Of a stretch of 64,000 nucleotides of DNA, positions 1-64,000 are shown piece by piece (the first letter of the stretch is position 1; every line of letters starts with the position of its first letter). The position numbers and the translations under genes were made by a program. The stretch spans positions 1 through 64,000 of the forward strand of contig NZ_JAFBBD010000001.1 in assembly GCF_016906995.1 (NCBI RefSeq). The letters run 5' to 3'. The notes beneath the pieces are model-generated. The model did no database searches and was not told the DNA's origin. It saw nothing but the letters and a program-made list of their open reading frames with translations. Source of the stretch: Spongiibacter marinus. Lineage in GTDB: Bacteria > Pseudomonadota > Gammaproteobacteria > Pseudomonadales > Spongiibacteraceae.

Positions 1-179
1 GCTCTCGGCGATAAAAGATGCGGGGCAGTCGCCTGTTATCGACGGGAGATTAGAAAACGACTGAGCGCAAGAGCGGGGTTTGTTGAGCGCTTACGACGAT
101 ACTGACTTAAGCGTGCTTTTATAATTTCTTGTAACTCGCTCATACGCATACCAACACAGCATTTTGGGCTCCCCTACGG

Positions 180-779
180 TCACTCCGCCGCCAGCAAACG
201 CCGTCGGTACAAGCCCGGGGGTAGCCCGGTCCAGGCCTTGAAAGCGCGAATAAAAGCCGCCGGATCGGCATACCCGGCATGATGGCTGATTTCAGCAATC
301 GACACATCTCCCTTACTCAACCAGTAAATCGCCCTGTCCCTCCGAATATCTCCTTTGAGGCGATGAAAGCAGCTCCCCTCTTCAGTAAGCTTTCTGCGCA
401 GTGTACGCTCCGTCATATGCAGTTGCGAAGCGATCTCCGTAAAACTGGCCGAATCATCCAGTGATGATGTTTCTAGCAATCGACTTATCTGGTCGGTAAA
501 ACTTTTCTCAATTTTTTGTTTGCGGAACCACGGCAGCGGTGCACGCCGCAAATAGCCTCGCAACTGCTCCCGGTTCCGACGGATTGGCCACCGCAGTACT
601 TCGGCTGGCCACACCAACATATTCTGGGGCTGTTTAACACGGCAGAGTCCGGGAAAAAGCAGCGGGTATTCCTCTTTATAGGCTTTTGGTAAATAGGTAA
701 AACTTACCTCCCGTAGGGGTATCTGCTGGCCTACCAACCAGTTGGGAAAACGATGCCAAACTGGACCAATCTTGGACAA
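180..779 (-). pseudogene. AraC-family regulator, N-terminally truncated
   Basis: Residues about 95-199 form an AraC DNA-binding domain: two helix-turn-helix units with the typical segments FTEIASQLHMTERTLRRKL and AEISHHAGYADPAAFIRAFK. The first 90 residues resemble only the end of the arabinose-binding-like sensor domain found in regulators of about 330 residues. The frame begins at TTG (779); homology-like sequence (PLYKLVDLSKIGPVWH) runs back to about 809, where an in-frame TAA at 810-812 ends it. About 120-140 residues are therefore missing. The break lies only 60 bp from the tRNA-Phe fragment, so I infer truncation by the recombination that built the island. A functional short regulator remains possible but less likely. 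Confidence 0.7.
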
Positions 780-874
780 ATCAACGAGTTTATACAGTGG
801 TTTAGGGTGTTATCGGAGTTTTTAAAAGTTTTAAATATCAAATAGTTAAGAATTTTCAGCAGCTACTTCTTTAA

Positions 875-919
875 TTGAAAATCCTCGTGTCGGTGGTTCG
901 ATTCCGCCTCTGGGCACCA
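875..919 (+). other. tRNA-Phe 3' fragment (island attachment site, left)
   Basis: The sequence reads as the 3' part of tRNA-Phe: anticodon loop TTGAAAA with the GAA anticodon, stem half TCCTC, variable region GTGTC, T arm GGTGG-TTCGATT-CCGCC, acceptor strand TCTGGGC, discriminator A and CCA. The 5' half is absent: upstream bases cannot pair with the acceptor strand (GCCCAGA expected). Fragments like this are left at the far end of an element integrated in a tRNA gene. The last 17 bases plus one more recur at 17192-17209. The intact tRNA-Phe is presumably to the left, outside the window. Confidence 0.85.
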
Positions 920-926
920 TATTTCG

Positions 927-963
927 AAAAGGCCTTAACTTTCAAAGAGTTAGGGCCTTTTTA
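927..963 (+). terminator. Rho-independent terminator after the tRNA-Phe fragment
   Basis: The arms GGCCTTAACT and AGTTAGGGCC pair through ten positions (one G-U) around a short loop and are followed by TTTTTATTTT. It sits just after the tRNA CCA end, where a tRNA terminator is expected, so it travelled with the tRNA 3' end or was supplied by the element. Confidence 0.75.
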
Positions 964-1040
964 TTTTCTGATGTGTAGCACTGAAATGCATAAATTGTGT
1001 AGCAGCTTTCTACTCCAAAACTGCCGAGTTCAGACCCACT

Positions 1041-1625
1041 TTATACCCGAATTTCGAACTCACTGTAAGCCGCCTGTGTGTCCGCATCGGTTAGCCCTAT
1101 GTACCTCATCGTAACCGCAGGATGTGAGTGATTAAGCACCTTGCAAACCCGCTCTATGCTTGCGCCTTGAGAGTGCATTACCCAACCCAGGGTTTTCCGC
1201 ATACTGTGAGTGCCTAGCTGAATGCCAAGAATTTCACCAACCTCTGCAAAGGCCTTGGAGACCGCTGAGCGACTTAACGGCTTATTCTTCGCTCGATTGC
1301 TGTCCACCTGAAAAAGGTAGATGTGGCTCGGGTTATCGACAATGCGCTTGTTCACGATTGCCTTAGCGGTGTCGTTAAGTGTCACTTTGCGCTTCTTGCC
1401 CGTTTTACCCTCTAGTATTTCCAACACTCCAGACCGAGCCTGAACCATGGTCACTGACAATAAATCGGATATTCGCAAGCCAACATTGACGCCAAACACC
1501 CATAAATCGGAATAAATCTCGCCCCGGTGCTTTTTCAATAATCTAGCAACGTCCTTGACCTCATCTATGGTTTTTACAGCATCGACAACGGCCACACCTA
1601 TTCCCCATTTAATTGAATATATCAA
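1041..1625 (-). CDS. Short tyrosine recombinase (FimB-size integrase)
   Basis: This is a phage-integrase-fold recombinase reduced to the catalytic domain (about 184-194 residues; FimB/FimE are about 200). Visible catalytic residues are Arg51 (VGLRISDLL), a basic GKTGKKRK beta-hairpin near 73-80, His140/Arg143 (THSMRKT), His166/168 (LNHSHPAV) and the nucleophile Tyr175 (MRYIGL). It lacks the N-terminal arm-binding/SAM-like domains of normal integrases. The longest frame starts at TTG 1625; a GTG at 1595, preceded by GGGGAATAGGT, is the better start. It lies 120 bp from the left tRNA fragment, so it may be an element integrase, an inversion enzyme or a resolvase. Substrate sites are unknown; CTATTCC-type repeats upstream are candidates. 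Confidence 0.85.
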   Translation of the reverse strand: MIYSIKWGIGVAVVDAVKTIDEVKDVARLLKKHRGEIYSDLWVFGVNVGLRISDLLSVTMVQARSGVLEILEGKTGKKRKVTLNDTAKAIVNKRIVDNPSHIYLFQVDSNRAKNKPLSRSAVSKAFAEVGEILGIQLGTHSMRKTLGWVMHSQGASIERVCKVLNHSHPAVTMRYIGLTDADTQAAYSEFEIRV

Positions 1626-1682
1626 TAAATTGTGGAATAAATGATAACAAACGTAAGGAAATTCAGCAATATCGAGGGATTT

Positions 1683-1713
1683 CTATTCCCCAAAATTATA
1701 TTTTGAGGAATAG
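1683..1713. repeat. 14-bp inverted repeat upstream of the short recombinase
   Basis: The arms CTATTCCCCAAAAT (1683-1696) and ATTTTGAGGAATAG (1700-1713) are complementary except for one base and are separated by TAT. A partial copy, CTATTCCCCAT, sits at 1598-1608 near the recombinase start and a TGGAATA half-site at 1632-1638. This fits an operator or arm-type binding sites for the adjacent recombinase; no U-tract follows on either strand that would make it a clear terminator. Confidence 0.6.
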
Positions 1714-1740
1714 GTGTCTGATCACTCTAAGAGCGGGTAT

Positions 1741-2262
1741 TTACCGACGAGCCTGATGATTGTCATCAGTGACCGATATCCTCGACGAACGAGAATCCTC
1801 AACAGCAGGAGGCTGAACCGCAGCACGCTCAACCCCAAGAGCGGGCCGAATGATCTTTCTAGTCCAAGCCAACAGCCCTGTCTCTGTTTTAGCTAGCTCG
1901 CCCTCAGCCTCCTTAAGGACGCTTTCCCACGCAGGGGCAAAACCAGGACTCTTCTCATACATCATGTGAATTGCTTTGTCATAGAGATACAAAGTGCGTA
2001 ATTCTGATTTATCAGCACGATTTTTTAGAGCAGCCAAAGAAATTCGAAGATTTTCATTTTTCTTAGAAAGTTCCTCAAGCTTCTTCCTCTGCTCCTCATT
2101 ACCAATCGCATTTATACCCATCTGGGTATGCAAATGATCTTTTAGGTTGCGGTTCTCTTTCACAATACCCCGCCTTGCCCTCCAACCATTAAAAGCAACT
2201 ATGATCGCTATGACTCCTCCTATCAATAAGCCCACAAAAAACAACCCTATCGACTCATCCAT
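1741..2262 (-). CDS. Hypothetical membrane-anchored coiled-coil protein
   Basis: I do not recognise a family. Residues about 5-25 form one hydrophobic segment (IGLFFVGLLIGGVIAIIVAF) followed by arginines, so an N-in anchor with the rest cytoplasmic is the simplest topology. Residues 35-90 are charged and heptad-like (KENRNLKDHL, KKLEELSKKNENLR), consistent with a coiled coil. The tail is polar and rich in Val, Pro and Arg. It is read in the same direction as the recombinase and the two unknown genes upstream. AT content appears higher than in the core genes to the right, in keeping with island origin. Confidence 0.6.
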   Translation of the reverse strand: MDESIGLFFVGLLIGGVIAIIVAFNGWRARRGIVKENRNLKDHLHTQMGINAIGNEEQRKKLEELSKKNENLRISLAALKNRADKSELRTLYLYDKAIHMMYEKSPGFAPAWESVLKEAEGELAKTETGLLAWTRKIIRPALGVERAAVQPPAVEDSRSSRISVTDDNHQARR

Positions 2263-2379
2263 ATGTCCCCCTTATCCCAAAAATATCAAGCCACGACTAA
2301 ACTAAAAATATAGCTCCCCGCACCACACAGATGCAGGAAGCACTCAACCCACAAGCACAAAACCCAAGCTAACTGTAAT

Positions 2380-2673
2380 TTACAGATGCGAACTTGAGGA
2401 CCCAATCGCAACCACTACAGAATTTTTAATACCTCGTAAAAAATGATTCGCCGGGTTCAACCAGCAGTTATCGCTGCCAAAATCGGTAGAAACATAAAAT
2501 TTGCGCTTACGCTTGGAATAACTAACCGCTGAAATAACAATATCGCCATCAATCTTCAGGCCTGTATCGTCAACAATTCGTAGGTCGCTGCCCTCATCAA
2601 ATCCTTTCGTATCGCCTAGCTCTAAACGTAACCGAATATTCTCTTCGTGAATGGAAGCCAGCACCTTCGTCAA
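2380..2673 (-). CDS. Hypothetical protein, 97 aa
   Basis: No family is recognised. The first 16 residues look helical and the remainder alternates hydrophobic and charged residues, suggesting a small beta-rich soluble domain. There is no signal peptide, membrane segment or cysteine cluster (one Cys near 71). It lies alone between two membrane-protein genes of the same direction, with gaps of about 95-115 bp on each side, so co-transcription is uncertain. It could be a genuine island cargo gene; coding status rests only on length and orientation. Confidence 0.4.
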   Translation of the reverse strand: MTKVLASIHEENIRLRLELGDTKGFDEGSDLRIVDDTGLKIDGDIVISAVSYSKRKRKFYVSTDFGSDNCWLNPANHFLRGIKNSVVVAIGSSSSHL

Positions 2674-2767
2674 CTTTGCATTGCTGTTTAACGATTCAGA
2701 AACTTGCCCTTAAACCCTCTCCGAAATCTGACAACCTTTATCAGCCTCTAACGCACACCAACGAATC

Positions 2768-3811
2768 TCAAGCAGCAATGGAAGCAGCCTGTAAGTGAGC
2801 GCCTCGACCAGAACGCGCCGCTATAAACAGCAGCAATATCTGTAGTAGCGTTAACAAACCGGCGAGAATAGCGCCCACGAGCCAAACCAACTTTTGAAAG
2901 AGCCTCCCAAAGACCTTTATTACCCTTTCGCCTCCGAGCCTGACCATCAGCGCAGTTTTGTCACCAAAGCCTTGAGTCGCTCTTCTAACTGTCTTAAGCG
3001 TATCCATATCCGAAGCGTGCTTGGTAAGTGCTAAAGCATTTTCCACGCCTCCCGAATTCCGAGCAATCAATCCAAGCTCCCGAAAGAATTCGGTTATGCC
3101 ATCGAGCCTAATACTTTTCTTTACAGCCACAGACAAGTCTTTGATACCTGACGGGGTGAATTCCGCAACCTGAAGCGACTTCCTTAGTTCAGTGTAATTC
3201 ACAGCTTCCACTACTCGACTGTGGAGAAGCTTCCTGAACCCAGCAGATTGCTTTGCTGTCTGTCGGGCTGCAGCCTTGGCAAGTGATACACCGCCATCAA
3301 CAACTGGAGTTCCAAATGTCGTTACGATTCCAAACGCAGCTAACCCGGCAACCAGCTGATCTAACTCCTCACCCTGGGAAACTTTATACCCTTCCATCGC
3401 TAGATCGCGAAAATCTCCAATAACAAAAAAATCACTCGTGATCGCAGCAGAAGTAGAAACCTTACTATTCATCTCCCCGTAGGCAACACCACGATAGACT
3501 TCGCTTGGTGCTTTCTTAGCTGCATAAAGGAATGTGGACTTGCGCTCCATTTCCTCATCCCATTCGTCATGATGCGGGTAGCCATAGCCCCCATTCATCT
3601 TGATCAATGCGCTGGCATCATCAAGTCGATCTTCATCGAGGGCCGAGGAAATTTCCATACTTAGCAATTCCGGAGAACGCTCCCACCAAACAATTGCTAG
3701 CGCAAGCTGACGTCCTAGCTGAACACTCGTGTATTCAAACGCATACCCCAGCCACATACCCGTAGACGACAACAACGTCAAAACACACAGCGCTATTCTT
3801 AATTTCTTCAA
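2768..3811 (-). CDS. Hypothetical membrane protein, 347 aa
   Basis: No family is recognised. Residues 1-25 form a signal peptide or N-terminal anchor (KKLRIALCVLTLLSSTGMWLGYAF). A second apolar stretch near 155-175 (GLAAFGIVTTFGTPVVDGG) is followed by a basic helix, and residues about 310-335 form a strong C-terminal membrane helix (LVWLVGAILAGLLTLLQILL). The middle is helical and charged. The protein would expose most of its mass on the periplasmic side or span the membrane two or three times. It sits 30 bp downstream of the YgjP-like gene at the end of the restriction-modification block and may be an associated cargo gene; no function is assigned. Confidence 0.6.
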   Translation of the reverse strand: MKKLRIALCVLTLLSSTGMWLGYAFEYTSVQLGRQLALAIVWWERSPELLSMEISSALDEDRLDDASALIKMNGGYGYPHHDEWDEEMERKSTFLYAAKKAPSEVYRGVAYGEMNSKVSTSAAITSDFFVIGDFRDLAMEGYKVSQGEELDQLVAGLAAFGIVTTFGTPVVDGGVSLAKAAARQTAKQSAGFRKLLHSRVVEAVNYTELRKSLQVAEFTPSGIKDLSVAVKKSIRLDGITEFFRELGLIARNSGGVENALALTKHASDMDTLKTVRRATQGFGDKTALMVRLGGERVIKVFGRLFQKLVWLVGAILAGLLTLLQILLLFIAARSGRGAHLQAASIAA

Positions 3812-3841
3812 GATTGCATCCCTGCAGCAGGCGCCAGACGG

Positions 3842-4573
3842 CTATAGCCTCAAGCTCATTTCAAACTGTTTCAGCCATGCCTTCTTTTCCAAAAAAGATG
3901 GCATCACACGCTCTACTATTTGCCAAAAATCAGCAGAATGGTCATGCTGCTTTAAGTGGCACAGCTCATGGATAACGACATAGTCGACAACTGAATTCGG
4001 AGCCATCATCACTCGCCAGTTGAACTCTAGCCGCCCCTTTGCGGTACAACTTCCCCACCGGGATTTGAAGGACTTGATACCCACCCCTGTCGGCTCAACG
4101 CCCACCACTGGCGCGTAGCGTTCAACCTTCTCCACCAGCTTCTGTTCAGCCTGTCGCTTATACCAGCGCACAAGGGCATTACGGATCATGTGCGGCTGGT
4201 CTTTGCCTTGTGGCACGGTGACTACCAATCGTCCGTTAATCAGGCGTACAGGCTGGAATGCTCCCCTCTCAACCTTCAGTCGGTAATTCCGACCCAGATA
4301 GGAAAAAGCCTCACCCGACACAAACTGCTTTTCACTAACCGGCTGCGCTTGGCGATGCAGTACGATCTTGTCTTTGATCCACTTCCGCTTTTCCTTCAGC
4401 AGCGAATCTATACGCTCAATGGGCAAGTCATGGGGCACCACAACCGATACCGCCCCATCTTCAACCCGGATGTCCGCTGTCTTTCTTCGTTCGGTACGAA
4501 TGACTTCAGCAATAAAGCCGCTGGCTTCCCGGTACTCATGCTTCTGTGAAAGGGGTTTCATTGCAGCCATCAT
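3842..4573 (-). CDS. YgjP/SprT-like zinc metallopeptidase (DUF45)
   Basis: The protein carries the zinc motif HELCHLKQHDHSADFW near residue 200: HExxH with a third His downstream, as in the YgjP (M48-like/WLM) group. The preceding KSRWGSCTAKGRLEFNW segment is the other family signature. Length (243 residues) is normal. Members of this family are often encoded beside type I restriction genes, and here the ATG overlaps the hsdR stop as ATGA, so translation is coupled to hsdR. Its role in the restriction system is not established; proteolytic control of HsdR is an inference only. Confidence 0.88.
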   Translation of the reverse strand: MMAAMKPLSQKHEYREASGFIAEVIRTERRKTADIRVEDGAVSVVVPHDLPIERIDSLLKEKRKWIKDKIVLHRQAQPVSEKQFVSGEAFSYLGRNYRLKVERGAFQPVRLINGRLVVTVPQGKDQPHMIRNALVRWYKRQAEQKLVEKVERYAPVVGVEPTGVGIKSFKSRWGSCTAKGRLEFNWRVMMAPNSVVDYVVIHELCHLKQHDHSADFWQIVERVMPSFLEKKAWLKQFEMSLRL

Positions 4574-7500
4574 CGGAATTTGGTCTTCGCCAGTTCCATG
4601 AAACGGTCTTGTACGACCGTGACTATTGCCTTGTCACCATAGGAACAGTCCAAAATTGCCCGTTTTATCTCCTTCTTCATCCGCTTTACTTCATCGGGTT
4701 TGGCGAAGAAATCAACGATCTGGGTGGCTTCGTCGAAGGTCTGCACCAGTGACTGGCTGGTCGCTTTGATATCTTCATGCACTTCATCAGTGACCACACC
4801 ATCATCACTATGACCTGTCACTTCCGCCATCAGAATGTTGTAGAAAGCAAATTCGGTTTCGGTCAGCCCAAGGTCATCAGCCGCCTGTTTGTGTTCGGTT
4901 TCAATATTTGAAACCAAGTCCAACAGCAGTTCCAGCTGCTGGTCCCACTTGCCATTGGTTTGTTCGATGATTTCGCGTAGCCGCAAACTAAGTGACTTAT
5001 AGTATTCGGGGTCTTCATCAAGGTTGACCGTGATGTGGTGCTTGATCGCACTTTCAATCTCACTAGCGCGGGATTCCGGGGACTTGATCTGATCGACCGA
5101 TTCCTTGAAGTTCGCTGCCATCAAGTCAACCGGGGGTATCTTGGGGTCTACCCCGGTGCTGATAATGTGATCTTCGACCAGCTTGCGCACCTTTTCACCG
5201 GCGTCATTGATATTCAGCCCCGGATCGCGGTAGCGGTTACGGGCGGCATTCTGAACCTTGCCCCAGAATTTCAGGTCGGGCACAAAGGGCTTGGCAGCTA
5301 CATCCGGCAAGATTACATCCATCTGCTTGGAGAACTTCTTGTACGCCAGTTCGAATTGTTGCCGGGTGTCTTCGTTTTTTAGGAACAGTACGTAATCATC
5401 GATGTCTTCACCCTTCACGGTGCTGAAGATTTTCGCGACATTGGTATGGGCGGCTTTCAGCTTGGGTATTTCGTCTTTAAGGGAATGATAGGTACCTTCA
5501 ACATCGTCACTGCTGAACATATCTAGGGCTTCAGTCAGGTGATCTGACAGACCATAGTAGTCCACGACGAATCCCGCTTGTTTACCCTTGTAGGTTCTGT
5601 TCACCCTCGCAATAGCCTGCATCAGGGTGTGGTCTTTCAAGCTACGGTCGATATACATGACTTGAGCTATTGGCGCATCAAAGCCGGTCAACAGCATGTC
5701 TTTAACGATCAGGAAGGCAGTCGGGTCTTCTTTTTCCTTGTCAGTACCCAGCGGCTTAGTGAAGTTCTTGATGATTCGCTTGTGGTCGGCACTATTGGTA
5801 TACGGCGCATAGATGGGTTCATCGTTGTGCTTGCCACTGATAATCACCTCAGACGGTGGCGCACCCAATTCGTCCAGCGTCTTCTTGTACAGGGTCGCAG
5901 CATAGCGACTACCGACCACGATCATGCCCTTAAAGCCGTTGGGCTGAATCTTTTCCCTATAGTGGTTCAACAGGTCGATACAGACCCAGCGTATCCGGTT
6001 GGGTGCTTCACGCACTGCCCGTTCTACACCGTACTTCTGTTTGATTTCCTTCTTTTCTTCCGGGCTGTAGTCTTTGAAATATTCTTCAAACAGGGCATCC
6101 AGTGAGTCACCGACCACATCTGTCTGCACCTGACGCCCTTCGTAGATGATACGAACTGTCGCCCCATCTTCGACCGCTTCATTGATTTTGTACTGGTCGA
6201 TATAGCCACCGAATGCCTGATCCATCTTCTGGGTCTTCAACAACGGTGTACCGGTGAAGCCAATCTTGGGGGCATTGGGCAATGCTGCATTTATGGTCGC
6301 CGCCAGATTCCCAAACTGGGTTCTGTGAGCTTCATCTGCGAGAACAATGATCTTGTCACTGGGGTTCAGGTCTTTGAAGTCACCCTCGGCTTCCGCATCC
6401 TGAAACTTCTGCACCATGGCGGTCACGATGTCGGATGAATCTTTGCGAAGAAGGTCTTTCAGGGACGCTACCGATTTTGCGTTATGGATCGTTTCACTCT
6501 GGGCATTGCCGAAGGTATCCGACAGCTGCTTATCCAGCTGGGTACGGTCTGTGACGAATACCAGCTTGTATTGCTTCAGCTCCGGGTCACGGCGCATCTT
6601 CATCGCCAGCATAACCATCGTCAGGGACTTTCCTGAACCTTGGGTGTGCCATACGACCCCGGACTTTTCTTTTCGATCTTTGCCGGTTTTTAGCCGTTCT
6701 ATGACCTTGTTCACCGCTCGGTATTGCTGGTACCGCGCCACCTTCTTGATCAAACGACCATCGACCGCCTCAAAGATAGTGAAGTTCTGAATCAGGTCTA
6801 GGAAATTAGCGGGACTGAACATCCCGGCAATCAGTCGTTGTTGCGCTGTCACGGGGGTGGCAACATTGACTTCACCTTCGTAACAAACTGGTGATGCCAT
6901 TTCCCGCACTTCATATTTTGGTTTGTCGCAGATATCAGCATCGGTGAATGGATAAGCATCTTTCCAATCCCCGTAGTGCTGGGCACTGGAACTGATCGTG
7001 CCGACCTTGGCTTGATCCCGACAGGTACTGACCATCAGCTGGTTATACCAGAACAGCTTTTCAGCCCCTTCGTGTTCTTCTGGGTAACGTAGATTGGCAT
7101 AGCGGCGAAGCTGATTGATGCCTTCACCGATAGCATCCGCCACATAGGGTGATTTGCATTCGATCACTGCCAGCGGAATACCGTTAACAAAGCACAGGAC
7201 ATCAGGAATGATGTTTTGATTGGAACCTTCGATCTTGAACTGATTGGTACACAGGAAGTCATTATTAGCGGGATAGTCGAAATCAATGATCTTGACCGTC
7301 TGCCCTTTGCGACCTTTACCCAAGTCCTGTTCCACTGACAGGTAATTCACCATCATCTGATAGATGGCATGGTTATATTCCATCAACCCAGCATAGTTCG
7401 GGTGGGTAATTTCACGCATCACCTTCCGAAGATTTTCTTCACTAATCCATGGGTTCAGCTTTCGAAGGGCAGCTTCAAGGCGGTTAACCAACAGCACGTC

Positions 7501-7626
7501 ACGGTAGTACGCTCGTTCGCTTGAATTGTCGGGTGACAGCTGGGCACCGGGTACGTATTCCCAGCCCAGCTTGGTCAGCTGGTCTAGGGCGGGCTGTTCT
7601 ACCTTGTCGAGTTCATCCTGAAACAT
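4570..7626 (-). CDS. hsdR: Type I restriction enzyme, R subunit (nuclease-translocase)
   Basis: HsdR cuts DNA after ATP-driven translocation when the HsdMS complex meets an unmethylated site. The nuclease domain shows the PD-(D/E)xK elements IPDVLCF (about 141) and AVIECKSP (about 154). The motor shows Walker A HTQGSGKS (about 327), DEAH (about 431), GFTGTPL (about 465) and QAIARVNRTYKGK (about 672), with a helical C-terminal region. At 1018 residues it is full length and uninterrupted. It follows hsdS by 20 bp and overlaps the metallopeptidase gene, in the order hsdM-hsdS-hsdR-ygjP-like. The enzyme should be active if HsdM and HsdS are expressed. Confidence 0.96.
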   Translation of the reverse strand: MFQDELDKVEQPALDQLTKLGWEYVPGAQLSPDNSSERAYYRDVLLVNRLEAALRKLNPWISEENLRKVMREITHPNYAGLMEYNHAIYQMMVNYLSVEQDLGKGRKGQTVKIIDFDYPANNDFLCTNQFKIEGSNQNIIPDVLCFVNGIPLAVIECKSPYVADAIGEGINQLRRYANLRYPEEHEGAEKLFWYNQLMVSTCRDQAKVGTISSSAQHYGDWKDAYPFTDADICDKPKYEVREMASPVCYEGEVNVATPVTAQQRLIAGMFSPANFLDLIQNFTIFEAVDGRLIKKVARYQQYRAVNKVIERLKTGKDRKEKSGVVWHTQGSGKSLTMVMLAMKMRRDPELKQYKLVFVTDRTQLDKQLSDTFGNAQSETIHNAKSVASLKDLLRKDSSDIVTAMVQKFQDAEAEGDFKDLNPSDKIIVLADEAHRTQFGNLAATINAALPNAPKIGFTGTPLLKTQKMDQAFGGYIDQYKINEAVEDGATVRIIYEGRQVQTDVVGDSLDALFEEYFKDYSPEEKKEIKQKYGVERAVREAPNRIRWVCIDLLNHYREKIQPNGFKGMIVVGSRYAATLYKKTLDELGAPPSEVIISGKHNDEPIYAPYTNSADHKRIIKNFTKPLGTDKEKEDPTAFLIVKDMLLTGFDAPIAQVMYIDRSLKDHTLMQAIARVNRTYKGKQAGFVVDYYGLSDHLTEALDMFSSDDVEGTYHSLKDEIPKLKAAHTNVAKIFSTVKGEDIDDYVLFLKNEDTRQQFELAYKKFSKQMDVILPDVAAKPFVPDLKFWGKVQNAARNRYRDPGLNINDAGEKVRKLVEDHIISTGVDPKIPPVDLMAANFKESVDQIKSPESRASEIESAIKHHITVNLDEDPEYYKSLSLRLREIIEQTNGKWDQQLELLLDLVSNIETEHKQAADDLGLTETEFAFYNILMAEVTGHSDDGVVTDEVHEDIKATSQSLVQTFDEATQIVDFFAKPDEVKRMKKEIKRAILDCSYGDKAIVTVVQDRFMELAKTKFR

Positions 7627-7646
7627 CGTATTGGCAGCGCCCGAAC

Positions 7647-8885
7647 TCAGGCTACTGCTGACTCCTTATTATCGACTTTTACCCTGACCTTACCGGTTAA
7701 CAGGTCTTGCATTAGGGCTTTTTTGACTTTAACAATTGAAGCTTCCTTCTTCTGCAATTCAAATACCGCTGAATCAACACTTTTCAAACTCGCTGCGATT
7801 TTGTGCTGTTCTTCAATAGGCGGCACGGGAACTAGAAGTTTTTTAAAGTAAGGAAGACCTATAGTTTTAATAGTGCTGCCAATTGCGATTGCTTCGAACT
7901 TTGGCTTCCAATATTGGAGTAAGTAATATAGGTAATGGTTGTCTAACCTTGAACCGCAATTCCATGCCATGAAATGCTGACTAACTGCCATTGGGCAGGT
8001 TGTTATTGCACTTTTCCCAATCCCAGCATCGCGGGACATAACAACAATCCCTGCGGGATGAAGTACAGCCGAAGAGTTCTTTATACCCAGGTCACTAATT
8101 TGTTTTTGAGATTCTGAAATGTATAACTTATCTAACCGATCAGAATCTGACAAAGAAATCCATTTGATACCGCCATTCCAATACTCGCCCTTTGACTTGT
8201 CTGGTGTATGCCCACTTCCGCGCTTTGCCACATTATCTAGTAATTCCGTGTCCCACCCCACCGGTATCCGCCCTACTGGCGAATCCTTGAATTCAGTGTG
8301 CGGAACGCCGCCCGGACCAATCCCTTTGGTCAACAACTCTTGCATCATCCCTGTTTTAAGGTCTTTCAGCTTGTCGATCTGTGCGCGGGTCTTTTCGATC
8401 ACGTCATCGACGGTGGACAGGATGGCAGCGATTTTTTGTTGTTCGGGAAGCGGAGGTGTTTCCACGCAATATTCATCAAGCACACCCTTCTTTATGTGCT
8501 TCATGGTGCTGCCGTGTGAAAGTTCCGCAAGCGGATCAATACTGTTTAGAATCAGTTGGTGTAGAAATAAACGATCAATGCCATCTTTTTCTTCGACCTT
8601 GAATATATGTTGATTGAGAACAGCGTCGCCGCGATCCCAAAGTAAGGCGGTTAACGTCGCCGACCACGAAAATAGTAAATCACCGTTTCGAATGTAGTTC
8701 TTGTCAGAAACATCATCGCCAGCGTAATAATCTAGGTCGGCGTTTCGGTTATTGATTTGTGCTATTCGAATGATCGGCAGCCCTTCACCTGACCAATCTT
8801 CTGGCTTAAATGCACGACCATTATAGTAATTTGCTAAAGCGGATAACGGCTGAAGCGACCACCCATCTGGAACCGGATTACTCAT
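7647..8885 (-). CDS. hsdS: Type I restriction enzyme, specificity subunit
   Basis: HsdS determines the DNA target of the methylase and nuclease complex. It has the two-repeat build of the family: a first target-recognition domain (residues about 1-150), a conserved helix with [20 protein letters not shown] (about 140-160), a second recognition domain (about 195-350) and the matching helix [19 protein letters not shown] (about 355-375). The length of 412 residues is typical. The start overlaps the end of hsdM by 8 bp, so translation is probably coupled. The recognition sequence cannot be read from the protein. Confidence 0.95.
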
Positions 8886-10596
8886 AACCCAACTCCGTCA
8901 GATACCTTTTCATCACGTCTTCAGCTTCCGTCACCTGTGAATCCAGTTGCTTCAACGACACCCGGTATTTGTCCCACCACCGTTCCAGCTGGGTAATGAC
9001 CTTGGCGTCTACATCACCCACGGTTTCCCGTATGGCTTCCTTGGATTCAATTTCTGGTTTGAATTCAAAGTAGTCGGTATCGCGCTTCACAAAGACCGTA
9101 CTGACATCAAAGTCTTCCAGTATTTCTTCACGGATGTACTCGCTTTCCACTTCACGCACGGGAATACCACCATGCAAGATCGCCCGTACATCATAGATTT
9201 CCGGGGGTGGGCTGGTATCGGCATAGCGGCGAATATTCAGGTTGTAGTCGTTTTCGGCAATGTTCACCAAGGTCACGACCTTTGAATACCGTTTGATCTC
9301 TACATAGTCGTCAAAGGTCTGAACGATCTTTTCAATGTCCTTTGGGCGAAGCTTGTTCTGGTTCTTGCCTTCTTCAAATTCCAGTTCGCTGTTGATGAAC
9401 AGCACCTTGCCTTTGCGCTCAGCCGGTTTGTTCTTGTTGATGATCAACAGACAGGCAGGAATACCGGTACCGTAGAACAGGGCTGACGGCAGACCAATGA
9501 CCGCTTCCAATAGGTCATCGCTCAGTATGCCCTTACGGATTTCTTTCTCACTGGAACCCCGGAACAGCACCCCATGGGGCATGACTACGCCCATCATGCC
9601 TTCCGCATTCAGACTGGCGATCATGTGCTGGACGAATGCCAGATCACCGGCGTCCTTCGGTGGAGTACCATATGGGAAGCGACCGTAGTTATCGGCATCC
9701 GCTTCTTCCTTACCCCACTTTTTCAAACTGAAAGGCGGATTGGCGATTACCCGATCAAAGGTCATCAGCTGACCACCTTGGGTATGCTGGGGTTCTCTCA
9801 GTGTGTCGCCCTTGGCAATGTCTGCGCTGTATACGCCGTGCAAGAACATGTTCATCTTGCAGATCGCCCATGTGTTCAGGTTCATTTCCTGACCGAACAA
9901 CGACAGGTTCGAAGGGTTCTCACCATTCCGGGCTAGGTAGTTACGGGTTTGCACCAACATACCGCCAGAACCCGCTGTAGGGTCATAGATGCGCATACCC
10001 GCATGGGGCTTGAGTAATGACACCAGCAGCTGTACCACTTCAGAGGGGGTATAGAACTCGCCCCCCTTCTTACCCGCTGAGTCCGCGAACATCTTGATCA
10101 GGTATTCGTAGGCAGTACCCAACAGGTCAGGACGCTCGAAGTCTTCGTTGCGCAGACGGTGGCGACTGAAGTGGCTCAACAGGTCACGCAGCTTCTTGTC
10201 TGACAGCTTGTTCTTGATATTGAAGTCGATGGATACCAACACACCTTCCAGTGAGGCGTTGTATTCTTCGATGGCTTCGGTGGCTTTGTTCAGTTCAGCA
10301 CCAATGTCGTGCTTCAGGTCTTTGATGGCATCCCATCGGGACACAGGTGGAATATAGAAGGTCTTGTCGTACTCGTCTTCGTCGTCAGCCAACTCACGGG
10401 CTTGAGCTTCGGTCTTACCTTTACCGATGTAGTACTGAACGACACCCTCTTTGGCTTCTTCAAAAGCATCCGACAGACGCTTCAGGAACATCATGCCAAA
10501 GATGTAGTCCTTGTATTCGGACGCGTCCATGTTGCCGCGAAGGATGTCGGCGGCTTCCCAGAGGAAGGACTCGAGTTGCTGGAGCGTAATTGCCAT
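8878..10596 (-). CDS. hsdM: Type I restriction enzyme, N6-adenine methylase subunit
   Basis: HsdM methylates adenine in the site chosen by HsdS. The N-terminal helical domain (residues 1-160, from [19 protein letters not shown]) is followed by the methylase core with [16 protein letters not shown] motif [11 protein letters not shown] (about 205) and catalytic motif IV NPPF (about 284). All key residues are present. I start it at the ATG 10596 (MAITLQQLE), which has AAGGAAAA upstream; the frame is open for 15 more codons. Coiled-coil-like C-terminal residues fit the HsdS contact. It is first gene of the minus-strand operon and is divergent from the S-like/M-like operon 257 bp away. Confidence 0.96.
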
Positions 10597-10762
10597 TCCG
10601 TTGATTTTCCTTATGTTTCCATGCTGCCCAGCAAGGGGCATGCACAGAGTGTATAAAAGCTGCTGCCATTGTAAAGCGCTATCGCCAGCGCATTTTTATA
10701 GTGCGGCCACACTCCACGAACTGCGGACTTATGGGGCAGTTATTCCGCGACAAGCCTTAATT

Positions 10763-10779
10763 TCGTATTTCGTTTACGA
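10763..10779. promoter_or_regulatory. 17-bp palindromic operator candidate, site 1
   Basis: TCGTA-N7-TACGA with a TTTCGTT spacer. The right arm ends one base before the -35 hexamer of the promoter at 10780-10808. An identical arrangement (same arms, same 7-base spacing) lies at 10814-10830, with centres 51 bp apart, close to five helical turns. This is the signature of a dimeric regulator binding as two aligned units. The regulator is not identified. Confidence 0.6.
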
Positions 10780-10808
10780 TTGACATTTTACCACCTCAGC
10801 CCTACCAT
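10780..10808 (+). promoter_or_regulatory. Sigma-70-type promoter of the S-like/M-like operon
   Basis: A perfect -35 hexamer TTGACA (10780-10785) is followed after 17 bp by TACCAT (10803-10808; four of six consensus bases). Transcription would begin near 10815, inside the second operator palindrome. The downstream ribosome site AAGGGGGT lies 5-12 bases before the ATG at 10854. Confidence 0.6.
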
Positions 10809-10813
10809 TTAAA

Positions 10814-10830
10814 TCGTATTTTAATTACGA
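10814..10830. promoter_or_regulatory. 17-bp palindromic operator candidate, site 2
   Basis: TCGTA-N7-TACGA with a TTTTAAT spacer, overlapping the expected transcription start. Together with site 1 it brackets the promoter, so occupancy should repress the operon, perhaps with a small DNA loop. The spacer bases differ from site 1 while the arms are identical, which argues for selection on the arms. Confidence 0.6.
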
Positions 10831-10853
10831 ATAATTATTTTAAGGGGGTAAGC

Positions 10854-11447
10854 ATGGCAGCAGGAAATTTGACTCCCCTTGGCGAAATTGCCGAAATTTT
10901 TATGGGTGCGACGGTCAGTTATTACTCCAAATTGCCGCTAGAAGGTGAGGATCGCCTATTGTTAATTAGCGGAAACAGCTTGGACGAACACGGAAATATT
11001 GTGGAATCTCGGCTTATTCCGGTATGGAAACACAAACACAACACAAAGCGCTTTATTGCACAGACTGGCGATGTACTCGTATTGGCACGGGGCAATATTC
11101 GAGCAACCGTCTTTGCCGAGGCGCTGCACGCAGAACCGCTATTAACCTCCGCGAATTTCGCGATAATTCGCCCACATCAGCCAGAAGTTAGCCACGCTTA
11201 CCTTGCCGAACTTATTAACACACCCTCGTCGCGCGAGAGGTTGGGTTTGTCGTTGGGAAAAGGCACCCCAAGCATTAGGGCTGCTGATCTTCGTCGTTTA
11301 AAAGTACCTATACCTGACCCACAGACGCGCAAAGCTATTGCAGAAATTCGTGATGCAAGGAATGAAGCATTCCGAGCGACACAGGCCCTTGCCGAACAGC
11401 AATATGCGACGGCAACGAGCATGATTGAGGGGTTATTGTGGTCATGA
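10854..11447 (+). CDS. Half-size HsdS-like DNA-recognition protein
   Basis: The protein resembles one half of a type I specificity subunit: a single recognition-domain-like fold (residues 1-150, opening LTPLGEIAEIFMGATVSY) and the conserved helix-plus-coiled-coil tail (KVPIPDPQTRKAIAEIRDAR, about 148-167). At 197 residues it has only one recognition domain; half-S proteins of other systems work as dimers on palindromic sites. It begins 46 bp after the promoter's -10, with ribosome site AAGGGGGT, and its TGA overlaps the next ATG (ATGA), so it is translationally coupled to the degenerate HsdM homologue. Its natural partner is therefore probably that protein, not the canonical HsdM encoded divergently. 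Confidence 0.8.
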   Translation: MAAGNLTPLGEIAEIFMGATVSYYSKLPLEGEDRLLLISGNSLDEHGNIVESRLIPVWKHKHNTKRFIAQTGDVLVLARGNIRATVFAEALHAEPLLTSANFAIIRPHQPEVSHAYLAELINTPSSRERLGLSLGKGTPSIRAADLRRLKVPIPDPQTRKAIAEIRDARNEAFRATQALAEQQYATATSMIEGLLWS

Positions 11448-12745
11448 ACAGCGAGAAAACCCGCATAATTTCCAAGCTTTTGGAAACCCGTGACCTCTGC
11501 AAGGGCCGCATTAAGCCCGATGAATTCTGCGAGGCCGTCGCGCTGTTCTTGGCGCTTGGCACCAAACACCCCGGCATAATTACCGAGGTACTCAAGGATG
11601 AAGAAAAATTCTGCGCTCCCTATGAAGGCTTTCTGTATAGATCACTCGCAGAAATACAGAAAAGAGAGCCCGATTTACCTTGGGACCCCTCGGGCCTCAG
11701 CCGCCTGTCTAACCTTGTCGCAAGAGCCATTGCGGAATTCACACTTTACCACCTGAATGAGCTCCCTATAACGGCCCAAGCTGTTCGTCAGTACTATGCT
11801 GAGCGTTATCACCGACCCTCTCGCAGTTATGTGAGACAAGCCAGTTTTTTTCAATATTTACTGGGGGATTTAAGCGGTAAGTCTTTTATCGACAGCCATT
11901 GTGGCTTGGCCTTTAAAAGCCAAAGACTAAAACCGAAGCATGGTGTTTTTGTTGAGGACGACAGCAAGATTGGCGTTCTCAGCCACCGCTTTCATATTGC
12001 AGAAAAGCGAGACGCTGCATTCATACGCCAAGATTACTTGCTAGGTGCCTGTGGGGATGTGGAACATGCTATTAACCCCCTAGCCTACGAACCTGAGCTT
12101 TATGATACAGCCTTAGTGGAGCCGCCAGCGGCTCTACCTCTTAGTGAGCAACAGCGCATTTCCTACCAGCAGCACTTCCCCTTTGTGCTTAAGCCCGAAG
12201 GAGAGCTACCAAGTACCGCAACACTTTCGCTCTGGCTTCAACAAACTTTTCGACAACTCAAGAAGCAGGGAAAGGCGTATGTGATAGTTCCTGACGGCTG
12301 GCTATCCAGAGGGGGCTATGATGGGCAGATTCGTGACTATTTCCTAAGCAATGGTCACGTTGAATCAGTGATTGCTCTGGACAGCATTCTCGACTGGACG
12401 TCTTTACTGGTGATTCGCAAGTTAGCGAAAGCGGATGAACCTGTGCGCTTTATGAAGCAATCATCCGCGCTGATGAATGCCCTAGCTGAGCCAAACCCTT
12501 CGGAAAATAGTTTTTACACAAGCACCGAACAAGATTCCGTTGCAGTGGATATCAAGGAACTTCAACGGGGGGATGCCAATGGTCGATATAGCGATCTTTC
12601 ACCCCAACGCTTCCTAGAGGCCAACAAACCTGAAAATCATCGGGATACCCTGGCTATTGAGCAAAGGAAATTAGCAAAGGCTGAAGCCAAAGCGAAGGCA
12701 GCTCAAGCAACGCTTGAAGCGCTTATGGATAAGTATGGTCGGTAA
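11444..12745 (+). CDS. Degenerate HsdM-like protein, probably methylation-inactive
   Basis: The fold follows HsdM: an alpha-helical N-terminal region (1-110), a methylase-like core and the family C-terminal stretch YVIVPDGWLSRGGYDGQIRDYF (shown at about 280-300), then a charged coiled-coil tail (385-430). Both catalytic signatures are lost. The SAM motif I position reads SFIDSHCGLAF (about 148) in place of DPTxGSGG, and motif IV reads VEPPA (about 225) in place of NPPF. So no adenine methylation is expected. The ATG at 11444 overlaps the stop of the half-S gene; a GTG at 11438 is a less likely start. The frame is intact and not decaying, so loss of catalysis seems selected. A DNA-binding or decoy role with the half-S protein is inference. 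Confidence 0.78.
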   Translation: MNSEKTRIISKLLETRDLCKGRIKPDEFCEAVALFLALGTKHPGIITEVLKDEEKFCAPYEGFLYRSLAEIQKREPDLPWDPSGLSRLSNLVARAIAEFTLYHLNELPITAQAVRQYYAERYHRPSRSYVRQASFFQYLLGDLSGKSFIDSHCGLAFKSQRLKPKHGVFVEDDSKIGVLSHRFHIAEKRDAAFIRQDYLLGACGDVEHAINPLAYEPELYDTALVEPPAALPLSEQQRISYQQHFPFVLKPEGELPSTATLSLWLQQTFRQLKKQGKAYVIVPDGWLSRGGYDGQIRDYFLSNGHVESVIALDSILDWTSLLVIRKLAKADEPVRFMKQSSALMNALAEPNPSENSFYTSTEQDSVAVDIKELQRGDANGRYSDLSPQRFLEANKPENHRDTLAIEQRKLAKAEAKAKAAQATLEALMDKYGR

Positions 12746-12758
12746 CTAGGAGGCAATT

Positions 12759-13154
12759 ATGGCAAACACTATACATTTCCCAAAGTTAGCTAATCAGTAT
12801 GTGGGTGTATACGGCACACTAAAGAGCGGTTTTAGCAATCACTCGCTGCTTGGGGACAGCCCATTAGTTGACGAGGGGTGGATTATGGGAATTTCACTCT
12901 ATGATCTAGGCCCCTTCCCTGGCGCAACGCGGAGCGCTTCCGAACAACCTGTTTTTGTTGAAGTGTATGCCGTAGACGATGACACACTGGCGGCATTGGA
13001 TCACTTGGAGGGCTATAACCCGGATTCTCCGTGCTCTTCGCTCTATATTCGACAGCAGATGCAGTTGGAAGCAGGCCCTAACTGCTGGATATATCTCTAC
13101 AACAAGCCCATAGACGGCTATCTCAGGCTCGATGACGGCATCTGGACTGGCTGA
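12759..13154 (+). CDS. Gamma-glutamylcyclotransferase-like (AIG2/GGCT fold) protein
   Basis: The N-terminal YVGVYGTLKSGFSNHSLL is the family's substrate-loop signature (YGTLxxG) and HLEGY near residue 89 supplies the catalytic-type Glu. Length (131 residues) is normal. Enzymes of this fold release 5-oxoproline from gamma-glutamyl-amine compounds; many bacterial relatives have unknown substrates. It is 13 bp behind the degenerate HsdM gene with ribosome site AGGAGG, so it belongs to the same operon. Why a cyclotransferase travels with S-like and M-like proteins is unclear; relatives near defence and toxin genes exist, but I do not infer a function from that. Confidence 0.82.
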   Translation: MANTIHFPKLANQYVGVYGTLKSGFSNHSLLGDSPLVDEGWIMGISLYDLGPFPGATRSASEQPVFVEVYAVDDDTLAALDHLEGYNPDSPCSSLYIRQQMQLEAGPNCWIYLYNKPIDGYLRLDDGIWTG

Positions 13155-13187
13155 TACGGATTTACTAAGACACCACACGGAGTTGGT

Positions 13188-13730
13188 ATGGCGACGATTA
13201 CCGCACGATTGCAACTGGGCAAACCGCACCCTTACGACAATGGAATATGCCAGGGCTACAACGCAATAGAGCTTTATGAGAACAGCAATATTCACTGGGT
13301 AGCTCAAACACGACAAGGCAAAGTCGTCTGGCTACCCAGAACCAGTCATACGGTGGCCGCCGATGGGCTCATGCTATTGGCTGCACTCTATATGCCAAGC
13401 AGCAAGGCTGGGCAAGAGCTGTCAGATAGGTTTTTCCCAGAGAAAGGCTATCAGCGTATCCGCCGCATCCACCTACCAGACGTGACTGACGTAGATTACG
13501 AAACGCTATACAACGACGTACTGACCGCGTTTCATACGGATGCACAGCCCGATAAAAAACGCATCAAATTGTTGGCCTCTGTATATGAGGGGTCTGTTTT
13601 ACACGCACAATTCGACAAGTTTACTGCCCTCGACTGCGACGTGGAGATTCTCACAACTAGCTATTGCAAGGCATATTCAGCATGGAGCGAACAAGAAAAT
13701 ATTCACGAGCGCCCCTTTGAATTGATCTAA
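13188..13730 (+). CDS. Hypothetical protein, 180 aa
   Basis: No family is recognised. The protein is soluble, mixed alpha/beta, without a signal peptide or membrane segment, and has two cysteines near 22 and 155 with a third near 165. It starts with ATG 13188 after a GGAGTTGGT ribosome site and lies 33 bp behind the cyclotransferase-like gene and 15 bp before the zinc-ribbon gene, so it is a middle member of the operon. Conservation with its neighbours in other genomes would be the only quick guide to its role. Confidence 0.65.
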   Translation: MATITARLQLGKPHPYDNGICQGYNAIELYENSNIHWVAQTRQGKVVWLPRTSHTVAADGLMLLAALYMPSSKAGQELSDRFFPEKGYQRIRRIHLPDVTDVDYETLYNDVLTAFHTDAQPDKKRIKLLASVYEGSVLHAQFDKFTALDCDVEILTTSYCKAYSAWSEQENIHERPFELI

Positions 13731-13745
13731 CGGAGAACCACTGTA

Positions 13746-14099
13746 ATGGAAATACACTATTGTTGGCGCTGTGACGCAGAGTTACCATTTTTGGATGAAA
13801 CGGAGTACAGCATTATTAAGCCATTGCTAGGCATTCCTGTACTGATTGACAGAGATAGCGAGGAGTGGCGGTTACTCAACCAAATTCCACTAGATATCTT
13901 TGAGAGTATTACCAGCCACAGGCTTAGTGAGCGGTCAGACATCCATCACCATAGGTTGTCGTTAATGGGACCAGAATGCCCTGATTGTGGGCACTTGCTA
14001 AGATCACCTAAAGCTGCGTTTTGTGCGAACTGCTGGAGCGACGTTAAGCCGAAAAGCAGCGAATCACCGAAGGAACACGCGCAGGAAAAGCGCGCTTAA
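13746..14099 (+). CDS. Small protein with two cysteine pairs (zinc-ribbon-like)
   Basis: There is a CWRC pair at the N-terminus (YCWRCDAELPF) and a CPDCG...CANC set near residues 78-98 (GPECPDCGHLL, AAFCANCW), a pattern of a treble-clef or zinc-ribbon fold. The middle is helical and the C-terminal 15 residues are charged and probably disordered. Such proteins bind nucleic acid or partner proteins; no enzyme motif is visible. It follows the 180-aa unknown gene by 15 bp with ribosome site ACGGAGAA and sits in the same operon. No specific family is claimed. Confidence 0.65.
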   Translation: MEIHYCWRCDAELPFLDETEYSIIKPLLGIPVLIDRDSEEWRLLNQIPLDIFESITSHRLSERSDIHHHRLSLMGPECPDCGHLLRSPKAAFCANCWSDVKPKSSESPKEHAQEKRA

Positions 14100-14123
14100 T
14101 ACCTCGACGAGGAGGGCAGCATC

Positions 14124-14306
14124 ATGGCAACACGTTTTCTGCTTGTTAGTGTTCTTCTACTTAGTGGGTGCGCTGGAACTAACCTACATGTCAATTCAGC
14201 TGGTACGGCGTCCATATCGACGCCTGTTGAGCTCGGTATTGCTCGATGCCATGTGACCGCCAGCGGGAGAAGCTCCGTACGGTACGGGGTAAGCTGTGGC
14301 CGATAG
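14124..14306 (+). CDS. Small lipoprotein, 60 aa
   Basis: Residues 1-16 form a short lipoprotein signal ending in the lipobox LLSGC (MATRFLLVSVLLLSGCAG), so the mature protein would be about 45 residues anchored to the outer or inner membrane. The mature part contains two further cysteines (near 43 and 58) that could pair. A strong GAGGAGGG ribosome site precedes the ATG. It is the last gene of the S-like/M-like operon. The sequence resembles small phage or plasmid surface lipoproteins in size only; no role is assigned. Confidence 0.6.
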   Translation: MATRFLLVSVLLLSGCAGTNLHVNSAGTASISTPVELGIARCHVTASGRSSVRYGVSCGR

Positions 14307-14318
14307 GCATCGTATGCC

Positions 14319-14942
14319 TTAGTATGAAGCCGTGACTTTCTTTTTTATATGAAATCCAGTTTTCCCGTAGCGAGAGCTCTTACCTATCTCACCGAACTGA
14401 ATCCCACCGATCGATAAGCACGCAAATCGATCAAGCGCCTCGACATCAGTTCTGCTGTTTTCAAAGACTTTCGTGAGATACCTTTCCAGGCTCTTACCTT
14501 CTGCGAGTCGATATTGGTCAAGTTGAAACTTATCCACCTTCTTTCGCTTACCACGATTCATTGACGCCACAATACCTTCAATAAGCTTCTTCATTCTTTC
14601 GAATTCAGGGAGGTACTGTTGCCCTTCAATCAACACATGGAAGTGAACAGTATCCTTCGCAGGAGTATCCTCCATCACCACCACCCCCGCCAGGCAATCT
14701 GATTTGACCCGACCATAACGAGCTCTGAAGATTCGCAAATTTAGCTTGTGAAAAAATTCGTTGAGATGCTCCGTGCAGCGGGCTTCCGCCTCTAGATACG
14801 GAAATGTCAATGTTAGGTGGTAGGTCGTATTCATTGACCGCAACCAATCAATTAGTTGCTCCCTGCTATCTGCATTATTCGATGAATATTCCCCACTAAC
14901 CAACTGCTTGATAGATTTTTTACTCAATTTAACGTTATACAT
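14319..14942 (-). CDS. HUH-type Rep-like endonuclease
   Basis: The protein shows the three motifs of rolling-circle initiators in order: YHLTLTFPY (residues about 42-50; motif 1), VHFHVLIEG (about 97-105; the HUH metal motif) and SLERYLTKVFE (about 150-160; Tyr with YxxK spacing, single-tyrosine type). It would nick one DNA strand by a covalent tyrosine link at a double-strand origin. I start it at ATG 14942, preceded by AGAGGAAA; the frame opens 15 codons earlier. At 207 residues it is small, with no helicase domain. It is convergent with the S-like/M-like operon and divergent from the gene at 15154. It suggests that the island can replicate or mobilise after excision; it could instead be a relic of a captured plasmid or filamentous phage. 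Confidence 0.72.
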   Translation of the reverse strand: MYNVKLSKKSIKQLVSGEYSSNNADSREQLIDWLRSMNTTYHLTLTFPYLEAEARCTEHLNEFFHKLNLRIFRARYGRVKSDCLAGVVVMEDTPAKDTVHFHVLIEGQQYLPEFERMKKLIEGIVASMNRGKRKKVDKFQLDQYRLAEGKSLERYLTKVFENSRTDVEALDRFACLSIGGIQFGEIGKSSRYGKTGFHIKKKVTASY

Positions 14943-15039
14943 ATATTTCCTCTTTTTGTTAGACAATAAGATATTCAATGCACCCACTAGCTGGGCACAG
15001 TCGTTTATCTTCTAATTTTCACCATTCCGGTAAGCACGC

Positions 15040-15052
15040 CATAGCTGCTATG
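15040..15052. repeat. 13-bp perfect inverted repeat beside the Rep-like gene
   Basis: CATAGC-T-GCTATG forms a perfect palindrome in the region divergent between the Rep-like gene and the gene at 15154. A run of eight G (15112-15119) and a small CCCA/TGGG hairpin (14983-14996 area) lie in the same region. It is a candidate for a Rep nick or bind site, or for a regulator of the divergent pair. Confidence 0.45.
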
Positions 15053-15153
15053 TACGCGATAACGGACCGAGGAACCGGCCGAAATAGCACCGATTCATAG
15101 ACTATTTATAAGGGGGGGGTGAAAATCCGTTGAAAAAAATTTAGAGTGGCGTA

Positions 15154-15525
15154 ATGACAGCAGCGAAAACACCGGCAACTTCAAGCGCAACGAGGGCTGC
15201 AAGCCGCTCGAAGGCAAAAAGGAGAGTCCAGAAAAAAATCGAAATCCTCCGTGAACTTTGCCCTGAGAAATGCAAATGCGTCGCTAATTTTCGGTGCTTA
15301 AAGGACCTAGGCGCACTGCATAGCGAGGTCCTTCTCATGTCTCATAGCCTCAAGTGGATTTCAGCCGAGCTCAACGATTCCGGTATCAAGACAGTTAGTC
15401 GCAAAGGTAAGTGGGAGCCAACAACGCTGAAGAACATCTTCAGAGAGGAGCTCCCTCGCGCCCTGAAGTGCAAAGATGATCACACTTACCTAAAGGAGCT
15501 ACTCCGAGAGATTGAGGGTGGCTAG
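15154..15525 (+). CDS. Hypothetical basic protein with a recombinase-like C-terminal helix motif
   Basis: Residues 1-30 are Ala/Ser/Lys/Arg rich and probably disordered, then follow a CPEKCKC cysteine group (about 36-42) and a C-terminal segment LKWISAELNDSGIKTVSRKGKWEP (shown in part; about 66-90). The pattern ISAELNxxGIKT...GKWxPTTLxxI is like the recombinase helix found after the catalytic domain of large serine recombinases and in small DNA-binding proteins of mobile elements. There is no catalytic domain, so it is more likely a DNA-binding accessory factor, perhaps an excisionase or Rep partner. It overlaps the 3' end of the convergent integrase gene by 27 bp. Confidence 0.5.
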   Translation: MTAAKTPATSSATRAASRSKAKRRVQKKIEILRELCPEKCKCVANFRCLKDLGALHSEVLLMSHSLKWISAELNDSGIKTVSRKGKWEPTTLKNIFREELPRALKCKDDHTYLKELLREIEGG

Positions 15526-17118
15526 TAATTTTTTAGCCATACCGAACAACTCATCGCCATAATCGATTTTCAAAGCAGGCTCATGGAGTTGACGCAGTCT
15601 CTTACCGGCGGAGTACACTGTTTTTGCCAGAGTCTTTCTGCCATCCTCATGTCCCACCAGGAGGGAGATATACTCGTCCGGTACGTCAGCTCGATCTAGA
15701 GCGGTTATTGCCGTACTTCGGAAGCTGTGCAAGGTATATCTACGCTTGTGGCTGTCATCAGGAAAGTACCCCGTTTTCCAGCGATTGAAGCGGTCTGAAA
15801 CCTTCTTTGAACGGCGGTCATCGTGAGTCACCAACCCCGGCAGAAGGTAGTTGTCAGGTGAATTTGCGATCAACCAATCTACAACCAGCTCACTACCCCG
15901 ATTGAGCGGTATTTCTCGTATGCCAGCCTGAGACTTCGAATAGGGTAGAAAAATGGCTCTTACTCCGTCAACGATCCGGATATCGTCCTTCTTGAGCTGA
16001 CACACTTCCTCTACACGCATGCCCGAGTACATGGCCAGCAGTACTGTCGGCAGGAGAACCCGAGTCGGTGCAGATGTCCCCTTAATACTGAATCGCGCAA
16101 GATCAGGAAGCATCTCCCTAAGCATCGCGTTGTCATAGGCTTCATTGGGGATAGCCTTACGAACCCCTCTCTTGGACTTTGGCAACAGTCCCACTGCATG
16201 CTCGAAAGGGTTGGTATCTGCCGCATCAAGAACACGAACACCATAGCGAAATACGGTAGAAATAGTTGAAATATTGTCAGAACAGGTTGTTTGGCCCGGC
16301 CAATGTTGCTGGGCCTGTTTAACAAACGCCCTGACATGCTGCTTGTTAATCTTATTGAGTGGCATTGCCAGCCCCATCGGAGCCAGGCATTCACGAGCGA
16401 ATAGAGCAACAACTTTTCGGACGTTCTTAATCGCGGAAGTACGAGAGCCATTCGCGACACGGTGTTCAAGGTACTGATCCAATACCTCGCCAAGCGTTTG
16501 CCCATAATCACACTGCAAATACTCGCCGGTGACTTTTGCAAAGTTACGAGCCATAGCCGTATCCCCCAGCAGCTCTATAGCTTTGGCTTCATAGAGGCTG
16601 AGGTAATCACTTGTTCCAAGTGGCGCTAACAGTTGATCTACATTATCTGGGGATAACTGATCGCTATTGCGAACGACGAAGTCCCTACGGTGTTGGTCTA
16701 ACAGCCCCTCCTCTTGCTTTTTGCGGTGAACAATAAGGCTCATTAGATAGTCGTAGAGCTTGGAGGCTTCATCCGGAAGTGACTTATTAGGCTCTTGATC
16801 GGTGGTTTCACACCGATTGGGAGCTGCAATGCCCTCGAACTCCTCGCCTCGAAGCAATGCAAACAATGCCTCCCATTCAGCGAGTATCTTAGCGGCCACC
16901 CCAGCCGCTTCGTGCTTTGAAACTTTACCCGTCGACCTAGTTAGCTCTTTCCGAGGTCTACCCTGCCGTGTTGCAAGAATGGGATTTCCGACCAAATCGG
17001 ACGGTATCCGCTTTCTGACATACCAGTATTTCGACGCACGACGTCGATGCAAATAGTCTGAGCAGTCCCCGATAAACGTTGCGCGATGTGTAGCACTTTG
17101 TGTAGCACCCTGTTGCAT
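15499..17118 (-). CDS. int: Tyrosine integrase of the island, 539 aa
   Basis: This is a full-length tyrosine recombinase. The N-terminal region (YLHRRRASKYWYVRKRIPSDL) matches the DUF6538 DNA-binding segment of many island integrases, followed by a SAM-like core-binding domain (about 215-330). Catalytic residues are Arg near 366 (YSGMRVEEVCQL), a Lys in the following hairpin (LPYSKSQAG), His-x-x-Arg near 463 (LHSFRSTAI), His near 490 (VGHEDG) and the nucleophile Tyr near 502 (TVYSAG). It begins 74 bp from the 18-bp att repeat and reads into the island, the usual layout for the enzyme that inserted the element. It would recombine tRNA-Phe 3' ends. Confidence 0.94.
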   Translation of the reverse strand: MQQGATQSATHRATFIGDCSDYLHRRRASKYWYVRKRIPSDLVGNPILATRQGRPRKELTRSTGKVSKHEAAGVAAKILAEWEALFALLRGEEFEGIAAPNRCETTDQEPNKSLPDEASKLYDYLMSLIVHRKKQEEGLLDQHRRDFVVRNSDQLSPDNVDQLLAPLGTSDYLSLYEAKAIELLGDTAMARNFAKVTGEYLQCDYGQTLGEVLDQYLEHRVANGSRTSAIKNVRKVVALFARECLAPMGLAMPLNKINKQHVRAFVKQAQQHWPGQTTCSDNISTISTVFRYGVRVLDAADTNPFEHAVGLLPKSKRGVRKAIPNEAYDNAMLREMLPDLARFSIKGTSAPTRVLLPTVLLAMYSGMRVEEVCQLKKDDIRIVDGVRAIFLPYSKSQAGIREIPLNRGSELVVDWLIANSPDNYLLPGLVTHDDRRSKKVSDRFNRWKTGYFPDDSHKRRYTLHSFRSTAITALDRADVPDEYISLLVGHEDGRKTLAKTVYSAGKRLRQLHEPALKIDYGDELFGMAKKLLATLNLSE

Positions 17119-17191
17119 AATATCTCCTTAATCTTCAATCAGTTAGAAGTATTTACGCAATTTCAATGGCTTACTTTCGGTGCTAAAAAAC

Positions 17192-17209
17192 TCCGCCTCT
17201 GGGCACCAT
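17192..17209 (+). other. Right attachment-site repeat (tRNA-Phe 3' end, 18 bp)
   Basis: TCCGCCTCTGGGCACCAT is identical to positions 903-920 and is the last part of tRNA-Phe plus one base. Sequence before it (AAAAAAC) and after it is unrelated to the left copy, so identity is limited to these 18 bp. With the left copy it bounds about 16.3 kb holding two recombinase genes. Confidence 0.85.
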
Positions 17210-17649
17210 TTAAAATCAATGACTTAGAAAAAAACATCAACCAAAATTCCCGTCTTAAAAATCTCGATGTAACTATCGATGTAAGCAGGTTTTAGGGTAT
17301 CGTCGTTTTTTAGCAAAGCCCCCACCCACAAATCGACATAGTAAGTGCAAAGAAAATCGGCTTAGTTGACCACTACAGCCGCAGAAATCAGCTCAGCCCG
17401 CCAAACCGAGACAGAACTGTGCATCCTCCCAGCTCGGGCGAATAAACTGCTACTCATTGGGATATACAAAAGCCCGTCAGTCGCGCTGCTATGGTCATTA
17501 AGAATACCTTTGGTGTCCTACCCCGTTTCGGTGTACAAGGTAGTTCCAGCCGCAAAAGGTATCGAATAACAGTCACAACCCCGCACGATGGATATGTTGT
17601 TCACGGATACTAAAGGTAATGACCGCTTGGGAAAACGCCGCGAGATAGT
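17210..17649. other. Gene-poor flank right of the attachment site
   Basis: I see no convincing gene here. Short open frames lack ribosome sites or recognisable motifs. The sequence just after the att repeat is A-rich (GAAAAAAACATCAACC), as is common beside tRNA genes, and may be the original downstream flank of tRNA-Phe. Confidence 0.4.
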
Positions 17650-18240
17650 GTGTTTGGCCAGTGTAGCGGCTTTGTTGAGTATGCAACCGCCTGCATGACA
17701 GGTACATACCAAAAGCCATGCAAAGGCGGGCTTGGGAGTTTTGGGCATAGAAGCTTCGCTAACTGCAAACGAAAGCTGCCAGAGTACAAAGCTCGCATCG
17801 CTGAAACTGAGCAATTTAAGATTGCGCGGGCTCAGCAGGAACAGGAAGCCATCCGCAGTCAACAGCAGCGGGAACAGGAAGATATTGTTCGTGCGCAAAC
17901 TTTGGTGGATGAGAATACTGACACCATCAGTGCTGCCATTGATCTGTATGCTGAAGCCGATAGCTTGCCTACACCCGTCAAAGAGAAATTAGCCAGTACG
18001 TCCTGTGCCGACCTTGATCGGATTAACGCAGTTATGGAGGGCACAGATCCAGACGTAAAACAGCGTGATATTGCAGCATTGAGTGCAGCGCTATCTGACT
18101 GCCCAGAAAAGATGGCTTTTTATGCCGCTCAATACGAGAAGGAACTGGAAGCTGAGCGCAGGAAGCAAGAAGCAAGAAGCTGCGACGTTGTTATCGGCCT
18201 ACTATGGGACACAGTAAGCGCTATCACTGATCGAAAGTGA
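17650..18240 (+). CDS. Hypothetical coiled-coil protein, 196 aa, start uncertain
   Basis: No family is recognised. Residues about 40-85 are Glu/Gln/Arg rich and heptad-like (ARAQQEQEAIRSQQQREQ), and the rest is helical. The N-terminal 35 residues are cysteine-rich (TACMTGTYQKPCKGG) and could be real or read-through; an internal ATG at 17695 is an alternative start. No clear ribosome site was found. It lies outside the att-bounded island in sparse accessory DNA. It might be a periplasmic or secreted coiled-coil protein that has lost its signal region; coding status is moderate because the frame is long and the composition protein-like. Confidence 0.4.
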   Translation: MFGQCSGFVEYATACMTGTYQKPCKGGLGSFGHRSFANCKRKLPEYKARIAETEQFKIARAQQEQEAIRSQQQREQEDIVRAQTLVDENTDTISAAIDLYAEADSLPTPVKEKLASTSCADLDRINAVMEGTDPDVKQRDIAALSAALSDCPEKMAFYAAQYEKELEAERRKQEARSCDVVIGLLWDTVSAITDRK

Positions 18241-18298
18241 ACGAACGGCGACTATAAGCGCTAACACCAAGAGCGAGCTAAATAGCGCCTGTAAAAAC

Positions 18299-18625
18299 GT
18301 GATTCGATTCCAAAAGATGCCAAGTGCCAGCAAATTTCTTCTTACCGACGAGGCATTGGCGTCGTGCAAAAGCGGCATCAAGGCCTTTACTCAAGAAATT
18401 GAGAAGCCACTTAAAGTCGCTCAGGAACGGGCACAAGAGCGCCAGCGCAAAGCGATAAAGGCCAGGATAGCAGAAGAGGCAAAGCAACACAGACGTGTCT
18501 GGCGGCAAGTACACCAAAAAGGGTTCACTGTTCTGTTCCACGAAATCACAGCTAAAGGAACAACTGACTTGGCTGGCTCAGGATGTGAGAAAGTTTGCGC
18601 CGGGCTGTTTATCAACCGGCGCTGA
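18299..18625 (+). CDS. Hypothetical protein, 108 aa, possibly frameshifted
   Basis: The first 80 residues are lysine- and glutamate-rich helix (KPLKVAQERAQERQRKAIKA). The frame is open upstream to before 18239 without a clear start, and the only start codon noted is a GTG. After about 18540 the neighbouring frame (ending 18725) reads as the more protein-like tail, with ADIAVVVIDWGMTMGVRG, which suggests a frameshift joining the two. It lies directly after the coiled-coil gene ending at 18240 and has a similar composition, so the two could be fragments of one larger gene. No family is recognised. Confidence 0.3.
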   Translation: MIRFQKMPSASKFLLTDEALASCKSGIKAFTQEIEKPLKVAQERAQERQRKAIKARIAEEAKQHRRVWRQVHQKGFTVLFHEITAKGTTDLAGSGCEKVCAGLFINRR

Positions 18626-18889
18626 TATAGCGGTCGTGGTTATCGACTGGGGTATGACGATGGGCGTCCGGGGGATCAACAACGGTAAAATGTATTGGAT
18701 TGAGTCATCCTCGCTCGCAGACTAGGTGACAGGATCCTCGAAAGGTGAATCGCCACCTGTTTGCTAGATACCTCCCAGCCAGAGAAGCGATAAGCAAACC
18801 TCGAAGCGAGGTTAAAGAGAGCAGTGCGATTAGCGAAAGCCAATGCCGCCCTCGCCGGTGCGCTAGCTGAAATCAAGTAAGGGGGAATA

Positions 18890-19072
18890 ATGATAATCAA
18901 CAAGAAGCCTAACTCAGTTTCGAAATTTCCCACACCAGAGAAGGTGAAGCGCGAAGTGCAATCGAGGAACGAAACTTTGCCCACGCCAGAAGCGGAGCCG
19001 CTTCGTTGTTGCGGCGGTTTAACCGCACCCTATTTAACGCTGGTGCCCTCCGGCAGCGATGAGCGCAAGTAG
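18890..19072 (+). CDS. Small hypothetical protein, 60 aa
   Basis: The only support beyond the open frame is a strong ribosome site, AAGGGGGAATA, directly before the ATG. The product is polar and proline/glutamate-rich in its first half (KPNSVSKFPTPEKVKREVQ) with a CC pair near 41-42. No motif is recognised. It is the last open frame before the core operon that starts on the other strand at 19485. It could be a small accessory protein or chance. Confidence 0.3.
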   Translation: MIINKKPNSVSKFPTPEKVKREVQSRNETLPTPEAEPLRCCGGLTAPYLTLVPSGSDERK

Positions 19073-19197
19073 CCAACTTTCCCCCCTCATAGGGTTTGTT
19101 TTATTGCATTCTTTGATGAGCACTCTTTATCCTCTAATGACGTGGACCCCGTCTACACGATAGCAAACGCGTATGGCATGTATTGTTGTGTGGTCGT

Positions 19198-19485
19198 TTA
19201 AGGACGGGATGCAAGAACTTCGGAGAGCAGCCAGCCATAGGTTAGGCTGGCACCCAGCCATAACATCAGGCTGGCCCACATTCCCGCCAGCGCAAGCAGC
19301 ACACCAGGCACCAGCATTGCGGTGAGCAGCCATCTACGCTGACGTTGCGGAAGTGGCGAAAAGCCTTTGGCGGGGCTTGCGCCATGGCGTGCTAATTTTT
19401 GACGCCAACGCAATCGCTTTGGGTCGCGCAGGGCGAGCGCTGTTACGCTAAGCGCGCTGACGGCAATGCTGAGCAGCAACATCAT
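19198..19485 (-). CDS. DUF3325-type small membrane protein
   Basis: Residues about 1-18 and 50-90 are hydrophobic (MLLLSIAVSALSVTALAL; TAMLVPGVLLALAGMWASLM), giving three membrane helices with a basic cytoplasmic loop (DPKRLRWRQKLARHG). This matches the small DUF3325 proteins encoded with PepSY transmembrane proteins in iron-siderophore loci of Pseudomonas and relatives. Its start overlaps the end of the PepSY gene by 4 bp. The role is unknown; a subunit of the membrane reductase complex is a reasonable guess. Confidence 0.7.
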   Translation of the reverse strand: MMLLLSIAVSALSVTALALRDPKRLRWRQKLARHGASPAKGFSPLPQRQRRWLLTAMLVPGVLLALAGMWASLMLWLGASLTYGWLLSEVLASRP

Positions 19486-21092
19486 GGCGTGTTAACCTCC
19501 ATGTCGCCGGTATCAATGAGGGGTTCCTCGGGCAACGCCAGGGTTTGACGCCATTCACGGCGAAGCAGCCAGGCCCCGCCAAGCAGCAGAGCAACATCCA
19601 AAACCACAACAGCCGTTAAACCACTTGTGGCCGCGCTTACCCAGCCCGGGCCGCCTAGCAACAAACGCAGCGCTACCAAGGCGCAAAGTCCTAGCCCCAA
19701 ACTGATGACGAGTATTCGCCGCACGCCGGTAACACGGCGAACGATGCCGGCAAGAATACCGCTTAGCGCCAGACAAAGACCGAAGGCCTTGAACATCAGC
19801 GGCTCAACTGCCCCAGCCAGCACACCAGCCTGCTGCAGCAAATAGGCCGCCGCGGCGGCGACCAGTGCAAGGGGAAGCCCCCAAGCACTCCATAGTGTTG
19901 CCCGCAATAAATACTGCCATGTTTTCTGCTGCTCTCGGCGCTTAACCCATAGGGTCAGGCCACTAATACAGACATAGGCGCCGGCAAACCCCAGAGCGAA
20001 CCACACCGTTTTCGACAACCAACCGGCAAAATTTCCAAAATGCAGCGGCCCCATAAGCGCAACCAGGTCACTGCCCAGCGAGGGCGATTGCCCCAATGCC
20101 GGTTTTTCACCAAGATTTTCACCAGTCTGGGCGTCGAAGGCGTAGCCTTTGGGCAACAGCTCGCCCTCTGCTTGCCAGGGAAATACGCTAATGCGTGCGT
20201 CTTGCCTTCCCCAGTGGTCAACGGTTAAAAACCGCGTGCGATGCCCCGCCGCCCGAACGTCTTCCAACATGGCGTCGATATTCGCCATTTCGGCAGGGCG
20301 CGGGTCCTCGGCCGGAGGTAAGCCCTGAACGGTTTCGATAAGTTTTTCCTGGTCGCCGCCGAACGCCACCATGGCAATGGCGGGAATGGCAAAGGCGCCG
20401 GCCAGGCTATAGAAGCTGCCGGTAAACGCCAAAATAAACGCAAACGGCAGGTTCCAGGTACTCGCCATCACATGGGCGTCTTTGTGACTGAGCACATCTC
20501 CACCGCGCCGGCGACGTAAAAACGCATCTTTAACAAGATGGCGGTGCATGGCAAAACCGCTGACGCAGGCGACTAATAAACTCAGGCCAAGAATACCGGT
20601 TAACATCAGCCCCCAGGGCGAGGGCACATGCAGTTGCACATGCCATTCGACCAGAAAGTGTCCGAGCTTGCCGTAGTGGCTTTGCGCTTCGATCTCGCTC
20701 TGGGTGCCCTCAAAGCGCTGCAGGATGTCTCCACTGGCCGGGTCAAATACGAATAACACCCCCTTTTCTTCCGGGTGTTCTCCATCCTCTGCCTCAGCAT
20801 GAGTGTGGAAAAAAGCACGGATACGACCGCCTGCAGTTGCAAAGACAATGAGCTCGTCGAGATATTCAGGCGCCACATCGGCGGCGGCCTTTCTCAACAT
20901 AGCATCAGTGCCCAGTGGAAAGGTTTCCGGTATAGCGGCCGGCAGCGGCGAGGCCCAGTCATTTATGTCGTCGGCGAATACCGCGATCGTGCCGGTTAAG
21001 ATCACCCAGTAGAGCAGCAGGCCGAAAATCACCGCGCCCCAGCCGTGAAGCGCCAGCATCGTTTGAGTCGTTTTTTGCTGTAGCTTTAGCAT
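19482..21092 (-). CDS. PepSY-associated transmembrane protein (PiuB/FoxB-like)
   Basis: The protein has about seven or eight membrane helices: one near residues 15-37 (AVIFGLLLYWVILTGTIAVFA), others near 165-185, 215-240, 345-370 and several in the last 150 residues. A large periplasmic loop (40-160) contains the PepSY-type segment with Asp/Glu-rich AEAEDGEHPEEKG. Histidines sit at the membrane edge (FLVEWHVQLHVP, GFAMHRHL, GPLHFGNF), as in inner-membrane ferric-siderophore or quinone-linked reductases of this family. It is between DUF3649-like and DUF3325 genes in one operon below a Fur-box candidate. I infer a role in reducing imported ferric complexes; the TonB receptor is not in this window. 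Confidence 0.85.
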   Translation of the reverse strand: MLKLQQKTTQTMLALHGWGAVIFGLLLYWVILTGTIAVFADDINDWASPLPAAIPETFPLGTDAMLRKAAADVAPEYLDELIVFATAGGRIRAFFHTHAEAEDGEHPEEKGVLFVFDPASGDILQRFEGTQSEIEAQSHYGKLGHFLVEWHVQLHVPSPWGLMLTGILGLSLLVACVSGFAMHRHLVKDAFLRRRRGGDVLSHKDAHVMASTWNLPFAFILAFTGSFYSLAGAFAIPAIAMVAFGGDQEKLIETVQGLPPAEDPRPAEMANIDAMLEDVRAAGHRTRFLTVDHWGRQDARISVFPWQAEGELLPKGYAFDAQTGENLGEKPALGQSPSLGSDLVALMGPLHFGNFAGWLSKTVWFALGFAGAYVCISGLTLWVKRREQQKTWQYLLRATLWSAWGLPLALVAAAAAYLLQQAGVLAGAVEPLMFKAFGLCLALSGILAGIVRRVTGVRRILVISLGLGLCALVALRLLLGGPGWVSAATSGLTAVVVLDVALLLGGAWLLRREWRQTLALPEEPLIDTGDMEVNTP

Positions 21093-21106
21093 CGATTTCT
21101 CGCCGT

Positions 21107-21394
21107 TTATTGCTGCGCTTGCAGTAGGTGCTGCGCAATTAACGCCGCGTGCACGGCAGTCAATATGAAGATCACTACCGAAGCGCGGCCCAGCCGATCC
21201 AATACGCTATAAAAGAACAGCACTGCCCAGATCGCGGGCAGCAACACTACCGGAATAACGAAGTTATTAACCTGTGCTTGCCCCTCAGGCAGCCAGAGAG
21301 AACTACCCGCCATAATAATGAGCGTGGCAAGTAGTACCAGCGGCCCAGCCAACACAAACCGCCAGATTTTTTCAGTGCGCGTTCCCGCCATCAC
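21107..21394 (-). CDS. DUF3649-type small membrane protein
   Basis: The 95-residue product has three hydrophobic segments (FVLAGPLVLLATLIIMAGSS; FVIPVVLLPAIWAVLFFYS; ASVVIFILTAVHAALIA) and little soluble sequence. Position and size match DUF3649 proteins encoded upstream of PepSY/DUF3325 genes. It is the first gene of the three-gene iron operon, 14 bp before the PepSY gene. Its biochemical role is unknown. Confidence 0.65.
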   Translation of the reverse strand: MMAGTRTEKIWRFVLAGPLVLLATLIIMAGSSLWLPEGQAQVNNFVIPVVLLPAIWAVLFFYSVLDRLGRASVVIFILTAVHAALIAQHLLQAQQ

Positions 21395-21481
21395 TCCCGT
21401 CTCTCTGCTTTTTCATCCCTAATTTGTCAGCGCAATGACTACGCCGCGCAGGCGCGAGTTGGCGCTGCAGCGCATTATAAC

Positions 21482-21497
21482 GAGAACGATTTTCATT
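21482..21497. promoter_or_regulatory. Fur-box candidate
   Basis: GAGAACGATTTTCATT matches the Fur consensus GATAATGATWATCATT at most positions (13 of 16 by eye). It lies 88-103 bp upstream of the first gene of the DUF3649/PepSY/DUF3325 operon, which fits iron repression of that operon. Confidence 0.6.
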
Positions 21498-21622
21498 TGC
21501 TATTGAGGGGCGCGCATTTTCTTGCCCCTGCGCAGGAGTAGCAGTAACGGCACCGCACCGCTGCCCTGCCGGCGTGGGAGAAAGGAAAATTCGAATAGTG
21601 GGATAGGGTTGGCGAGCGCCGT

Positions 21623-22171
21623 TTATTTAACTTGCTGCTTAGCCAGTTTTCTCGCCAGTGTGCGGCGATGCATGCCGAGGCGGCGTGCGGTCTCAGAGAT
21701 GTTAAAGTCGGTTTCAGCCAGCGTTTGGTGGATGCGTTCCCACTCCAGGGTTTTGATGGAGGTCGCACGCCCCGTCACTTTTATATCGGCGTTGCCTTCG
21801 GCATTGTTGAAGGCCGCTTCAATGTCATCGGTATTTGAGGGCTTGGCTAAGTAGTGGCAGGCGCCAAGTTTCACCGCCTCAACCGCCGTGGCAATGCTTG
21901 CGTAGCCGGTGAGCACCACAATGAGCATATCGCTGTCGTGTTTGTGCAGGGCCTGTACACAGGCAAGACCCGAGGCCTCGCCATCGAGCTTTAAATCCAC
22001 CACGGCGTAACCGGGAGAGACCTCTGCCAGCAGCGTTTCCACCTGTTCCAGGCGGGTGGCGTGGTGAACCTTATAGCCGCGGCGCTCAAATGAACGGCGG
22101 AGCGTGCGCGCAAACGCCTCGTCGTCTTCGACGAGCAACAAGGTTTTCTGATCGTGCTCGGCCTCAGCCAT
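21623..22171 (-). CDS. regA: RegA/PrrA/ActR-family redox response regulator
   Basis: The receiver domain (residues about 10-125) carries the acidic pair LVEDDEAF, the phospho-acceptor Asp in AVVDLKLDG, Thr in VLTGYAS and Lys in YLAKPSN. The C-terminal domain is a short Fis-type helix-turn-helix (NISETARRLGMHRRTLARKL). This compact build of 182 residues is that of RegA/PrrA/ActR, which control respiration and carbon and nitrogen genes in response to redox state. It is 4 bp behind the RegB-like kinase gene and lies in the same direction as the oxidase genes, so the pair probably controls or senses flow through the bo3 oxidase. Confidence 0.9.
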   Translation of the reverse strand: MAEAEHDQKTLLLVEDDEAFARTLRRSFERRGYKVHHATRLEQVETLLAEVSPGYAVVDLKLDGEASGLACVQALHKHDSDMLIVVLTGYASIATAVEAVKLGACHYLAKPSNTDDIEAAFNNAEGNADIKVTGRATSIKTLEWERIHQTLAETDFNISETARRLGMHRRTLARKLAKQQVK

Positions 22172-22175
22172 TGCA

Positions 22176-23504
22176 TTAGTCCTCTTTTAACACCAGCGCA
22201 TCGAGGGGGAGGCGAAGCATAACCTCCGCACCGCCCTCGTCAAGGTTGCGCGCCGCAAATACACCGCCCAACATCCTCGCTACGTTAAACACCAGAAACA
22301 GCCCCAGTCCGCTGCCTGGCCGCCCCTTGGTGGATTGATAGGGCTGGCCGAGGCGCTGGTAAACTTCCGCAGCAAAACCGGGGCCGTGGTCGCGCACCGC
22401 AATAATTAAGGTGTCGGCGTCGCGCTGCACGGTCAACGCAATCCACTGCGGCGACGCTTCTAAAGCGTTATCCAGCAGATTACACACGGTTTGCTTCAGC
22501 ACCGAGTCCGAGGCGATATCGACATCCTCACCAAACTGGTTGTCGAAGCGCAACTCTCGGCTATTGCGTGTGCTGCGCCATTCATCGACCAGCTCATCAA
22601 AAAACTCACAGACGGTTGTCTCTACCGAGACTTCTCCGCGCGTTTCGCCCGCCGACATGAGTATCCCGCTAACAATCTCCTTGCAGCGCTTAACCTGGGT
22701 TTGCATTTCGCCGATGTCATCACCCAGGTCAGCGGAATCGCGGAACACCGGCATGTGGCGCCAGTCGCCCAAAATAACGTCGATAGTCGCCAGCGGCGTT
22801 CCCAACTCGTGGGCAGCGCCTGAGGCGAGCAAGCCCATTCGCAGAATATGCTCTTCCTCGGCGGCGCGCTGCCGCAAGTCGGCAAGGCGGGCGTCGTGTT
22901 CTCTATGAGTACGGGTAATACGGTTAACAAAGATCACCAACAAGGCTGCCGTCAGTACCACACAGATAAACATGCCCTGCACGTAAACGCTGTCGACACC
23001 GAGGTGGTAGTCCAGTGGCAAGCCAGCCAGCGGGTGGCCGACTTCCGCCAGCCACAAAAAACACAGCGCAGCGACGCCCGCCAGTGTCCAGGCCAGTGGT
23101 GCCACCATCAGCACCGCCGCCAACCCCACTTGCAATACATAAAGAAAGGCAAAGGGGTTGCTGACGCCGCCGCTCAGGTAGAGCTGAGCCGTGAGGGTGA
23201 ACATGTCGACCAGCAGTCCGACAAATAACTCGCCGGCGTAGAGCTCGCGACCGAGGCGCAAACTGATTTCGTACACCAGGTTGTAGGCCGCCAGACCCGC
23301 CAATACCCCACACATTTTTGCCAGCGGCAGATCGACCCCCAAACTAAAATGAGTGACCAATATGGTAAATAGCTGCCCGAGCACCGCCAACCAGCGCAGC
23401 TGCACCAGCTGGCGCATATGTTTGCTGAGGGTTTCATTGTTGCGATAACTGAGCAGCGACATGGCGGCCAACAGAGCGCCTGCCCTGGCCCGGGGGTGTG
23501 ACAT
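22176..23504 (-). CDS. regB: RegB/PrrB/ActS-family redox sensor histidine kinase
   Basis: Six hydrophobic segments occupy roughly residues 35-205, and within them the motif GGVSNPFAFLYVLQV matches the conserved GGxxNPF quinone-binding site of RegB. The kinase region has the RegB-type H box AAHELGTPLATID (about residue 235), the N box LLDNALEASP and the G boxes DHGPGF and SGLGLFLV. Total length of 442 residues is normal. It phosphorylates the RegA-like regulator encoded next. The start is ATG 23504; an in-frame overlap upstream is not used. The site lies just after SURF1 in the oxidase block, which links redox signalling to terminal oxidase assembly. Confidence 0.9.
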   Translation of the reverse strand: MSHPRARAGALLAAMSLLSYRNNETLSKHMRQLVQLRWLAVLGQLFTILVTHFSLGVDLPLAKMCGVLAGLAAYNLVYEISLRLGRELYAGELFVGLLVDMFTLTAQLYLSGGVSNPFAFLYVLQVGLAAVLMVAPLAWTLAGVAALCFLWLAEVGHPLAGLPLDYHLGVDSVYVQGMFICVVLTAALLVIFVNRITRTHREHDARLADLRQRAAEEEHILRMGLLASGAAHELGTPLATIDVILGDWRHMPVFRDSADLGDDIGEMQTQVKRCKEIVSGILMSAGETRGEVSVETTVCEFFDELVDEWRSTRNSRELRFDNQFGEDVDIASDSVLKQTVCNLLDNALEASPQWIALTVQRDADTLIIAVRDHGPGFAAEVYQRLGQPYQSTKGRPGSGLGLFLVFNVARMLGGVFAARNLDEGGAEVMLRLPLDALVLKED

Positions 23505-23586
23505 TCTAGGGTTTCTCCCACGCGGTGATAGCGGTCGTTATTATACGTAAGAGACGGCCATCCAGCTCTAGAGCGCGCCGGCCTGC

Positions 23587-24306
23587 TTAGCGGCGGCGCT
23601 TCGCCTCTCGATACAGCATAGCAGCCGCAGCCAAAACCATGGCGGCTAGCGCATACCAGGTCAAGGCGTACACCATGTGAGAGTTGTGAAAGGTGACAAC
23701 AGTCAGCCCACTGACCGGGGCATTGGCACCGGATTCCGCCGTTTTTGCATCGACGAAGTATGGCGCCAGCGGCACGCTCAAGGCGCTTGCCATTGCCTCG
23801 ACATCCCGCGAATACCAGCGCTGTTGTTCGGGGAGGTTATCGCGCAGAAATGCGCCCTTTGGCTCAGTGAGCCTGAGCAAGCCCGTCACTTCCTGAGGCC
23901 CTTCCGGCGGTAAAGGTGCGCTCACGCCTTGGTCGATATAGCCGCGATTCACCATCACCGTGCCGGCGTGCTCGGTGCGCAGCGGCGTCATCACCCAGTA
24001 GCCGCTGCCCAGTTCGGTTACAGCTTTGGCGAGCAGTGTCGCATCGCTAAGGTATTCGCCGCGAAGGCGAATGTGGCGGTATTCATCGCGGTCTCGATTG
24101 ATATCGGGCCAATCTGCAATGCCTGGCGCCGCTTGCGCAGCGGCGTCCACGCGTGCAGTGACGCGCTCAATCAGCCCGAGCTTCCATACCCGTCGCTCCA
24201 GTTGCCAGTTACCCAAGGTCACCAAGCCCGCCGCCGTTGCCAATGCGACCAGCATGGCAACGGCAAGAAAGAACTGATGGCGGCGCGACGTGGGCGAGGC
24301 AGCCAT
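23587..24306 (-). CDS. SURF1-family cytochrome oxidase assembly protein
   Basis: SURF1 proteins help heme insertion into subunit I of heme-copper oxidases. The N-terminal helix (FFLAVAMLVALATAAGLVTLG) is followed by the family signature GNWQLERRVWK (about residues 32-42), a periplasmic domain with NRGYIDQ and the C-terminal helix YALTWYALAAMVLAAAAML. Length of 239 residues is usual. It is the fifth gene of the cyo cluster, 7 bp after cyoD, so it probably serves the bo3-type oxidase; a cyoE heme-O synthase is not in this block. Confidence 0.9.
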   Translation of the reverse strand: MAASPTSRRHQFFLAVAMLVALATAAGLVTLGNWQLERRVWKLGLIERVTARVDAAAQAAPGIADWPDINRDRDEYRHIRLRGEYLSDATLLAKAVTELGSGYWVMTPLRTEHAGTVMVNRGYIDQGVSAPLPPEGPQEVTGLLRLTEPKGAFLRDNLPEQQRWYSRDVEAMASALSVPLAPYFVDAKTAESGANAPVSGLTVVTFHNSHMVYALTWYALAAMVLAAAAMLYREAKRRR

Positions 24307-24313
24307 AAGCGCC

Positions 24314-24661
24314 TTACATCATCCCCGGCATCATGCGGACATTCATGTTGTACATAACCCACAATGAACCGAACAAAGTGATGAACAGCAGCACCGCTGT
24401 AAATAGTAGCGACAGCATATTCCAGCCGCCTTCGGACTGAAAATTCATGTGCAGGAAGTACACCATGTGCACCAGAATCTGCACAACGGCGAACCCGAGG
24501 ATCACCATCGCAGTCGTGCTATTGGAGTCGAAGACATTGCCCATAACCAGCCAGAATGGAATGGCAGTGAGAAACACCGACGCCAAAAAGCCAATCATAT
24601 AGCCGCTAAAGGACGCGTGCGGTAGCTCTTCGTGGTGTTCGTGATCGTGATGATCGCTCAT
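24314..24661 (-). CDS. cyoD: Cytochrome bo3 ubiquinol oxidase, subunit IV
   Basis: The three-helix subunit IV has the family sequence [20 protein letters not shown] in its second and third helices. I start it at ATG 24661, whose ATGA overlaps the cyoC stop, giving 115 residues, the usual size; upstream codons are inside cyoC. The N-terminus is histidine-rich ([12 protein letters not shown]), as in some marine homologues, and could bind metal. It forms part of the four-subunit proton-pumping quinol oxidase. Confidence 0.94.
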
Positions 24662-25287
24662 GACATAGACCCCATCAGATAGACAAAGGTAAAGACACCA
24701 ATCCAAATGACATCAAGGAAGTGCCAGAACATCGACAGACAAAATACCCGGCGGCGATTCGTTAAGGTCAGGCCGTGCTTAGACAGCTGCAGCAACAGCG
24801 TTACCAACCAAATCACACCAATGGTTACGTGCAAGCCGTGGGTACCGACCAATGCAAAGAAGGCGGTTAGAAACGCACTGCGCTGTGGGCCCGCTCCCTG
24901 ATGAATCAGGTGGTAGAACTCATACAGCTCAACGCTTAAAAACGCCGTGCCCAACACGCCGGTGAGCGCCAGCCAGAGCAGTGTGCCCTGCAGCTTGTTC
25001 TGCTGCATTTGCAGCAGCGCAAAGCCGTAGGTGATCGACGACAGCAACAAGAAGGCGGTGTTGATCGCCACCAGCGGCAGGTCGAACAAGTCGGCACCAG
25101 TGGGGCCACCGGCAAAGCTTTGGCTCAGTACCCCATAGGTTGCAAACAGTGCCGCAAAGATGAGGCAGTCGCTCATCAGGTACAACCAGAAACCCAGCAG
25201 CGTACCGTTAGGAGCGTGGTGATCGCCGCGCACGAAAAACTCCAGGTCGCCGTTTTTCGTCGCAGCCGTGGCAGTGGGATGTGACAT
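24658..25287 (-). CDS. cyoC: Cytochrome bo3 ubiquinol oxidase, subunit III
   Basis: Five membrane helices typical of subunit III are present, with the family segments [20 protein letters not shown] (residues about 30-50) and [15 protein letters not shown] (about 145-160), the latter with the conserved His. The length of 209 residues is normal. It overlaps cyoB by one base and cyoD by four, so translation is coupled in order ABCD. The subunit stabilises the oxidase and proton uptake path; it carries no metal site. Confidence 0.95.
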
Positions 25288-27281
25288 TAGGCTTTCACCT
25301 CACTTGCTTGCGTTTCGATGCGCGCCACCTCATCAGCGGGGATGTGGTAATCGCGATCGTAGTTAAAGGTATGCACGATGGTCGCCAGAATCAGCGCCAC
25401 CAGCGACAGCGCCGCGGGCAGCCACATGTGCCAGATCAGGGTAAAGCCCAGCACCGTGCTGATACCGGCAATCACCATCCCCGCCGCTGTGTTTTTCGGC
25501 ATGTGGATCGGTAAGAAGCCGTCTTGAGGCCGCTTCACACCGTTGGCCTTCATTTGCCACCAGGCGTCGTTGTCATGCACGCGCGGGGTAAAGGCAAAGT
25601 TGTACTGCGGCGGGGGCGACGTAGTCGACCACTCCAAAGTACGGCCATCCCAGGGATCACCGGTTTCGTCGCGCAGTTGGTCGCGCTTGCGATAGCTGAA
25701 ATAGAACTGCAGCAGGAAGCAGATAATACCGATGCCGACTAACACGGCGCCGACCAGCGCGATCTGGAACCAGATCTGCAGTGACGGATCGTCAAAGTGG
25801 CTCATGCGACGCGTTACGCCCATCAGGCCCAGTACGTACAGCGGCATAAAGGCCAGATAGAAACCGATAATCCAGAACCAGAAGGTCATCTTGCCCCAGA
25901 AGGGATCCAGCTTGTATCCCGTTACTTTCGGGTACCAGTAGGCGATAGCCGCAAACACACCGAAGACCACACCACCGATAATCACATTGTGGAAGTGAGC
26001 AATCAGGAACAGGCTGTTGTGCAGTACAAAGTCAGCGGAAGGCACAGCCAACAGTACTCCCGTCATACCGCCGATAACAAAGGTCACCATAAAGCCGACC
26101 GTCCACAGCATGGGCACGTCAAACTTGATACGACCGCGATACATGGTAAACAGCCAGTTGAACACCTTGGCACCGGTCGGGATCGAGATGATCATGGTGG
26201 TGATGCCGAAGAAGCTATTCACCGTTGCCCCGCTTCCCATGGTGAAGAAGTGGTGCAGCCATACCAGGTAGGACAGGATGGTAATGACCACTGTCGCATA
26301 GACCATCGACGAGTAACCGAACAGACGCTTGCCGCTGTAGGTCGCCACAATTTCTGAGAACACACCAAACAGTGGCAGGATTAGGATATAGACTTCGGGG
26401 TGACCCCAAATCCAGATCAGGTTCACGTACATCATGGCGTTACCGCCAAGGTCGTTGGTGAAGAAGTTAGTGTCGAGGTAGCGATCCATAGACAGCATCG
26501 CCAGCACCGCAGTCAGCACGGGGAAAGCCGCCACAATCAGGACGTTAGTGCACAGCGCTGTCCAGGTGAATACCGGCATTTTCATCATCGACATGCCCGG
26601 TGCCCGCATCTTCACGATAGTAACCACGAAGTTGACGCCCGACAGCAGTGTACCGACCCCGGCAATCTGCAGGGCCCAAATATAGTAGTCCACCCCCACG
26701 CCCGGACTTTGCAGTATCCCGGTCAATGGCGGGTAGGCCAGCCAGCCTGATTTCGCGAACTCACCCACGAACAGTGACATCATCACCAGAATCGCGCCCG
26801 AGGCCGTCATCCAGAAGCTGAAGTTGTTTAGGAAGGGGAAGGCGACATCGCGGGCACCGATTTGCAGCGGCACGATGTAGTTCATAATGCCGACCACGAA
26901 GGGCATGGCCACGAAGAAGATCATAATCACGCCGTGGGCGGTGAAGATCTGGTCGTAGTGATCCGGCGGCAGGTAGCCCATGGAATCACCAAACGCGATG
27001 GCCTGCTGGATACGCATCATGATCGCGTCGGCAAAGCCGCGCAGCATCATCACAATACCCAGAATCATATACATCACACCGATGCGTTTATGATCGATAC
27101 TGGTAAACCATTCGGTCCACAAGTAGCCCCACAGCTTGGCGCGAGTAACCGCAACCAGCAGAGCAACACCACCAATCGCTACCATGGCGAAAGTCGCCAC
27201 AATAATTGGGTCGTGGTAAGGAATGGCCTCCAGACTGAGTCGGCCAAAAATCATTTTACCTAGGTCGAACGTGTCAGACAT
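25287..27281 (-). CDS. cyoB: Cytochrome bo3 ubiquinol oxidase, subunit I
   Basis: This subunit holds the low-spin heme, the heme-copper centre and the proton channels. The sequence [12 protein letters not shown] (His and Tyr of the CuB site) and the pair HHFFTMG are present, as are [12 protein letters not shown] for the heme ligands and the [16 protein letters not shown] region of helix III. At 664 residues with the long C-terminal extension it matches CyoB, not cytochrome c oxidases. It follows cyoA by 75 bp. A complete functional subunit is expected. Confidence 0.97.
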
Positions 27282-27356
27282 GGGAATTACCGGCGCCCCA
27301 GGCGCTGTTCGGGTGAATGGAAGGGCTGCGCTGCAACCCGCTCAAAATGTGAGGCA

Positions 27357-28310
27357 TCAATGCGCATGGTGATCTGCCTCGTGTTGACTGTGATCCTGAT
27401 GACCACTGTGGCCGCCCATCATGTCCTTCATGCACAGCGTGCCGGGATCAACGCAGCGGTTAAGAATGGCGTCGTAGAGGCCAGGCATCACCGTGTTGAA
27501 GTAGCGAACCGGGTCATACTGACTGGGTTTCTCCAGCTCTTTATACGCGGTACGGCTCAACTCGGTGCCCTGGCTTTTAACGGTGTCCAGCCACTGAGCA
27601 AAGCCTTCGTCGGTCTTGCCGTGGAATTTAAAGCGCATACCGTTAAAGCCAGCACCGGAGTAGTTAGCAGAGAAACCGTCGTAGACGCCTTCCTCATTAA
27701 TGACGGCGTGCAACTGCGTTTCCATGCCACCCATGGCGTAGATCTGGCCCGCCAGGGCCGGGATGAAAAACGAGTTCATCATCGTTGTTGCGGTGATCTT
27801 AAATTTGATCGGACGATCCAGCGGTGCCGCCAGCTCGTTAACCGCCGCCACATCGTACTCGGGGTAGAAGAACAACCACTTCCAATCCATCGCGACCACT
27901 TCCACGATCAGCGGCTCGACACCGGCCGGGACCGGCTTGCCTTCATCCACGCGATCGAGCGGGCGGTAAGGGTCGAGTTGGTGAGTACTCACCCAGGTCA
28001 TCGCGCCCAGGGCAATAATGATTGCCAGCGGCGCCGCCCAGATCACTAACTCCAAATGCGTTGAGTGATCCCAGTCGGGCTGGTATGTTGCTTTTTTGTT
28101 CGACGCGCGATAGCGCCAAGCAAACAGCAGCGTCAGCGCAATGACGGGCACAACGATTATTAACATAAGTACCGTTGCCCAAATAATCAGGTCAGCCTGC
28201 TGAGCGGCGATATCGCCCGAGGGCGACATAACAACCCAGTCGCAGCCACTGATCATTGCGACGCCCGCCGTCGCAGCTAATGATTTGATAAGGGTTTTGA
28301 ACACTGTCAT
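27357..28310 (-). CDS. cyoA: Cytochrome bo3 ubiquinol oxidase, subunit II
   Basis: A lipoprotein signal (MISGCDWVV) is followed by two membrane helices (residues about 40-62 and 85-105) and a cupredoxin-like periplasmic domain. The copper-A ligands of cytochrome c oxidases are not there, as expected for a quinol oxidase; the EVVAMDWKWLFFYPEY and FSANYSGAGFNGMRF segments are typical of CyoA. The C-terminus ends in an unusual histidine-rich tail (HSGHQDHSQHEADHHAH) that might bind copper or zinc. It is the first gene of the oxidase operon, divergent from the MFS gene. Confidence 0.96.
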   Translation of the reverse strand: MTVFKTLIKSLAATAGVAMISGCDWVVMSPSGDIAAQQADLIIWATVLMLIIVVPVIALTLLFAWRYRASNKKATYQPDWDHSTHLELVIWAAPLAIIIALGAMTWVSTHQLDPYRPLDRVDEGKPVPAGVEPLIVEVVAMDWKWLFFYPEYDVAAVNELAAPLDRPIKFKITATTMMNSFFIPALAGQIYAMGGMETQLHAVINEEGVYDGFSANYSGAGFNGMRFKFHGKTDEGFAQWLDTVKSQGTELSRTAYKELEKPSQYDPVRYFNTVMPGLYDAILNRCVDPGTLCMKDMMGGHSGHQDHSQHEADHHAH

Positions 28311-28378
28311 CGCTACACGCTTGTCCAGTTATTGCATTGGGTTGTGGACTGTACGTGAACGAATAGGGAGTGAGAATT

Positions 28379-28391
28379 GGACAATTTGTCC
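28379..28391. promoter_or_regulatory. 13-bp palindrome between cyoA and the MFS gene
   Basis: GGACAA-T-TTGTCC is a perfect palindrome in the 155-bp divergent region; an extra TTGTCC half-site lies at 28321-28326 close to the cyoA start. It could be the operator of a respiratory or nitric-oxide regulator controlling cyo; it does not match the RegA GCGNC-type consensus. Confidence 0.45.
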
Positions 28392-28465
28392 TATGTTCGC
28401 TTTCAAACAAAGCCGTTAGGCTTCGTGTCACTCAGAGTACTACGGGCGGAAAACACCTTCTGACT

Positions 28466-29779
28466 ATGGCAAATTTAACAGCAAATACCTCAACAGCTGA
28501 GGACATGAAAACCCCAGCGGGACACTCTCCAGTCGCCCCCAGCGAGATAGCAGTGGGCGTCATTATTGGCAGAGCTTCCGAGCATTTTGACTTCTTCGTG
28601 TTCGGTATCGCCTGCGTGCTGGTCTTCCCGCATGTCTTCTTTCCTTTTACTGACTCGCTAAATGGCATGCTCTATGGCTTTGCCATTTTCGCTATGGCTT
28701 TCGTTGCTCGCCCCTTCGGCACCGCACTATTCATGGCCATTCAGCGCCGCTGGGGCCGAAGCGTTAAGCTAACCGTATCGCTCTTCCTGTTGGGAACCGC
28801 GACGGCGGGCATCGCCTTTTTGCCAAGCTACGCCAGCCTGGGTGGCAGCGCCATCTTCCTGCTTGCCGTGTTTCGAATCTTGCAGGGCTTTGCGTTAGGC
28901 GGCTCATGGGACGGCCTACCATCGCTGCTCGCATTGAATGCGCCCCCGGCTAAGCGCAACTGGTATACCATGTTCGGCCAGCTGGGTGCGCCTATCGGCT
29001 TCCTGCTTGCCAATGCATTGTTCTTGTACCTAACACTCAGCGTAAGCCAGGAAGATTTCCAAAACTGGGCGTGGCGCTACCCCTTCTTTGTCGCCTTCGC
29101 AATTAACGTTGTCGCCCTGTTCGCACGGCTGCGCCTGGTGCTCACCGAAGAGTACACACTGGCGATGGAAGAGAAAGAACTGGAGCCGGTCAGCACCAAG
29201 AAAATGCTCGATGAAGAAGGCCCAACGATCTTCCTCGGCGCCTTCGCCGCACTGGCCAGCTATGCTCTGTTCCACATTGTGACGATTTTCCCGCTGTCGT
29301 GGATCTCGCTGCAGAACTCTCAGGTCATCACCAATGTGCTGACCGTGCAAATCTTCGGTGGTGTGATCGGCGTTGTCGCAACCCTCGCCTCGGGCCTGAT
29401 TGCCAGCCGCCTCGGTAAGCGAGCGCTGGTTGCCTCAATGGCGGTGCTGATCGCTGCCTTCGCCGCCTTTGCCCCCGCACTACTCGGCGGCTCGGCGGGT
29501 GCGCAAAACGCCTTCATCCTGATCGGCTTCACGCTGCTCGGTTTGTCATACGGCCAATCGTCGGGAACCGTTACCGACAACTTTGCCCCGCGCTTCCGCT
29601 ATGCCGGTGCGGCACTGACTTCTGACTTCGCCTGGTTGTTCGGCGCAGCCTTTGCCCCGCTGATCGCACTGGGTCTGTCTGTGCACTTCGGTTTGACCGC
29701 TGTGTCCGGCTACCTGCTCTCCGGTGCGCTCAGCACTCTGCTGGCACTTTATATCCTGCGCCGCCTCGCGGCGAAGTAG
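28466..29779 (+). CDS. MFS transporter (metabolite:proton symporter type)
   Basis: About twelve membrane helices are visible with the MFS loop 2-3 sequence RPFGTALFMAIQRRWGRS, although the usual GxxxDRxGRR is modified. I start at ATG 28466 (MANLTANTS), giving 437 residues; the frame stays open for 32 codons upstream, through the divergent regulatory region. MFS genes of this kind sit directly upstream of cyoABCD in Pseudomonas and relatives, so the link to the oxidase is conserved, though the substrate is unknown. A strong terminator follows the gene. Confidence 0.88.
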   Translation: MANLTANTSTAEDMKTPAGHSPVAPSEIAVGVIIGRASEHFDFFVFGIACVLVFPHVFFPFTDSLNGMLYGFAIFAMAFVARPFGTALFMAIQRRWGRSVKLTVSLFLLGTATAGIAFLPSYASLGGSAIFLLAVFRILQGFALGGSWDGLPSLLALNAPPAKRNWYTMFGQLGAPIGFLLANALFLYLTLSVSQEDFQNWAWRYPFFVAFAINVVALFARLRLVLTEEYTLAMEEKELEPVSTKKMLDEEGPTIFLGAFAALASYALFHIVTIFPLSWISLQNSQVITNVLTVQIFGGVIGVVATLASGLIASRLGKRALVASMAVLIAAFAAFAPALLGGSAGAQNAFILIGFTLLGLSYGQSSGTVTDNFAPRFRYAGAALTSDFAWLFGAAFAPLIALGLSVHFGLTAVSGYLLSGALSTLLALYILRRLAAK

Positions 29780-29801
29780 GCCAGCTCCCTTTTAGGCTCT
29801 C

Positions 29802-29833
29802 GCCCCACTCCCCCGGGGTGGGGGCCTTGTTTT
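29802..29833 (+). terminator. Rho-independent terminator after the MFS gene
   Basis: GC-rich arms CCCCAC and GTGGGG around TCCCCCGGG, followed by CCTTGTTTT. It lies 22 bp after the MFS stop and before the photolyase operon. Confidence 0.65.
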
Positions 29834-29906
29834 CCCGCCACCTTCTCGCAAATCCAAAGCCTTCCCGACACCCTATAAGTTCTAGAGATCACTACTGGGG
29901 TTAGGC

Positions 29907-31226
29907 ATGCGCCGAGGACTATTTTTATTCAGCAATGACCTTCGTCTGCACGACAATGCAGCGCTGCGGCGCATTGCCAGTCAAGTAGACGAGTTGTTGC
30001 TCGTATATTGCCTGGACCCAGAGTTATTCCGGCCTCGGTTCTGCCAAACCCCGGCTCTGGGCAGCCACCGCCTGAAATTTATCCAGGAGAGTCTGCGCGA
30101 CCTACAGGCGCAACTGGCCTCGATGGGCCAGCGGCTTACCATTGTCGAGGCGTCGGCAGGGCGCACGATTCCGGCGCTGGTCGAGCGCTACGACGTTGCA
30201 GTCATCGCGCAGGCACAGGCCATCGGGCTGGATGAGCGCCGACAGTGGCAAGCCCTGCAACAACAGCTCCCCGACTGCCGTTTTATCGAGGCCAATAATC
30301 ACTGTTTGTTTGAAGTCGACGAGCTGCCGTTTTCCCTGGGTGGCCTGCCCGAAAGCTTTTCAAAATTTCGCCGCAAACTCGGCGACCAGCTCCCCAGCCC
30401 CGCGCTCGCCGCACCCGCTTCGCTTCCGCCGCCACCTGCCGGCTGGCGCACCGAGAGCCACGCAGGTTACAGCGCCGCTGGCGAGCAACGATTTATTGGC
30501 GGTGAAACGGCCGCCATCGCTCACTTGAAAAACTATTTTTCAACAGCGCTGCCCACCCAGTACAAAGCAACACGCAATGCACTGTGGGGGTGGGAGACCT
30601 CGACCAAGTTTTCTGCCTGGCTGGCAAACGGCTGCCTGTCGCCCAGACGACTGCTCGATACGCTGATCGACTACGAGCAAAGCGTACAGCGCAATGGCTC
30701 CACCGAGTGGATTTACGTTGAGTTGCTTTGGCGGGAGTACTTCCAGTTCTATGCCCTGCGCCACGGCGCAGACCTGTTTTCATTTTCAGGCATTAAGCAC
30801 CAAAAACCGTTAACCAGCTTTTACCCACAACGCTTTCGCCAGTGGTGCGAGGGCACAACGCCCTACCCGCTCGTTAATGCGTGTATGCGCGAGCTAAATG
30901 CCAGCGGCTATATGAGTAACCGAGGGCGGCAGATCGTCGCGAGTTGCTTCGTCCATGAGATGGGGCTGGACTGGCGCTACGGCGCGGCCTATTTTCAGCG
31001 CCAGCTTATCGATTACGACGTCGCCAGCAATTGGGGGAATTGGCAGTATCTGGCAGGTGTTGGCGCTGACCCGCGCGGACACCGACACTTTGACCTGAAT
31101 AAGCAAACCGAACAGTTCGACCCCGATGGTGAATTCCGCCGTCACTGGCTCGGCGAGGACGCCACCGCCGTCGAGCTCGACCATATCGATATCGTTGACT
31201 GGCCCATCCTGAGAGAGGGGCAATGA
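29907..31226 (+). CDS. Cryptochrome DASH (photolyase family)
   Basis: The N-terminal antenna domain ([15 protein letters not shown]) and the C-terminal FAD domain are both present. The latter shows [43 protein letters not shown] (in part) and the DASH-specific [20 protein letters not shown] followed by RHFDLNKQ. At 439 residues it is a full-length CRY-DASH, a group that repairs cyclobutane dimers in single-stranded DNA and may act as a light receptor. It is the first of three photolyase-family genes; its stop overlaps the next start (ATGA). No terminator is seen between them. Confidence 0.95.
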
Positions 31227-32716
31227 GCCGCGCCATTCAACTGGTGTGGTTAAAGCGCGACCTTCGCCTCAGCGACCACGCCCCCCTTGCCAACGCCTGC
31301 GCGGCGGGCGGACCGGTACTACTTCTATACATTTTCGAACCGGAATTACTGGCCGACCCCCACTATGATGAGCGTCACTGGCGCTTTGTGTGGCAATCAC
31401 TGGAAGCCATGCAAACCGCGCTGAAACCCTTTGGCGGACACGTTCAGGTATTGCACGGCGAGGCACTGGCAATTTTTTCCGCTCTGCAGCAGCGCCTTAC
31501 CATCGACACCGTTTTCAGCCACCAGGAAATCGGGCTGGCCTCCACGTTTGCTCGCGACCGTCGGCTTGCCGCGTTCTTCACCGCATCAAACATACACTGG
31601 CAGCAAAGCCCTAGCGGCGCTGTTCAGCGCGGCGCAACGCATCGGCACGGTTGGGACAGTCGATGGCAGAAAGTCATGCGCGCATCACCGGCCGCGCCGT
31701 CAATGAATAGCGCCACATTTGCAGAACCACTGCAGCCAAACGGCTTTGACATGCAGCCACCGGCAAGCTGGACAAGCCCAAATGCCGCCTTTCAGCAGGG
31801 CGGCGCTGATGCCGCCTGGCAAACCCTGCACAGCTTCTTTGAGCACCGTGGCAAGGACTACTACCGCTCACTGTCCAGCCCTGAGCTGAGTCGCGCAGCC
31901 TGTTCCCGTCTGTCGCCATACTTGGCGTGGGGCTGCATTAGCCTGCGCGAGGTCTATCAATATTTACTCGCGCGCTGGCGCACGCCGGGCTGGTCTCGCA
32001 GCCATGTCGCCTTTTCCTCACGGCTTCACTGGCACTGCCACTTTATGCAGAAATTTGAAAGTGAATGTGAAATGGAGACGCGGCCACTCAATCGCGCCTA
32101 CGAGGCGTTTCCATGGCGGGAGGGGGAAGACGCGGAGCGCGACCTCATCGCCTGGCAATCGGGTAAAACCGGCTATCCTTTAGTGGATGCCTGCATGCGC
32201 TGCCTGCAGGCCACCGGTTACATCAACTTTCGGATGCGCGCCATGTTAGTGAGCTTTCTCTGCCATCACCTACGGATCAATTGGACGCGGGGTAGCCGGC
32301 ACCTGGCATCACTATTTCTGGATTTCGAGCCCGGCATTCACTACCCACAAATGCAAATGCAAGCCGGCGTTACCGGGATCAATACGCTGCGTATCTACAA
32401 CCCTGTTAAACAATCCCAGGAGCACGACCCCGAGGGAACCTTTATTCGCCAGTGGTTGCCAGAGCTGGCAAACCTGCCCAGCCCCGTCATCCATCAACCG
32501 TGGCATATTCCACCGCTGGAGGCGGCCATGTATCACTTCACACCGGGCAAGGATTACCCGTTACCCATCGTCGATATTAGCGTCAGCGGGAAAACAGCAC
32601 GAAGCGTGTTCTGGCAGTGGCGCGCCCGCCCCGATGTTAAGCAAGAAGCCCAGCGTATCTTGGCCACGCATGTGCGCCCCAAACTCAACACCACCCCGAC
32701 GAAGCGAGCCGGATAA
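31223..32716 (+). CDS. Photolyase-family FAD protein, 497 aa
   Basis: The antenna domain begins [21 protein letters not shown], and the FAD-binding part contains [33 protein letters not shown] and [22 protein letters not shown] (in part). The [24 protein letters not shown] stretch replaces the DASH motif, so this belongs to the FAD-binding photolyase group found beside FeS-photolyases, not to CRY-DASH. The usual tryptophan electron-transfer positions cannot be checked here without alignment. It is full length with coupled starts on both sides (ATGA and TAATG). DNA repair of UV lesions is likely, though a signalling role is possible. Confidence 0.88.
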
Positions 32717-34278
32717 TGCGCCAGTATCAACGCCTGCGATTGATTCTCGGTGACCAACTGAATGCCAGCCACAGCTGGTACCGAGAGCACGACGATCAAA
32801 CCCTTTACGTTATTGCCGAGCTGCATCAAGAAGCCAGCTACTGCCGACATCACATTCAGAAACTGTGCGGCTTTTTCGCCGCCATGGAGCAGTTTGCCAA
32901 GGCGCTAAAAAAAGCGGGCCACCATGTCCTGCACCTGAACTTGGATGACACTGCAGAAGACGCCGATCTCAACGCCCTGCTGCAACGCTTATGCCGCCAC
33001 TACGGGGTTTCACAGCTGGAGTATCAGCAACCTGACGAGTACCGGGTGCACCAGCAGTTACAAGCGCTGACACTAGCAAATGGCGTGCAGCATCACTGCG
33101 TAGACAGCGAGCACTTCATGCTGCCCTTTGCGGAACTGGGGCAGTATTTTACGGCAGGCAAAGCCCAGAAAATGGAATTTTTCTATCGCAAAATGCGCAA
33201 ACGCTTTCATGTGTTAATGGACGGGGAAAACGGCGATGAGCCCCGTGGCGGGCGGTGGAATTACGATGCAGATAACCGCAACAAGCTCAGTGCTGAGGAC
33301 CTCGACGGCATCCCCGAGGCGCTGTGTTTTGCCAACCCCGTTGGGCCGATTCGCGAGCGCATTGCCCGCCACAACATCGCCAGCATCGGCCAGGACGGCG
33401 ACGAGCTTCCCTGGCCGATTACCCGCCAGCAGGCCCTGCAACTGCTCACGTATTTTTGTGAGCAGCTGCTACCGAACTTCGGGCGCTTTCAAGACGCCAT
33501 GACTGCACGTAGCGAGCATCGGTGGAGCCTTTATCACTCGCGCCTCGCCTTTGCGATGAACAGCAAGCTGTTGTCGCCAAAGCAGGTGATTGATGCATCT
33601 CTGAATGCCTTTGAGCGAAGCGATGGCGCGATAGATATTGCGCAAATCGAGGGTTTTATCCGCCAAATTTTAGGCTGGCGAGAATTTGTGCGCGGCGTTT
33701 ATTGGGCAAATATGCCCGACTACGGCGAGCGCAATGCCCTGAATGCCCAGCGACCGCTGCCGCGTTGGTATTGGAACGGCGAGACACACATGCACTGCCT
33801 GAAGCAGGCAATAGACCAGTCGCTGACGCACGCCTACGCCCATCATATCCAACGCCTAATGGTCACTGGGAACTTTGCGCTGCTGGCTGGCATTCATCCC
33901 GATGCGGTCGACAGCTGGTACCTGGGCATTTATATCGATGCCCTGGAGTGGGTGGAAATGCCCAATACTCGCGGCATGAGCCAGTACGCCGATGGCGGCT
34001 TGGTGGCCAGTAAAGCCTACGCCGCGAGCGGTAACTACATGAACAAAATGAGCGACTACTGCGGCGACTGCCACTACAAGGTGAAAGAAAAAACAGGCGA
34101 GCGAAGCTGCCCTTTAAATAGCCTGTACTGGCATTTTATGCTGCGCCACCGCGAGAATTTTGCGCGTAACCCGAGGGTGGGCATGGTTTACAAAAGCTGG
34201 GATAAGATGGCTGATGACAAGCAACAAGCCGTGTTGCAACGCGCCGACTGGTGCCTGGAGAATATCGACACGCTATAG
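32716..34278 (+). CDS. phrB: FeS-cluster (6-4)-type bacterial photolyase/cryptochrome
   Basis: The start YQRLRLILGDQLNASHSWY and the EFFYRKMRKRFHVLMDG segment are typical of the FeS-BCP family (PhrB of Agrobacterium, CryB of Rhodobacter). The C-terminal part has MSQYADGGLVASKAYAASG and cysteines CGDCHYKVKEKTGERSCP that, with an earlier Cys, would hold the 4Fe-4S cluster. At 520 residues it is complete. Homologues repair (6-4) photoproducts using FAD and a ribolumazine antenna. Its ATG overlaps the previous TAA by one base, so all three photolyase-family genes form one operon. Confidence 0.92.
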   Translation: MRQYQRLRLILGDQLNASHSWYREHDDQTLYVIAELHQEASYCRHHIQKLCGFFAAMEQFAKALKKAGHHVLHLNLDDTAEDADLNALLQRLCRHYGVSQLEYQQPDEYRVHQQLQALTLANGVQHHCVDSEHFMLPFAELGQYFTAGKAQKMEFFYRKMRKRFHVLMDGENGDEPRGGRWNYDADNRNKLSAEDLDGIPEALCFANPVGPIRERIARHNIASIGQDGDELPWPITRQQALQLLTYFCEQLLPNFGRFQDAMTARSEHRWSLYHSRLAFAMNSKLLSPKQVIDASLNAFERSDGAIDIAQIEGFIRQILGWREFVRGVYWANMPDYGERNALNAQRPLPRWYWNGETHMHCLKQAIDQSLTHAYAHHIQRLMVTGNFALLAGIHPDAVDSWYLGIYIDALEWVEMPNTRGMSQYADGGLVASKAYAASGNYMNKMSDYCGDCHYKVKEKTGERSCPLNSLYWHFMLRHRENFARNPRVGMVYKSWDKMADDKQQAVLQRADWCLENIDTL

Positions 34279-34306
34279 TGTTTGCACCTTTACACAGGAG
34301 CGCCAC

Positions 34307-34552
34307 ATGGAAGACAGCCAAGTACGCGACCAGCTCGCCTTAGAGCGCACCCTTCTCGCCAATGAACGCACGCTGCTTGCCTATTTGCGCAGCGCCCTCG
34401 CCTTCGCCGCTGCTGGTGCGGCCATCCTTCATTTCTACGCTCAACAAGCGCTGCTGGTCAGTTTGGCATGGGGCTTAGTCGCCGCCGGCGCCGCCATCGG
34501 CATTTGGGGCGCCTACCGCTTCGCTCAAGTTCGCAGGCGCCTGCGTAATTAA
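34307..34552 (+). CDS. DUF202 (YidH-like) small membrane protein
   Basis: The N-terminal LALERTLLANERTLLAYLRSAL is the DUF202 signature, followed by two membrane helices (LAFAAAGAAILHFYA and VSLAWGLVAAGAAIGIWGAY). I start it at ATG 34307, which has ACAGGAG five bases upstream; the open frame runs earlier inside the photolyase gene. At 81 residues it is the normal size. It follows phrB by 28 bp, so it may share the transcript. Function of the family is unknown. Confidence 0.85.
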   Translation: MEDSQVRDQLALERTLLANERTLLAYLRSALAFAAAGAAILHFYAQQALLVSLAWGLVAAGAAIGIWGAYRFAQVRRRLRN

Positions 34553-34989
34553 GCCAGGCGCACAATGAACAGCCCGGCGAGTAAGCAGGCGATCGCAACG
34601 CTGCTAAGGCAGCAGCGCAAACTGATATACCAGCTGGGTAAGCCATAGCGGTAATAGCGAAACAAGTCATAACACCAGAGAATACCGAGTAGGATGGCCA
34701 ACGTAAGGTAGGCTTGCGCCATTGGCATCCATACCGTAAATGCCACCGCGATCGCCGCCGCCATTCCCAGCAAGGCATCGTTGAAGCACGGTGCTGAAAA
34801 GGTCCCTCCCCAAAGCGTTCCCGCCATAAAAGCGGTGATGGCCACGCCATAACTGTGCAACGCCACCTGGCCGGTCAGGCCGGCCCAACTGCCGCCGACA
34901 TACACGGCCCACAGCGCTGCAATAAACGGTATCGCACCCAGCGCACCTGCCAGCAGGTAGCTGCGTTGCGCAATGCCTGTTGTCGCCAT
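34549..34989 (-). CDS. DUF3429 membrane protein
   Basis: Five hydrophobic segments cover most of the 146 residues, with HSYGVAITAFMAGTLWGGTF and LLGILWCYDLFRYYRYGLP in the middle and C-terminal part, typical of DUF3429 proteins found in marine and soil Proteobacteria near photolyase genes. The gene is convergent with the DUF202 gene and their stop codons overlap by four bases. Function is unknown. Confidence 0.78.
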   Translation of the reverse strand: MATTGIAQRSYLLAGALGAIPFIAALWAVYVGGSWAGLTGQVALHSYGVAITAFMAGTLWGGTFSAPCFNDALLGMAAAIAVAFTVWMPMAQAYLTLAILLGILWCYDLFRYYRYGLPSWYISLRCCLSSVAIACLLAGLFIVRLA

Positions 34990-35050
34990 AAGTTTTCTCC
35001 TCTTTCGTCAATACGAAAAACAAGAAAAGCCCGGATTTATCGTCCAGAAA

Positions 35051-35075
35051 CAAAAAAGCGCCCGAGGGCGGGCGC
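35051..35075 (-). terminator. Rho-independent terminator of the lipoprotein hydrolase gene
   Basis: Perfect 7-bp arms GCGCCCG/CGGGCGC around a 4-base loop (35058-35075), followed on the minus strand by six T. It lies 47 bp after the hydrolase stop at 35122. Confidence 0.85.
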
Positions 35076-35121
35076 AAGCTGTGAAACGACCACCCGGGAG
35101 AGTGGTCACGCACTAAAAGTG

Positions 35122-37062
35122 TTAGCGGTAGGGGACGGTCTGAAACAGCACATCGGTCAGCTGAAAGGTGCCCGCGGGCTTTTGGTCAAAGGCTAATTTA
35201 ATTGACGACAGCGCACTGAGGTCGACACCGGCATCGTGAATCACTTTGGCATCCAGTCGGAACGGCAGCATATTAATGACCGTCTTGGCTCCGGTATCGC
35301 GCGCCGATACCATCAGCCCCGGCGGAAAATACAGCGCGTCGCTGTAGTCACTGGCGAGCAAGGTCACGGCGTTGCCAGACACATCGCTGAGCGTGAGATG
35401 CAGATCCTGGCCGGTGGCATTTTCCGGCGTAACACTCACCCCCATACGCAGCGTCAGAAAGTCTGCCGCGCTGGCGTCAAGACCCTCGGCTGGCAGGGCA
35501 AATTCAATACTGGCGCCCGTTCCCAGATAGTTGGCAAACACCTGCGGCGCTTTAGAGATGGTTGACGGCGACGGGCAACGGTCTTCATTCATGCCCAGTA
35601 AGTCTTCCAAACTACCGCCATTTGGCGCGCACCAGCCAGTAAAGGTGAAGCCGTCAAATGTATTGGCGCCAAATTCGTTCATCAGTAACGAATCCTCGCT
35701 GAGCGTTTTGTCGACGACGATCAGGTTTTCTGATGACTGATGAAAGGACAAATGCAGTCGCTCGTCACAGGTATCAACCCCCTCTGGACAGGCACTGGCG
35801 GGCGCGCTATCCACAGCGCTCCAATACCCGGCGAATTGCTCTTCACCGCCAGCGAAGAGTCGCAGGAAGCTGCTGATCAAAAACTCGCCATGGCGGCGCT
35901 GGTCACTGCGGCTAAAGCGACCGCTTACCGGCGAGGCTTCCGTGCAGTAGGGGTCAAAGCCATTCAGGGTGGCGTCATCGTTAAACCAAAAGTCGTTGTA
36001 GTAATTGTGATTGGCGCCCATCGCGGTAAGCATGAATTGCGGCTGCGACACATCGTCGGCGTTGTAGCGAACATTGTCATACATATATACGCCGTGGAGG
36101 GTCGACACGTCGCCGTCACAGTAGGGTGACAGAGTGGCCCAGGCGGTATTGAGCGGCAGTTCGGAGTCAAAATCAGTAGGTGCTAGAGAGAACACCGCCT
36201 TTATGTCGTGGGGCTGGTCAAAATCGCTAGTGCGGCGAAATTGCGGGTCTTGGTTGTAGGTGATGGTTTTGGCAACCCCATTACCGCCCCGGGAGTGCCC
36301 CATCAGGCCGATGCGGCTGAGGTCAATGCTGTCGAGCAAAACACTAAAGTCATTACCGGCCTCATCCTGGTGGTAAGCCGAGTCGGGCTGGGTGGCGATA
36401 TCGCGGAAAATATCCAAGTGGTGCAATATCACTTCCGCTCGGGCGGTGATGCCCTGGTCGTTAGAACCTGAGTCCTGGGCGTTGATGTCATTCACATCCA
36501 CCGACAGCACCACATAGCCGTGGGAGGCCATGGTGTCGGCGATATAGTCATAGCCTTTATCCGAGCGGATAGGCACTAAACCGTTTGCTTCGCAGTCCGT
36601 GCCAGAAGATTCGTCGCCACTGGCATCGCCAGTAGTCGAACACGTTGAGTGGCGGCCGTGCTGGAACAAAATCAGCGGAAAGCCGTCTTCGGGTATGTCA
36701 CTGGCGCTGTCTACCACCGGGTAGTGAATCACACCGAGAATATCCACCGGGTCGGCAAACTGGTCGACGCTGCTGCCGTCGCTATCATCAATATTGCGGG
36801 TGGCCATCACCGCGGCATATTGGTAATCGATGGGGCCAGCAATCTGGTAGGGGCCCTGCGTGTCGGCATCTGGCGCTGCGCCATCAAAGCGGCTTTCAGA
36901 GAAAACTGGTGTTTCAACCACAGGTGGGGTGGGATCATCGACTACGCCTCCCTCCCCCCCTGCGCCCGATGAGCTTCCCGATCCGCCACAGGCGGTCAGT
37001 AACATCAGTGCACTACCTACGATCCACTTGCGAGGCGAATCAAAAGACGACGAATAAACCAT
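35122..37062 (-). CDS. Secreted alpha/beta-hydrolase lipoprotein
   Basis: I start it at ATG 37062, with AAGGAG nine bases upstream, giving 646 residues that begin with a lipoprotein signal ending LLTACGGSGSSS. A serine/glycine-rich linker follows. The catalytic domain has FPLILFQHGRHST (oxyanion region) and the nucleophile elbow IGLMGHSRGGNGVAK near residue 260 (counted from 37062), as in dienelactone-hydrolase-like and esterase folds. Several cysteine pairs suggest periplasmic or surface folding. The C-terminal 150 residues are beta-rich (carbohydrate-binding-like, but not identified). Substrate is unknown; an extracellular esterase is a safe call. A strong terminator follows. Confidence 0.82.
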   Translation of the reverse strand: MVYSSSFDSPRKWIVGSALMLLTACGGSGSSSGAGGEGGVVDDPTPPVVETPVFSESRFDGAAPDADTQGPYQIAGPIDYQYAAVMATRNIDDSDGSSVDQFADPVDILGVIHYPVVDSASDIPEDGFPLILFQHGRHSTCSTTGDASGDESSGTDCEANGLVPIRSDKGYDYIADTMASHGYVVLSVDVNDINAQDSGSNDQGITARAEVILHHLDIFRDIATQPDSAYHQDEAGNDFSVLLDSIDLSRIGLMGHSRGGNGVAKTITYNQDPQFRRTSDFDQPHDIKAVFSLAPTDFDSELPLNTAWATLSPYCDGDVSTLHGVYMYDNVRYNADDVSQPQFMLTAMGANHNYYNDFWFNDDATLNGFDPYCTEASPVSGRFSRSDQRRHGEFLISSFLRLFAGGEEQFAGYWSAVDSAPASACPEGVDTCDERLHLSFHQSSENLIVVDKTLSEDSLLMNEFGANTFDGFTFTGWCAPNGGSLEDLLGMNEDRCPSPSTISKAPQVFANYLGTGASIEFALPAEGLDASAADFLTLRMGVSVTPENATGQDLHLTLSDVSGNAVTLLASDYSDALYFPPGLMVSARDTGAKTVINMLPFRLDAKVIHDAGVDLSALSSIKLAFDQKPAGTFQLTDVLFQTVPYR

Positions 37063-37412
37063 GACACCACTCCTTACTGCTTTAAAGGATGACTTGCATC
37101 GGTGCCCTCCTGGCTTACGCTGCAAAAGTAGCCGCTGCATAACTCACTATCGCAGCGGCGAATAACAAGGTCACTGCAGCTTTAATGCCAGCTTTTCAAA
37201 AATTAGTATTGCAGTGAAAGTCGGTGTTTTTTCGATCAATCGCGCATCTAACGCCCTTTTATAGGGCGCTGCGGGATGCATTCAGCGCGTAGTGCACCAG
37301 TAATGACCGCGCCAGTGCGCTCACTGGAAGCGGGTTTTCAACTTGCGGCCAACACCACATCAAGCTATAAGAAGCCGCCATTTTCATTGCAAACTCCGGT
37401 ACACTTGAGCGC
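37063..37412. other. Divergent intergenic region, hydrolase / minC
   Basis: The 350 bp must hold the promoters of the hydrolase (minus) and of minCDE (plus). A small hairpin with arms CGCCCT/AGGGCG is at 37252-37268 without a T-run. No convincing gene or strong -35/-10 pair was found. Confidence 0.4.
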
Positions 37413-38195
37413 ATGGATTCAAAACCTCAAAACGCAGAACTCCCCTTCGGCAGCGCGCCGCAATTTCGCTTGAAAGCGGGCTTGTTCCCGCTGACGCAAC
37501 TCGATATCAGCGACTATGAGCACAGCTGCTTTGAGCAGCAGTTGCGCGCCAAAGCCGCCGAAGCGCCGGCCTTTTTCCAGCACACCCCGGTCGTGCTCAA
37601 CCTAGAGCCCTACCAGGGCACGCTGGCGCCGCCCGTGCAGGAAATGGCCGCACTGTGCCGCGAGCATGGCTTGATTCCCGTCGCCCTGCGCAGCCCGGAT
37701 GACGCAATACAGGAACAGGCGCGCGCTTGCGGCCTGGCCATCATGCCCGCTGGTCGCCCCGCTCGCGAAACTGCCGATACATCTGACACCTCCAAGGCTT
37801 CCGAGAGCGTTGCGGTCAAAGCAGAGCCAGAGACCGCCGCGCCAACCAGCGAGGCGCCCACTGCGCGGCCCAGCAAAGTGATCGACACGCCGATTCGCTC
37901 CGGCCAACAGGTTTACGCCGCTGGCGGCGACTTAATTGTGCTGTCGTCGGTATCAGCCGGCGCGGAAGTACTCGCCGATGGCAATATTCATGTTTACGGC
38001 GCACTCCGCGGACGCGCTCTGGCAGGTGTACGCGGCGACACTTCTGCACGAATATTTTGTCAGAGTTTGGAGGCCGAACTGGTATCTATCGCCGGAACCT
38101 TTAAGCTGGATGAAGATTTTCGCGGCCAGCATTGGAAGTCCGCCGCAAAGATTCGCCTCGACGAGCAAACATTAGAGATTCAACCACTCAGTTAA
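37413..38195 (+). CDS. minC: Septum-site determining protein MinC
   Basis: MinC inhibits FtsZ assembly at the cell poles. The N-terminal domain (residues 1-105) shows the MinC_N pattern and the C-terminal beta-helix (about 150-260) has [39 protein letters not shown] (in part), the surface that binds MinD. The two are joined by an Ala/Pro/Glu-rich linker (about 110-155). Length of 260 is normal. It is first in minCDE, 49 bp before minD. Confidence 0.95.
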
Positions 38196-38244
38196 TTGAA
38201 AGAAGGGCGCAACCCGCCCTGCCAACATATAAGGGAGCCTTGCT

Positions 38245-39060
38245 TTGGCCAAAATTATTGTCGTGACCTCCGGGAAGGGCGGCGTGGGTAAAACCACCAG
38301 CAGTGCCGCAATCAGCAGTGGCTTGGCGCTACGCGGCCACAAAACTGCCGTTATCGATTTTGATATTGGTTTGCGCAACCTCGACATTGTGATGAACTGC
38401 GAGCGCCGCGTTGTCTATGACTTTGTCAATGTGATCAACGGTGACGCAACGCTGCGCCAGGCACTGATTAAAGATAAGCGCGTCGACAATTTGTATATTC
38501 TCCCCGCCTCGCAAACTCGCGACAAAGATGCGCTGAGCATGGACGGTGTAGAGCGCGTACTTAAAGAGCTCGCCGACGACGGTTTTGAATACATTATTTG
38601 CGACTCACCCGCGGGCATTGAGCACGGTGCCTTTATGGCGCTGTACTTCGCCGACACCGCGATCGTGGTTGCCAACCCCGAGGTAAGCTCAGTGCGAGAC
38701 TCCGACCGCATTCTCGGTATTCTGCAGAGCAAATCCCGCCGCGCTGAAAACGGCGAGCGCGTGGAAGAATACCTGCTACTCACCCGCTACAACCCGGAGC
38801 GCGCGGCCAAGGGCGAAATGCTGGCGGTGGAAGATGTCGAAGAAATTCTGGCAACCAAACTGCTGGGTGTTATCCCCGAGTCAGAAACCGTATTGAAGGC
38901 GTCAAACCAGGGTATTCCGGTTATTCACGACGACCAGAGCACGGCGGGGCAAGCCTATAGCGACGCCGTGGCACGCTTACTCGGCGAAGAGGTGGAGCAA
39001 CGTTTTATTCACGCGGAACAAAAAGGCCTGTTCAAGCGCCTGTTCGGGAGGACTGCATGA
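38245..39060 (+). CDS. minD: Septum-site determining ATPase MinD
   Basis: MinD is the membrane-bound ATPase that carries MinC and oscillates with MinE. The deviant Walker A motif [13 protein letters not shown] begins the protein (about residues 9-21), with the switch [13 protein letters not shown] and a C-terminal amphipathic membrane-targeting helix (GLFKRLFGR). The start codon is TTG at 38245, fixed by the ribosome site AAGGGAG seven to fourteen bases upstream; no ATG is possible at the right position. The stop overlaps minE (ATGA). Confidence 0.97.
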
Positions 39061-39308
39061 GCATCCTGGACTTTTTCCGCAACAACAAAAAAGATACCGC
39101 CGCCGTCGCCAAAGAGCGGCTGCAAATCATTGTTGCTCACGAACGCAATCAACGGAACCAGCCCGACTATTTGCCAAAACTTCAGCAAGAGCTGCTGGAA
39201 GTGATACGCAAGTACGTGGATGTGAACCAGGATCAGGTCGAAGTGGCCTTGGACAATGCCGGCAACTGCTCGGTACTTGAGCTAAACATCACCCTGCCTG
39301 ACCGCTAA
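39057..39308 (+). CDS. minE: Cell-division topological specificity factor MinE
   Basis: MinE triggers MinD ATPase and releases it from the membrane. The 83 residues contain the membrane-targeting N-terminus ([11 protein letters not shown]), the anti-MinCD helix ([14 protein letters not shown]) and the C-terminal dimer domain ([23 protein letters not shown]). The ATG overlaps the minD stop. A hairpin follows the gene. Confidence 0.95.
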
Positions 39309-39316
39309 GCCGTGCT

Positions 39317-39341
39317 GCGGGAATGACCAGCGCATTCCCGC
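39317..39341. terminator. Hairpin between minE and the cytochrome gene
   Basis: Perfect 9-bp arms GCGGGAATG/CATTCCCGC around a 7-base loop lie between two convergent genes. There is no U-tract on either strand, so it may be a weak or bidirectional terminator or an mRNA-stabilising stem. Confidence 0.5.
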
Positions 39342-39346
39342 CGCCG

Positions 39347-39787
39347 CTAACGTGGTGCAAAGGACTGCATATACGGATTCGCGCTGCTGCGCTGCACATG
39401 GATGTATCCGTGCTCGGTGAGTTCGTGACAGCTATTGCAGCCATCAATCAACTTATCAAACGCCGTGCTGGCTCGGCTGACATCGCCGCTATCGATTGCC
39501 GTTTCCAGCTTTAACACCAGCGGTTTAAGCGTACTGGCCGACAAGCGCCCTACCGGATAGTCGCCATAGCTTTCAATGTCACTGGCCTGCTTTACCGCCG
39601 CTTCCAGCTCGTGGGCATAAAAATCTGCCAGCGTCAGGTTGCTCGCATCCAGCGACAGCTGCAGTTTGTGCGCAAAGCGCTGCATATCGCCCATCACGGC
39701 AATCAGGTCAGGGCTTTCATTTGCCTGCAATAGCGAACTTCCCGACATAACCGTGCCGACGCACAGCCCTACTATCCATTTCTTCAT
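39347..39787 (-). CDS. Periplasmic c-type cytochrome, cytochrome c'-like
   Basis: I start it at ATG 39787 (MKKWIVG); the longer frame overlaps the next gene. Residues 1-22 are a Sec signal (IVGLCVGTVMSGSSLLQA). The mature part is helical, and a single heme motif CNSCH lies near residue 123, close to the C-terminus (DGCNSCHELTEHGY), the position used in class II cytochromes c' with a four-helix bundle. It is about 124 residues when mature. Electron transfer or gas binding in the periplasm is likely; no partner is nearby. It lies between minE (convergent) and the CNNM gene on the same strand. Confidence 0.75.
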   Translation of the reverse strand: MKKWIVGLCVGTVMSGSSLLQANESPDLIAVMGDMQRFAHKLQLSLDASNLTLADFYAHELEAAVKQASDIESYGDYPVGRLSASTLKPLVLKLETAIDSGDVSRASTAFDKLIDGCNSCHELTEHGYIHVQRSSANPYMQSFAPR

Positions 39788-39851
39788 TGGGCGCTTGTAT
39801 CCTAAAAAATAAACGGCTGATGTTATACCAAAACGCGCAGAGGCGACTCCA

Positions 39852-40931
39852 CTACTGCGGCGATTTGTCGCTATCGCCATGGGCCAACTCATCGTGTAGG
39901 AAGCCCATCTGCCGCGCGCGCTGCTCCCAGCGCTGACGCGCAAATACCTGCATATCGACCACTTCATCGGTTTCGTCGGTAATTTCAAAGCCCAGCAAGG
40001 TTTCCACCAAATCCTCGGTTGTTACCAAGCCGTGCAACTCGCCGTACTCGCCCACGGCCAATGCCATTTGTTTACCGGGTACCAGCATCTTTTGAATCAT
40101 GCCGCGCAGCGGCAAGTTGTCGGGCACAATTAACAGTGGGCGCTGAAGGGTGTGCAGCACTGTGCCCGGCGCCTCAATCGCAGCGCGTAAAATTTCGTCT
40201 TTGCGCACGAAGGCGTAAACGTTATCGGCCTGGTCGCGATAAATCGGAATACGGGAGAACGGCAGGCTGGGGTTTTCAGCCAGAACCTGCTCGGCGGTTT
40301 TGTCACCATCCAAACTAAAAATTACCGGCCGCGGGCTCATCACGTCGCGCACTTTTAGGCGACTGAAATGCAGCAAGCTGCGCACTGCCCGCGCTTCGCG
40401 CGGCGAGAACACTCCTTCCTCAACACCCAGCTCGGCAAGGGCGGCAAACTCGGCACGGCTAACGGATGCGGCTTCTTCTTTCTGACTGAAAAAGATGGTT
40501 ATCCACTGGGTGAGCCAGACCAGCGGCGACATCAAGCGCTGCACCCATTTCAAAATAAGCGCGCAGGCGGGTGCCAGCTGACGCCAGTAACGCGCGCCCA
40601 GCGTTTTGGGAATAATCTCGGAAAAGACCAGAATCAACAGGGTGAGTACCGCGGAGATCACCCCGAAATACACTTCGCCAAACAGTGCCGTGGCCTGCGC
40701 GCCCGCCCCCGCCGCGCCCACGGTGTGGGCGATGGTATTCAAACTGAGAATGGCCGCCAGAGGTTTGTCGATATCTTCTTTGCAGCGCTGCCACCAGGTC
40801 GCGGTGCGCTGACCACTGGCCAAGCCCGCCGCAATATAGGAGGAGTTAACACTTAACAACACAGCTTCGAGCAGTGAGCAGAGAAAAGACACGCCCAACG
40901 CCAAAAAAACATACAGCGCCAATATGGCCAT
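39852..40931 (-). CDS. CNNM/CBS-domain membrane protein (hemolysin C / CorC-type)
   Basis: Four membrane segments of the CNNM (DUF21) domain occupy residues about 1-150, with NTIAHTVGAAGAGAQA and the conserved LVFSEIIPKTLGARYW. Two CBS domains follow (about 190-320: DVMSPRPVIFSLDG and GLVTTEDLVETLLG). The C-terminal transporter-associated domain of CorC is absent. At 359 residues it belongs to the group proposed to export or sense Mg2+ or Co2+. It lies 64 bp upstream of the cytochrome gene on the same strand. Confidence 0.9.
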   Translation of the reverse strand: MAILALYVFLALGVSFLCSLLEAVLLSVNSSYIAAGLASGQRTATWWQRCKEDIDKPLAAILSLNTIAHTVGAAGAGAQATALFGEVYFGVISAVLTLLILVFSEIIPKTLGARYWRQLAPACALILKWVQRLMSPLVWLTQWITIFFSQKEEAASVSRAEFAALAELGVEEGVFSPREARAVRSLLHFSRLKVRDVMSPRPVIFSLDGDKTAEQVLAENPSLPFSRIPIYRDQADNVYAFVRKDEILRAAIEAPGTVLHTLQRPLLIVPDNLPLRGMIQKMLVPGKQMALAVGEYGELHGLVTTEDLVETLLGFEITDETDEVVDMQVFARQRWEQRARQMGFLHDELAHGDSDKSPQ

Positions 40932-41036
40932 TACGCTTACGCCTCATCGTGGTATCGATAGCGCTAACTGTGTCACAGCTTTCGCCGGACTTAAATCCTC
41001 TGCGCGAACAAAGTCGGCAAACAGCAGAGCCGTGCT

Positions 41037-41465
41037 TTAGCCATTCGCCGCCGGGCGCTGACCACCGCACAGAATGTCACTCACCAACTCGGTATCCATA
41101 TATTCCTTCAGCTCGATAATGCGCCCGTCTTTGAAGCGAAAGAGAAAGTGGTAACGGTTGTGATAATGCTGACCAGAGCTGTGGTCGCCGCGACTCTCGG
41201 CCTCCACCGCCACGCGCTCACCCTCGGCAGTGGTCGCGGTGATCGTGAACTTAAGGCCATTTGGGAAGGCATCCAGTACGCCCACTGCGGACGTCGAGAT
41301 TTCTTCCAGATTATAACGACCGGAAATCAATGTTCGGCCCGAGGTCCACAGGGTCGCATCAGGGTGATAAAAGGCTAAAAAACCTTCGGTGTCGCCCGCC
41401 GACAAGCACTCAATAAAGCGGATGGCCCGCTGACGATTCTGTTCACTTAGCGACGTGTCTGCCAC
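41037..41465 (-). CDS. SnoaL-like (NTF2-fold) protein
   Basis: The N-terminal helix and GDTEGFLAFYHPDATLWTSG fit the cone-shaped NTF2 fold, as do the central FTITATTAEGERVAVEAESRG strands and GRIIELKEYMDTELVSDIL at the end. Members act as small isomerases, hydratases or cyclases on ring compounds. It is the last gene of the P450 operon, with a single base separating it from the CMD-family gene, so a role in the same pathway is likely. No catalytic residue can be assigned. Confidence 0.8.
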   Translation of the reverse strand: MADTSLSEQNRQRAIRFIECLSAGDTEGFLAFYHPDATLWTSGRTLISGRYNLEEISTSAVGVLDAFPNGLKFTITATTAEGERVAVEAESRGDHSSGQHYHNRYHFLFRFKDGRIIELKEYMDTELVSDILCGGQRPAANG

Positions 41466-41466
41466 G

Positions 41467-41847
41467 CTACTCGCCCTCCTGTTTCTTTATTTTGGCCATT
41501 AGCCCCATCAGCGCCATGCGCATTTTAGAGGCTCTTGGGTAGCCAATATACTGGGTTAGAAACAGTACGGCCTCCTCCAATTGGGCCTCATCCAGCTCCC
41601 CGCGTGTAAACGCCGACTGCGCCTGAATGGTGAAGGTCATGTCCTCCCCCTGGGCCGCTATTGCCCCCAGCAGCAACAGCCTGCGGTCGCGAATGCTTAG
41701 GGTATCGTTGTCCCACAGGTCGCCAAACAGCGAGCCCAACATGAAGTCGAAAAAGCGGTCTTCACCTTCCTTGGGTGGCTCGGGCAGGGCATTGCAATAC
41801 ACCTCTTTAAACTTTTCGATACCGCGTTCACGTTTTGACTCTGTCAT
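41467..41847 (-). CDS. Carboxymuconolactone decarboxylase-family protein
   Basis: The all-helical CMD fold is indicated by LSIRDRRLLLLGAIAAQG and ELDEAQLEEAVLFLTQYIGYPRASKMRMAL (in part). The CxxC of AhpD-type peroxidases is missing, so a redox role is unlikely; gamma-carboxymuconolactone decarboxylases and many catabolic relatives share this form. Length of 126 residues is normal. It is 10 bp behind the SDR and 1 bp before the SnoaL-like gene in the P450 operon. Confidence 0.85.
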   Translation of the reverse strand: MTESKRERGIEKFKEVYCNALPEPPKEGEDRFFDFMLGSLFGDLWDNDTLSIRDRRLLLLGAIAAQGEDMTFTIQAQSAFTRGELDEAQLEEAVLFLTQYIGYPRASKMRMALMGLMAKIKKQEGE

Positions 41848-41857
41848 AGCAGCGCTC

Positions 41858-42598
41858 CTAAACCCGCATAAACTGACCGCCGTCCACGTTCAATATGTGG
41901 CCGGTGATCCAAGAGGCTTTATCGGACAACAAAAACAGTGCCGCATCGGCCATATCATCAGGCGTGCCGAGACGACTCAGTGGCATTTGCTTGACCAACT
42001 CGTCGGCGTAGTCACCTGCGGTATTGCGCAAGCCCTGGGTCTCGGTGGGGCCGGGAGCGATGGCGTTGATGCGAATTTTTCGCCAGCCCAGCTCGTTGGC
42101 AAGCGAGCAGGTCAGGCCATTGAGTGCCAGTTTGGCCACGCCGTAAAAACCGATATTCATCCACGCCGCCGTGGAGGACTGGTTTACTATCGCCGAGCCT
42201 TCCGGCATATGCGGAACACAGGCGCGCGCCATTAACAGGCTGCCGTGGACATTCACGCGCATGAAGGTATCGAGGTAGTCCATATCGACATTCATATAAC
42301 CTTCTATCTTCATGTCGCCAAAGATCGCCGCATTGTTAATGAGGTAGTCGATCTTGCCGTAAGCGGACTTCGCTGCCTCCGCACAGGCAATACACGAGGC
42401 CTCATCACCGACGCCGGTGCGCACAAACATCGCCTCACCGCCACCCTGCTGAATGTCGGCCACAACCCGCTCGCCTTGCTCAGCATTTAGCTCGGCGACC
42501 ACGACCCGCATGCCCTCGGCGGCGCAGCGTTTGGCATAGCCTTCGCCAATTCCCTGCCCCGCCCCCGTAACCACCACTACTTTGTTGTGAAAACTCAT
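41858..42598 (-). CDS. SDR-family oxidoreductase
   Basis: The NAD(P)-binding motif TGAGQGIGEG begins at about residue 10, NNAAIFG marks the second motif and the active site is YGVAK with the preceding serine in NQSS. The C-terminal LSDKASWITGHILNVDGGQF is typical of classical SDRs of about 250 residues. It probably oxidises an alcohol made by the P450 to a ketone or aldehyde. It is 34 bp behind the ferredoxin gene. Confidence 0.9.
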   Translation of the reverse strand: MSFHNKVVVVTGAGQGIGEGYAKRCAAEGMRVVVAELNAEQGERVVADIQQGGGEAMFVRTGVGDEASCIACAEAAKSAYGKIDYLINNAAIFGDMKIEGYMNVDMDYLDTFMRVNVHGSLLMARACVPHMPEGSAIVNQSSTAAWMNIGFYGVAKLALNGLTCSLANELGWRKIRINAIAPGPTETQGLRNTAGDYADELVKQMPLSRLGTPDDMADAALFLLSDKASWITGHILNVDGGQFMRV

Positions 42599-42632
42599 TA
42601 TTATTTTCTCGTTCTAATTGTAAATGCAGGGC

Positions 42633-42953
42633 CTAGGCCTGTTCTTCCGGTAGCTCTACACGCATGCCCTCAAGCGCGGGCGTCACGGGAATCTGGCAGC
42701 CCAGACGACTGTTGGCGCGGCGATCAATCGCATTCTCCAACATGCTGTTTTCGCCATCACTGAGCGCCGGCATCTGGCTTTGCCATTCCTCGGGGATATA
42801 GCAGTGGCAGGTTGCACAGGAGCAAATCCCACCACACATCCCCTCGACACCGGGCACCATGTTCAAAGTGGCGCCCTCCATCAAACTCATCTGTTCATCG
42901 ACATCGACTGCGTGTTCGGTGCCGTCGTGCTCAACATAGGTGATAGCAACCAT
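42633..42953 (-). CDS. 2Fe-2S ferredoxin (adrenodoxin type)
   Basis: Cysteines in CGGICSCATC (C-x5-C-x2-C; residues about 40-50) and a fourth in SRLGCQIPV (about 86) hold the cluster as in P450-linked ferredoxins such as putidaredoxin. Length of 106 residues is normal. It lies in the P450 operon, so it very likely delivers electrons to that enzyme. The ferredoxin reductase is not in the operon and must be encoded elsewhere. Confidence 0.93.
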   Translation of the reverse strand: MVAITYVEHDGTEHAVDVDEQMSLMEGATLNMVPGVEGMCGGICSCATCHCYIPEEWQSQMPALSDGENSMLENAIDRRANSRLGCQIPVTPALEGMRVELPEEQA

Positions 42954-42964
42954 TTCTCTCTCCT

Positions 42965-43735
42965 TTACAGGGTGACTTTTTCAACTGGCGTGCAAGGGCG
43001 AATTTCCAGCAAGTCCACCGACACCCCGCGCGGCATCGACAAACAGAACAGCAGTGCCTGTGCGACATGCTCTGCCTGCATACCGCTATCCATCCACGGC
43101 CCCTGACGGTGCCATTGCTGCACCGCCGCCTGCAGGCGCTCAAACGTCCAACCTGCAGCGAAATCCGTCATCGCGGCACCGGGGCGCAAAATACTGACGC
43201 CGACACCCGCCGGGGAAAACTCACGACGCAGGTCGCGACTCAGCCGCTCAACAGCGGCCTTGCTGGCCGCGTAAAGCGACAGGCCCGCCATTTCGTCATG
43301 GTGCTGGGCACTAGCGCTGCTCACATTGATCAACCGGGGGTTGGCAGACTGCTTTAACAGGTGGGCGGCTGCGCGACTGCAATAAAGCGTCGCGGCAATA
43401 TTGAGCTGCAACTGTTGATGAATCTCGTCGTCTTGCCAGTCTTCAACAAAGCCGGGGCGCGCCAGACCGGCGTTGTTCACCAACGCGTCCAGACCACCAA
43501 AATGGTGAGCGACCGTTTCTATTGCCGATTGCGCTTGCGCGCTGTCGGTAATATCGGCAGCAACCGCCAAGCTGCGCTCGCCCAGCTCATCACAGTGCTG
43601 CTGCAAAAGGGCTTCACGGCGCGCGATCAGACCCACCTTCGCAACGGCGGCAATCAGCGCCCGCGCCATCGCCAGGCCAAAGCCCGAGGAAGCCCCTGTT
43701 ACCGCAACGACCCGACCGTTCAGAGAATTATTCAT
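42965..43735 (-). CDS. SDR-family oxidoreductase
   Basis: The cofactor motif TGASSGFGLAMA, the NNAGLARPGF segment and the active-site SSASAQ...YAASKAAVERL are present. At 256 residues it is a classical SDR of the group with an extended C-terminus (YLxxI). It lies 9 bp from the aldehyde dehydrogenase gene and 11 bp from the ferredoxin gene. The operon therefore codes for two SDRs, which probably act on different alcohol steps. Confidence 0.9.
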   Translation of the reverse strand: MNNSLNGRVVAVTGASSGFGLAMARALIAAVAKVGLIARREALLQQHCDELGERSLAVAADITDSAQAQSAIETVAHHFGGLDALVNNAGLARPGFVEDWQDDEIHQQLQLNIAATLYCSRAAAHLLKQSANPRLINVSSASAQHHDEMAGLSLYAASKAAVERLSRDLRREFSPAGVGVSILRPGAAMTDFAAGWTFERLQAAVQQWHRQGPWMDSGMQAEHVAQALLFCLSMPRGVSVDLLEIRPCTPVEKVTL

Positions 43736-43744
43736 AGCCCCCTC

Positions 43745-45226
43745 CTACACGGCGATGGCAATGGTTTTGGTTTGCAGGTATTCCTCAAAGCCCTCCGGCC
43801 CCATTTCTCGCCCGACCCCGCTTTGCTTATAGCCGCCAAAAGGCGCATCGGGGCCGAGGAAGTTGCCACCATTGACATTGACCGTGCCACTGCGGATTTT
43901 CCGCGCAAACGCCAGGGCACGCTCTTCGCTGGCTGAGTACACCGAGCCCGATAAGCCGTAGATGGAGTCGTTGCACAAGTGCAGCGCCTCGGCTTCGTCG
44001 TCATAGGGGATGACCACCAATACCGGCCCGAATATTTCCTCTTGCGCGATACGCATATCATTGCGCACATCGCTGAATATGGTCGGCTCAACAAAGTAGC
44101 CAGCGCGTGTATGCGCGGGAATACCGCCCCCCAGTATCAGCCTCGCGCCTTCCTGTTTGCCCAGCTCAATATATTCCAACACCCGCTGACGCTGGCGCTC
44201 GCTGATCAGCGGCCCCTGCATTTCGCCACTGGTGTCATCACTGCCGTAAGACATGCCGCCTACATAGGCGCACAATAGTTCTTCGGCTTCGGCAAGACGA
44301 CTGCGGGGCACTAACAGGCGAGTGGTAATCGCGCAGCCCTGACCGCTGTGCGCGCAGATAGCCAGCGAGCCAAACAGCGCAGTGGGCAGGTCGGCGTCGT
44401 CGAGCAGCACCATTGCAGACTTGCCGCCCAGCTCCAAAAACACCCGTTTTACGGTATCCGCGGCGTTGCGCATAACCTGCCTGCCCACCGCTGTGGAGCC
44501 AGTAAAAGACACCACGTCGACACGCGGATCTCGGGTCATTGCATTGCCAATTTCAGCGGGATCGCTAGCGGTGAGCACATTGAACACACCGGGGGGCAAC
44601 TCGGCCTCGGCGGCAATGCGGCCAAGCAGAGATGCCGTCCACGGCGTTTCGGCAGCGGCCTTAAGTACCACCGTACAGCCCGCGGCCAGGGCCGGCAGGC
44701 ACTTGGCCAGGTTAATTTGAATGGGAAAATTCCACGGTGAAATAGCCGCCACCACGCCCGCGGCCTCCTTTACCACAAGGCGCCGGCTGCGAACGCCCAT
44801 CACCTCGTATTCACCGATGTCCCGCTGCCAGGGGAAGGACGCCATATACTCCACAGGCCAGTTCGCCATCGCAATTGGCCCGTCGCACTGCGGGCCGTGA
44901 ACGAAGAACTGGGTCGCCCCGGTTTCGTCGGCAACTGCTGCGCGCAGGGCGTCGCGATGGCGATTTAGGCCGTCCACAAAGCGCTGTAAACAGGCGCGGC
45001 GTGCGGCGTGATCCGTCGACCAGTCGCTGTGATCAAAGGCCCGCCGCGCGGCGTCAATCGCCTCATCGGCATCGCGCAAGCTGGCATCGGCGGCAACCCC
45101 GAGCACCGTCTCAGTCAAGGGGCTGATATTCTCATACTGACGACCGCCCTCAGCGGGGCGCAGCTCGCCATTGATATACAAGCGGCTCTCGCCGTGACCT
45201 GGCTGCCGGGTATCAGCAACGCCCAT
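43745..45226 (-). CDS. NAD(P)-dependent aldehyde dehydrogenase
   Basis: All landmarks of the family are present: SPWNFPIQINLAK (residues about 155-167), FTGSTAVGRQVM, catalytic Glu in LELGGKSAM and catalytic Cys in HSGQGCAITTR, with the C-terminal PFGGYKQSGVGREMG. Length of 493 is usual. It oxidises an aldehyde to an acid and lies in the middle of the P450 operon, 18 bp from the beta-hydroxyacid dehydrogenase gene. The substrate is unknown. Confidence 0.95.
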   Translation of the reverse strand: MGVADTRQPGHGESRLYINGELRPAEGGRQYENISPLTETVLGVAADASLRDADEAIDAARRAFDHSDWSTDHAARRACLQRFVDGLNRHRDALRAAVADETGATQFFVHGPQCDGPIAMANWPVEYMASFPWQRDIGEYEVMGVRSRRLVVKEAAGVVAAISPWNFPIQINLAKCLPALAAGCTVVLKAAAETPWTASLLGRIAAEAELPPGVFNVLTASDPAEIGNAMTRDPRVDVVSFTGSTAVGRQVMRNAADTVKRVFLELGGKSAMVLLDDADLPTALFGSLAICAHSGQGCAITTRLLVPRSRLAEAEELLCAYVGGMSYGSDDTSGEMQGPLISERQRQRVLEYIELGKQEGARLILGGGIPAHTRAGYFVEPTIFSDVRNDMRIAQEEIFGPVLVVIPYDDEAEALHLCNDSIYGLSGSVYSASEERALAFARKIRSGTVNVNGGNFLGPDAPFGGYKQSGVGREMGPEGFEEYLQTKTIAIAV

Positions 45227-45244
45227 GGTGACCTCCTATTATTG

Positions 45245-46126
45245 TTATTCGACGTCCGGGCGCGATATCGCCATAAAGACATCGTCGATATCGCGGCGCA
45301 CCCTTTCAGTGAGCGGCAACGCCACATTGAGCTGCGCCGCCAAACTGAGGGCGTGATCCAGGTCTTTCTCCGCCAGCGCTGCGAAAGGGCCAAACACCGC
45401 TCGCATATCCTCATCACTGCAGGCGGCGCGCACGCCGTCACGACCGTCGATAAACTGCTTCATCATGGTGGTAATCACGCCATTTGCCTGCCCTACCTGA
45501 TGGAGCGCATCGAGATCGGCACCGGCGCATTTGACCAATTGCGCCGCTTCAGAAATCGCCGAAAAAGCGGCATAGTTCATCAGGTTATTTGCCAGCTTCA
45601 GTACGGTTGCCTGCCCCGCCTCACCGGCATACACCACCGTTTTACTCGTACACGCAAACATCGCCTGACAGCGCGATACTGCCGCTTTACTGCCGCCGGC
45701 CATAATGCATAGCGTGGCATCCGCCGCTCCCGCCGCGCCGCCGGTGATAGGGGCATCGACCAGCGCCAGCCCTCGCTCAGCGGCATCCGCGGCCCAGCGC
45801 ACGACACCGTCTCGGGTAACAGTGCTGTGAATGGCAATAACGGTTTTGGGTGCAGCCACCGCAAAAATACCGGCCTCGCCATAGAGCAGTTGCTCAACGT
45901 CTGCGTCATTGCGCACGCACAGCGCGATCAGCGAGCAATTGCGGGCCAGTTCCTCTGCGCTTTCGACAACGCGGGCGCCCAGCGCCTGCATTTCTGCCAG
46001 GGGCGCGGGGTCGAGATCGAATACCGATAAGGCAAGATGCTGTGACGAGGCCTTGCGGGCAATATTGGCGCACATCGGTTTGCCAATATTCCCCAGACCA
46101 ATAAAGCCGCACTGCACGGCGCTCAT
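45245..46126 (-). CDS. Beta-hydroxyacid dehydrogenase (3-hydroxyisobutyrate type)
   Basis: The Rossmann motif GFIGLGNIGKPMCANI starts the protein, followed by the DAPITGGAAGA substrate motif and LKLANNLMNYAAF with the catalytic Lys (about residue 177). Length of 293 is normal. It oxidises or reduces a beta-hydroxyacid, consistent with beta-oxidation-like removal of part of a branched or ring-derived carbon skeleton. Its ATG overlaps the P450 stop by four bases. Confidence 0.92.
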   Translation of the reverse strand: MSAVQCGFIGLGNIGKPMCANIARKASSQHLALSVFDLDPAPLAEMQALGARVVESAEELARNCSLIALCVRNDADVEQLLYGEAGIFAVAAPKTVIAIHSTVTRDGVVRWAADAAERGLALVDAPITGGAAGAADATLCIMAGGSKAAVSRCQAMFACTSKTVVYAGEAGQATVLKLANNLMNYAAFSAISEAAQLVKCAGADLDALHQVGQANGVITTMMKQFIDGRDGVRAACSDEDMRAVFGPFAALAEKDLDHALSLAAQLNVALPLTERVRRDIDDVFMAISRPDVE

Positions 46127-47322
46127 ATCTCGCCCGCCTGCCGCGGGCGAAAGCGCATTGGCAAAGTAGTAAAGCCGCGCACATTAGGGTTGTGAGTGCG
46201 GTCACTGCGCGACAGGTCCAATTCGTAATCGGGAATCGCCTTTAGCAGCTCCTCGAAGCATACCCTGACCTCCAAGCGCGCCAACGCCGAACCCAGGCAG
46301 GCGTGAATACCCACGCCGAAGGCCATGTGGTCGCGCGCTCCCCGGCATACATCGTAGACATCGGCATTTTCATAGCGCTCTTCGTCACGACTGGCGGAAA
46401 TAATGCACAGCCCCACGCGCGCGCCAGCGGCAATCTTTTGTCCGCGAATCTCGATATCTTTCGTTACCGTTCGGCCGATCATTTGCGTGGATCCATCGAA
46501 ACGCAGAGTCTCCTCTACCGCGTCGGCGATGCGGCTGGGATCGTCAATCAACAACTGGCGCTGCTGCGGGTGCTGCCACAAGCGGTAGCCCATATTGCCG
46601 ATCAACTTGGTGGTGGTTTCGTTGCCGGCAACCGCCAGCAAAATGCCAAAACCAATGACATCGTCGTGAGTCATTTTGCCGTCTTTCTCAGCCTGTAAAA
46701 CGCAGCTGAACATATCGTCGGGATCGAAGGGCTGCTCAGCCAATTGTCGGGACAGGTCGTCAAAATACTGGGCCAATTTAAAATAGGCGTTGACGTTCGC
46801 TTCGCTGATCTCGAACTGGCCATCTTCCCGGTAGATCAGCTCATCTGCCCAGGTGCGCACCGCGGCTTGATCCGCCTCGGGCACATGAATCATGGTAGAG
46901 ATCACGTCCATTGGCAGAATGGCGCTGAAGTCCTGAATCAGGTCCATCTCCCCGCGCGCCAGATGAGGCGCGATCAGCGAACGGGCCTTTTGCCGCGTGT
47001 AGTCTTCAAGAGCAGCAATACGCTGGGGCACCATCAGCCCCGATAACAGCTTGCGAATACGCGTATGGTCCGGCGGGTCCATATTAATGAACATGGGGTA
47101 GCCCGCCGACGCGCTTTGGTCTGACTCCAAGGCCGGGCCATTGATGCTGCTAAAGGTTTTAAAATCGCGAAATGCGTTAAAACAGTCTTCCCATTTGCTC
47201 AGCAGCCAAAAGCCGTGCTCGGCGTTGTAGTAAACCGGCGCTTCGGCCCGCAAACGCTGGTAGTAGGGATAGGGGTCTTCATGAACCGCATGGGAATAGG
47301 GATTGAACTCCACCGCCGCCAT
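46123..47322 (-). CDS. Cytochrome P450 monooxygenase
   Basis: Signature residues are the I-helix AVAGNETTTKL (near 231), the ExxR of VEETLRFDG, the PERF-like region and the heme loop AFGVGIHACLGSALAR with the Cys ligand near residue 342. I start it at ATG 47322 with TAAGGAG upstream; this gives 400 residues, a soluble class I bacterial P450. The ferredoxin encoded four genes on is the probable donor. It heads the eight-gene operon and lies opposite a double-MarR regulator. The substrate (terpenoid, cyclic alkane or similar) cannot be read. Confidence 0.96.
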   Translation of the reverse strand: MAAVEFNPYSHAVHEDPYPYYQRLRAEAPVYYNAEHGFWLLSKWEDCFNAFRDFKTFSSINGPALESDQSASAGYPMFINMDPPDHTRIRKLLSGLMVPQRIAALEDYTRQKARSLIAPHLARGEMDLIQDFSAILPMDVISTMIHVPEADQAAVRTWADELIYREDGQFEISEANVNAYFKLAQYFDDLSRQLAEQPFDPDDMFSCVLQAEKDGKMTHDDVIGFGILLAVAGNETTTKLIGNMGYRLWQHPQQRQLLIDDPSRIADAVEETLRFDGSTQMIGRTVTKDIEIRGQKIAAGARVGLCIISASRDEERYENADVYDVCRGARDHMAFGVGIHACLGSALARLEVRVCFEELLKAIPDYELDLSRSDRTHNPNVRGFTTLPMRFRPRQAGEI

Positions 47323-47384
47323 CGCGCACTCCTTATCATTATTATTGCCGAGTACGCTAGCACAGCCCCACACAAAAGGTAAAT

Positions 47385-47413
47385 ACACTAAATATATTTT
47401 AATAAATATGTGT
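47385..47413. promoter_or_regulatory. AT-rich partial palindrome between P450 and regulator genes
   Basis: An ACAC...GTGT-bounded, almost pure A/T stretch lies midway in the 132-bp divergent region. Symmetry is imperfect. It is the most likely MarR-type operator site, but support is only position and composition. Confidence 0.35.
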
Positions 47414-47454
47414 TACATTAATTGGCGCTACAGAATTAACAGGCGCCCAAGGCC

Positions 47455-48540
47455 ATGCCACAGACTTCAGCCGCACTCGAGCGGTTTCGTAACAACCCGC
47501 TCAAACAACTCAATGCCCTCAGCAATGACTGTGAACAAGCCACCATGCAGGGCTTAGCCGCCCAGGGGTTCACGAGATTAGCCATGCACTTCGCCGCGCC
47601 GATGAGCTTGCTGGGCCAACGCCCACACCGGCTCACCGAGCTAGCCCAGCGACTGGCAATGAGTAAACAACTTTGCCTGCAAAGCCTGCGCCCTTTAAGC
47701 GAGGCCGGGTATATCGCGCGCCAAGCCGATCCGCTGGACAAGCGCGCAAAGCTGATTGCCCTTAGCCCGCGCGGCAATCAGCTTATTGCTGCAGCAAACC
47801 AGCAGCTGGCCGACATCAATGAGCGTTATGTGGCGCAGCTCGGCAGCGCTGAGATGGCATTTTTGGGCCGCTATGCTCAGCGGATTTGCATTGAGATGGC
47901 CGTGCCCGGCTTTGAACCGAACCGGACTGGCATTGATGAGGAACTGCCTTTTTCAATGCTGATCGGCATGATCAACCGAAGCCTGCAGCGCCACCTGATG
48001 CAGAGCACCATTGCCCGCGGCCACCCACATTTGCAAATGACCCACGGCCAGGTGCTCGCCTGCCTGGCCCCCGAGGGCAGCAGTGTTGGCGAACTGGCAC
48101 AGGCCAATGGCGTATCCAGCCAGGCCATTTCTCGCGTCGCACGTCAGCTTGATGAATTGGGCTATGTCGAGCGCCACAGTGACCCCGCTGACGGACGCAG
48201 CCAGCGCCTTCACCTGACTGAAGCGGGCATTAAGTTAATAGACGATGCGGTATCGGTTATGACGAAACTAGAGCGACGCCTGCAACACCGCCTGGGTGAC
48301 GGCGACTTCCAGCGCTTCTGCAAGGCCCTACAGACGCTTAGCGGCGCCGAACCGCAGGCTGAGGTAAATGTGGCGGCGCCGCTAAGCGTCCCCGAGCTGC
48401 TGACTTACGCCGCGGACCTGCTAGATAAGGGCCAGCCGAGCGCCGACCTGAATGCCGCCGTCGAAAAGCGCCTCGGCGGCGAAGCGCAAACGCAGCTGAA
48501 TGCGTTACTCCGCCTTGCTGTCGGGACTCCCGTAGGGTGA
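47455..48540 (+). CDS. Double MarR-family regulator (two fused domains)
   Basis: Two MarR-like winged-helix units are joined in one chain: the first (residues about 40-120) has HRLTELAQRLAMSKQLCLQSLRPLSEAGYI (in part) with DPLDKRAKLIALSPRG, and the second (about 190-275) has SSVGELAQANGVSSQAISRVARQLDELGYVERH (in part) with DPADGRSQRLHLTEAG. Normal MarR proteins are homodimers of about 150 residues, so this 361-residue form is a covalent pseudo-dimer. It is divergent from the P450 operon, its likely target; ligands are probably pathway intermediates. It overlaps the convergent transporter gene by 36 bp at the 3' end. Confidence 0.85.
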   Translation: MPQTSAALERFRNNPLKQLNALSNDCEQATMQGLAAQGFTRLAMHFAAPMSLLGQRPHRLTELAQRLAMSKQLCLQSLRPLSEAGYIARQADPLDKRAKLIALSPRGNQLIAAANQQLADINERYVAQLGSAEMAFLGRYAQRICIEMAVPGFEPNRTGIDEELPFSMLIGMINRSLQRHLMQSTIARGHPHLQMTHGQVLACLAPEGSSVGELAQANGVSSQAISRVARQLDELGYVERHSDPADGRSQRLHLTEAGIKLIDDAVSVMTKLERRLQHRLGDGDFQRFCKALQTLSGAEPQAEVNVAAPLSVPELLTYAADLLDKGQPSADLNAAVEKRLGGEAQTQLNALLRLAVGTPVG

Positions 48541-49881
48541 GAGTTTGTGCAATTGATCCAAGTAGACAAAGATTTTCGCGAAGTGGCGCGATGAGCGCCG
48601 CTGCCAGCGCTGAGCCGTTTCGCGATCTGCCAAGCGCAGGTGCAGGCGCTGCATATGGTCAATGACGTGCATACACGCCAACAGGCGCTGCCAGCTGTCC
48701 GGCGTGTCGGGCCGTAAGTGGATATCGTCTACATAGCGTTGGCAGCGCTCAATGGCATCGTCAAGCTCACGATGGCGCTCGGGCTTGGCTGATGGCTGGT
48801 CGCGCAGCAAAACAATGCAATATTGCAGCTGCGCTTCAACCAGTGAGCGCAAGCTGCGCCGCACAGCCTCCAGGGCAATCGCGGGGTCTTTCAATAATTG
48901 CTTATCCAAATGCCCGGTGAATTGCTCCTGCGCCTCCGGCACCAGCCAGAGCATGAACCGCGCAAACTGGCCCGCCAGTGGCAACACCAAAATAACGCCG
49001 AGCAGATTGAACAAGCTGTGAAACGCCACGAGGGCGACCTCAGCCTGATCGTATATCGCCCCGGGCGCCCACCATTGCCAAAGCGCTACGTAGGGCAGCA
49101 GCATGATAAAAGCGGCAATCCCGGTGAATACGTTGTACACCACATGGGAGTATCCCGTGCGCCGAGTTTCGGCTGAGCCGCCCAGGGTGGCAAACAGCGC
49201 CGTTGCAGTGGTGCCAACGTCCATACCAATTACCATCGCGGCCGCCTGTTCAAACTCCAAAGCGCCGCTGTGCACAGCGGTTAACGCAGTAGCCACGCCC
49301 GCACTGGAGGATTGGGTAATCAGCGTAATTAGCGCCCCTAGCAACAACAGTTGGAGACGCCCCAGCCAAGTATTCTCCGGGAAACTGTCCGGGGTAATCC
49401 TCCCCTCTAAGCCGGACATTCCCACTTGCATCGCGTCGATGCCAACAAAGATCAGGCCAAAACCCGCAAGTGCCAGCCCGGCGGCACGCCAGCGCCCCCG
49501 GCCAAACAATTGCGCCAGGGCGCCAGCGAGAATACAGGGCAACAACAGCGTATTCAGCTCAAGCTTGAAGCCCAGCAGGGCGACCATCCATCCCGTAACG
49601 GTGGTACCGAGGTTAGCACCAAATATCACCCCAAGGGCCTGGGGATAGCTCAATAAGCCCGCGCCAACAAAGCCCACCGCCGCCACTGTTGTCGCGCTGG
49701 AAGACTGCAGAATTGCCGTGGTTGCTGCGCCGGTGAAGGCGCCACTAGTCGGGCTGCGGGTAAAGCGCGAAAGTGCCCGGTGTAGGGCATCGCCAGCCAG
49801 TGCTTTGAGGCCGTCGGTCATCAGGATAATGCCGACTAAAAACAGGCCGAGGCCGCCCGCTAATTCCATCCATTGGTTCAC
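48505..49881 (-). CDS. Na+/phosphate cotransporter family protein
   Basis: Two inverted repeats of the transport core each carry the QSSS signature: ATTAILQSSSATTVAAVG (about residue 58) and LITLITQSSSAGVATALT (about 187). Eight or so membrane helices end near residue 310, followed by a helical PhoU-like cytoplasmic domain (about 340-450). Length of 458 is normal. The direction is opposite to the MarR gene; the two overlap by 36 bp. It probably imports phosphate with sodium, or acts on PhoU-type regulation. Confidence 0.9.
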   Translation of the reverse strand: MNQWMELAGGLGLFLVGIILMTDGLKALAGDALHRALSRFTRSPTSGAFTGAATTAILQSSSATTVAAVGFVGAGLLSYPQALGVIFGANLGTTVTGWMVALLGFKLELNTLLLPCILAGALAQLFGRGRWRAAGLALAGFGLIFVGIDAMQVGMSGLEGRITPDSFPENTWLGRLQLLLLGALITLITQSSSAGVATALTAVHSGALEFEQAAAMVIGMDVGTTATALFATLGGSAETRRTGYSHVVYNVFTGIAAFIMLLPYVALWQWWAPGAIYDQAEVALVAFHSLFNLLGVILVLPLAGQFARFMLWLVPEAQEQFTGHLDKQLLKDPAIALEAVRRSLRSLVEAQLQYCIVLLRDQPSAKPERHRELDDAIERCQRYVDDIHLRPDTPDSWQRLLACMHVIDHMQRLHLRLADRETAQRWQRRSSRHFAKIFVYLDQLHKLSPYGSPDSKAE

Positions 49882-49958
49882 ATTGAAACGCCTTTAAACG
49901 ATCGCTGTATTTTGCCGATAACAACGCGCCATTTATTCCCCGTAATTTTACTTAGGGC

Positions 49959-50402
49959 TTAGGCACGGGCGAGTATCCGGTCGAGCTGATTAGCGAAGGC
50001 TTGTTTCTCGCGCTGGCCATAGGCGCTTTGCCCGCCGCTCTGAATGCCGGAAGAGCGCAGCGTCTCCATAAAATCGCGCATATTCAGCCGACCGCGAATA
50101 TTGTCAGCCGTGTAACGCTCACCCCTTGGGTTGAGAGCCATCGCGCCTTTCTCGATGACCTCGGCGGCCAGGGGAATATCACTCGTAATGACCAGGTCCC
50201 CCTCTTCACAACGGCGCACAATTTCATTGTCGGCAACATCAAAGCCAGCGCTCACCTGAACCGCGGTAATATGGGGGACCGGCGGCACTCTCAGCATTTG
50301 ATTCGCCACGAGGGTTAAGGCGACCCCGGTGCGCTCGGCCGCTTTAAATAAGATGTCTCTGACCACCACCGGGCAGGCATCGGCGTCAACCCAGATTTTC
50401 AT
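49959..50402 (-). CDS. YaiI/YqxD family (DUF188) protein
   Basis: [21 protein letters not shown] opens the protein and [12 protein letters not shown] and [16 protein letters not shown] follow, all DUF188 signatures of a PIN-like nuclease fold with acidic residues. I start it at ATG 50402 with GGAG eleven bases upstream; two earlier starts (50420 and 50471) are possible, but their extension is not typical. At 147 residues it is normal. Function is unknown. Confidence 0.88.
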
Positions 50403-50497
50403 TTTGGCTTTCTCCGGCATTTCGTTATAGCGTGTCAGGCATCGCTTTGACCTGGCGCTCCGTACAGACACTGAGCACCTCGCTGTGGAAAGAAATT

Positions 50498-50908
50498 ATG
50501 ACGCGATTAACCCTATTTTACGATGGCCGATGCCCCTTGTGTGTCGCGGAAATGACGCAACTCGCCGCCCTGGACGGTCGCCGCGCACTGGCTTTTGAAG
50601 ACATCAACGGCGAGGACTTTAGTCGCCGCTACCCCAGCATCGACCCCGTTGCGGCCAACCGCGTGTTACACGGCTGGGATGAAAACGGTTCGTTGTTACT
50701 TGGCCTGGATGTGAGCTGTCGCGCCTGGCAGCTGGTAGGAAAACACCGCTGGATGGCCGCACTGCGCTGGCCGCTTATTCGCCCCTTGGCAGACCTTGGC
50801 TATCGCGTGTTCGCTCGACACCGCTACTTCTTTTCCCAGCTGTTTACCGGCCAGCCACGCTGCACAGAGCGCTGCGCCATCATTGAACATCGCCGCCATG
50901 AACCCTAA
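50498..50908 (+). CDS. DUF393 (DCC family) thiol-disulfide oxidoreductase-like protein
   Basis: The N-terminal FYDGRCPLCVAEM is the DCC signature, with the CxxC of a thioredoxin-like site. The product of 136 residues has HRWMAALRWPLIRPLADLGYRVFARHR as its C-terminal helical part. I start it at ATG 50498 with a GGAAAG site; the frame is open to 50432. It overlaps the following SDR gene by 11 bp. Actual substrates are unknown. Confidence 0.85.
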   Translation: MTRLTLFYDGRCPLCVAEMTQLAALDGRRALAFEDINGEDFSRRYPSIDPVAANRVLHGWDENGSLLLGLDVSCRAWQLVGKHRWMAALRWPLIRPLADLGYRVFARHRYFFSQLFTGQPRCTERCAIIEHRRHEP

Positions 50909-51626
50909 ACGCGCACTGGTGGTCGGCGGCAATAGCGCTATTGCGCAGGCGCTGATCCAAAAATTGCTGACCGACCAAGAATTGGATGACGTACACGTCT
51001 TTAGTCGCCACCCCAGCGCCACTAAATGCGATGACCAGCGACTGCACTGGCACTGCGGCGACTACAGCTCGGACAGCCTCGCTGCGTGGGCAGACTCCCT
51101 GGCGGAGCATAGCGGCGCCATCTCTCGCGTGTTTATTTTCAATGGCGTGCTACACGACGCCGCCGGCCAACCTGAAAAGCGCCTCGAAGACATTAATGCC
51201 GACACGCTACTGTCGCGCCTGCACAGCAACACCGTAACCCCCATGCTGGCTATTCAAGCGCTACTACCGTTGCTGCGCGGCCCTCAGCCCTGCGTGGTAG
51301 CCGTTCTCAGCGCCCGAATCGGCAGCATTGGCGATAACCAACTCGGTGGTTGGTACAGTTACCGCGCCTCCAAGGCGGCGTTGAATATGTTATTAAAAAC
51401 CGCCAGCATCGAATTCGCTCGCCGCGCTAAGAACCTGAAATTGCTGTCCTTCCACCCCGGCACGACCGACTCACCCCTGTCAGCGCCCTTCCAGCGCCGC
51501 GTCCCAGACGGCAAGTTATTCACCCCTCAGTTCGTCGCCGAACGCCTGCTGGACCTCTGCTCCGCCCTCCCCCACGACGGCCAGCTCAGTTACATCGATT
51601 GGCAGGGAAAAGCCATCGACTGGTAA
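50898..51626 (+). CDS. SDR-family protein (CsgA-like)
   Basis: The cofactor motif is modified (LVVGGNSAIAQAL, in place of TGxxxGxG), and the active site reads SARIGSI...YSYRASKAALNML. I start it at ATG 50898 with the gene overlapping the DCC gene. Length of 242 fits the CsgA-like SDR group often encoded near DCC and photolyase genes in marine bacteria. The reaction is unknown. Confidence 0.85.
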   Translation: MNPKRALVVGGNSAIAQALIQKLLTDQELDDVHVFSRHPSATKCDDQRLHWHCGDYSSDSLAAWADSLAEHSGAISRVFIFNGVLHDAAGQPEKRLEDINADTLLSRLHSNTVTPMLAIQALLPLLRGPQPCVVAVLSARIGSIGDNQLGGWYSYRASKAALNMLLKTASIEFARRAKNLKLLSFHPGTTDSPLSAPFQRRVPDGKLFTPQFVAERLLDLCSALPHDGQLSYIDWQGKAIDW

Positions 51627-51775
51627 CGGCCGTGGAAACTACGCATGTTCGACAGGGCAAGTGCACACTAGCATTACAGGTGTTATTGCCACGGTGTTAT
51701 ATGTACTGACGAGACAGAGAGTTCGGGTACCGCATAGCCGCGGCTTCCTTATTGGCCGGTGCTCAGGGAGCAGTC

Positions 51776-54700
51776 ATGAACTCGTTCCTCCAAAAACTCC
51801 GTCGTCACAGCGCATCACGCCAAGCTGCTGTGAGTCGCTACCGCCGTTGGCTGCACCCACTGGCCAGCCTTGCCAGCTTCATTCTTATCGCCGTTGTTGC
51901 GGTATATATCGACCAGCTGAATAACCACAACCGCGAGTTGAATCACCGCGACGCCGTTCTGCGGGAAATGGGTTCCATCAGCGCTAAAGTAGAGAGTGAC
52001 CTGAAGGGTGACCTCCAGGCAGCCAAAGCGATGGTGGCAGCCGTCCGCCAGCACCCCGACCTCAACCCCGATTATCTGGATAAATATTCCGAAAGCCTGC
52101 TCTCCGGTGAAAGCCGCATTCGCAGCGTTGCCGTATTTCGCGGTGTTATCGGCGCCTACGTCTACCCACTCAAGGGCAATGAGCCGGTGCTGGGGCTAGA
52201 CTTAAGAACGCGGCCCGACCAACTCGCCGACATGATGAAGGTACACAAAACCGGCGGCGCTGTACTCTCGGGCCCTGTCGAATTAGTTCAAGGCGGTATG
52301 GCGCTGATTGCCCGTCTACCCGGTGGCCAGAATCAAGGTACTGGAGAGCCTATGACCGTGTCGGCCGTGATTGATATAGAGCAGCTGCTGCGTAGCAGTG
52401 GCCTGAGCGAAGCAGGCGAGCGATTGCAGGTAGCCATACGCAAATACGGACCCGAGGGTCGCTTAGGTAAAACCGTATTTGGCGATGCCGCACTATTTAA
52501 CGACCAGACCCGCGCGGTGACCACAGATATCCGACTACCGCTGGATGAGCGCTGGCAAATCGCCGCCGCCCCCGAGAGCGGCTGGCTACAGATGAATTTG
52601 CTTGACCCCTTCCGGGTTGTTGTCGCGTCGCTGGCACTAATCATTTTTTGCTTCCTAACCATTATTTCGTGGCTGCTTGCCAAGCGCTATGAAAGCAACC
52701 AACTATTAGTTCAGCTGTTCGAGCTATCGCCGATTGGCATTGCATTAAACGACTACGAAACAGGCAAATTCATCGCCGCCAATCAATCTCTGTGCAAAAG
52801 CTTAGGCTACCCTCATGAAAAGCTAACCGAGTTGCGCTACCAAGATATAACGCCCCAAGAATTCATGTTAGATGACGAGGCGGCTTTCATTATTCTCACA
52901 GAAACAGGCCGCCTGGGGCCCTATGAGAAACAGCTTATCCGCGCCAATGGCGAGCCCCTGCCTATCGAAACCAACAGCATTTTATTCAGCGACTCGCAGG
53001 GTAAACCGCTAATCTGGTCAATGGTTGAGGACATTAGTGAGCGGATGCACGCCGCCCAGATAATGGACCGGCAGCAACAGATGTTTAACTCCATGAGCCA
53101 GCAAGCAAGGATAGGTGCCTGGGAGCTGGAGGTGGAGAGCGGCCAGCTCACGTGGTCTGAGGTGACAAGGGAAATTTGTGGTGTACCAGCAAACTTTACC
53201 CCAACTGAAGAGGCGCTTCGCAGGGTGTTTCCTCAGGAAGAGATGTGGCACCTGCTGCAGCATTTGATCCGACGCGCCATTATCAATGGCCAGGCATTTA
53301 GCGAAGAAGTGAAGCTCACCACACAACAAGGCCGCGAACTGTGGATTCAGCTCACGGGCCACCCTGTACTGGATAAGCAGCGCTGCACACACATTTTCGG
53401 CTCACTCCAAGACATTGATGACCGCAAACGCGCCGCCGAAGCATTGATACGCGCCCGTGATGAAGCGGAGCAAGCCGCGCGCTCGAAAAGTGAGTTTTTG
53501 GCAACCATGAGCCACGAAATTCGCACCCCGATGAACGGCGTCCTCGGCATGCTGAATTTACTGGCAAACTCCGACCTCGACTTCGAACAGGAGCGTCGGG
53601 TGAGCATTGCCCGCAGCAGCGCACATTCGCTGCTCTCTCTCATCGACGATGTCCTGGACTTCTCCCGCATCGACGCCGGGAAAATGACCCTGGAAGACAG
53701 CAGCTTTGCGATACGCGAAGTCATCGAAGAAGTCTGCGAGAGCATGTCGTTGCGCGCACAGGAAAAAGGCCTGGAGCTCATTGTTGACCTTAGTGAGATC
53801 AACATAGACAAGGTCTCAGGCGACGCCGCAAGGCTACGCCAGGTCCTGACTAACTTACTTGGCAACGCACTAAAATTTACCGAAAGTGGCGAGATCGTTG
53901 TTCACGCTACGCTCACCGAGCATCAAAACCAATGGATATTTGACTGCTATGTACGCGACACCGGCATCGGCATTGCCAGTGAGAAATTAGACAGCCTGTT
54001 TAACGCATTCACCCAGGCGGATGCCAGCACCACGCGCCGCTATGGCGGCTCCGGACTTGGCCTGTCGATTAGCCAGAAGATCTGCCAAGCCATGAATGGC
54101 AGCATTGCCGTTAGCAGCAAGGAAAACAAAGGAAGCACCTTCCATGTCCAGGTGGTGCTGAATTCATCCGCCGATGCGTCATTCGATGAGGCCTATGCAT
54201 CGGGCAGGCATGTATGGTTGATAGAGGACAATATAAACAGCTGCAAAAGCCTTGAGCGTCAGCTGAAGCGCTGGGGCGCAAAAGTCTATTGCTCTACATC
54301 CAGTGAGTCGGCGCTCAACTCTGCCGAGAGTCATGATATTCCGCTGGAGAAAATCGACCTGGTTATTATCGACCGATACATGGATGGCTTAGATGGCACC
54401 GAGCTCGTTCAATTTCTGCGCCAGGAAGAACATCTAAGCAGCCAGCCTTTTGTCTTGCTCAGCAAAATCAGTAGTCAGGGAACCGACGCCCACTTTCGCT
54501 CGCTGGGCTTCGATGCGTGGTATCCCAAACCCCTCACCACCAGTAATTTGCGTGAAGCACTAAAACTGGCGCCCCTGGGAAGTTACTTGCAAAGCGATAG
54601 CGGCGACCGTACGCAGGAGGCACCGGCTAGCAGCCTATTACAGGGCAGGCGCGTGCTACTGGTTGAGGACAATGCGGTAAACCAAGAGGTGGTGCGCTGT

Positions 54701-55450
54701 CTGCTAGACGAGTTGGGCTTACAGGTCAGCATTGCCGATAACGGCAACAAGGCGATCACTGAGCTGAAGCACCAGCAGGACAAGCAAGCGCCGCCCTACT
54801 CCGCAATTTTAATGGACTGTCAGATGCCGGAAATGGATGGTTACGAGTGCACTCGCCAAATCCGTGCAGGTCTGGCAGGCGAAGCCGCACGCGAGTTACC
54901 CATTATCGCGTTGACGGCCAATGCCCTCAGCGGCGACCGGGAAAAATGCAGCGCCGCAGGTATGGATGACTACCTCAGTAAACCGATTGACCCCGACCGA
55001 CTGCATAAAAAATTGCTCAGCTGGTTGCACGCCTCGCGCAGCGACGACCCTGCCAACCCCGCATCAAAGAATCATGCAGAGGCGCTGTGGAATGCCGACA
55101 AAGCTCTGGAAGGGGTCATGGGGCAGGAACGTACCCTGAATAAAATGCTGGTGATGTTTAACGAGTACAGCATTGCGCAACAGCAGGCATTACGCAGCGC
55201 AGTTACCGCAGCAGATACTGCAGAAATTGCCCGTATCAGCCGCGCACTGAAGGGCAGTAGCGGACAGCTACAAGGCGACGCACTGCGCGAGCTGGCCTCA
55301 TCACTGGAACTTGCCGCCAGTAATAAGGACTGGGAAAAAATCCACTATTTCTACCCCCAGCTCCACCAGTGTTGGCAGCAGCTATGCGCGTGCTTTGAAC
55401 AGCATTTGCTGCGCAACACCAACGAAAGCCGCGCGCTAATAGAGGGTTAA
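51776..55450 (+). CDS. Hybrid sensor histidine kinase with two receivers and an Hpt-like domain
   Basis: Domains in order (from ATG 51776, GGGAG site): membrane helix 25-45, a periplasmic sensor of about 230 residues, a second membrane helix near 280-300, two PAS domains (about 310-420 and 430-550), HisKA with His near 579 (ATMSHEIRTPMNG), HATPase (NLLGNALKF; DTGIGIA; GGSGLGLSI), receiver 1 (Asp near 865, VIIDRYMDG), receiver 2 (Asp near 1013, ILMDCQMPEMDG) and a C-terminal Hpt-like helix bundle. In the Hpt motif the His is replaced: ISRALKGSSGQ reads Arg where AHxLKG has His. So phosphotransfer would stop at the receivers or go to a separate Hpt. No response regulator is adjacent. Confidence 0.9.
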   Translation: MNSFLQKLRRHSASRQAAVSRYRRWLHPLASLASFILIAVVAVYIDQLNNHNRELNHRDAVLREMGSISAKVESDLKGDLQAAKAMVAAVRQHPDLNPDYLDKYSESLLSGESRIRSVAVFRGVIGAYVYPLKGNEPVLGLDLRTRPDQLADMMKVHKTGGAVLSGPVELVQGGMALIARLPGGQNQGTGEPMTVSAVIDIEQLLRSSGLSEAGERLQVAIRKYGPEGRLGKTVFGDAALFNDQTRAVTTDIRLPLDERWQIAAAPESGWLQMNLLDPFRVVVASLALIIFCFLTIISWLLAKRYESNQLLVQLFELSPIGIALNDYETGKFIAANQSLCKSLGYPHEKLTELRYQDITPQEFMLDDEAAFIILTETGRLGPYEKQLIRANGEPLPIETNSILFSDSQGKPLIWSMVEDISERMHAAQIMDRQQQMFNSMSQQARIGAWELEVESGQLTWSEVTREICGVPANFTPTEEALRRVFPQEEMWHLLQHLIRRAIINGQAFSEEVKLTTQQGRELWIQLTGHPVLDKQRCTHIFGSLQDIDDRKRAAEALIRARDEAEQAARSKSEFLATMSHEIRTPMNGVLGMLNLLANSDLDFEQERRVSIARSSAHSLLSLIDDVLDFSRIDAGKMTLEDSSFAIREVIEEVCESMSLRAQEKGLELIVDLSEINIDKVSGDAARLRQVLTNLLGNALKFTESGEIVVHATLTEHQNQWIFDCYVRDTGIGIASEKLDSLFNAFTQADASTTRRYGGSGLGLSISQKICQAMNGSIAVSSKENKGSTFHVQVVLNSSADASFDEAYASGRHVWLIEDNINSCKSLERQLKRWGAKVYCSTSSESALNSAESHDIPLEKIDLVIIDRYMDGLDGTELVQFLRQEEHLSSQPFVLLSKISSQGTDAHFRSLGFDAWYPKPLTTSNLREALKLAPLGSYLQSDSGDRTQEAPASSLLQGRRVLLVEDNAVNQEVVRCLLDELGLQVSIADNGNKAITELKHQQDKQAPPYSAILMDCQMPEMDGYECTRQIRAGLAGEAARELPIIALTANALSGDREKCSAAGMDDYLSKPIDPDRLHKKLLSWLHASRSDDPANPASKNHAEALWNADKALEGVMGQERTLNKMLVMFNEYSIAQQQALRSAVTAADTAEIARISRALKGSSGQLQGDALRELASSLELAASNKDWEKIHYFYPQLHQCWQQLCACFEQHLLRNTNESRALIEG

Positions 55451-55464
55451 CTGCCGCACCGTCG

Positions 55465-55470
55465 TATAAT
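55465..55470 (+). promoter_or_regulatory. TATAAT -10 element before the methyltransferase gene
   Basis: A perfect TATAAT lies seven bases before the ATG at 55477. No good -35 is present at 16-18 bp. If used, transcription would start at or near the ATG, giving a leaderless or almost leaderless message. Confidence 0.35.
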
Positions 55471-55476
55471 GTGGGC

Positions 55477-56673
55477 ATGACCAGCAACGTTCTCACCGCT
55501 GCGAAAGGCGCCGACCTATTGCAGAACATCGACCAGCTACTCAGCCAGCACGAAGCATTGTGGCGCGCCGGCTCGAACGCCGAGTCAGTAACGCACTACG
55601 ACGCGCTGTTCCGCGCGCTTTGCACACTCTCGGCAGAGGATGTTGCCCAGCTGCAGGGCGACGACCTTATGCTCTTGGAGCGATTGTCGCCACACTTTGC
55701 CCATGCCAAAGACATACTCGCCATTCTGTCTTACTTTACGCCGCCCATCGCGCCACCACATATCGAGCCGCCCAGCGGCATTGGTGGTAGAAAATGGCAG
55801 CAAATACAGGCTTTTTGTGGCGGGTTAGCATCACTATCGGGAAACGTGATCGAGTGGTGCTCCGGAAAAGGCTACCTCGGCCAGGCACTGCGATTCCACC
55901 CGCAACACTCACCCTCGTCTGTCATCGGCCTGGAAATTGATAGCGACCTTGTTACCAGTGGCAACCGCAGGCACGCCAACACCAATCAACGCATTGTGCG
56001 TTGCGATGTATTGAGCGAGCAGGCAGAGTCGTTTGTGGCCGATGCCAACGCCATCATTGCACTGCACGCCTGCGGAGGTCTCCACCAACGTATGCTGAAA
56101 GTTGCCGCGGCGGCGAGCACCGCGCAGATTGCCCTCGCCCCGTGCTGCTACCACCGGTTTATTGAGCAGTACGCGCCACTGTCCAAGGCCGTCAACAACT
56201 CGCCCCTCTCAATCACAACACAAGATTTGCGCCTGGCGGTTCGACAAACCGTCACGGCCCGGCGCGGTGAAACGCAGGCGCGACGACAACTTCACCACTG
56301 GTGGCTTGCAAGCCAACAACTTGCCCAGCAACAGGGGATAGCGCTGGATCAATACCGCGCCCTGCCCCACAGCGCTGCCAAAAAAGGGTTTAGCTACTTT
56401 GTAGAACAACAATGCGCCGCCAATGGCATTGCAACACTCGACATGAGCGACGCTGATACCGCCCTGGCCAACGCGGCAGGCCAACAGCTTATGCAAGAGC
56501 AGCGCGGCCTCGCTGCCATGCTATTCAGGCGGCTGCTGGAATTGCGCTGTGTGTTAGACAGCGCCCTATTCCTGTGTGAGCAGGACTACCACGTTACGCT
56601 CAGTGTCTTTTGCCCGAGTACAACCACCCCAAGAAACTTTTTATTATCTGCCCGGCGCAAGAACGAAAGCTAA
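55477..56673 (+). CDS. SAM-dependent methyltransferase (Methyltransf_32 / METTL25-like)
   Basis: The SAM-binding loop VIEWCSGKGYLGQAL (about residue 125) and acidic VIGLEIDSDLV are followed by IIALHACGGLHQRML and the family's LAPCCYHRF (about 225). About 398 residues. The PCCYH motif places it with the methyltransferase-25-like group whose substrates are RNA or protein; the actual substrate is unknown. ATG 55477 is preferred to GTG 55471. It lies 26 bp after the hybrid kinase gene and is convergent with the giant gene. Confidence 0.85.
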   Translation: MTSNVLTAAKGADLLQNIDQLLSQHEALWRAGSNAESVTHYDALFRALCTLSAEDVAQLQGDDLMLLERLSPHFAHAKDILAILSYFTPPIAPPHIEPPSGIGGRKWQQIQAFCGGLASLSGNVIEWCSGKGYLGQALRFHPQHSPSSVIGLEIDSDLVTSGNRRHANTNQRIVRCDVLSEQAESFVADANAIIALHACGGLHQRMLKVAAAASTAQIALAPCCYHRFIEQYAPLSKAVNNSPLSITTQDLRLAVRQTVTARRGETQARRQLHHWWLASQQLAQQQGIALDQYRALPHSAAKKGFSYFVEQQCAANGIATLDMSDADTALANAAGQQLMQEQRGLAAMLFRRLLELRCVLDSALFLCEQDYHVTLSVFCPSTTTPRNFLLSARRKNES

Positions 56674-56685
56674 GCATCAAAGAGC

Positions 56686-59600
56686 TTAGTCACGTAAATA
56701 GACCCCGCTATTCCCGTAGCCATCCACCACTGCCACCCGCACGATGTCCGCTCCAATATCCACGCTTGAGCGAGGCACTGCACGACTATCGATCGCCCAG
56801 CGATCTGTTAGGTCTTCGGTATTGCCGAAACTGTCGACGGCAATAATCGACGAAATCTTACGAATCGGCGCAGCCTCATCTTCTGGGACAAAGGGGTCGA
56901 TAACACGGCGAGTATCGGGCAACACAGGGTAGTTCAGCGTTAAGCTATCCTGCTCTTCAATAAGGGCGAGGTTGGTGGCGGGGCTGACCTCAAAAGCTTG
57001 AGAGACCAGGTGGTAATCTTCCTCTGCTAGCGAAGGTGACAATGCTGAACCCGATACAACAAACCGGTAGTTTCCAACCGGCCAGTCTAGCGGCACTTCG
57101 AAATCGACAAGCCAAATATGTCGACCGCTGCTCAAGCGGTACTTTAGCTGCATTTCAAAGAAGGTATTGAGGGCATCGCCATTCGCACGGGTAACCGGCT
57201 GCCATGCGCCGTTGCGCTCTACTTGCATCAGCACTGAGGGCGTACCTAGAACAGGGTCCCCTCCCTCAAAAACAAACTCGGTTCGCTCAAACCGAGATAT
57301 GGATCGCGGTTGAGAAATACTGCTACCCGCTAGCATGCTGGGCAAGGCTTGCGCATTGACTTGCGAATCATAGTACTGGCGGTAGTGCTCATAGCGCACA
57401 ACCAGCTCATCAATCGGCGCCGCGCTGCTGTCTCGAAGCGACTCGAGCAGCTCCACCGTTACATCAAGAAAGCGCTCGCCCTGCTTCCAGCCCCAAAAGG
57501 TCGTGGTAGATTCCGCGCCTCCCAATGTTGCCCAGTCCTCCTCTTCGGGCGGCAAGATATAGCCAATATGGTCACCGGCATAACCCCATATAAAGGTGTC
57601 GTCGTAGCGATAGCGTTCCCCACCTCCCACTTCAGCAGCCGCATCGAGTAATCGCAGGCCGTATTCAGTAAGCGGTTCACCCGGCTGCATCAACAGGGTC
57701 AGCTCGCCAACTTTTTGAGCGGCAATGATCGTGTCCTGCGGGTAAAACGAGGCGTTTTCGGCAACGCCATTGTCGGCGAGGTCATAGGCATCTGGCGGCG
57801 GTGAAGGCAGACAATACGGAATCTGCTCGGGCAGGCCATTCCCCTCATAGCCCGGCACGTCTTTCAGACCAGCACCAACGAAGGGGACCGCAATGTCGTT
57901 GCCGCACTGCCCCGCACCCCAGGCGTAGGGAAACTCTTCAGGGCGATAACCCAGCCTGTCGCGATCAAGGATAATCCGCTTAGACACACTGCGAAGATCA
58001 GGGGATAGCTGGAACTGTTCAATGCTGTCGGCTATCACTTTTATTTGCGGAGCAAGCCGGCGCCCATAGCTTTCAATACGCTGCAGCTTATTGCGATGAA
58101 TATTACTGCGCGGACTGATATCGCCGGCCGCATTCTGCACCAACATCGCCAGTGGCAACGCCATCAGTTGCTCGGTTGCTCTTTCCACTGACGCCAGCAC
58201 ATCCCCTGAGAAATATTGATTCTCCACGTCAAAAGCAATGCCGTGAGCCGCCCAATTGATAATCACCGCCATTGGCTCAGGCTCGGCTTTATCCAAGGCA
58301 TCGATGCGAATCACACCAAGGCGGCGGCGAAGGGCCTGCAACCTATCGTCGTCGTAGCTGGGTAAACGTCCACGACGAAAGCCGTTCATTGCCAGCGCTT
58401 CCTGGGCACTGCCGTGGCCAATGCGCGCCAAGCGCATATTGTCATCGTCCAATGCCGTCACCACCACCGCTGCCAATTGCGCAACGACCCTGCGGTAGAC
58501 TTCGTGCTGATACAGATCCATCGCCAACCAAAAATAGCGCGCAGAGTGGTTGGCAAGCGCCCCGGGGCCATCGTGGCTGTGAGTCGCAGACAGTACCAAA
58601 CCATCGCCAAGTGCGATCCCCGTTTGCCGCTGCACTTCATCTTTTACATCTTCGGCAAGTTCGTTAAGTGCGCCGATGAAATCGGTTTTCAACAATACGA
58701 TGTAGTCGCGACCATCGTGCAGGGCAATGGCTTTGGCAACCAGTGAATCGTAGTAGCCTCGGCTCGGCGGCGAATAACTTGCGTAGGGGGAGTGAACCGC
58801 ACGTAACTCATCGGGCAAAGGCGCCAGAGGAGGGCAGCTTTCAGGGTGGTCGGGCTCGCAACCGTCAGCCATGTAAGGGATAAAGTCGACCAGCTCATCG
58901 AAAAATATCCGGTAATTACCCGAGGCAAAGCCTTCGGCGCCGGGAATATAGTCGCCAGCAACAGGTGGCCTTAGATACCCCCCCAATGGGGTACCAACCG
59001 GAATATCAATCGGCGCTTTGGCGATACCTGCACGCAGCGGCATAACCGAGTGAGCCTGCGGTTGCGCTTTGGCCTGTGGCTGCGGCTGCTCAAGCCCCAC
59101 CTCAGCCCCCACAGCCATCATCACTTGGCGCAGCGCATTGGCTGAATTTTCTTGCAGGCCAGCTAATACCGCATCTCCCGCCTTTTGGAACTCGCCATCG
59201 CGCATTTGCTCAACGGCCGCACTGAAAGCGCGGGTATCGATAGGCAAAGTCTCACCGCCAACTACCACTGGTTCGCCGACAATAGTCACGGGGGCAGGTA
59301 ACGGTGGGCAGCCTGCCGGCCCCCGTACCTCCCGCGCTATCCACGTATCGAGTAGCTGTCCTTGGCTATGTAGAAAGTGCGATTTTTGACATTTTGCATG
59401 GGGCGCCGCACGAGGGTAGCCATGGGGGTCGAAATCATCCCCCCTGGGCGCGACATTACCGATAGGCGGGCTTTGTGTTTTCCCTTCATCGAGCTCAATA
59501 AAACCAGACTTACTGCTGCGGCAAGCTCCCTGGCAACTGCCGCTGTCGTAACCCTCGCCGTCTCGCCCAGCGAGCGCCAAGCCCCAAAATGCATCGGCGT

Positions 59601-62600
59601 CTGGGTCGCGCTCCGCAAAGAACGCCTCTCGAGAGGCAAAGGTATATGTTGCGTTGTCGCCTGGGCGACGCGGGTAAATATCAGCGACCTCAACGCCAAT
59701 GGTTCGCGCCATCACCTGGGCGCTCCAGTGGGTAACTTGGTGGTCCGCAAAAGCCGGTTGCAGCAGGACTTGATTGTCAGGCCCATTCAAGGCGCTATTG
59801 TCGGCGATATGGTGGGCATACCCATTATTTTCAGACCGATCCCATAGCATCTGGATGAGTGCAAACCCTAAGTCGCGATCCAAGTCATCCTGGTAGGAGA
59901 GATAGAGAGGCGTAGCGTAGGACGGCAAGCCACCCGGCTCGTATTCTGCGTCAAAATCAACGCTTCGCCTCAGCAGGGTTGAGTAGTTCATGCCGACGAC
60001 ACCAAATACTCCGCGTTGCACATCCTTGGACATCGCAACGATCGGCCCTCCGGTGATGCCGCCTTGCGAGTTGCCGTCGTAGAAGATCTCTCTATGGTCG
60101 AAAACAGGCCGGCCCTTGGCATCCTGAAATACGGCCTCTGCCGCAAAACCAGCCGGGTGACGCATAGCCCTGGCAAGGAATAGAAAATTCAACAGCCCCT
60201 GTTGGGAAGCATCTGGGATCACCGCAAAATTGGATAAATCTACCAGCGCCGCCAAAACATTAGGAACATCCCCTGTCGAGAAGCCGAACAGGTCGACACC
60301 ACAAAACAGGAAATTGTATTCACGACTGAAATTCGGCACGTGATCGTATGTCACCGCTTGGTGGCCGTCCAATAAGCCATGGCCGTATATCCCACCCCTT
60401 GCTGGGTTTTCCGAGCTGGCTTGCTCAGGGATTTGGCAGGTAAATCGCGTTGTCATTTCACCGAGACTGTCGGGTAAGCCGTCCCCGTAGCTCGCCCCGG
60501 CGGCGTCGAAGGCAGGCGCATCGAGCGGGTCAAAGTACAGTCGGTTGGGCTGCACTGAGCCGCCATCTGCAATACCCACTCCCTCAAACAAGGTCTCGCA
60601 AGCTTCGCGCATTTCCTCCGGGAGCTGCACACACAATTGCTCGGCATAGATGCTGAGCTGGTCCAGTGGTGCCGGGTCGGTTGGAATAACAAAACTCGGC
60701 ACGGTGATCGTGCCCTCGATACGCCTAGCAATCCCGTCTCTGGGATTCTCCGTCACCTTGTCTATCGTGTAATCTGGCGCTCGACCTAAATCGGTGATGT
60801 TCCCCTGGGCGTCTTCGAGCTGACCGAGCTGTTTAAAGGCTTCATCACGCATATGGCGTAATCTGCCCACATTGTTTTCCGCACTGGCAACGGTAAAGTC
60901 CCACGCTAGGTACAGCTCATCATCGATACCTACCCCTGCTTGCAGCAAAACGGGACGGACGTTTTCATCCCACTGCTGACACCGCGCTGACAACACTGGA
61001 ACGCCAGCGGCTTTACTATCTCGACAGGCCCGGAAAGCGGCTTGTGCCCTGAGATAGGGGTCGCCGTTTTGCTGGCTTGGCAAGCGCTTCAAAACAACGA
61101 CATATCTCTGCCCTTCATCAAAATTCCGTGCGGGCCGGATGAGCAGCGCCGCTCGTTTTTCTGCCAAGGGGCTGCTATTTTCCACACCCTCACTGGGTAG
61201 CAGTAAGCCGGCGTTCAAATCCACCTCTGCCCACACCGGGTGTAGTTCGCCACTATCAGCATTGATTACCAATACAGAAGACTGATCGACCTCCAGTGAC
61301 TCAGACAAATGCGTTAGTCGAGGCGCACCGGGTACCGTGCCATCGTCATTGCTTTGCAGGTTCGGCACGTATGTCATGATCATTTGCCCTGGCGAGAAAC
61401 CATCGTTTCGGTTCCATTCCCTCGGGTCAATCGGCTTTCCAGCGATATTCCTCGGCATTGCGAGAGGATTGAAGTCCACTCGGCGCCCACTACCACCACG
61501 GGAAACGGATTGCGGGCTGCCATTGCTGGCGGGGACAGTAAAATGATCGCTTGGGAAAGGAAACAGACAGTGGGCGGGATCAAGCAGATCACAGCCACGC
61601 GCGGTGGCCTCAATCAGTTCGCCAATAGCAGGCAGCTCATCATTATTATTACTACCTCCACTGCCGAAAGCCGCACATACGCCCGGGGCTAATCCGCTAT
61701 CAATACAGCTGTCATAGATAGGTATCTCAGGGTCTATCTGGCTGCAAAGCGGTTCGGCGTCAGCGCCGCCTTGCTCGCGACAGCGCGCGGCGTATTCGCG
61801 CTGAATATAGTCGACTCGAAACCCGGCCATACTCAGCAAACAACGCTCGGAGTCGGCCCCTTCAGTTGAACACGCCGCTAAATATGGCGGTAAATATGCA
61901 TCGGCTTGGTCCGCCTTATCAAACAGCGGCAGGTAGCCCTGCATTCGCAGTAGTGGCGCCGTGAGTGGCCCCAGGGACACGAACTCCTCATAGCCAGTGA
62001 ATGGTACCAACATACCGGCGTCACCCGAGGCATCCACATAACTGAACTCTTCTTCGGGGATAATATAGCCAAAGCTATTTTGCGTGAGCCCGAGCAGCAT
62101 AGTGTGCGCATTTTGCGACGCCAGAGAGCGAATAAATTCGCCAAATGTTCCGGTTGTTTCACCTGGAATCGTGACAATCTCCAGGCCACTCTCCTCACCA
62201 CCCAAGGTAATTCGAGTGACATCGGTCGTGGCGTAGGGCGTTGCCTGCGGCAGGTATTGGGCTTGCGCCCCAAGCTCTGGCGGCAGCTGCTCATTTACAC
62301 CAGTGAAATCATAATACTGGTTAAACGCGCCCAGCCCGCCTGCTGCGACAAAAACCGGATTGGTAACTGGCAGCACGACTTGCTGACTTTGCACACGCAA
62401 GCCGCTGCGAATTTCTCGAATAGCCTCGTCGCCCTGTACCGCGGCGGCCATGCCCTCTCCTCGACAGTGAACGCGACCATAGTCTGGCGATGCATCGCCA
62501 TAGCCCTGTGGCTCACATCCAGGGCGACTGCCCGACGCCGACGCATCGGCAATCGGGCCGTTGAAATACAGCGCAGTACCGCCCTCTTTTTCCAGCCAAT

Positions 62601-64000
62601 CCGTCACACCGAGGGGGTAATCGGGATGGGGAATACGAGGGTCTTCATTGATAGCAGTCGGATGGGCATTGAACTGCATAAGATAGCCAATATTTTCACC
62701 ACTGCGCGCATCGATCGCCGTCAATAAGGTGGCAAGGGTGTCGCTATCAATGTCTGGATCCGTCTGCTTGGGACGGCGGTAATTATTAAACTCTGCAAGT
62801 TCTGCCGTCTTCACTGTCACAGCAACTTCTGTCGCGGCTTGTTTGGCTTCCTGTGCCGCCAGTGACGCCTGTCGGTACAAGGTATTGTGAATCCAGTCCT
62901 TGGGCACACCGCCCCACAGGCCTTGAAGATCTGCACCCGCATGGCTATGCGTCTGGCCGAATACGACATTGTCCTCAGATATACCAGACGCTTGTGCGAC
63001 CACCTTGCGCATTTCCTGTTGAATGATATTCCCGGCGCCGACCGCATCAACAACCACAAACATCACTTGCTCGGCAGCATTTTCACCCTCTGCGGGCTGC
63101 TCGACATACATGGCGCGCACCCAGCTGCGCTCAACACATTGCGAGGTGTCAAAGGTCTCGGGGTCGTAGCGACTCTGCTCAGACAACAAGCATGGCTGCT
63201 CTGCTGGTGCTGTAAGGCTTTCCCCAAACCCACCAAAGGGATCAGGTTGATTCTGCAGTGGGTTAATACCAAAGCCGCCGAGATTAAACTTCTGTAGATG
63301 CCGCGTTTCCCCCAACCGAGGTTCATCAATACCTGCAACGTGTTCAACACTCGGATCAATAGCCTGCTTCGAGGCGCCAATGCGCAACCGCCCACGGAGG
63401 AATTCATCGTCATAGATGGTTGCTATCGCTTCAGCGACATCGACCCTTGCAAATTCTGCGCGACTAACCGTTACCCTAAAGCGCTCATGCTCTTCCAATA
63501 CCTCATCATTAACGACCGGCACCGCAGCGACGTAGTCGGTTACTCCCACTGGGATCTCAACATTCAGCGGGGCGTGCGCAAAATCGCTGTCCGAGGTTGT
63601 GATATCAGTGAAAACCAGCTCGACAACCACTGGGACAGGGCTTACCTGACTTAAGTGCAACGGCAGCAAAAGTGCACCGCTGTTTTCATCAGCCGCAGCA
63701 TCATCAATGCTCAACCTAGGCCTTTGGCTCTCGGAACACCCCTGCAGGAGTTCGCCGTCATCATCTGGTGTCGCAGGGCATGCATCTAGCTCATCGGCGG
63801 TGCCGTCGTTGTCGTCATCGGAGTCAGCGTTGTCACCGATACCGTCGCCATCAGCATCACCGGTCTCTTGCGGATTATTGGGAAATGCATCATCGGCATT
63901 GTGAACACCATCGCCGTCACGGTCGTCATCGCTATTGTCGCCTACCCCGTCACCATCCAGGTCGGCAGACTCAGTGCCATCCAAGGGAAACGGGTCACTG
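56686..64000 (-). CDS. Giant secreted-type protein: Ca-binding repeats, two ceramidase-like domains and a lipase-like domain (5' end outside window)
   Basis: The frame is open to the window edge (codons before the first Met read SDPFPLDG), so the N-terminus and any signal peptide lie beyond 64000. Counting from Met at 63984: thrombospondin type 3 repeats with DxDGDGxxD (1-80), a Calx-beta-like domain (about 88-190), a first neutral-ceramidase-like domain (about 198-705; RLRIGASKQAIDP, GQTHSHAGADLQG near 345, FNAHPTAI near 438), a lipase-like alpha/beta hydrolase region (about 798-1560; SDHF, GRRVDFNPLAMP, IYGHGLLDG, nucleophile GNSQGG near 1305), a second ceramidase-like domain (about 1650-2175; LRAGIAKAPIDIPVG, ATHSHDGPG near 1801, NWAAHG near 1910) and a beta-rich tail. 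Ceramidases cut sphingolipids and need the Zn-binding HxH seen in both copies. Extracellular lipid degradation is the likely role. Confidence 0.85.
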   Translation of the reverse strand, partial: SDPFPLDGTESADLDGDGVGDNSDDDRDGDGVHNADDAFPNNPQETGDADGDGIGDNADSDDDNDGTADELDACPATPDDDGELLQGCSESQRPRLSIDDAAADENSGALLLPLHLSQVSPVPVVVELVFTDITTSDSDFAHAPLNVEIPVGVTDYVAAVPVVNDEVLEEHERFRVTVSRAEFARVDVAEAIATIYDDEFLRGRLRIGASKQAIDPSVEHVAGIDEPRLGETRHLQKFNLGGFGINPLQNQPDPFGGFGESLTAPAEQPCLLSEQSRYDPETFDTSQCVERSWVRAMYVEQPAEGENAAEQVMFVVVDAVGAGNIIQQEMRKVVAQASGISEDNVVFGQTHSHAGADLQGLWGGVPKDWIHNTLYRQASLAAQEAKQAATEVAVTVKTAELAEFNNYRRPKQTDPDIDSDTLATLLTAIDARSGENIGYLMQFNAHPTAINEDPRIPHPDYPLGVTDWLEKEGGTALYFNGPIADASASGSRPGCEPQGYGDASPDYGRVHCRGEGMAAAVQGDEAIREIRSGLRVQSQQVVLPVTNPVFVAAGGLGAFNQYYDFTGVNEQLPPELGAQAQYLPQATPYATTDVTRITLGGEESGLEIVTIPGETTGTFGEFIRSLASQNAHTMLLGLTQNSFGYIIPEEEFSYVDASGDAGMLVPFTGYEEFVSLGPLTAPLLRMQGYLPLFDKADQADAYLPPYLAACSTEGADSERCLLSMAGFRVDYIQREYAARCREQGGADAEPLCSQIDPEIPIYDSCIDSGLAPGVCAAFGSGGSNNNDELPAIGELIEATARGCDLLDPAHCLFPFPSDHFTVPASNGSPQSVSRGGSGRRVDFNPLAMPRNIAGKPIDPREWNRNDGFSPGQMIMTYVPNLQSNDDGTVPGAPRLTHLSESLEVDQSSVLVINADSGELHPVWAEVDLNAGLLLPSEGVENSSPLAEKRAALLIRPARNFDEGQRYVVVLKRLPSQQNGDPYLRAQAAFRACRDSKAAGVPVLSARCQQWDENVRPVLLQAGVGIDDELYLAWDFTVASAENNVGRLRHMRDEAFKQLGQLEDAQGNITDLGRAPDYTIDKVTENPRDGIARRIEGTITVPSFVIPTDPAPLDQLSIYAEQLCVQLPEEMREACETLFEGVGIADGGSVQPNRLYFDPLDAPAFDAAGASYGDGLPDSLGEMTTRFTCQIPEQASSENPARGGIYGHGLLDGHQAVTYDHVPNFSREYNFLFCGVDLFGFSTGDVPNVLAALVDLSNFAVIPDASQQGLLNFLFLARAMRHPAGFAAEAVFQDAKGRPVFDHREIFYDGNSQGGITGGPIVAMSKDVQRGVFGVVGMNYSTLLRRSVDFDAEYEPGGLPSYATPLYLSYQDDLDRDLGFALIQMLWDRSENNGYAHHIADNSALNGPDNQVLLQPAFADHQVTHWSAQVMARTIGVEVADIYPRRPGDNATYTFASREAFFAERDPDADAFWGLALAGRDGEGYDSGSCQGACRSSKSGFIELDEGKTQSPPIGNVAPRGDDFDPHGYPRAAPHAKCQKSHFLHSQGQLLDTWIAREVRGPAGCPPLPAPVTIVGEPVVVGGETLPIDTRAFSAAVEQMRDGEFQKAGDAVLAGLQENSANALRQVMMAVGAEVGLEQPQPQAKAQPQAHSVMPLRAGIAKAPIDIPVGTPLGGYLRPPVAGDYIPGAEGFASGNYRIFFDELVDFIPYMADGCEPDHPESCPPLAPLPDELRAVHSPYASYSPPSRGYYDSLVAKAIALHDGRDYIVLLKTDFIGALNELAEDVKDEVQRQTGIALGDGLVLSATHSHDGPGALANHSARYFWLAMDLYQHEVYRRVVAQLAAVVVTALDDDNMRLARIGHGSAQEALAMNGFRRGRLPSYDDDRLQALRRRLGVIRIDALDKAEPEPMAVIINWAAHGIAFDVENQYFSGDVLASVERATEQLMALPLAMLVQNAAGDISPRSNIHRNKLQRIESYGRRLAPQIKVIADSIEQFQLSPDLRSVSKRIILDRDRLGYRPEEFPYAWGAGQCGNDIAVPFVGAGLKDVPGYEGNGLPEQIPYCLPSPPPDAYDLADNGVAENASFYPQDTIIAAQKVGELTLLMQPGEPLTEYGLRLLDAAAEVGGGERYRYDDTFIWGYAGDHIGYILPPEEEDWATLGGAESTTTFWGWKQGERFLDVTVELLESLRDSSAAPIDELVVRYEHYRQYYDSQVNAQALPSMLAGSSISQPRSISRFERTEFVFEGGDPVLGTPSVLMQVERNGAWQPVTRANGDALNTFFEMQLKYRLSSGRHIWLVDFEVPLDWPVGNYRFVVSGSALSPSLAEEDYHLVSQAFEVSPATNLALIEEQDSLTLNYPVLPDTRRVIDPFVPEDEAAPIRKISSIIAVDSFGNTEDLTDRWAIDSRAVPRSSVDIGADIVRVAVVDGYGNSGVYLRD

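Follow-up and report, generated by a model that had tools for sequence, protein, structure and literature searches.

A half-size HsdS and a non-catalytic HsdM relative as a putative autoregulator of a type I restriction operon

Genes at the locus

We analyzed 64,000 nucleotides of the Spongiibacter marinus genome (the window). In this window, a complete hsdM-hsdS-hsdR locus is divergent from a two-gene operon (Table 1). As the first-pass annotation had proposed, this separate operon encodes a one-domain HsdS-like protein, which we call S', and an HsdM-like protein, which we call M', that lacks both motif I and NPPF. The reading frames are clean, and their start and stop codons overlap, as was also proposed. 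M' (about 433 amino acids) could begin at either GTG 11438 or ATG 11444; the ATG, which overlaps the stop codon of S' as ATGA, is the likelier start.

Table 1. Genes and predicted regulatory sites at the locus (positions in the window).
Feature	Position	Strand	Remarks
hsdR	4570..7626	-	Adjacent type I system
hsdS, full length	7647..8885	-	Adjacent type I system
hsdM, NPPF intact	8878..10641	-	Adjacent type I system
Predicted operator O1, TCGTA-N7-TACGA	10763..10779	.	Exact copy; the genome has one other (O2)
Promoter-like TTGACA-N17-TACCAT for S'M'	10780..10808	+	Between O1 and O2; consensus match only, 10/12 positions
Promoter-like TTTAAA-N17-TAAAAT facing hsdM	10785..10813	-	Between O1 and O2; 9/12 positions
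Predicted operator O2, TCGTA-N7-TACGA	10814..10830	.	The other exact copy in the genome
S', half-size HsdS	10854..11447	+	197 aa; one target-recognition domain and one long C-terminal helix
M', HsdM-like protein that lacks motif I and NPPF	11444..12745	+	Begins at GTG 11438 in the first-pass annotation

S' has a single weak Methylase_S domain (Pfam, E 4.3e-5). In its predicted model (pLDDT 84), the helix spans residues 156-196, and the best Foldseek match is Esub1 (8vsr/8vsq, E 2e-10), followed by several HsdS chains (1e-5 to 4e-5). S' has the target-recognition fold and helix of HsdS but not its two domains. The best PADLOC match for S' is mad5 (5e-11), narrowly ahead of type I HsdS models. 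We rejected a MADS defence system, as the scores were far below the NCBIfam cut-offs (MAD5, 27.9 bits versus 400; MAD2, 16.1 versus 720). Esub1, the nearest solved structure to S', is a free-standing half-HsdS-like protein that was crystallised with Prx, which we take to be the phage protein paratox. The structure raises the question of whether phage proteins target half-S regulators; a search for "Esub1" and "paratox" in the open-access literature gave nothing useful.

M' matches the N6_Mtase family of Pfam over residues 260-318 only (E 1.8e-9, 37.8 bits with a cut-off of 20.4), and its predicted model (pLDDT 81) is most similar to type I/IIB-like M subunits and HsdM chains. By fold and sequence M' is a relative of HsdM, but it has neither the catalytic NPP[YFW] nor the SAM motif I: the neighbouring HsdM has DPTAGSGG as motif I and NPPF as motif IV, and in these places M' has DSHCGLAF and EPPA. 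A Pfam search (E up to 1) found no helix-turn-helix family in S' or M', and Rfam and tRNA scans led nowhere.

The S'M' operon and hsdMSR seem to lie on one common mobile island. On the 3' side of M' (12759-17118) are a GGACT-family gene, a 180-aa protein of unknown function, a zinc-ribbon protein, a Rep-like gene (minus strand), and a tyrosine integrase (minus strand). A search for the 180-aa protein in plasmids led nowhere. On the other side, hsdR is followed by a metallopeptidase-like gene (HELCHLKQHDHS; 3842-4573, minus strand), and homologues of this gene are also found near hsdR in two of the loci described below (L091 and L102; locus and genome numbers are our own). An M48-type gene is reported as part of the RptR island (PMC12255303).

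Recurrence and conservation of the pair

Among 293 genomes of the same order, we found two more full-length M' proteins, in G212 (35% identity) and G254 (28%); the other matches were short stretches of HsdM-like proteins. A plasmid search added Moellerella wisconsensis. A profile search of 369 genomes of the class and 398 of the phylum added only Rheinheimera (G758), at 496 bits; the M' of the window scores 644 bits, and all other matches scored at most 125 bits and were classed as ordinary HsdM or other M proteins. A scan of genome contigs gave 17 S'M' loci, from Vibrio, Enterovibrio, Rheinheimera, Paraglaciecola, Sansalvadorimonas, Legionella, Aliidiomarina, Idiomarina, Acinetobacter, and MAGs. 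Searches of phage records and viral contigs gave no relatives of M', and a search for the Moellerella S'M' DNA in E. coli genomes led nowhere.

In all 17 loci from the contig scan, a half-S gene is directly 5' of M'. In 15 of them, the same strand carries hsdM 3' of the pair, separated from it by a small ORF in L088 and L091; L102 has a fragment of hsdM beside the pair, and in L103 another gene is followed by the end of the contig, with no hsdM in view. The window, G212, and Moellerella bring the total to 20 distinct loci (two duplicates, L089 of L026 and L092 of L084, were each counted once), and hsdM is beside the pair in 18 of these. All 20 are labelled as Gammaproteobacteria, except for one that is labelled only as "bacterium." The order S'-M' and the open frames are kept in every locus. 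The type I operon, which is divergent in the window, is mostly 3' of S'M' on the same strand in the relatives. The cognate HsdM proteins form six clusters at 45% identity, so S'M' travels with different type I systems. S'M' is a real, recurrent module.

In two of the loci, in Moellerella (L024) and Vibrio ordalii (L090), S'M' and the type I genes are directly behind TnsE-like genes, as cargo of a Tn7-like element. G212 (L025) has an island similar to that of the window, with an integrase.

The asparagine of NPPF is replaced in all 20 M' proteins (by E in 11, T in 6, Q in 2, and H in 1), while NPP[FY] is kept in 18 of 18 cognate HsdM proteins. This asparagine was not part of the patterns used to search for M', and a loss this consistent beside intact cognates is more than chance. 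(The RGGYD of M' is also invariant, but it was one of the search patterns, so we do not use it as evidence.) In three M' proteins (L100, L102, and L104), motif I is still close to canonical, and these may have kept the ability to bind SAM. The doubled-hsdM loci G500, G539, and G532 looked like intermediates, but NPPF or NPPY is intact in both of their copies. L085, L086, and L087 are type I loci in which two hsdM genes stand side by side, each with its NPPF or NPPY.

Among 14 comparisons of gene pairs, dS was saturated in two. In the 12 that could be computed, dN/dS was 0.07-0.28 in 11 and 0.37 in one pair of very low divergence. The S'M' genes are under purifying selection, and on this ground we rejected a pseudogene. 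The first-pass annotation had argued for selection on a non-methylating DNA-recognition pair, and it had named recurrent co-occurrence with conserved loss of NPPF as support. The 20 loci, the loss of the asparagine in all of them, and the dN/dS values agree with its argument.

Twin palindromes at the promoters of half-S genes

The first-pass annotation dealt with the proteins only, and the most informative DNA is just outside the genes it described, at 10763-10830. There, in the hsdM-S' intergenic region, we noticed the palindrome TCGTA-N7-TACGA by eye, so its choice was post hoc. It has exactly two exact copies in the 3,572,376-base genome, and both bracket the predicted S'M' promoter: one abuts the -35 box and the other is over the start region. 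For comparison, the pattern read backwards occurs four times on the forward strand of the genome. There are no further copies in the window with up to one mismatch. A palindrome with a 7-base gap is the geometry that is read by homodimers of half-HsdS proteins. There is a second candidate promoter for hsdM at 10675-10648, nearer to hsdM and outside of the O1-O2 bracket; either could serve hsdM in the window. TAGCTA, the site of RptR, is absent from 10597-10853.

The same palindrome is found upstream of S' in 13 of the 20 S'M' loci with up to one mismatch (200 shuffles: mean 0.1, maximum 2) and in 17 of 20 with up to two mismatches (mean 2.2, maximum 7); the loci are related to one another, which makes p-values optimistic for this set and for the other half-S loci below. 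Across the 20 loci, there are 24 sites with up to one mismatch in 6,614 upstream bases versus four in 388,157 other bases. G212 (L025) has one site only; L091, L095, L099-L102, and L104 have no site with up to one mismatch, and L095, L099, and L101 have no site upstream of S' even with two mismatches. When aligned, the sites extend to AA[AT]TCGTW-N7-WACGA[AT]TT, and the conserved flanks were not used in choosing the sites.

We also searched 11 of the 17 genomes from the contig scan for TCGTA-N7-WACGA. In seven of the 11, there are 2-3 sites within 90 bp at one place, which is always the S'M' promoter. No other such cluster was seen among the sites listed, and one of the 11 genomes (L101) has no site at all.

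The type I operons without a half-S gene that served as controls do not have the motif. With up to two mismatches, it is absent from all of 24 hsdM-led operons, and also from all of 14 operons that lack S' but have an HsdM with 45-72% identity to that of Rheinheimera. (This second control has results for 14 of 16 loci, and the two sets have no locus in common; control loci L037 and L055, which have an S-like gene upstream, were skipped.) Given the second control, we rejected the motif as a trait of the type of restriction system instead of S', and the motif follows S' across the six HsdM clusters.

Other type I operons are also led by a half-S gene, and in these HsdM is mostly intact. On a Methylocystis plasmid, half-S is followed by an intact HsdM, a full HsdS, and HsdR, and the promoter has GCTGTA-N7-TACAGC twice. 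Of 54 plasmid records, we used 13 in addition to Methylocystis, selected to cover a range of genera. The 12 that are annotated all have the order half-S, hsdM, full hsdS, and all 12 HsdM proteins have NPPF.

The half-sites change with the clade. CTGTA-N7-TACAG, taken from Methylocystis, is found with up to one mismatch in five of nine other clade members, three more have an N8 pair, and L134 has neither. A CTGTA pair with either gap is found in none of the 20 S'M' loci, one of 20 other half-S loci, and none of the 24 controls; with up to two mismatches, it is also found in one S'M' locus, five other half-S loci, and six controls. Further half-S loci have other half-sites: CACTA-N7-TAGTG is present in six of 20 (and in one of 24 controls) and GCATCA-N7-TGATGC in four of 20. 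For the N8 form of CTGTA, and for the CACTA and GCATCA half-sites, the loci that supplied the pattern are also those in which it was counted, so these counts are descriptive and are not tests.

A test that does not depend on any motif gave a twin palindrome at p ≤ 0.02 (150 shuffles per locus) for 16 of 30 other half-S loci and none of 24 controls (Fisher 9e-6, again optimistic for related loci), leaving 14 of the 30 without a significant one. At p ≤ 0.1, the counts were 19 of 30 and three of 24. Among 27 loci that have two sites, 18 have their best sigma-70 match between these (4.7 expected under uniform placement). (The 30 loci are L107-L141 without L121 and L122, which are the window and Rheinheimera S'M' loci; L125, a fragment; and L126 and L128, which have a full-length HsdS. 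The start of half-S was set from the tblastn match in L109 and L113 and by hand in L140.)

Three half-S genes are paired with a short M protein, with NPPW in L111, NPPF in L117, and VPPL in L114. For these three pairs (L142-L144), a comparison with our own reference set found no recognisable hsdR or second hsdM within 11-13 kb, so a complete type I system need not accompany the half-S class. The pairs in L142 (7035-8911) and L143 (3921-5803), with VPPL and NPPW, have no recognisable type I system nearby and are possible stand-alone versions.

A predicted autoregulator and its relatives

Several known systems resemble S'M' in part. The truncated HsdS proteins of EcoR124I and EcoDXXI form dimers, which recognise GAA-N7-TTC and TCA-N8-TGA (PMC3874165). 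Like these and NgoAV, S' would form a half-HsdS homodimer that reads a bipartite palindrome with a gap of 7 or 8 bp; unlike S'M', with its promoter site and dead M', those complexes methylate with an active HsdM (PMC3874165). RptR is the first gene of a type I island and represses its own promoter through repeated palindromes, but it is a 9 kDa four-helix protein that reads the 6-bp TAGCTA (PMC12255303), and S' and M' are far larger. C proteins are small operon-leading autoregulators with twin operators at their own promoter, as we predict for S'M', and a C-family protein precedes a type I hsd locus in Mycoplasma gallisepticum; however, C proteins are helix-turn-helix dimers (PMC12707154), whereas S'M' has the folds of HsdS and HsdM. 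Similarly, the methyltransferases of Ecl18kI, SsoII, and EcoRII repress their own restriction-modification genes, but these are type II systems with an added helix-turn-helix or repressor domain (PMC12707154), and S'M' would use the target-recognition domain of HsdS.

The closest precedent for S' is hsdS_short of the staphylococcal four-gene hsdRSMS systems, whose role is described as undefined (PMC10030836). Like S', it is a conserved half-size HsdS (191 aa) that is directly 5' of hsdM with a promoter in front, and it is conserved while the long HsdS varies (PMC10030836). Unlike the S'M' loci, these systems encode an intact HsdM (NPPY in S. nepalensis) and no dead M'. The window does not have the hsdRSMS arrangement, as half-S precedes a dead M' and hsdM and hsdS are divergent. 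The account of hsdS_short that we draw on suggests a stabilising role and not regulation (PMC10030836). For the system of Staphylococcus xylosus under a foreign promoter, methylation changed when hsdS_short was omitted, and in E. coli hsdS_short by itself was toxic (PMC10030836). A pure regulator does not explain the change in methylation, and these findings favour another or an additional role in staphylococci. In two staphylococcal plasmids, we found TGTAG-N10-CTACA twice in the gap between hsdR and hsdS_short, around TTGTTT-N17-TATATT (a promoter identified by eye). The first of these belongs to a hairpin, possibly the terminator of hsdR, and the gap is N10 instead of N7, so this pair is only suggestive as operators.

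Our preferred reading, to which we give a probability of roughly 78% from the sequence evidence, is that S'M' is a site-specific autoregulator of the restriction operon. Two S' proteins would pair via their C-terminal helices, with one M' each, in an M2S2-like complex. This S'2M'2 complex would bind each of the TCGTA-N7-TACGA palindromes that bracket the S'M' promoter, with M' acting as a DNA clamp. In EcoKI, neither S nor M alone binds DNA (PMC3874165), and M' would have been retained as the partner without which HsdS does not bind; because the catalysis of M' is gone, the complex would read its sites without marking them. Once bound, it would regulate its own operon and the adjacent type I operon, and its net effect is probably repression. 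The simplest form of this would be occlusion of the promoter or bridging of the two sites, given that one abuts the -35 box and the other is over the start region. Activation at low dose, as in C proteins, would also be compatible with this reading. This might hold restriction down or postpone it, for instance upon arrival in a new host.

There is a modest chance that the palindromes are real operators but that S'M' mainly activates, or activates at low dose and represses at high dose, as type II C proteins do. Twin sites are usual for C proteins (PMC12707154), and the placement of the two sites in the window would fit; the sites flank the promoter in 18 of 27 loci, though, which suits repression. 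It is less probable, and we think unlikely, that S' is an accessory of the modification complex that stabilises or retunes HsdM-HsdS, in the way suggested for hsdS_short of staphylococci, with M' as a structural partner and with palindromes that serve something else. In E. coli, full methylation of the expected motif was obtained from hsdSMS and not from hsdMS (PMC10030836), and S'M' is encoded beside hsdM in 18 of 20 loci. But an accessory role leaves unexplained why the twin palindromes at the promoters differ from one half-S clade to another and why there is a dedicated M' that has lost NPPF, and S'M' persists beside a mere fragment of hsdM in L102 and with no hsdM in view in L103.

The first-pass annotation had offered a repressor, a decoy, an anti-restriction factor, or part of an unknown defence system as possible roles. 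The twin sites at the operon's own promoter favour the first of these, and the others found no support. A dead pair could poison the assembly of HsdM-HsdS, and the loci are on mobile elements, but S'M' shares its element with a restriction operon in 18 of 20 loci, it was not found in phage records or viral contigs, and the exact sites in the genome are confined to its own promoter, so we consider an anti-restriction, decoy, or separate defence function very unlikely. That S'M' is a decaying duplicate of hsdMS is scarcely credible: the catalytic motifs are lost, but the low dN/dS in 11 of 12 computable comparisons and the intact order and frames in 20 of 20 loci are not what decay would leave.

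The autoregulator reading could extend beyond S'M'. It is an even bet, in our view, that the half-S genes that lead type I operons in Pseudomonadota, and perhaps in staphylococci, form a general and unrecognised class of transcription regulators built from the subunits of restriction enzymes, in which the promoter of each clade has a twin operator that is specific to the clade. One form would borrow the active HsdM of the operon, which could also methylate the operators and so give them an epigenetic memory; the form in the window would have a dedicated pseudo-methyltransferase that reads without marking. In the open-access literature (excluding preprints, and with few subscription papers), we recognised no description of a transcription regulator made of HsdS and HsdM; the regulators of type I systems that we met there were RptR (PMC12255303) and the C-family protein of Mycoplasma gallisepticum (PMC12707154).

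If the autoregulator reading is correct, S'M' would represent a class of regulator, and it would explain why a methyltransferase fold is kept after catalysis is lost. It would also offer a role for the half-size HsdS of the four-gene systems, which is left open in PMC10030836, and our analysis supplies the predicted operator sequences.
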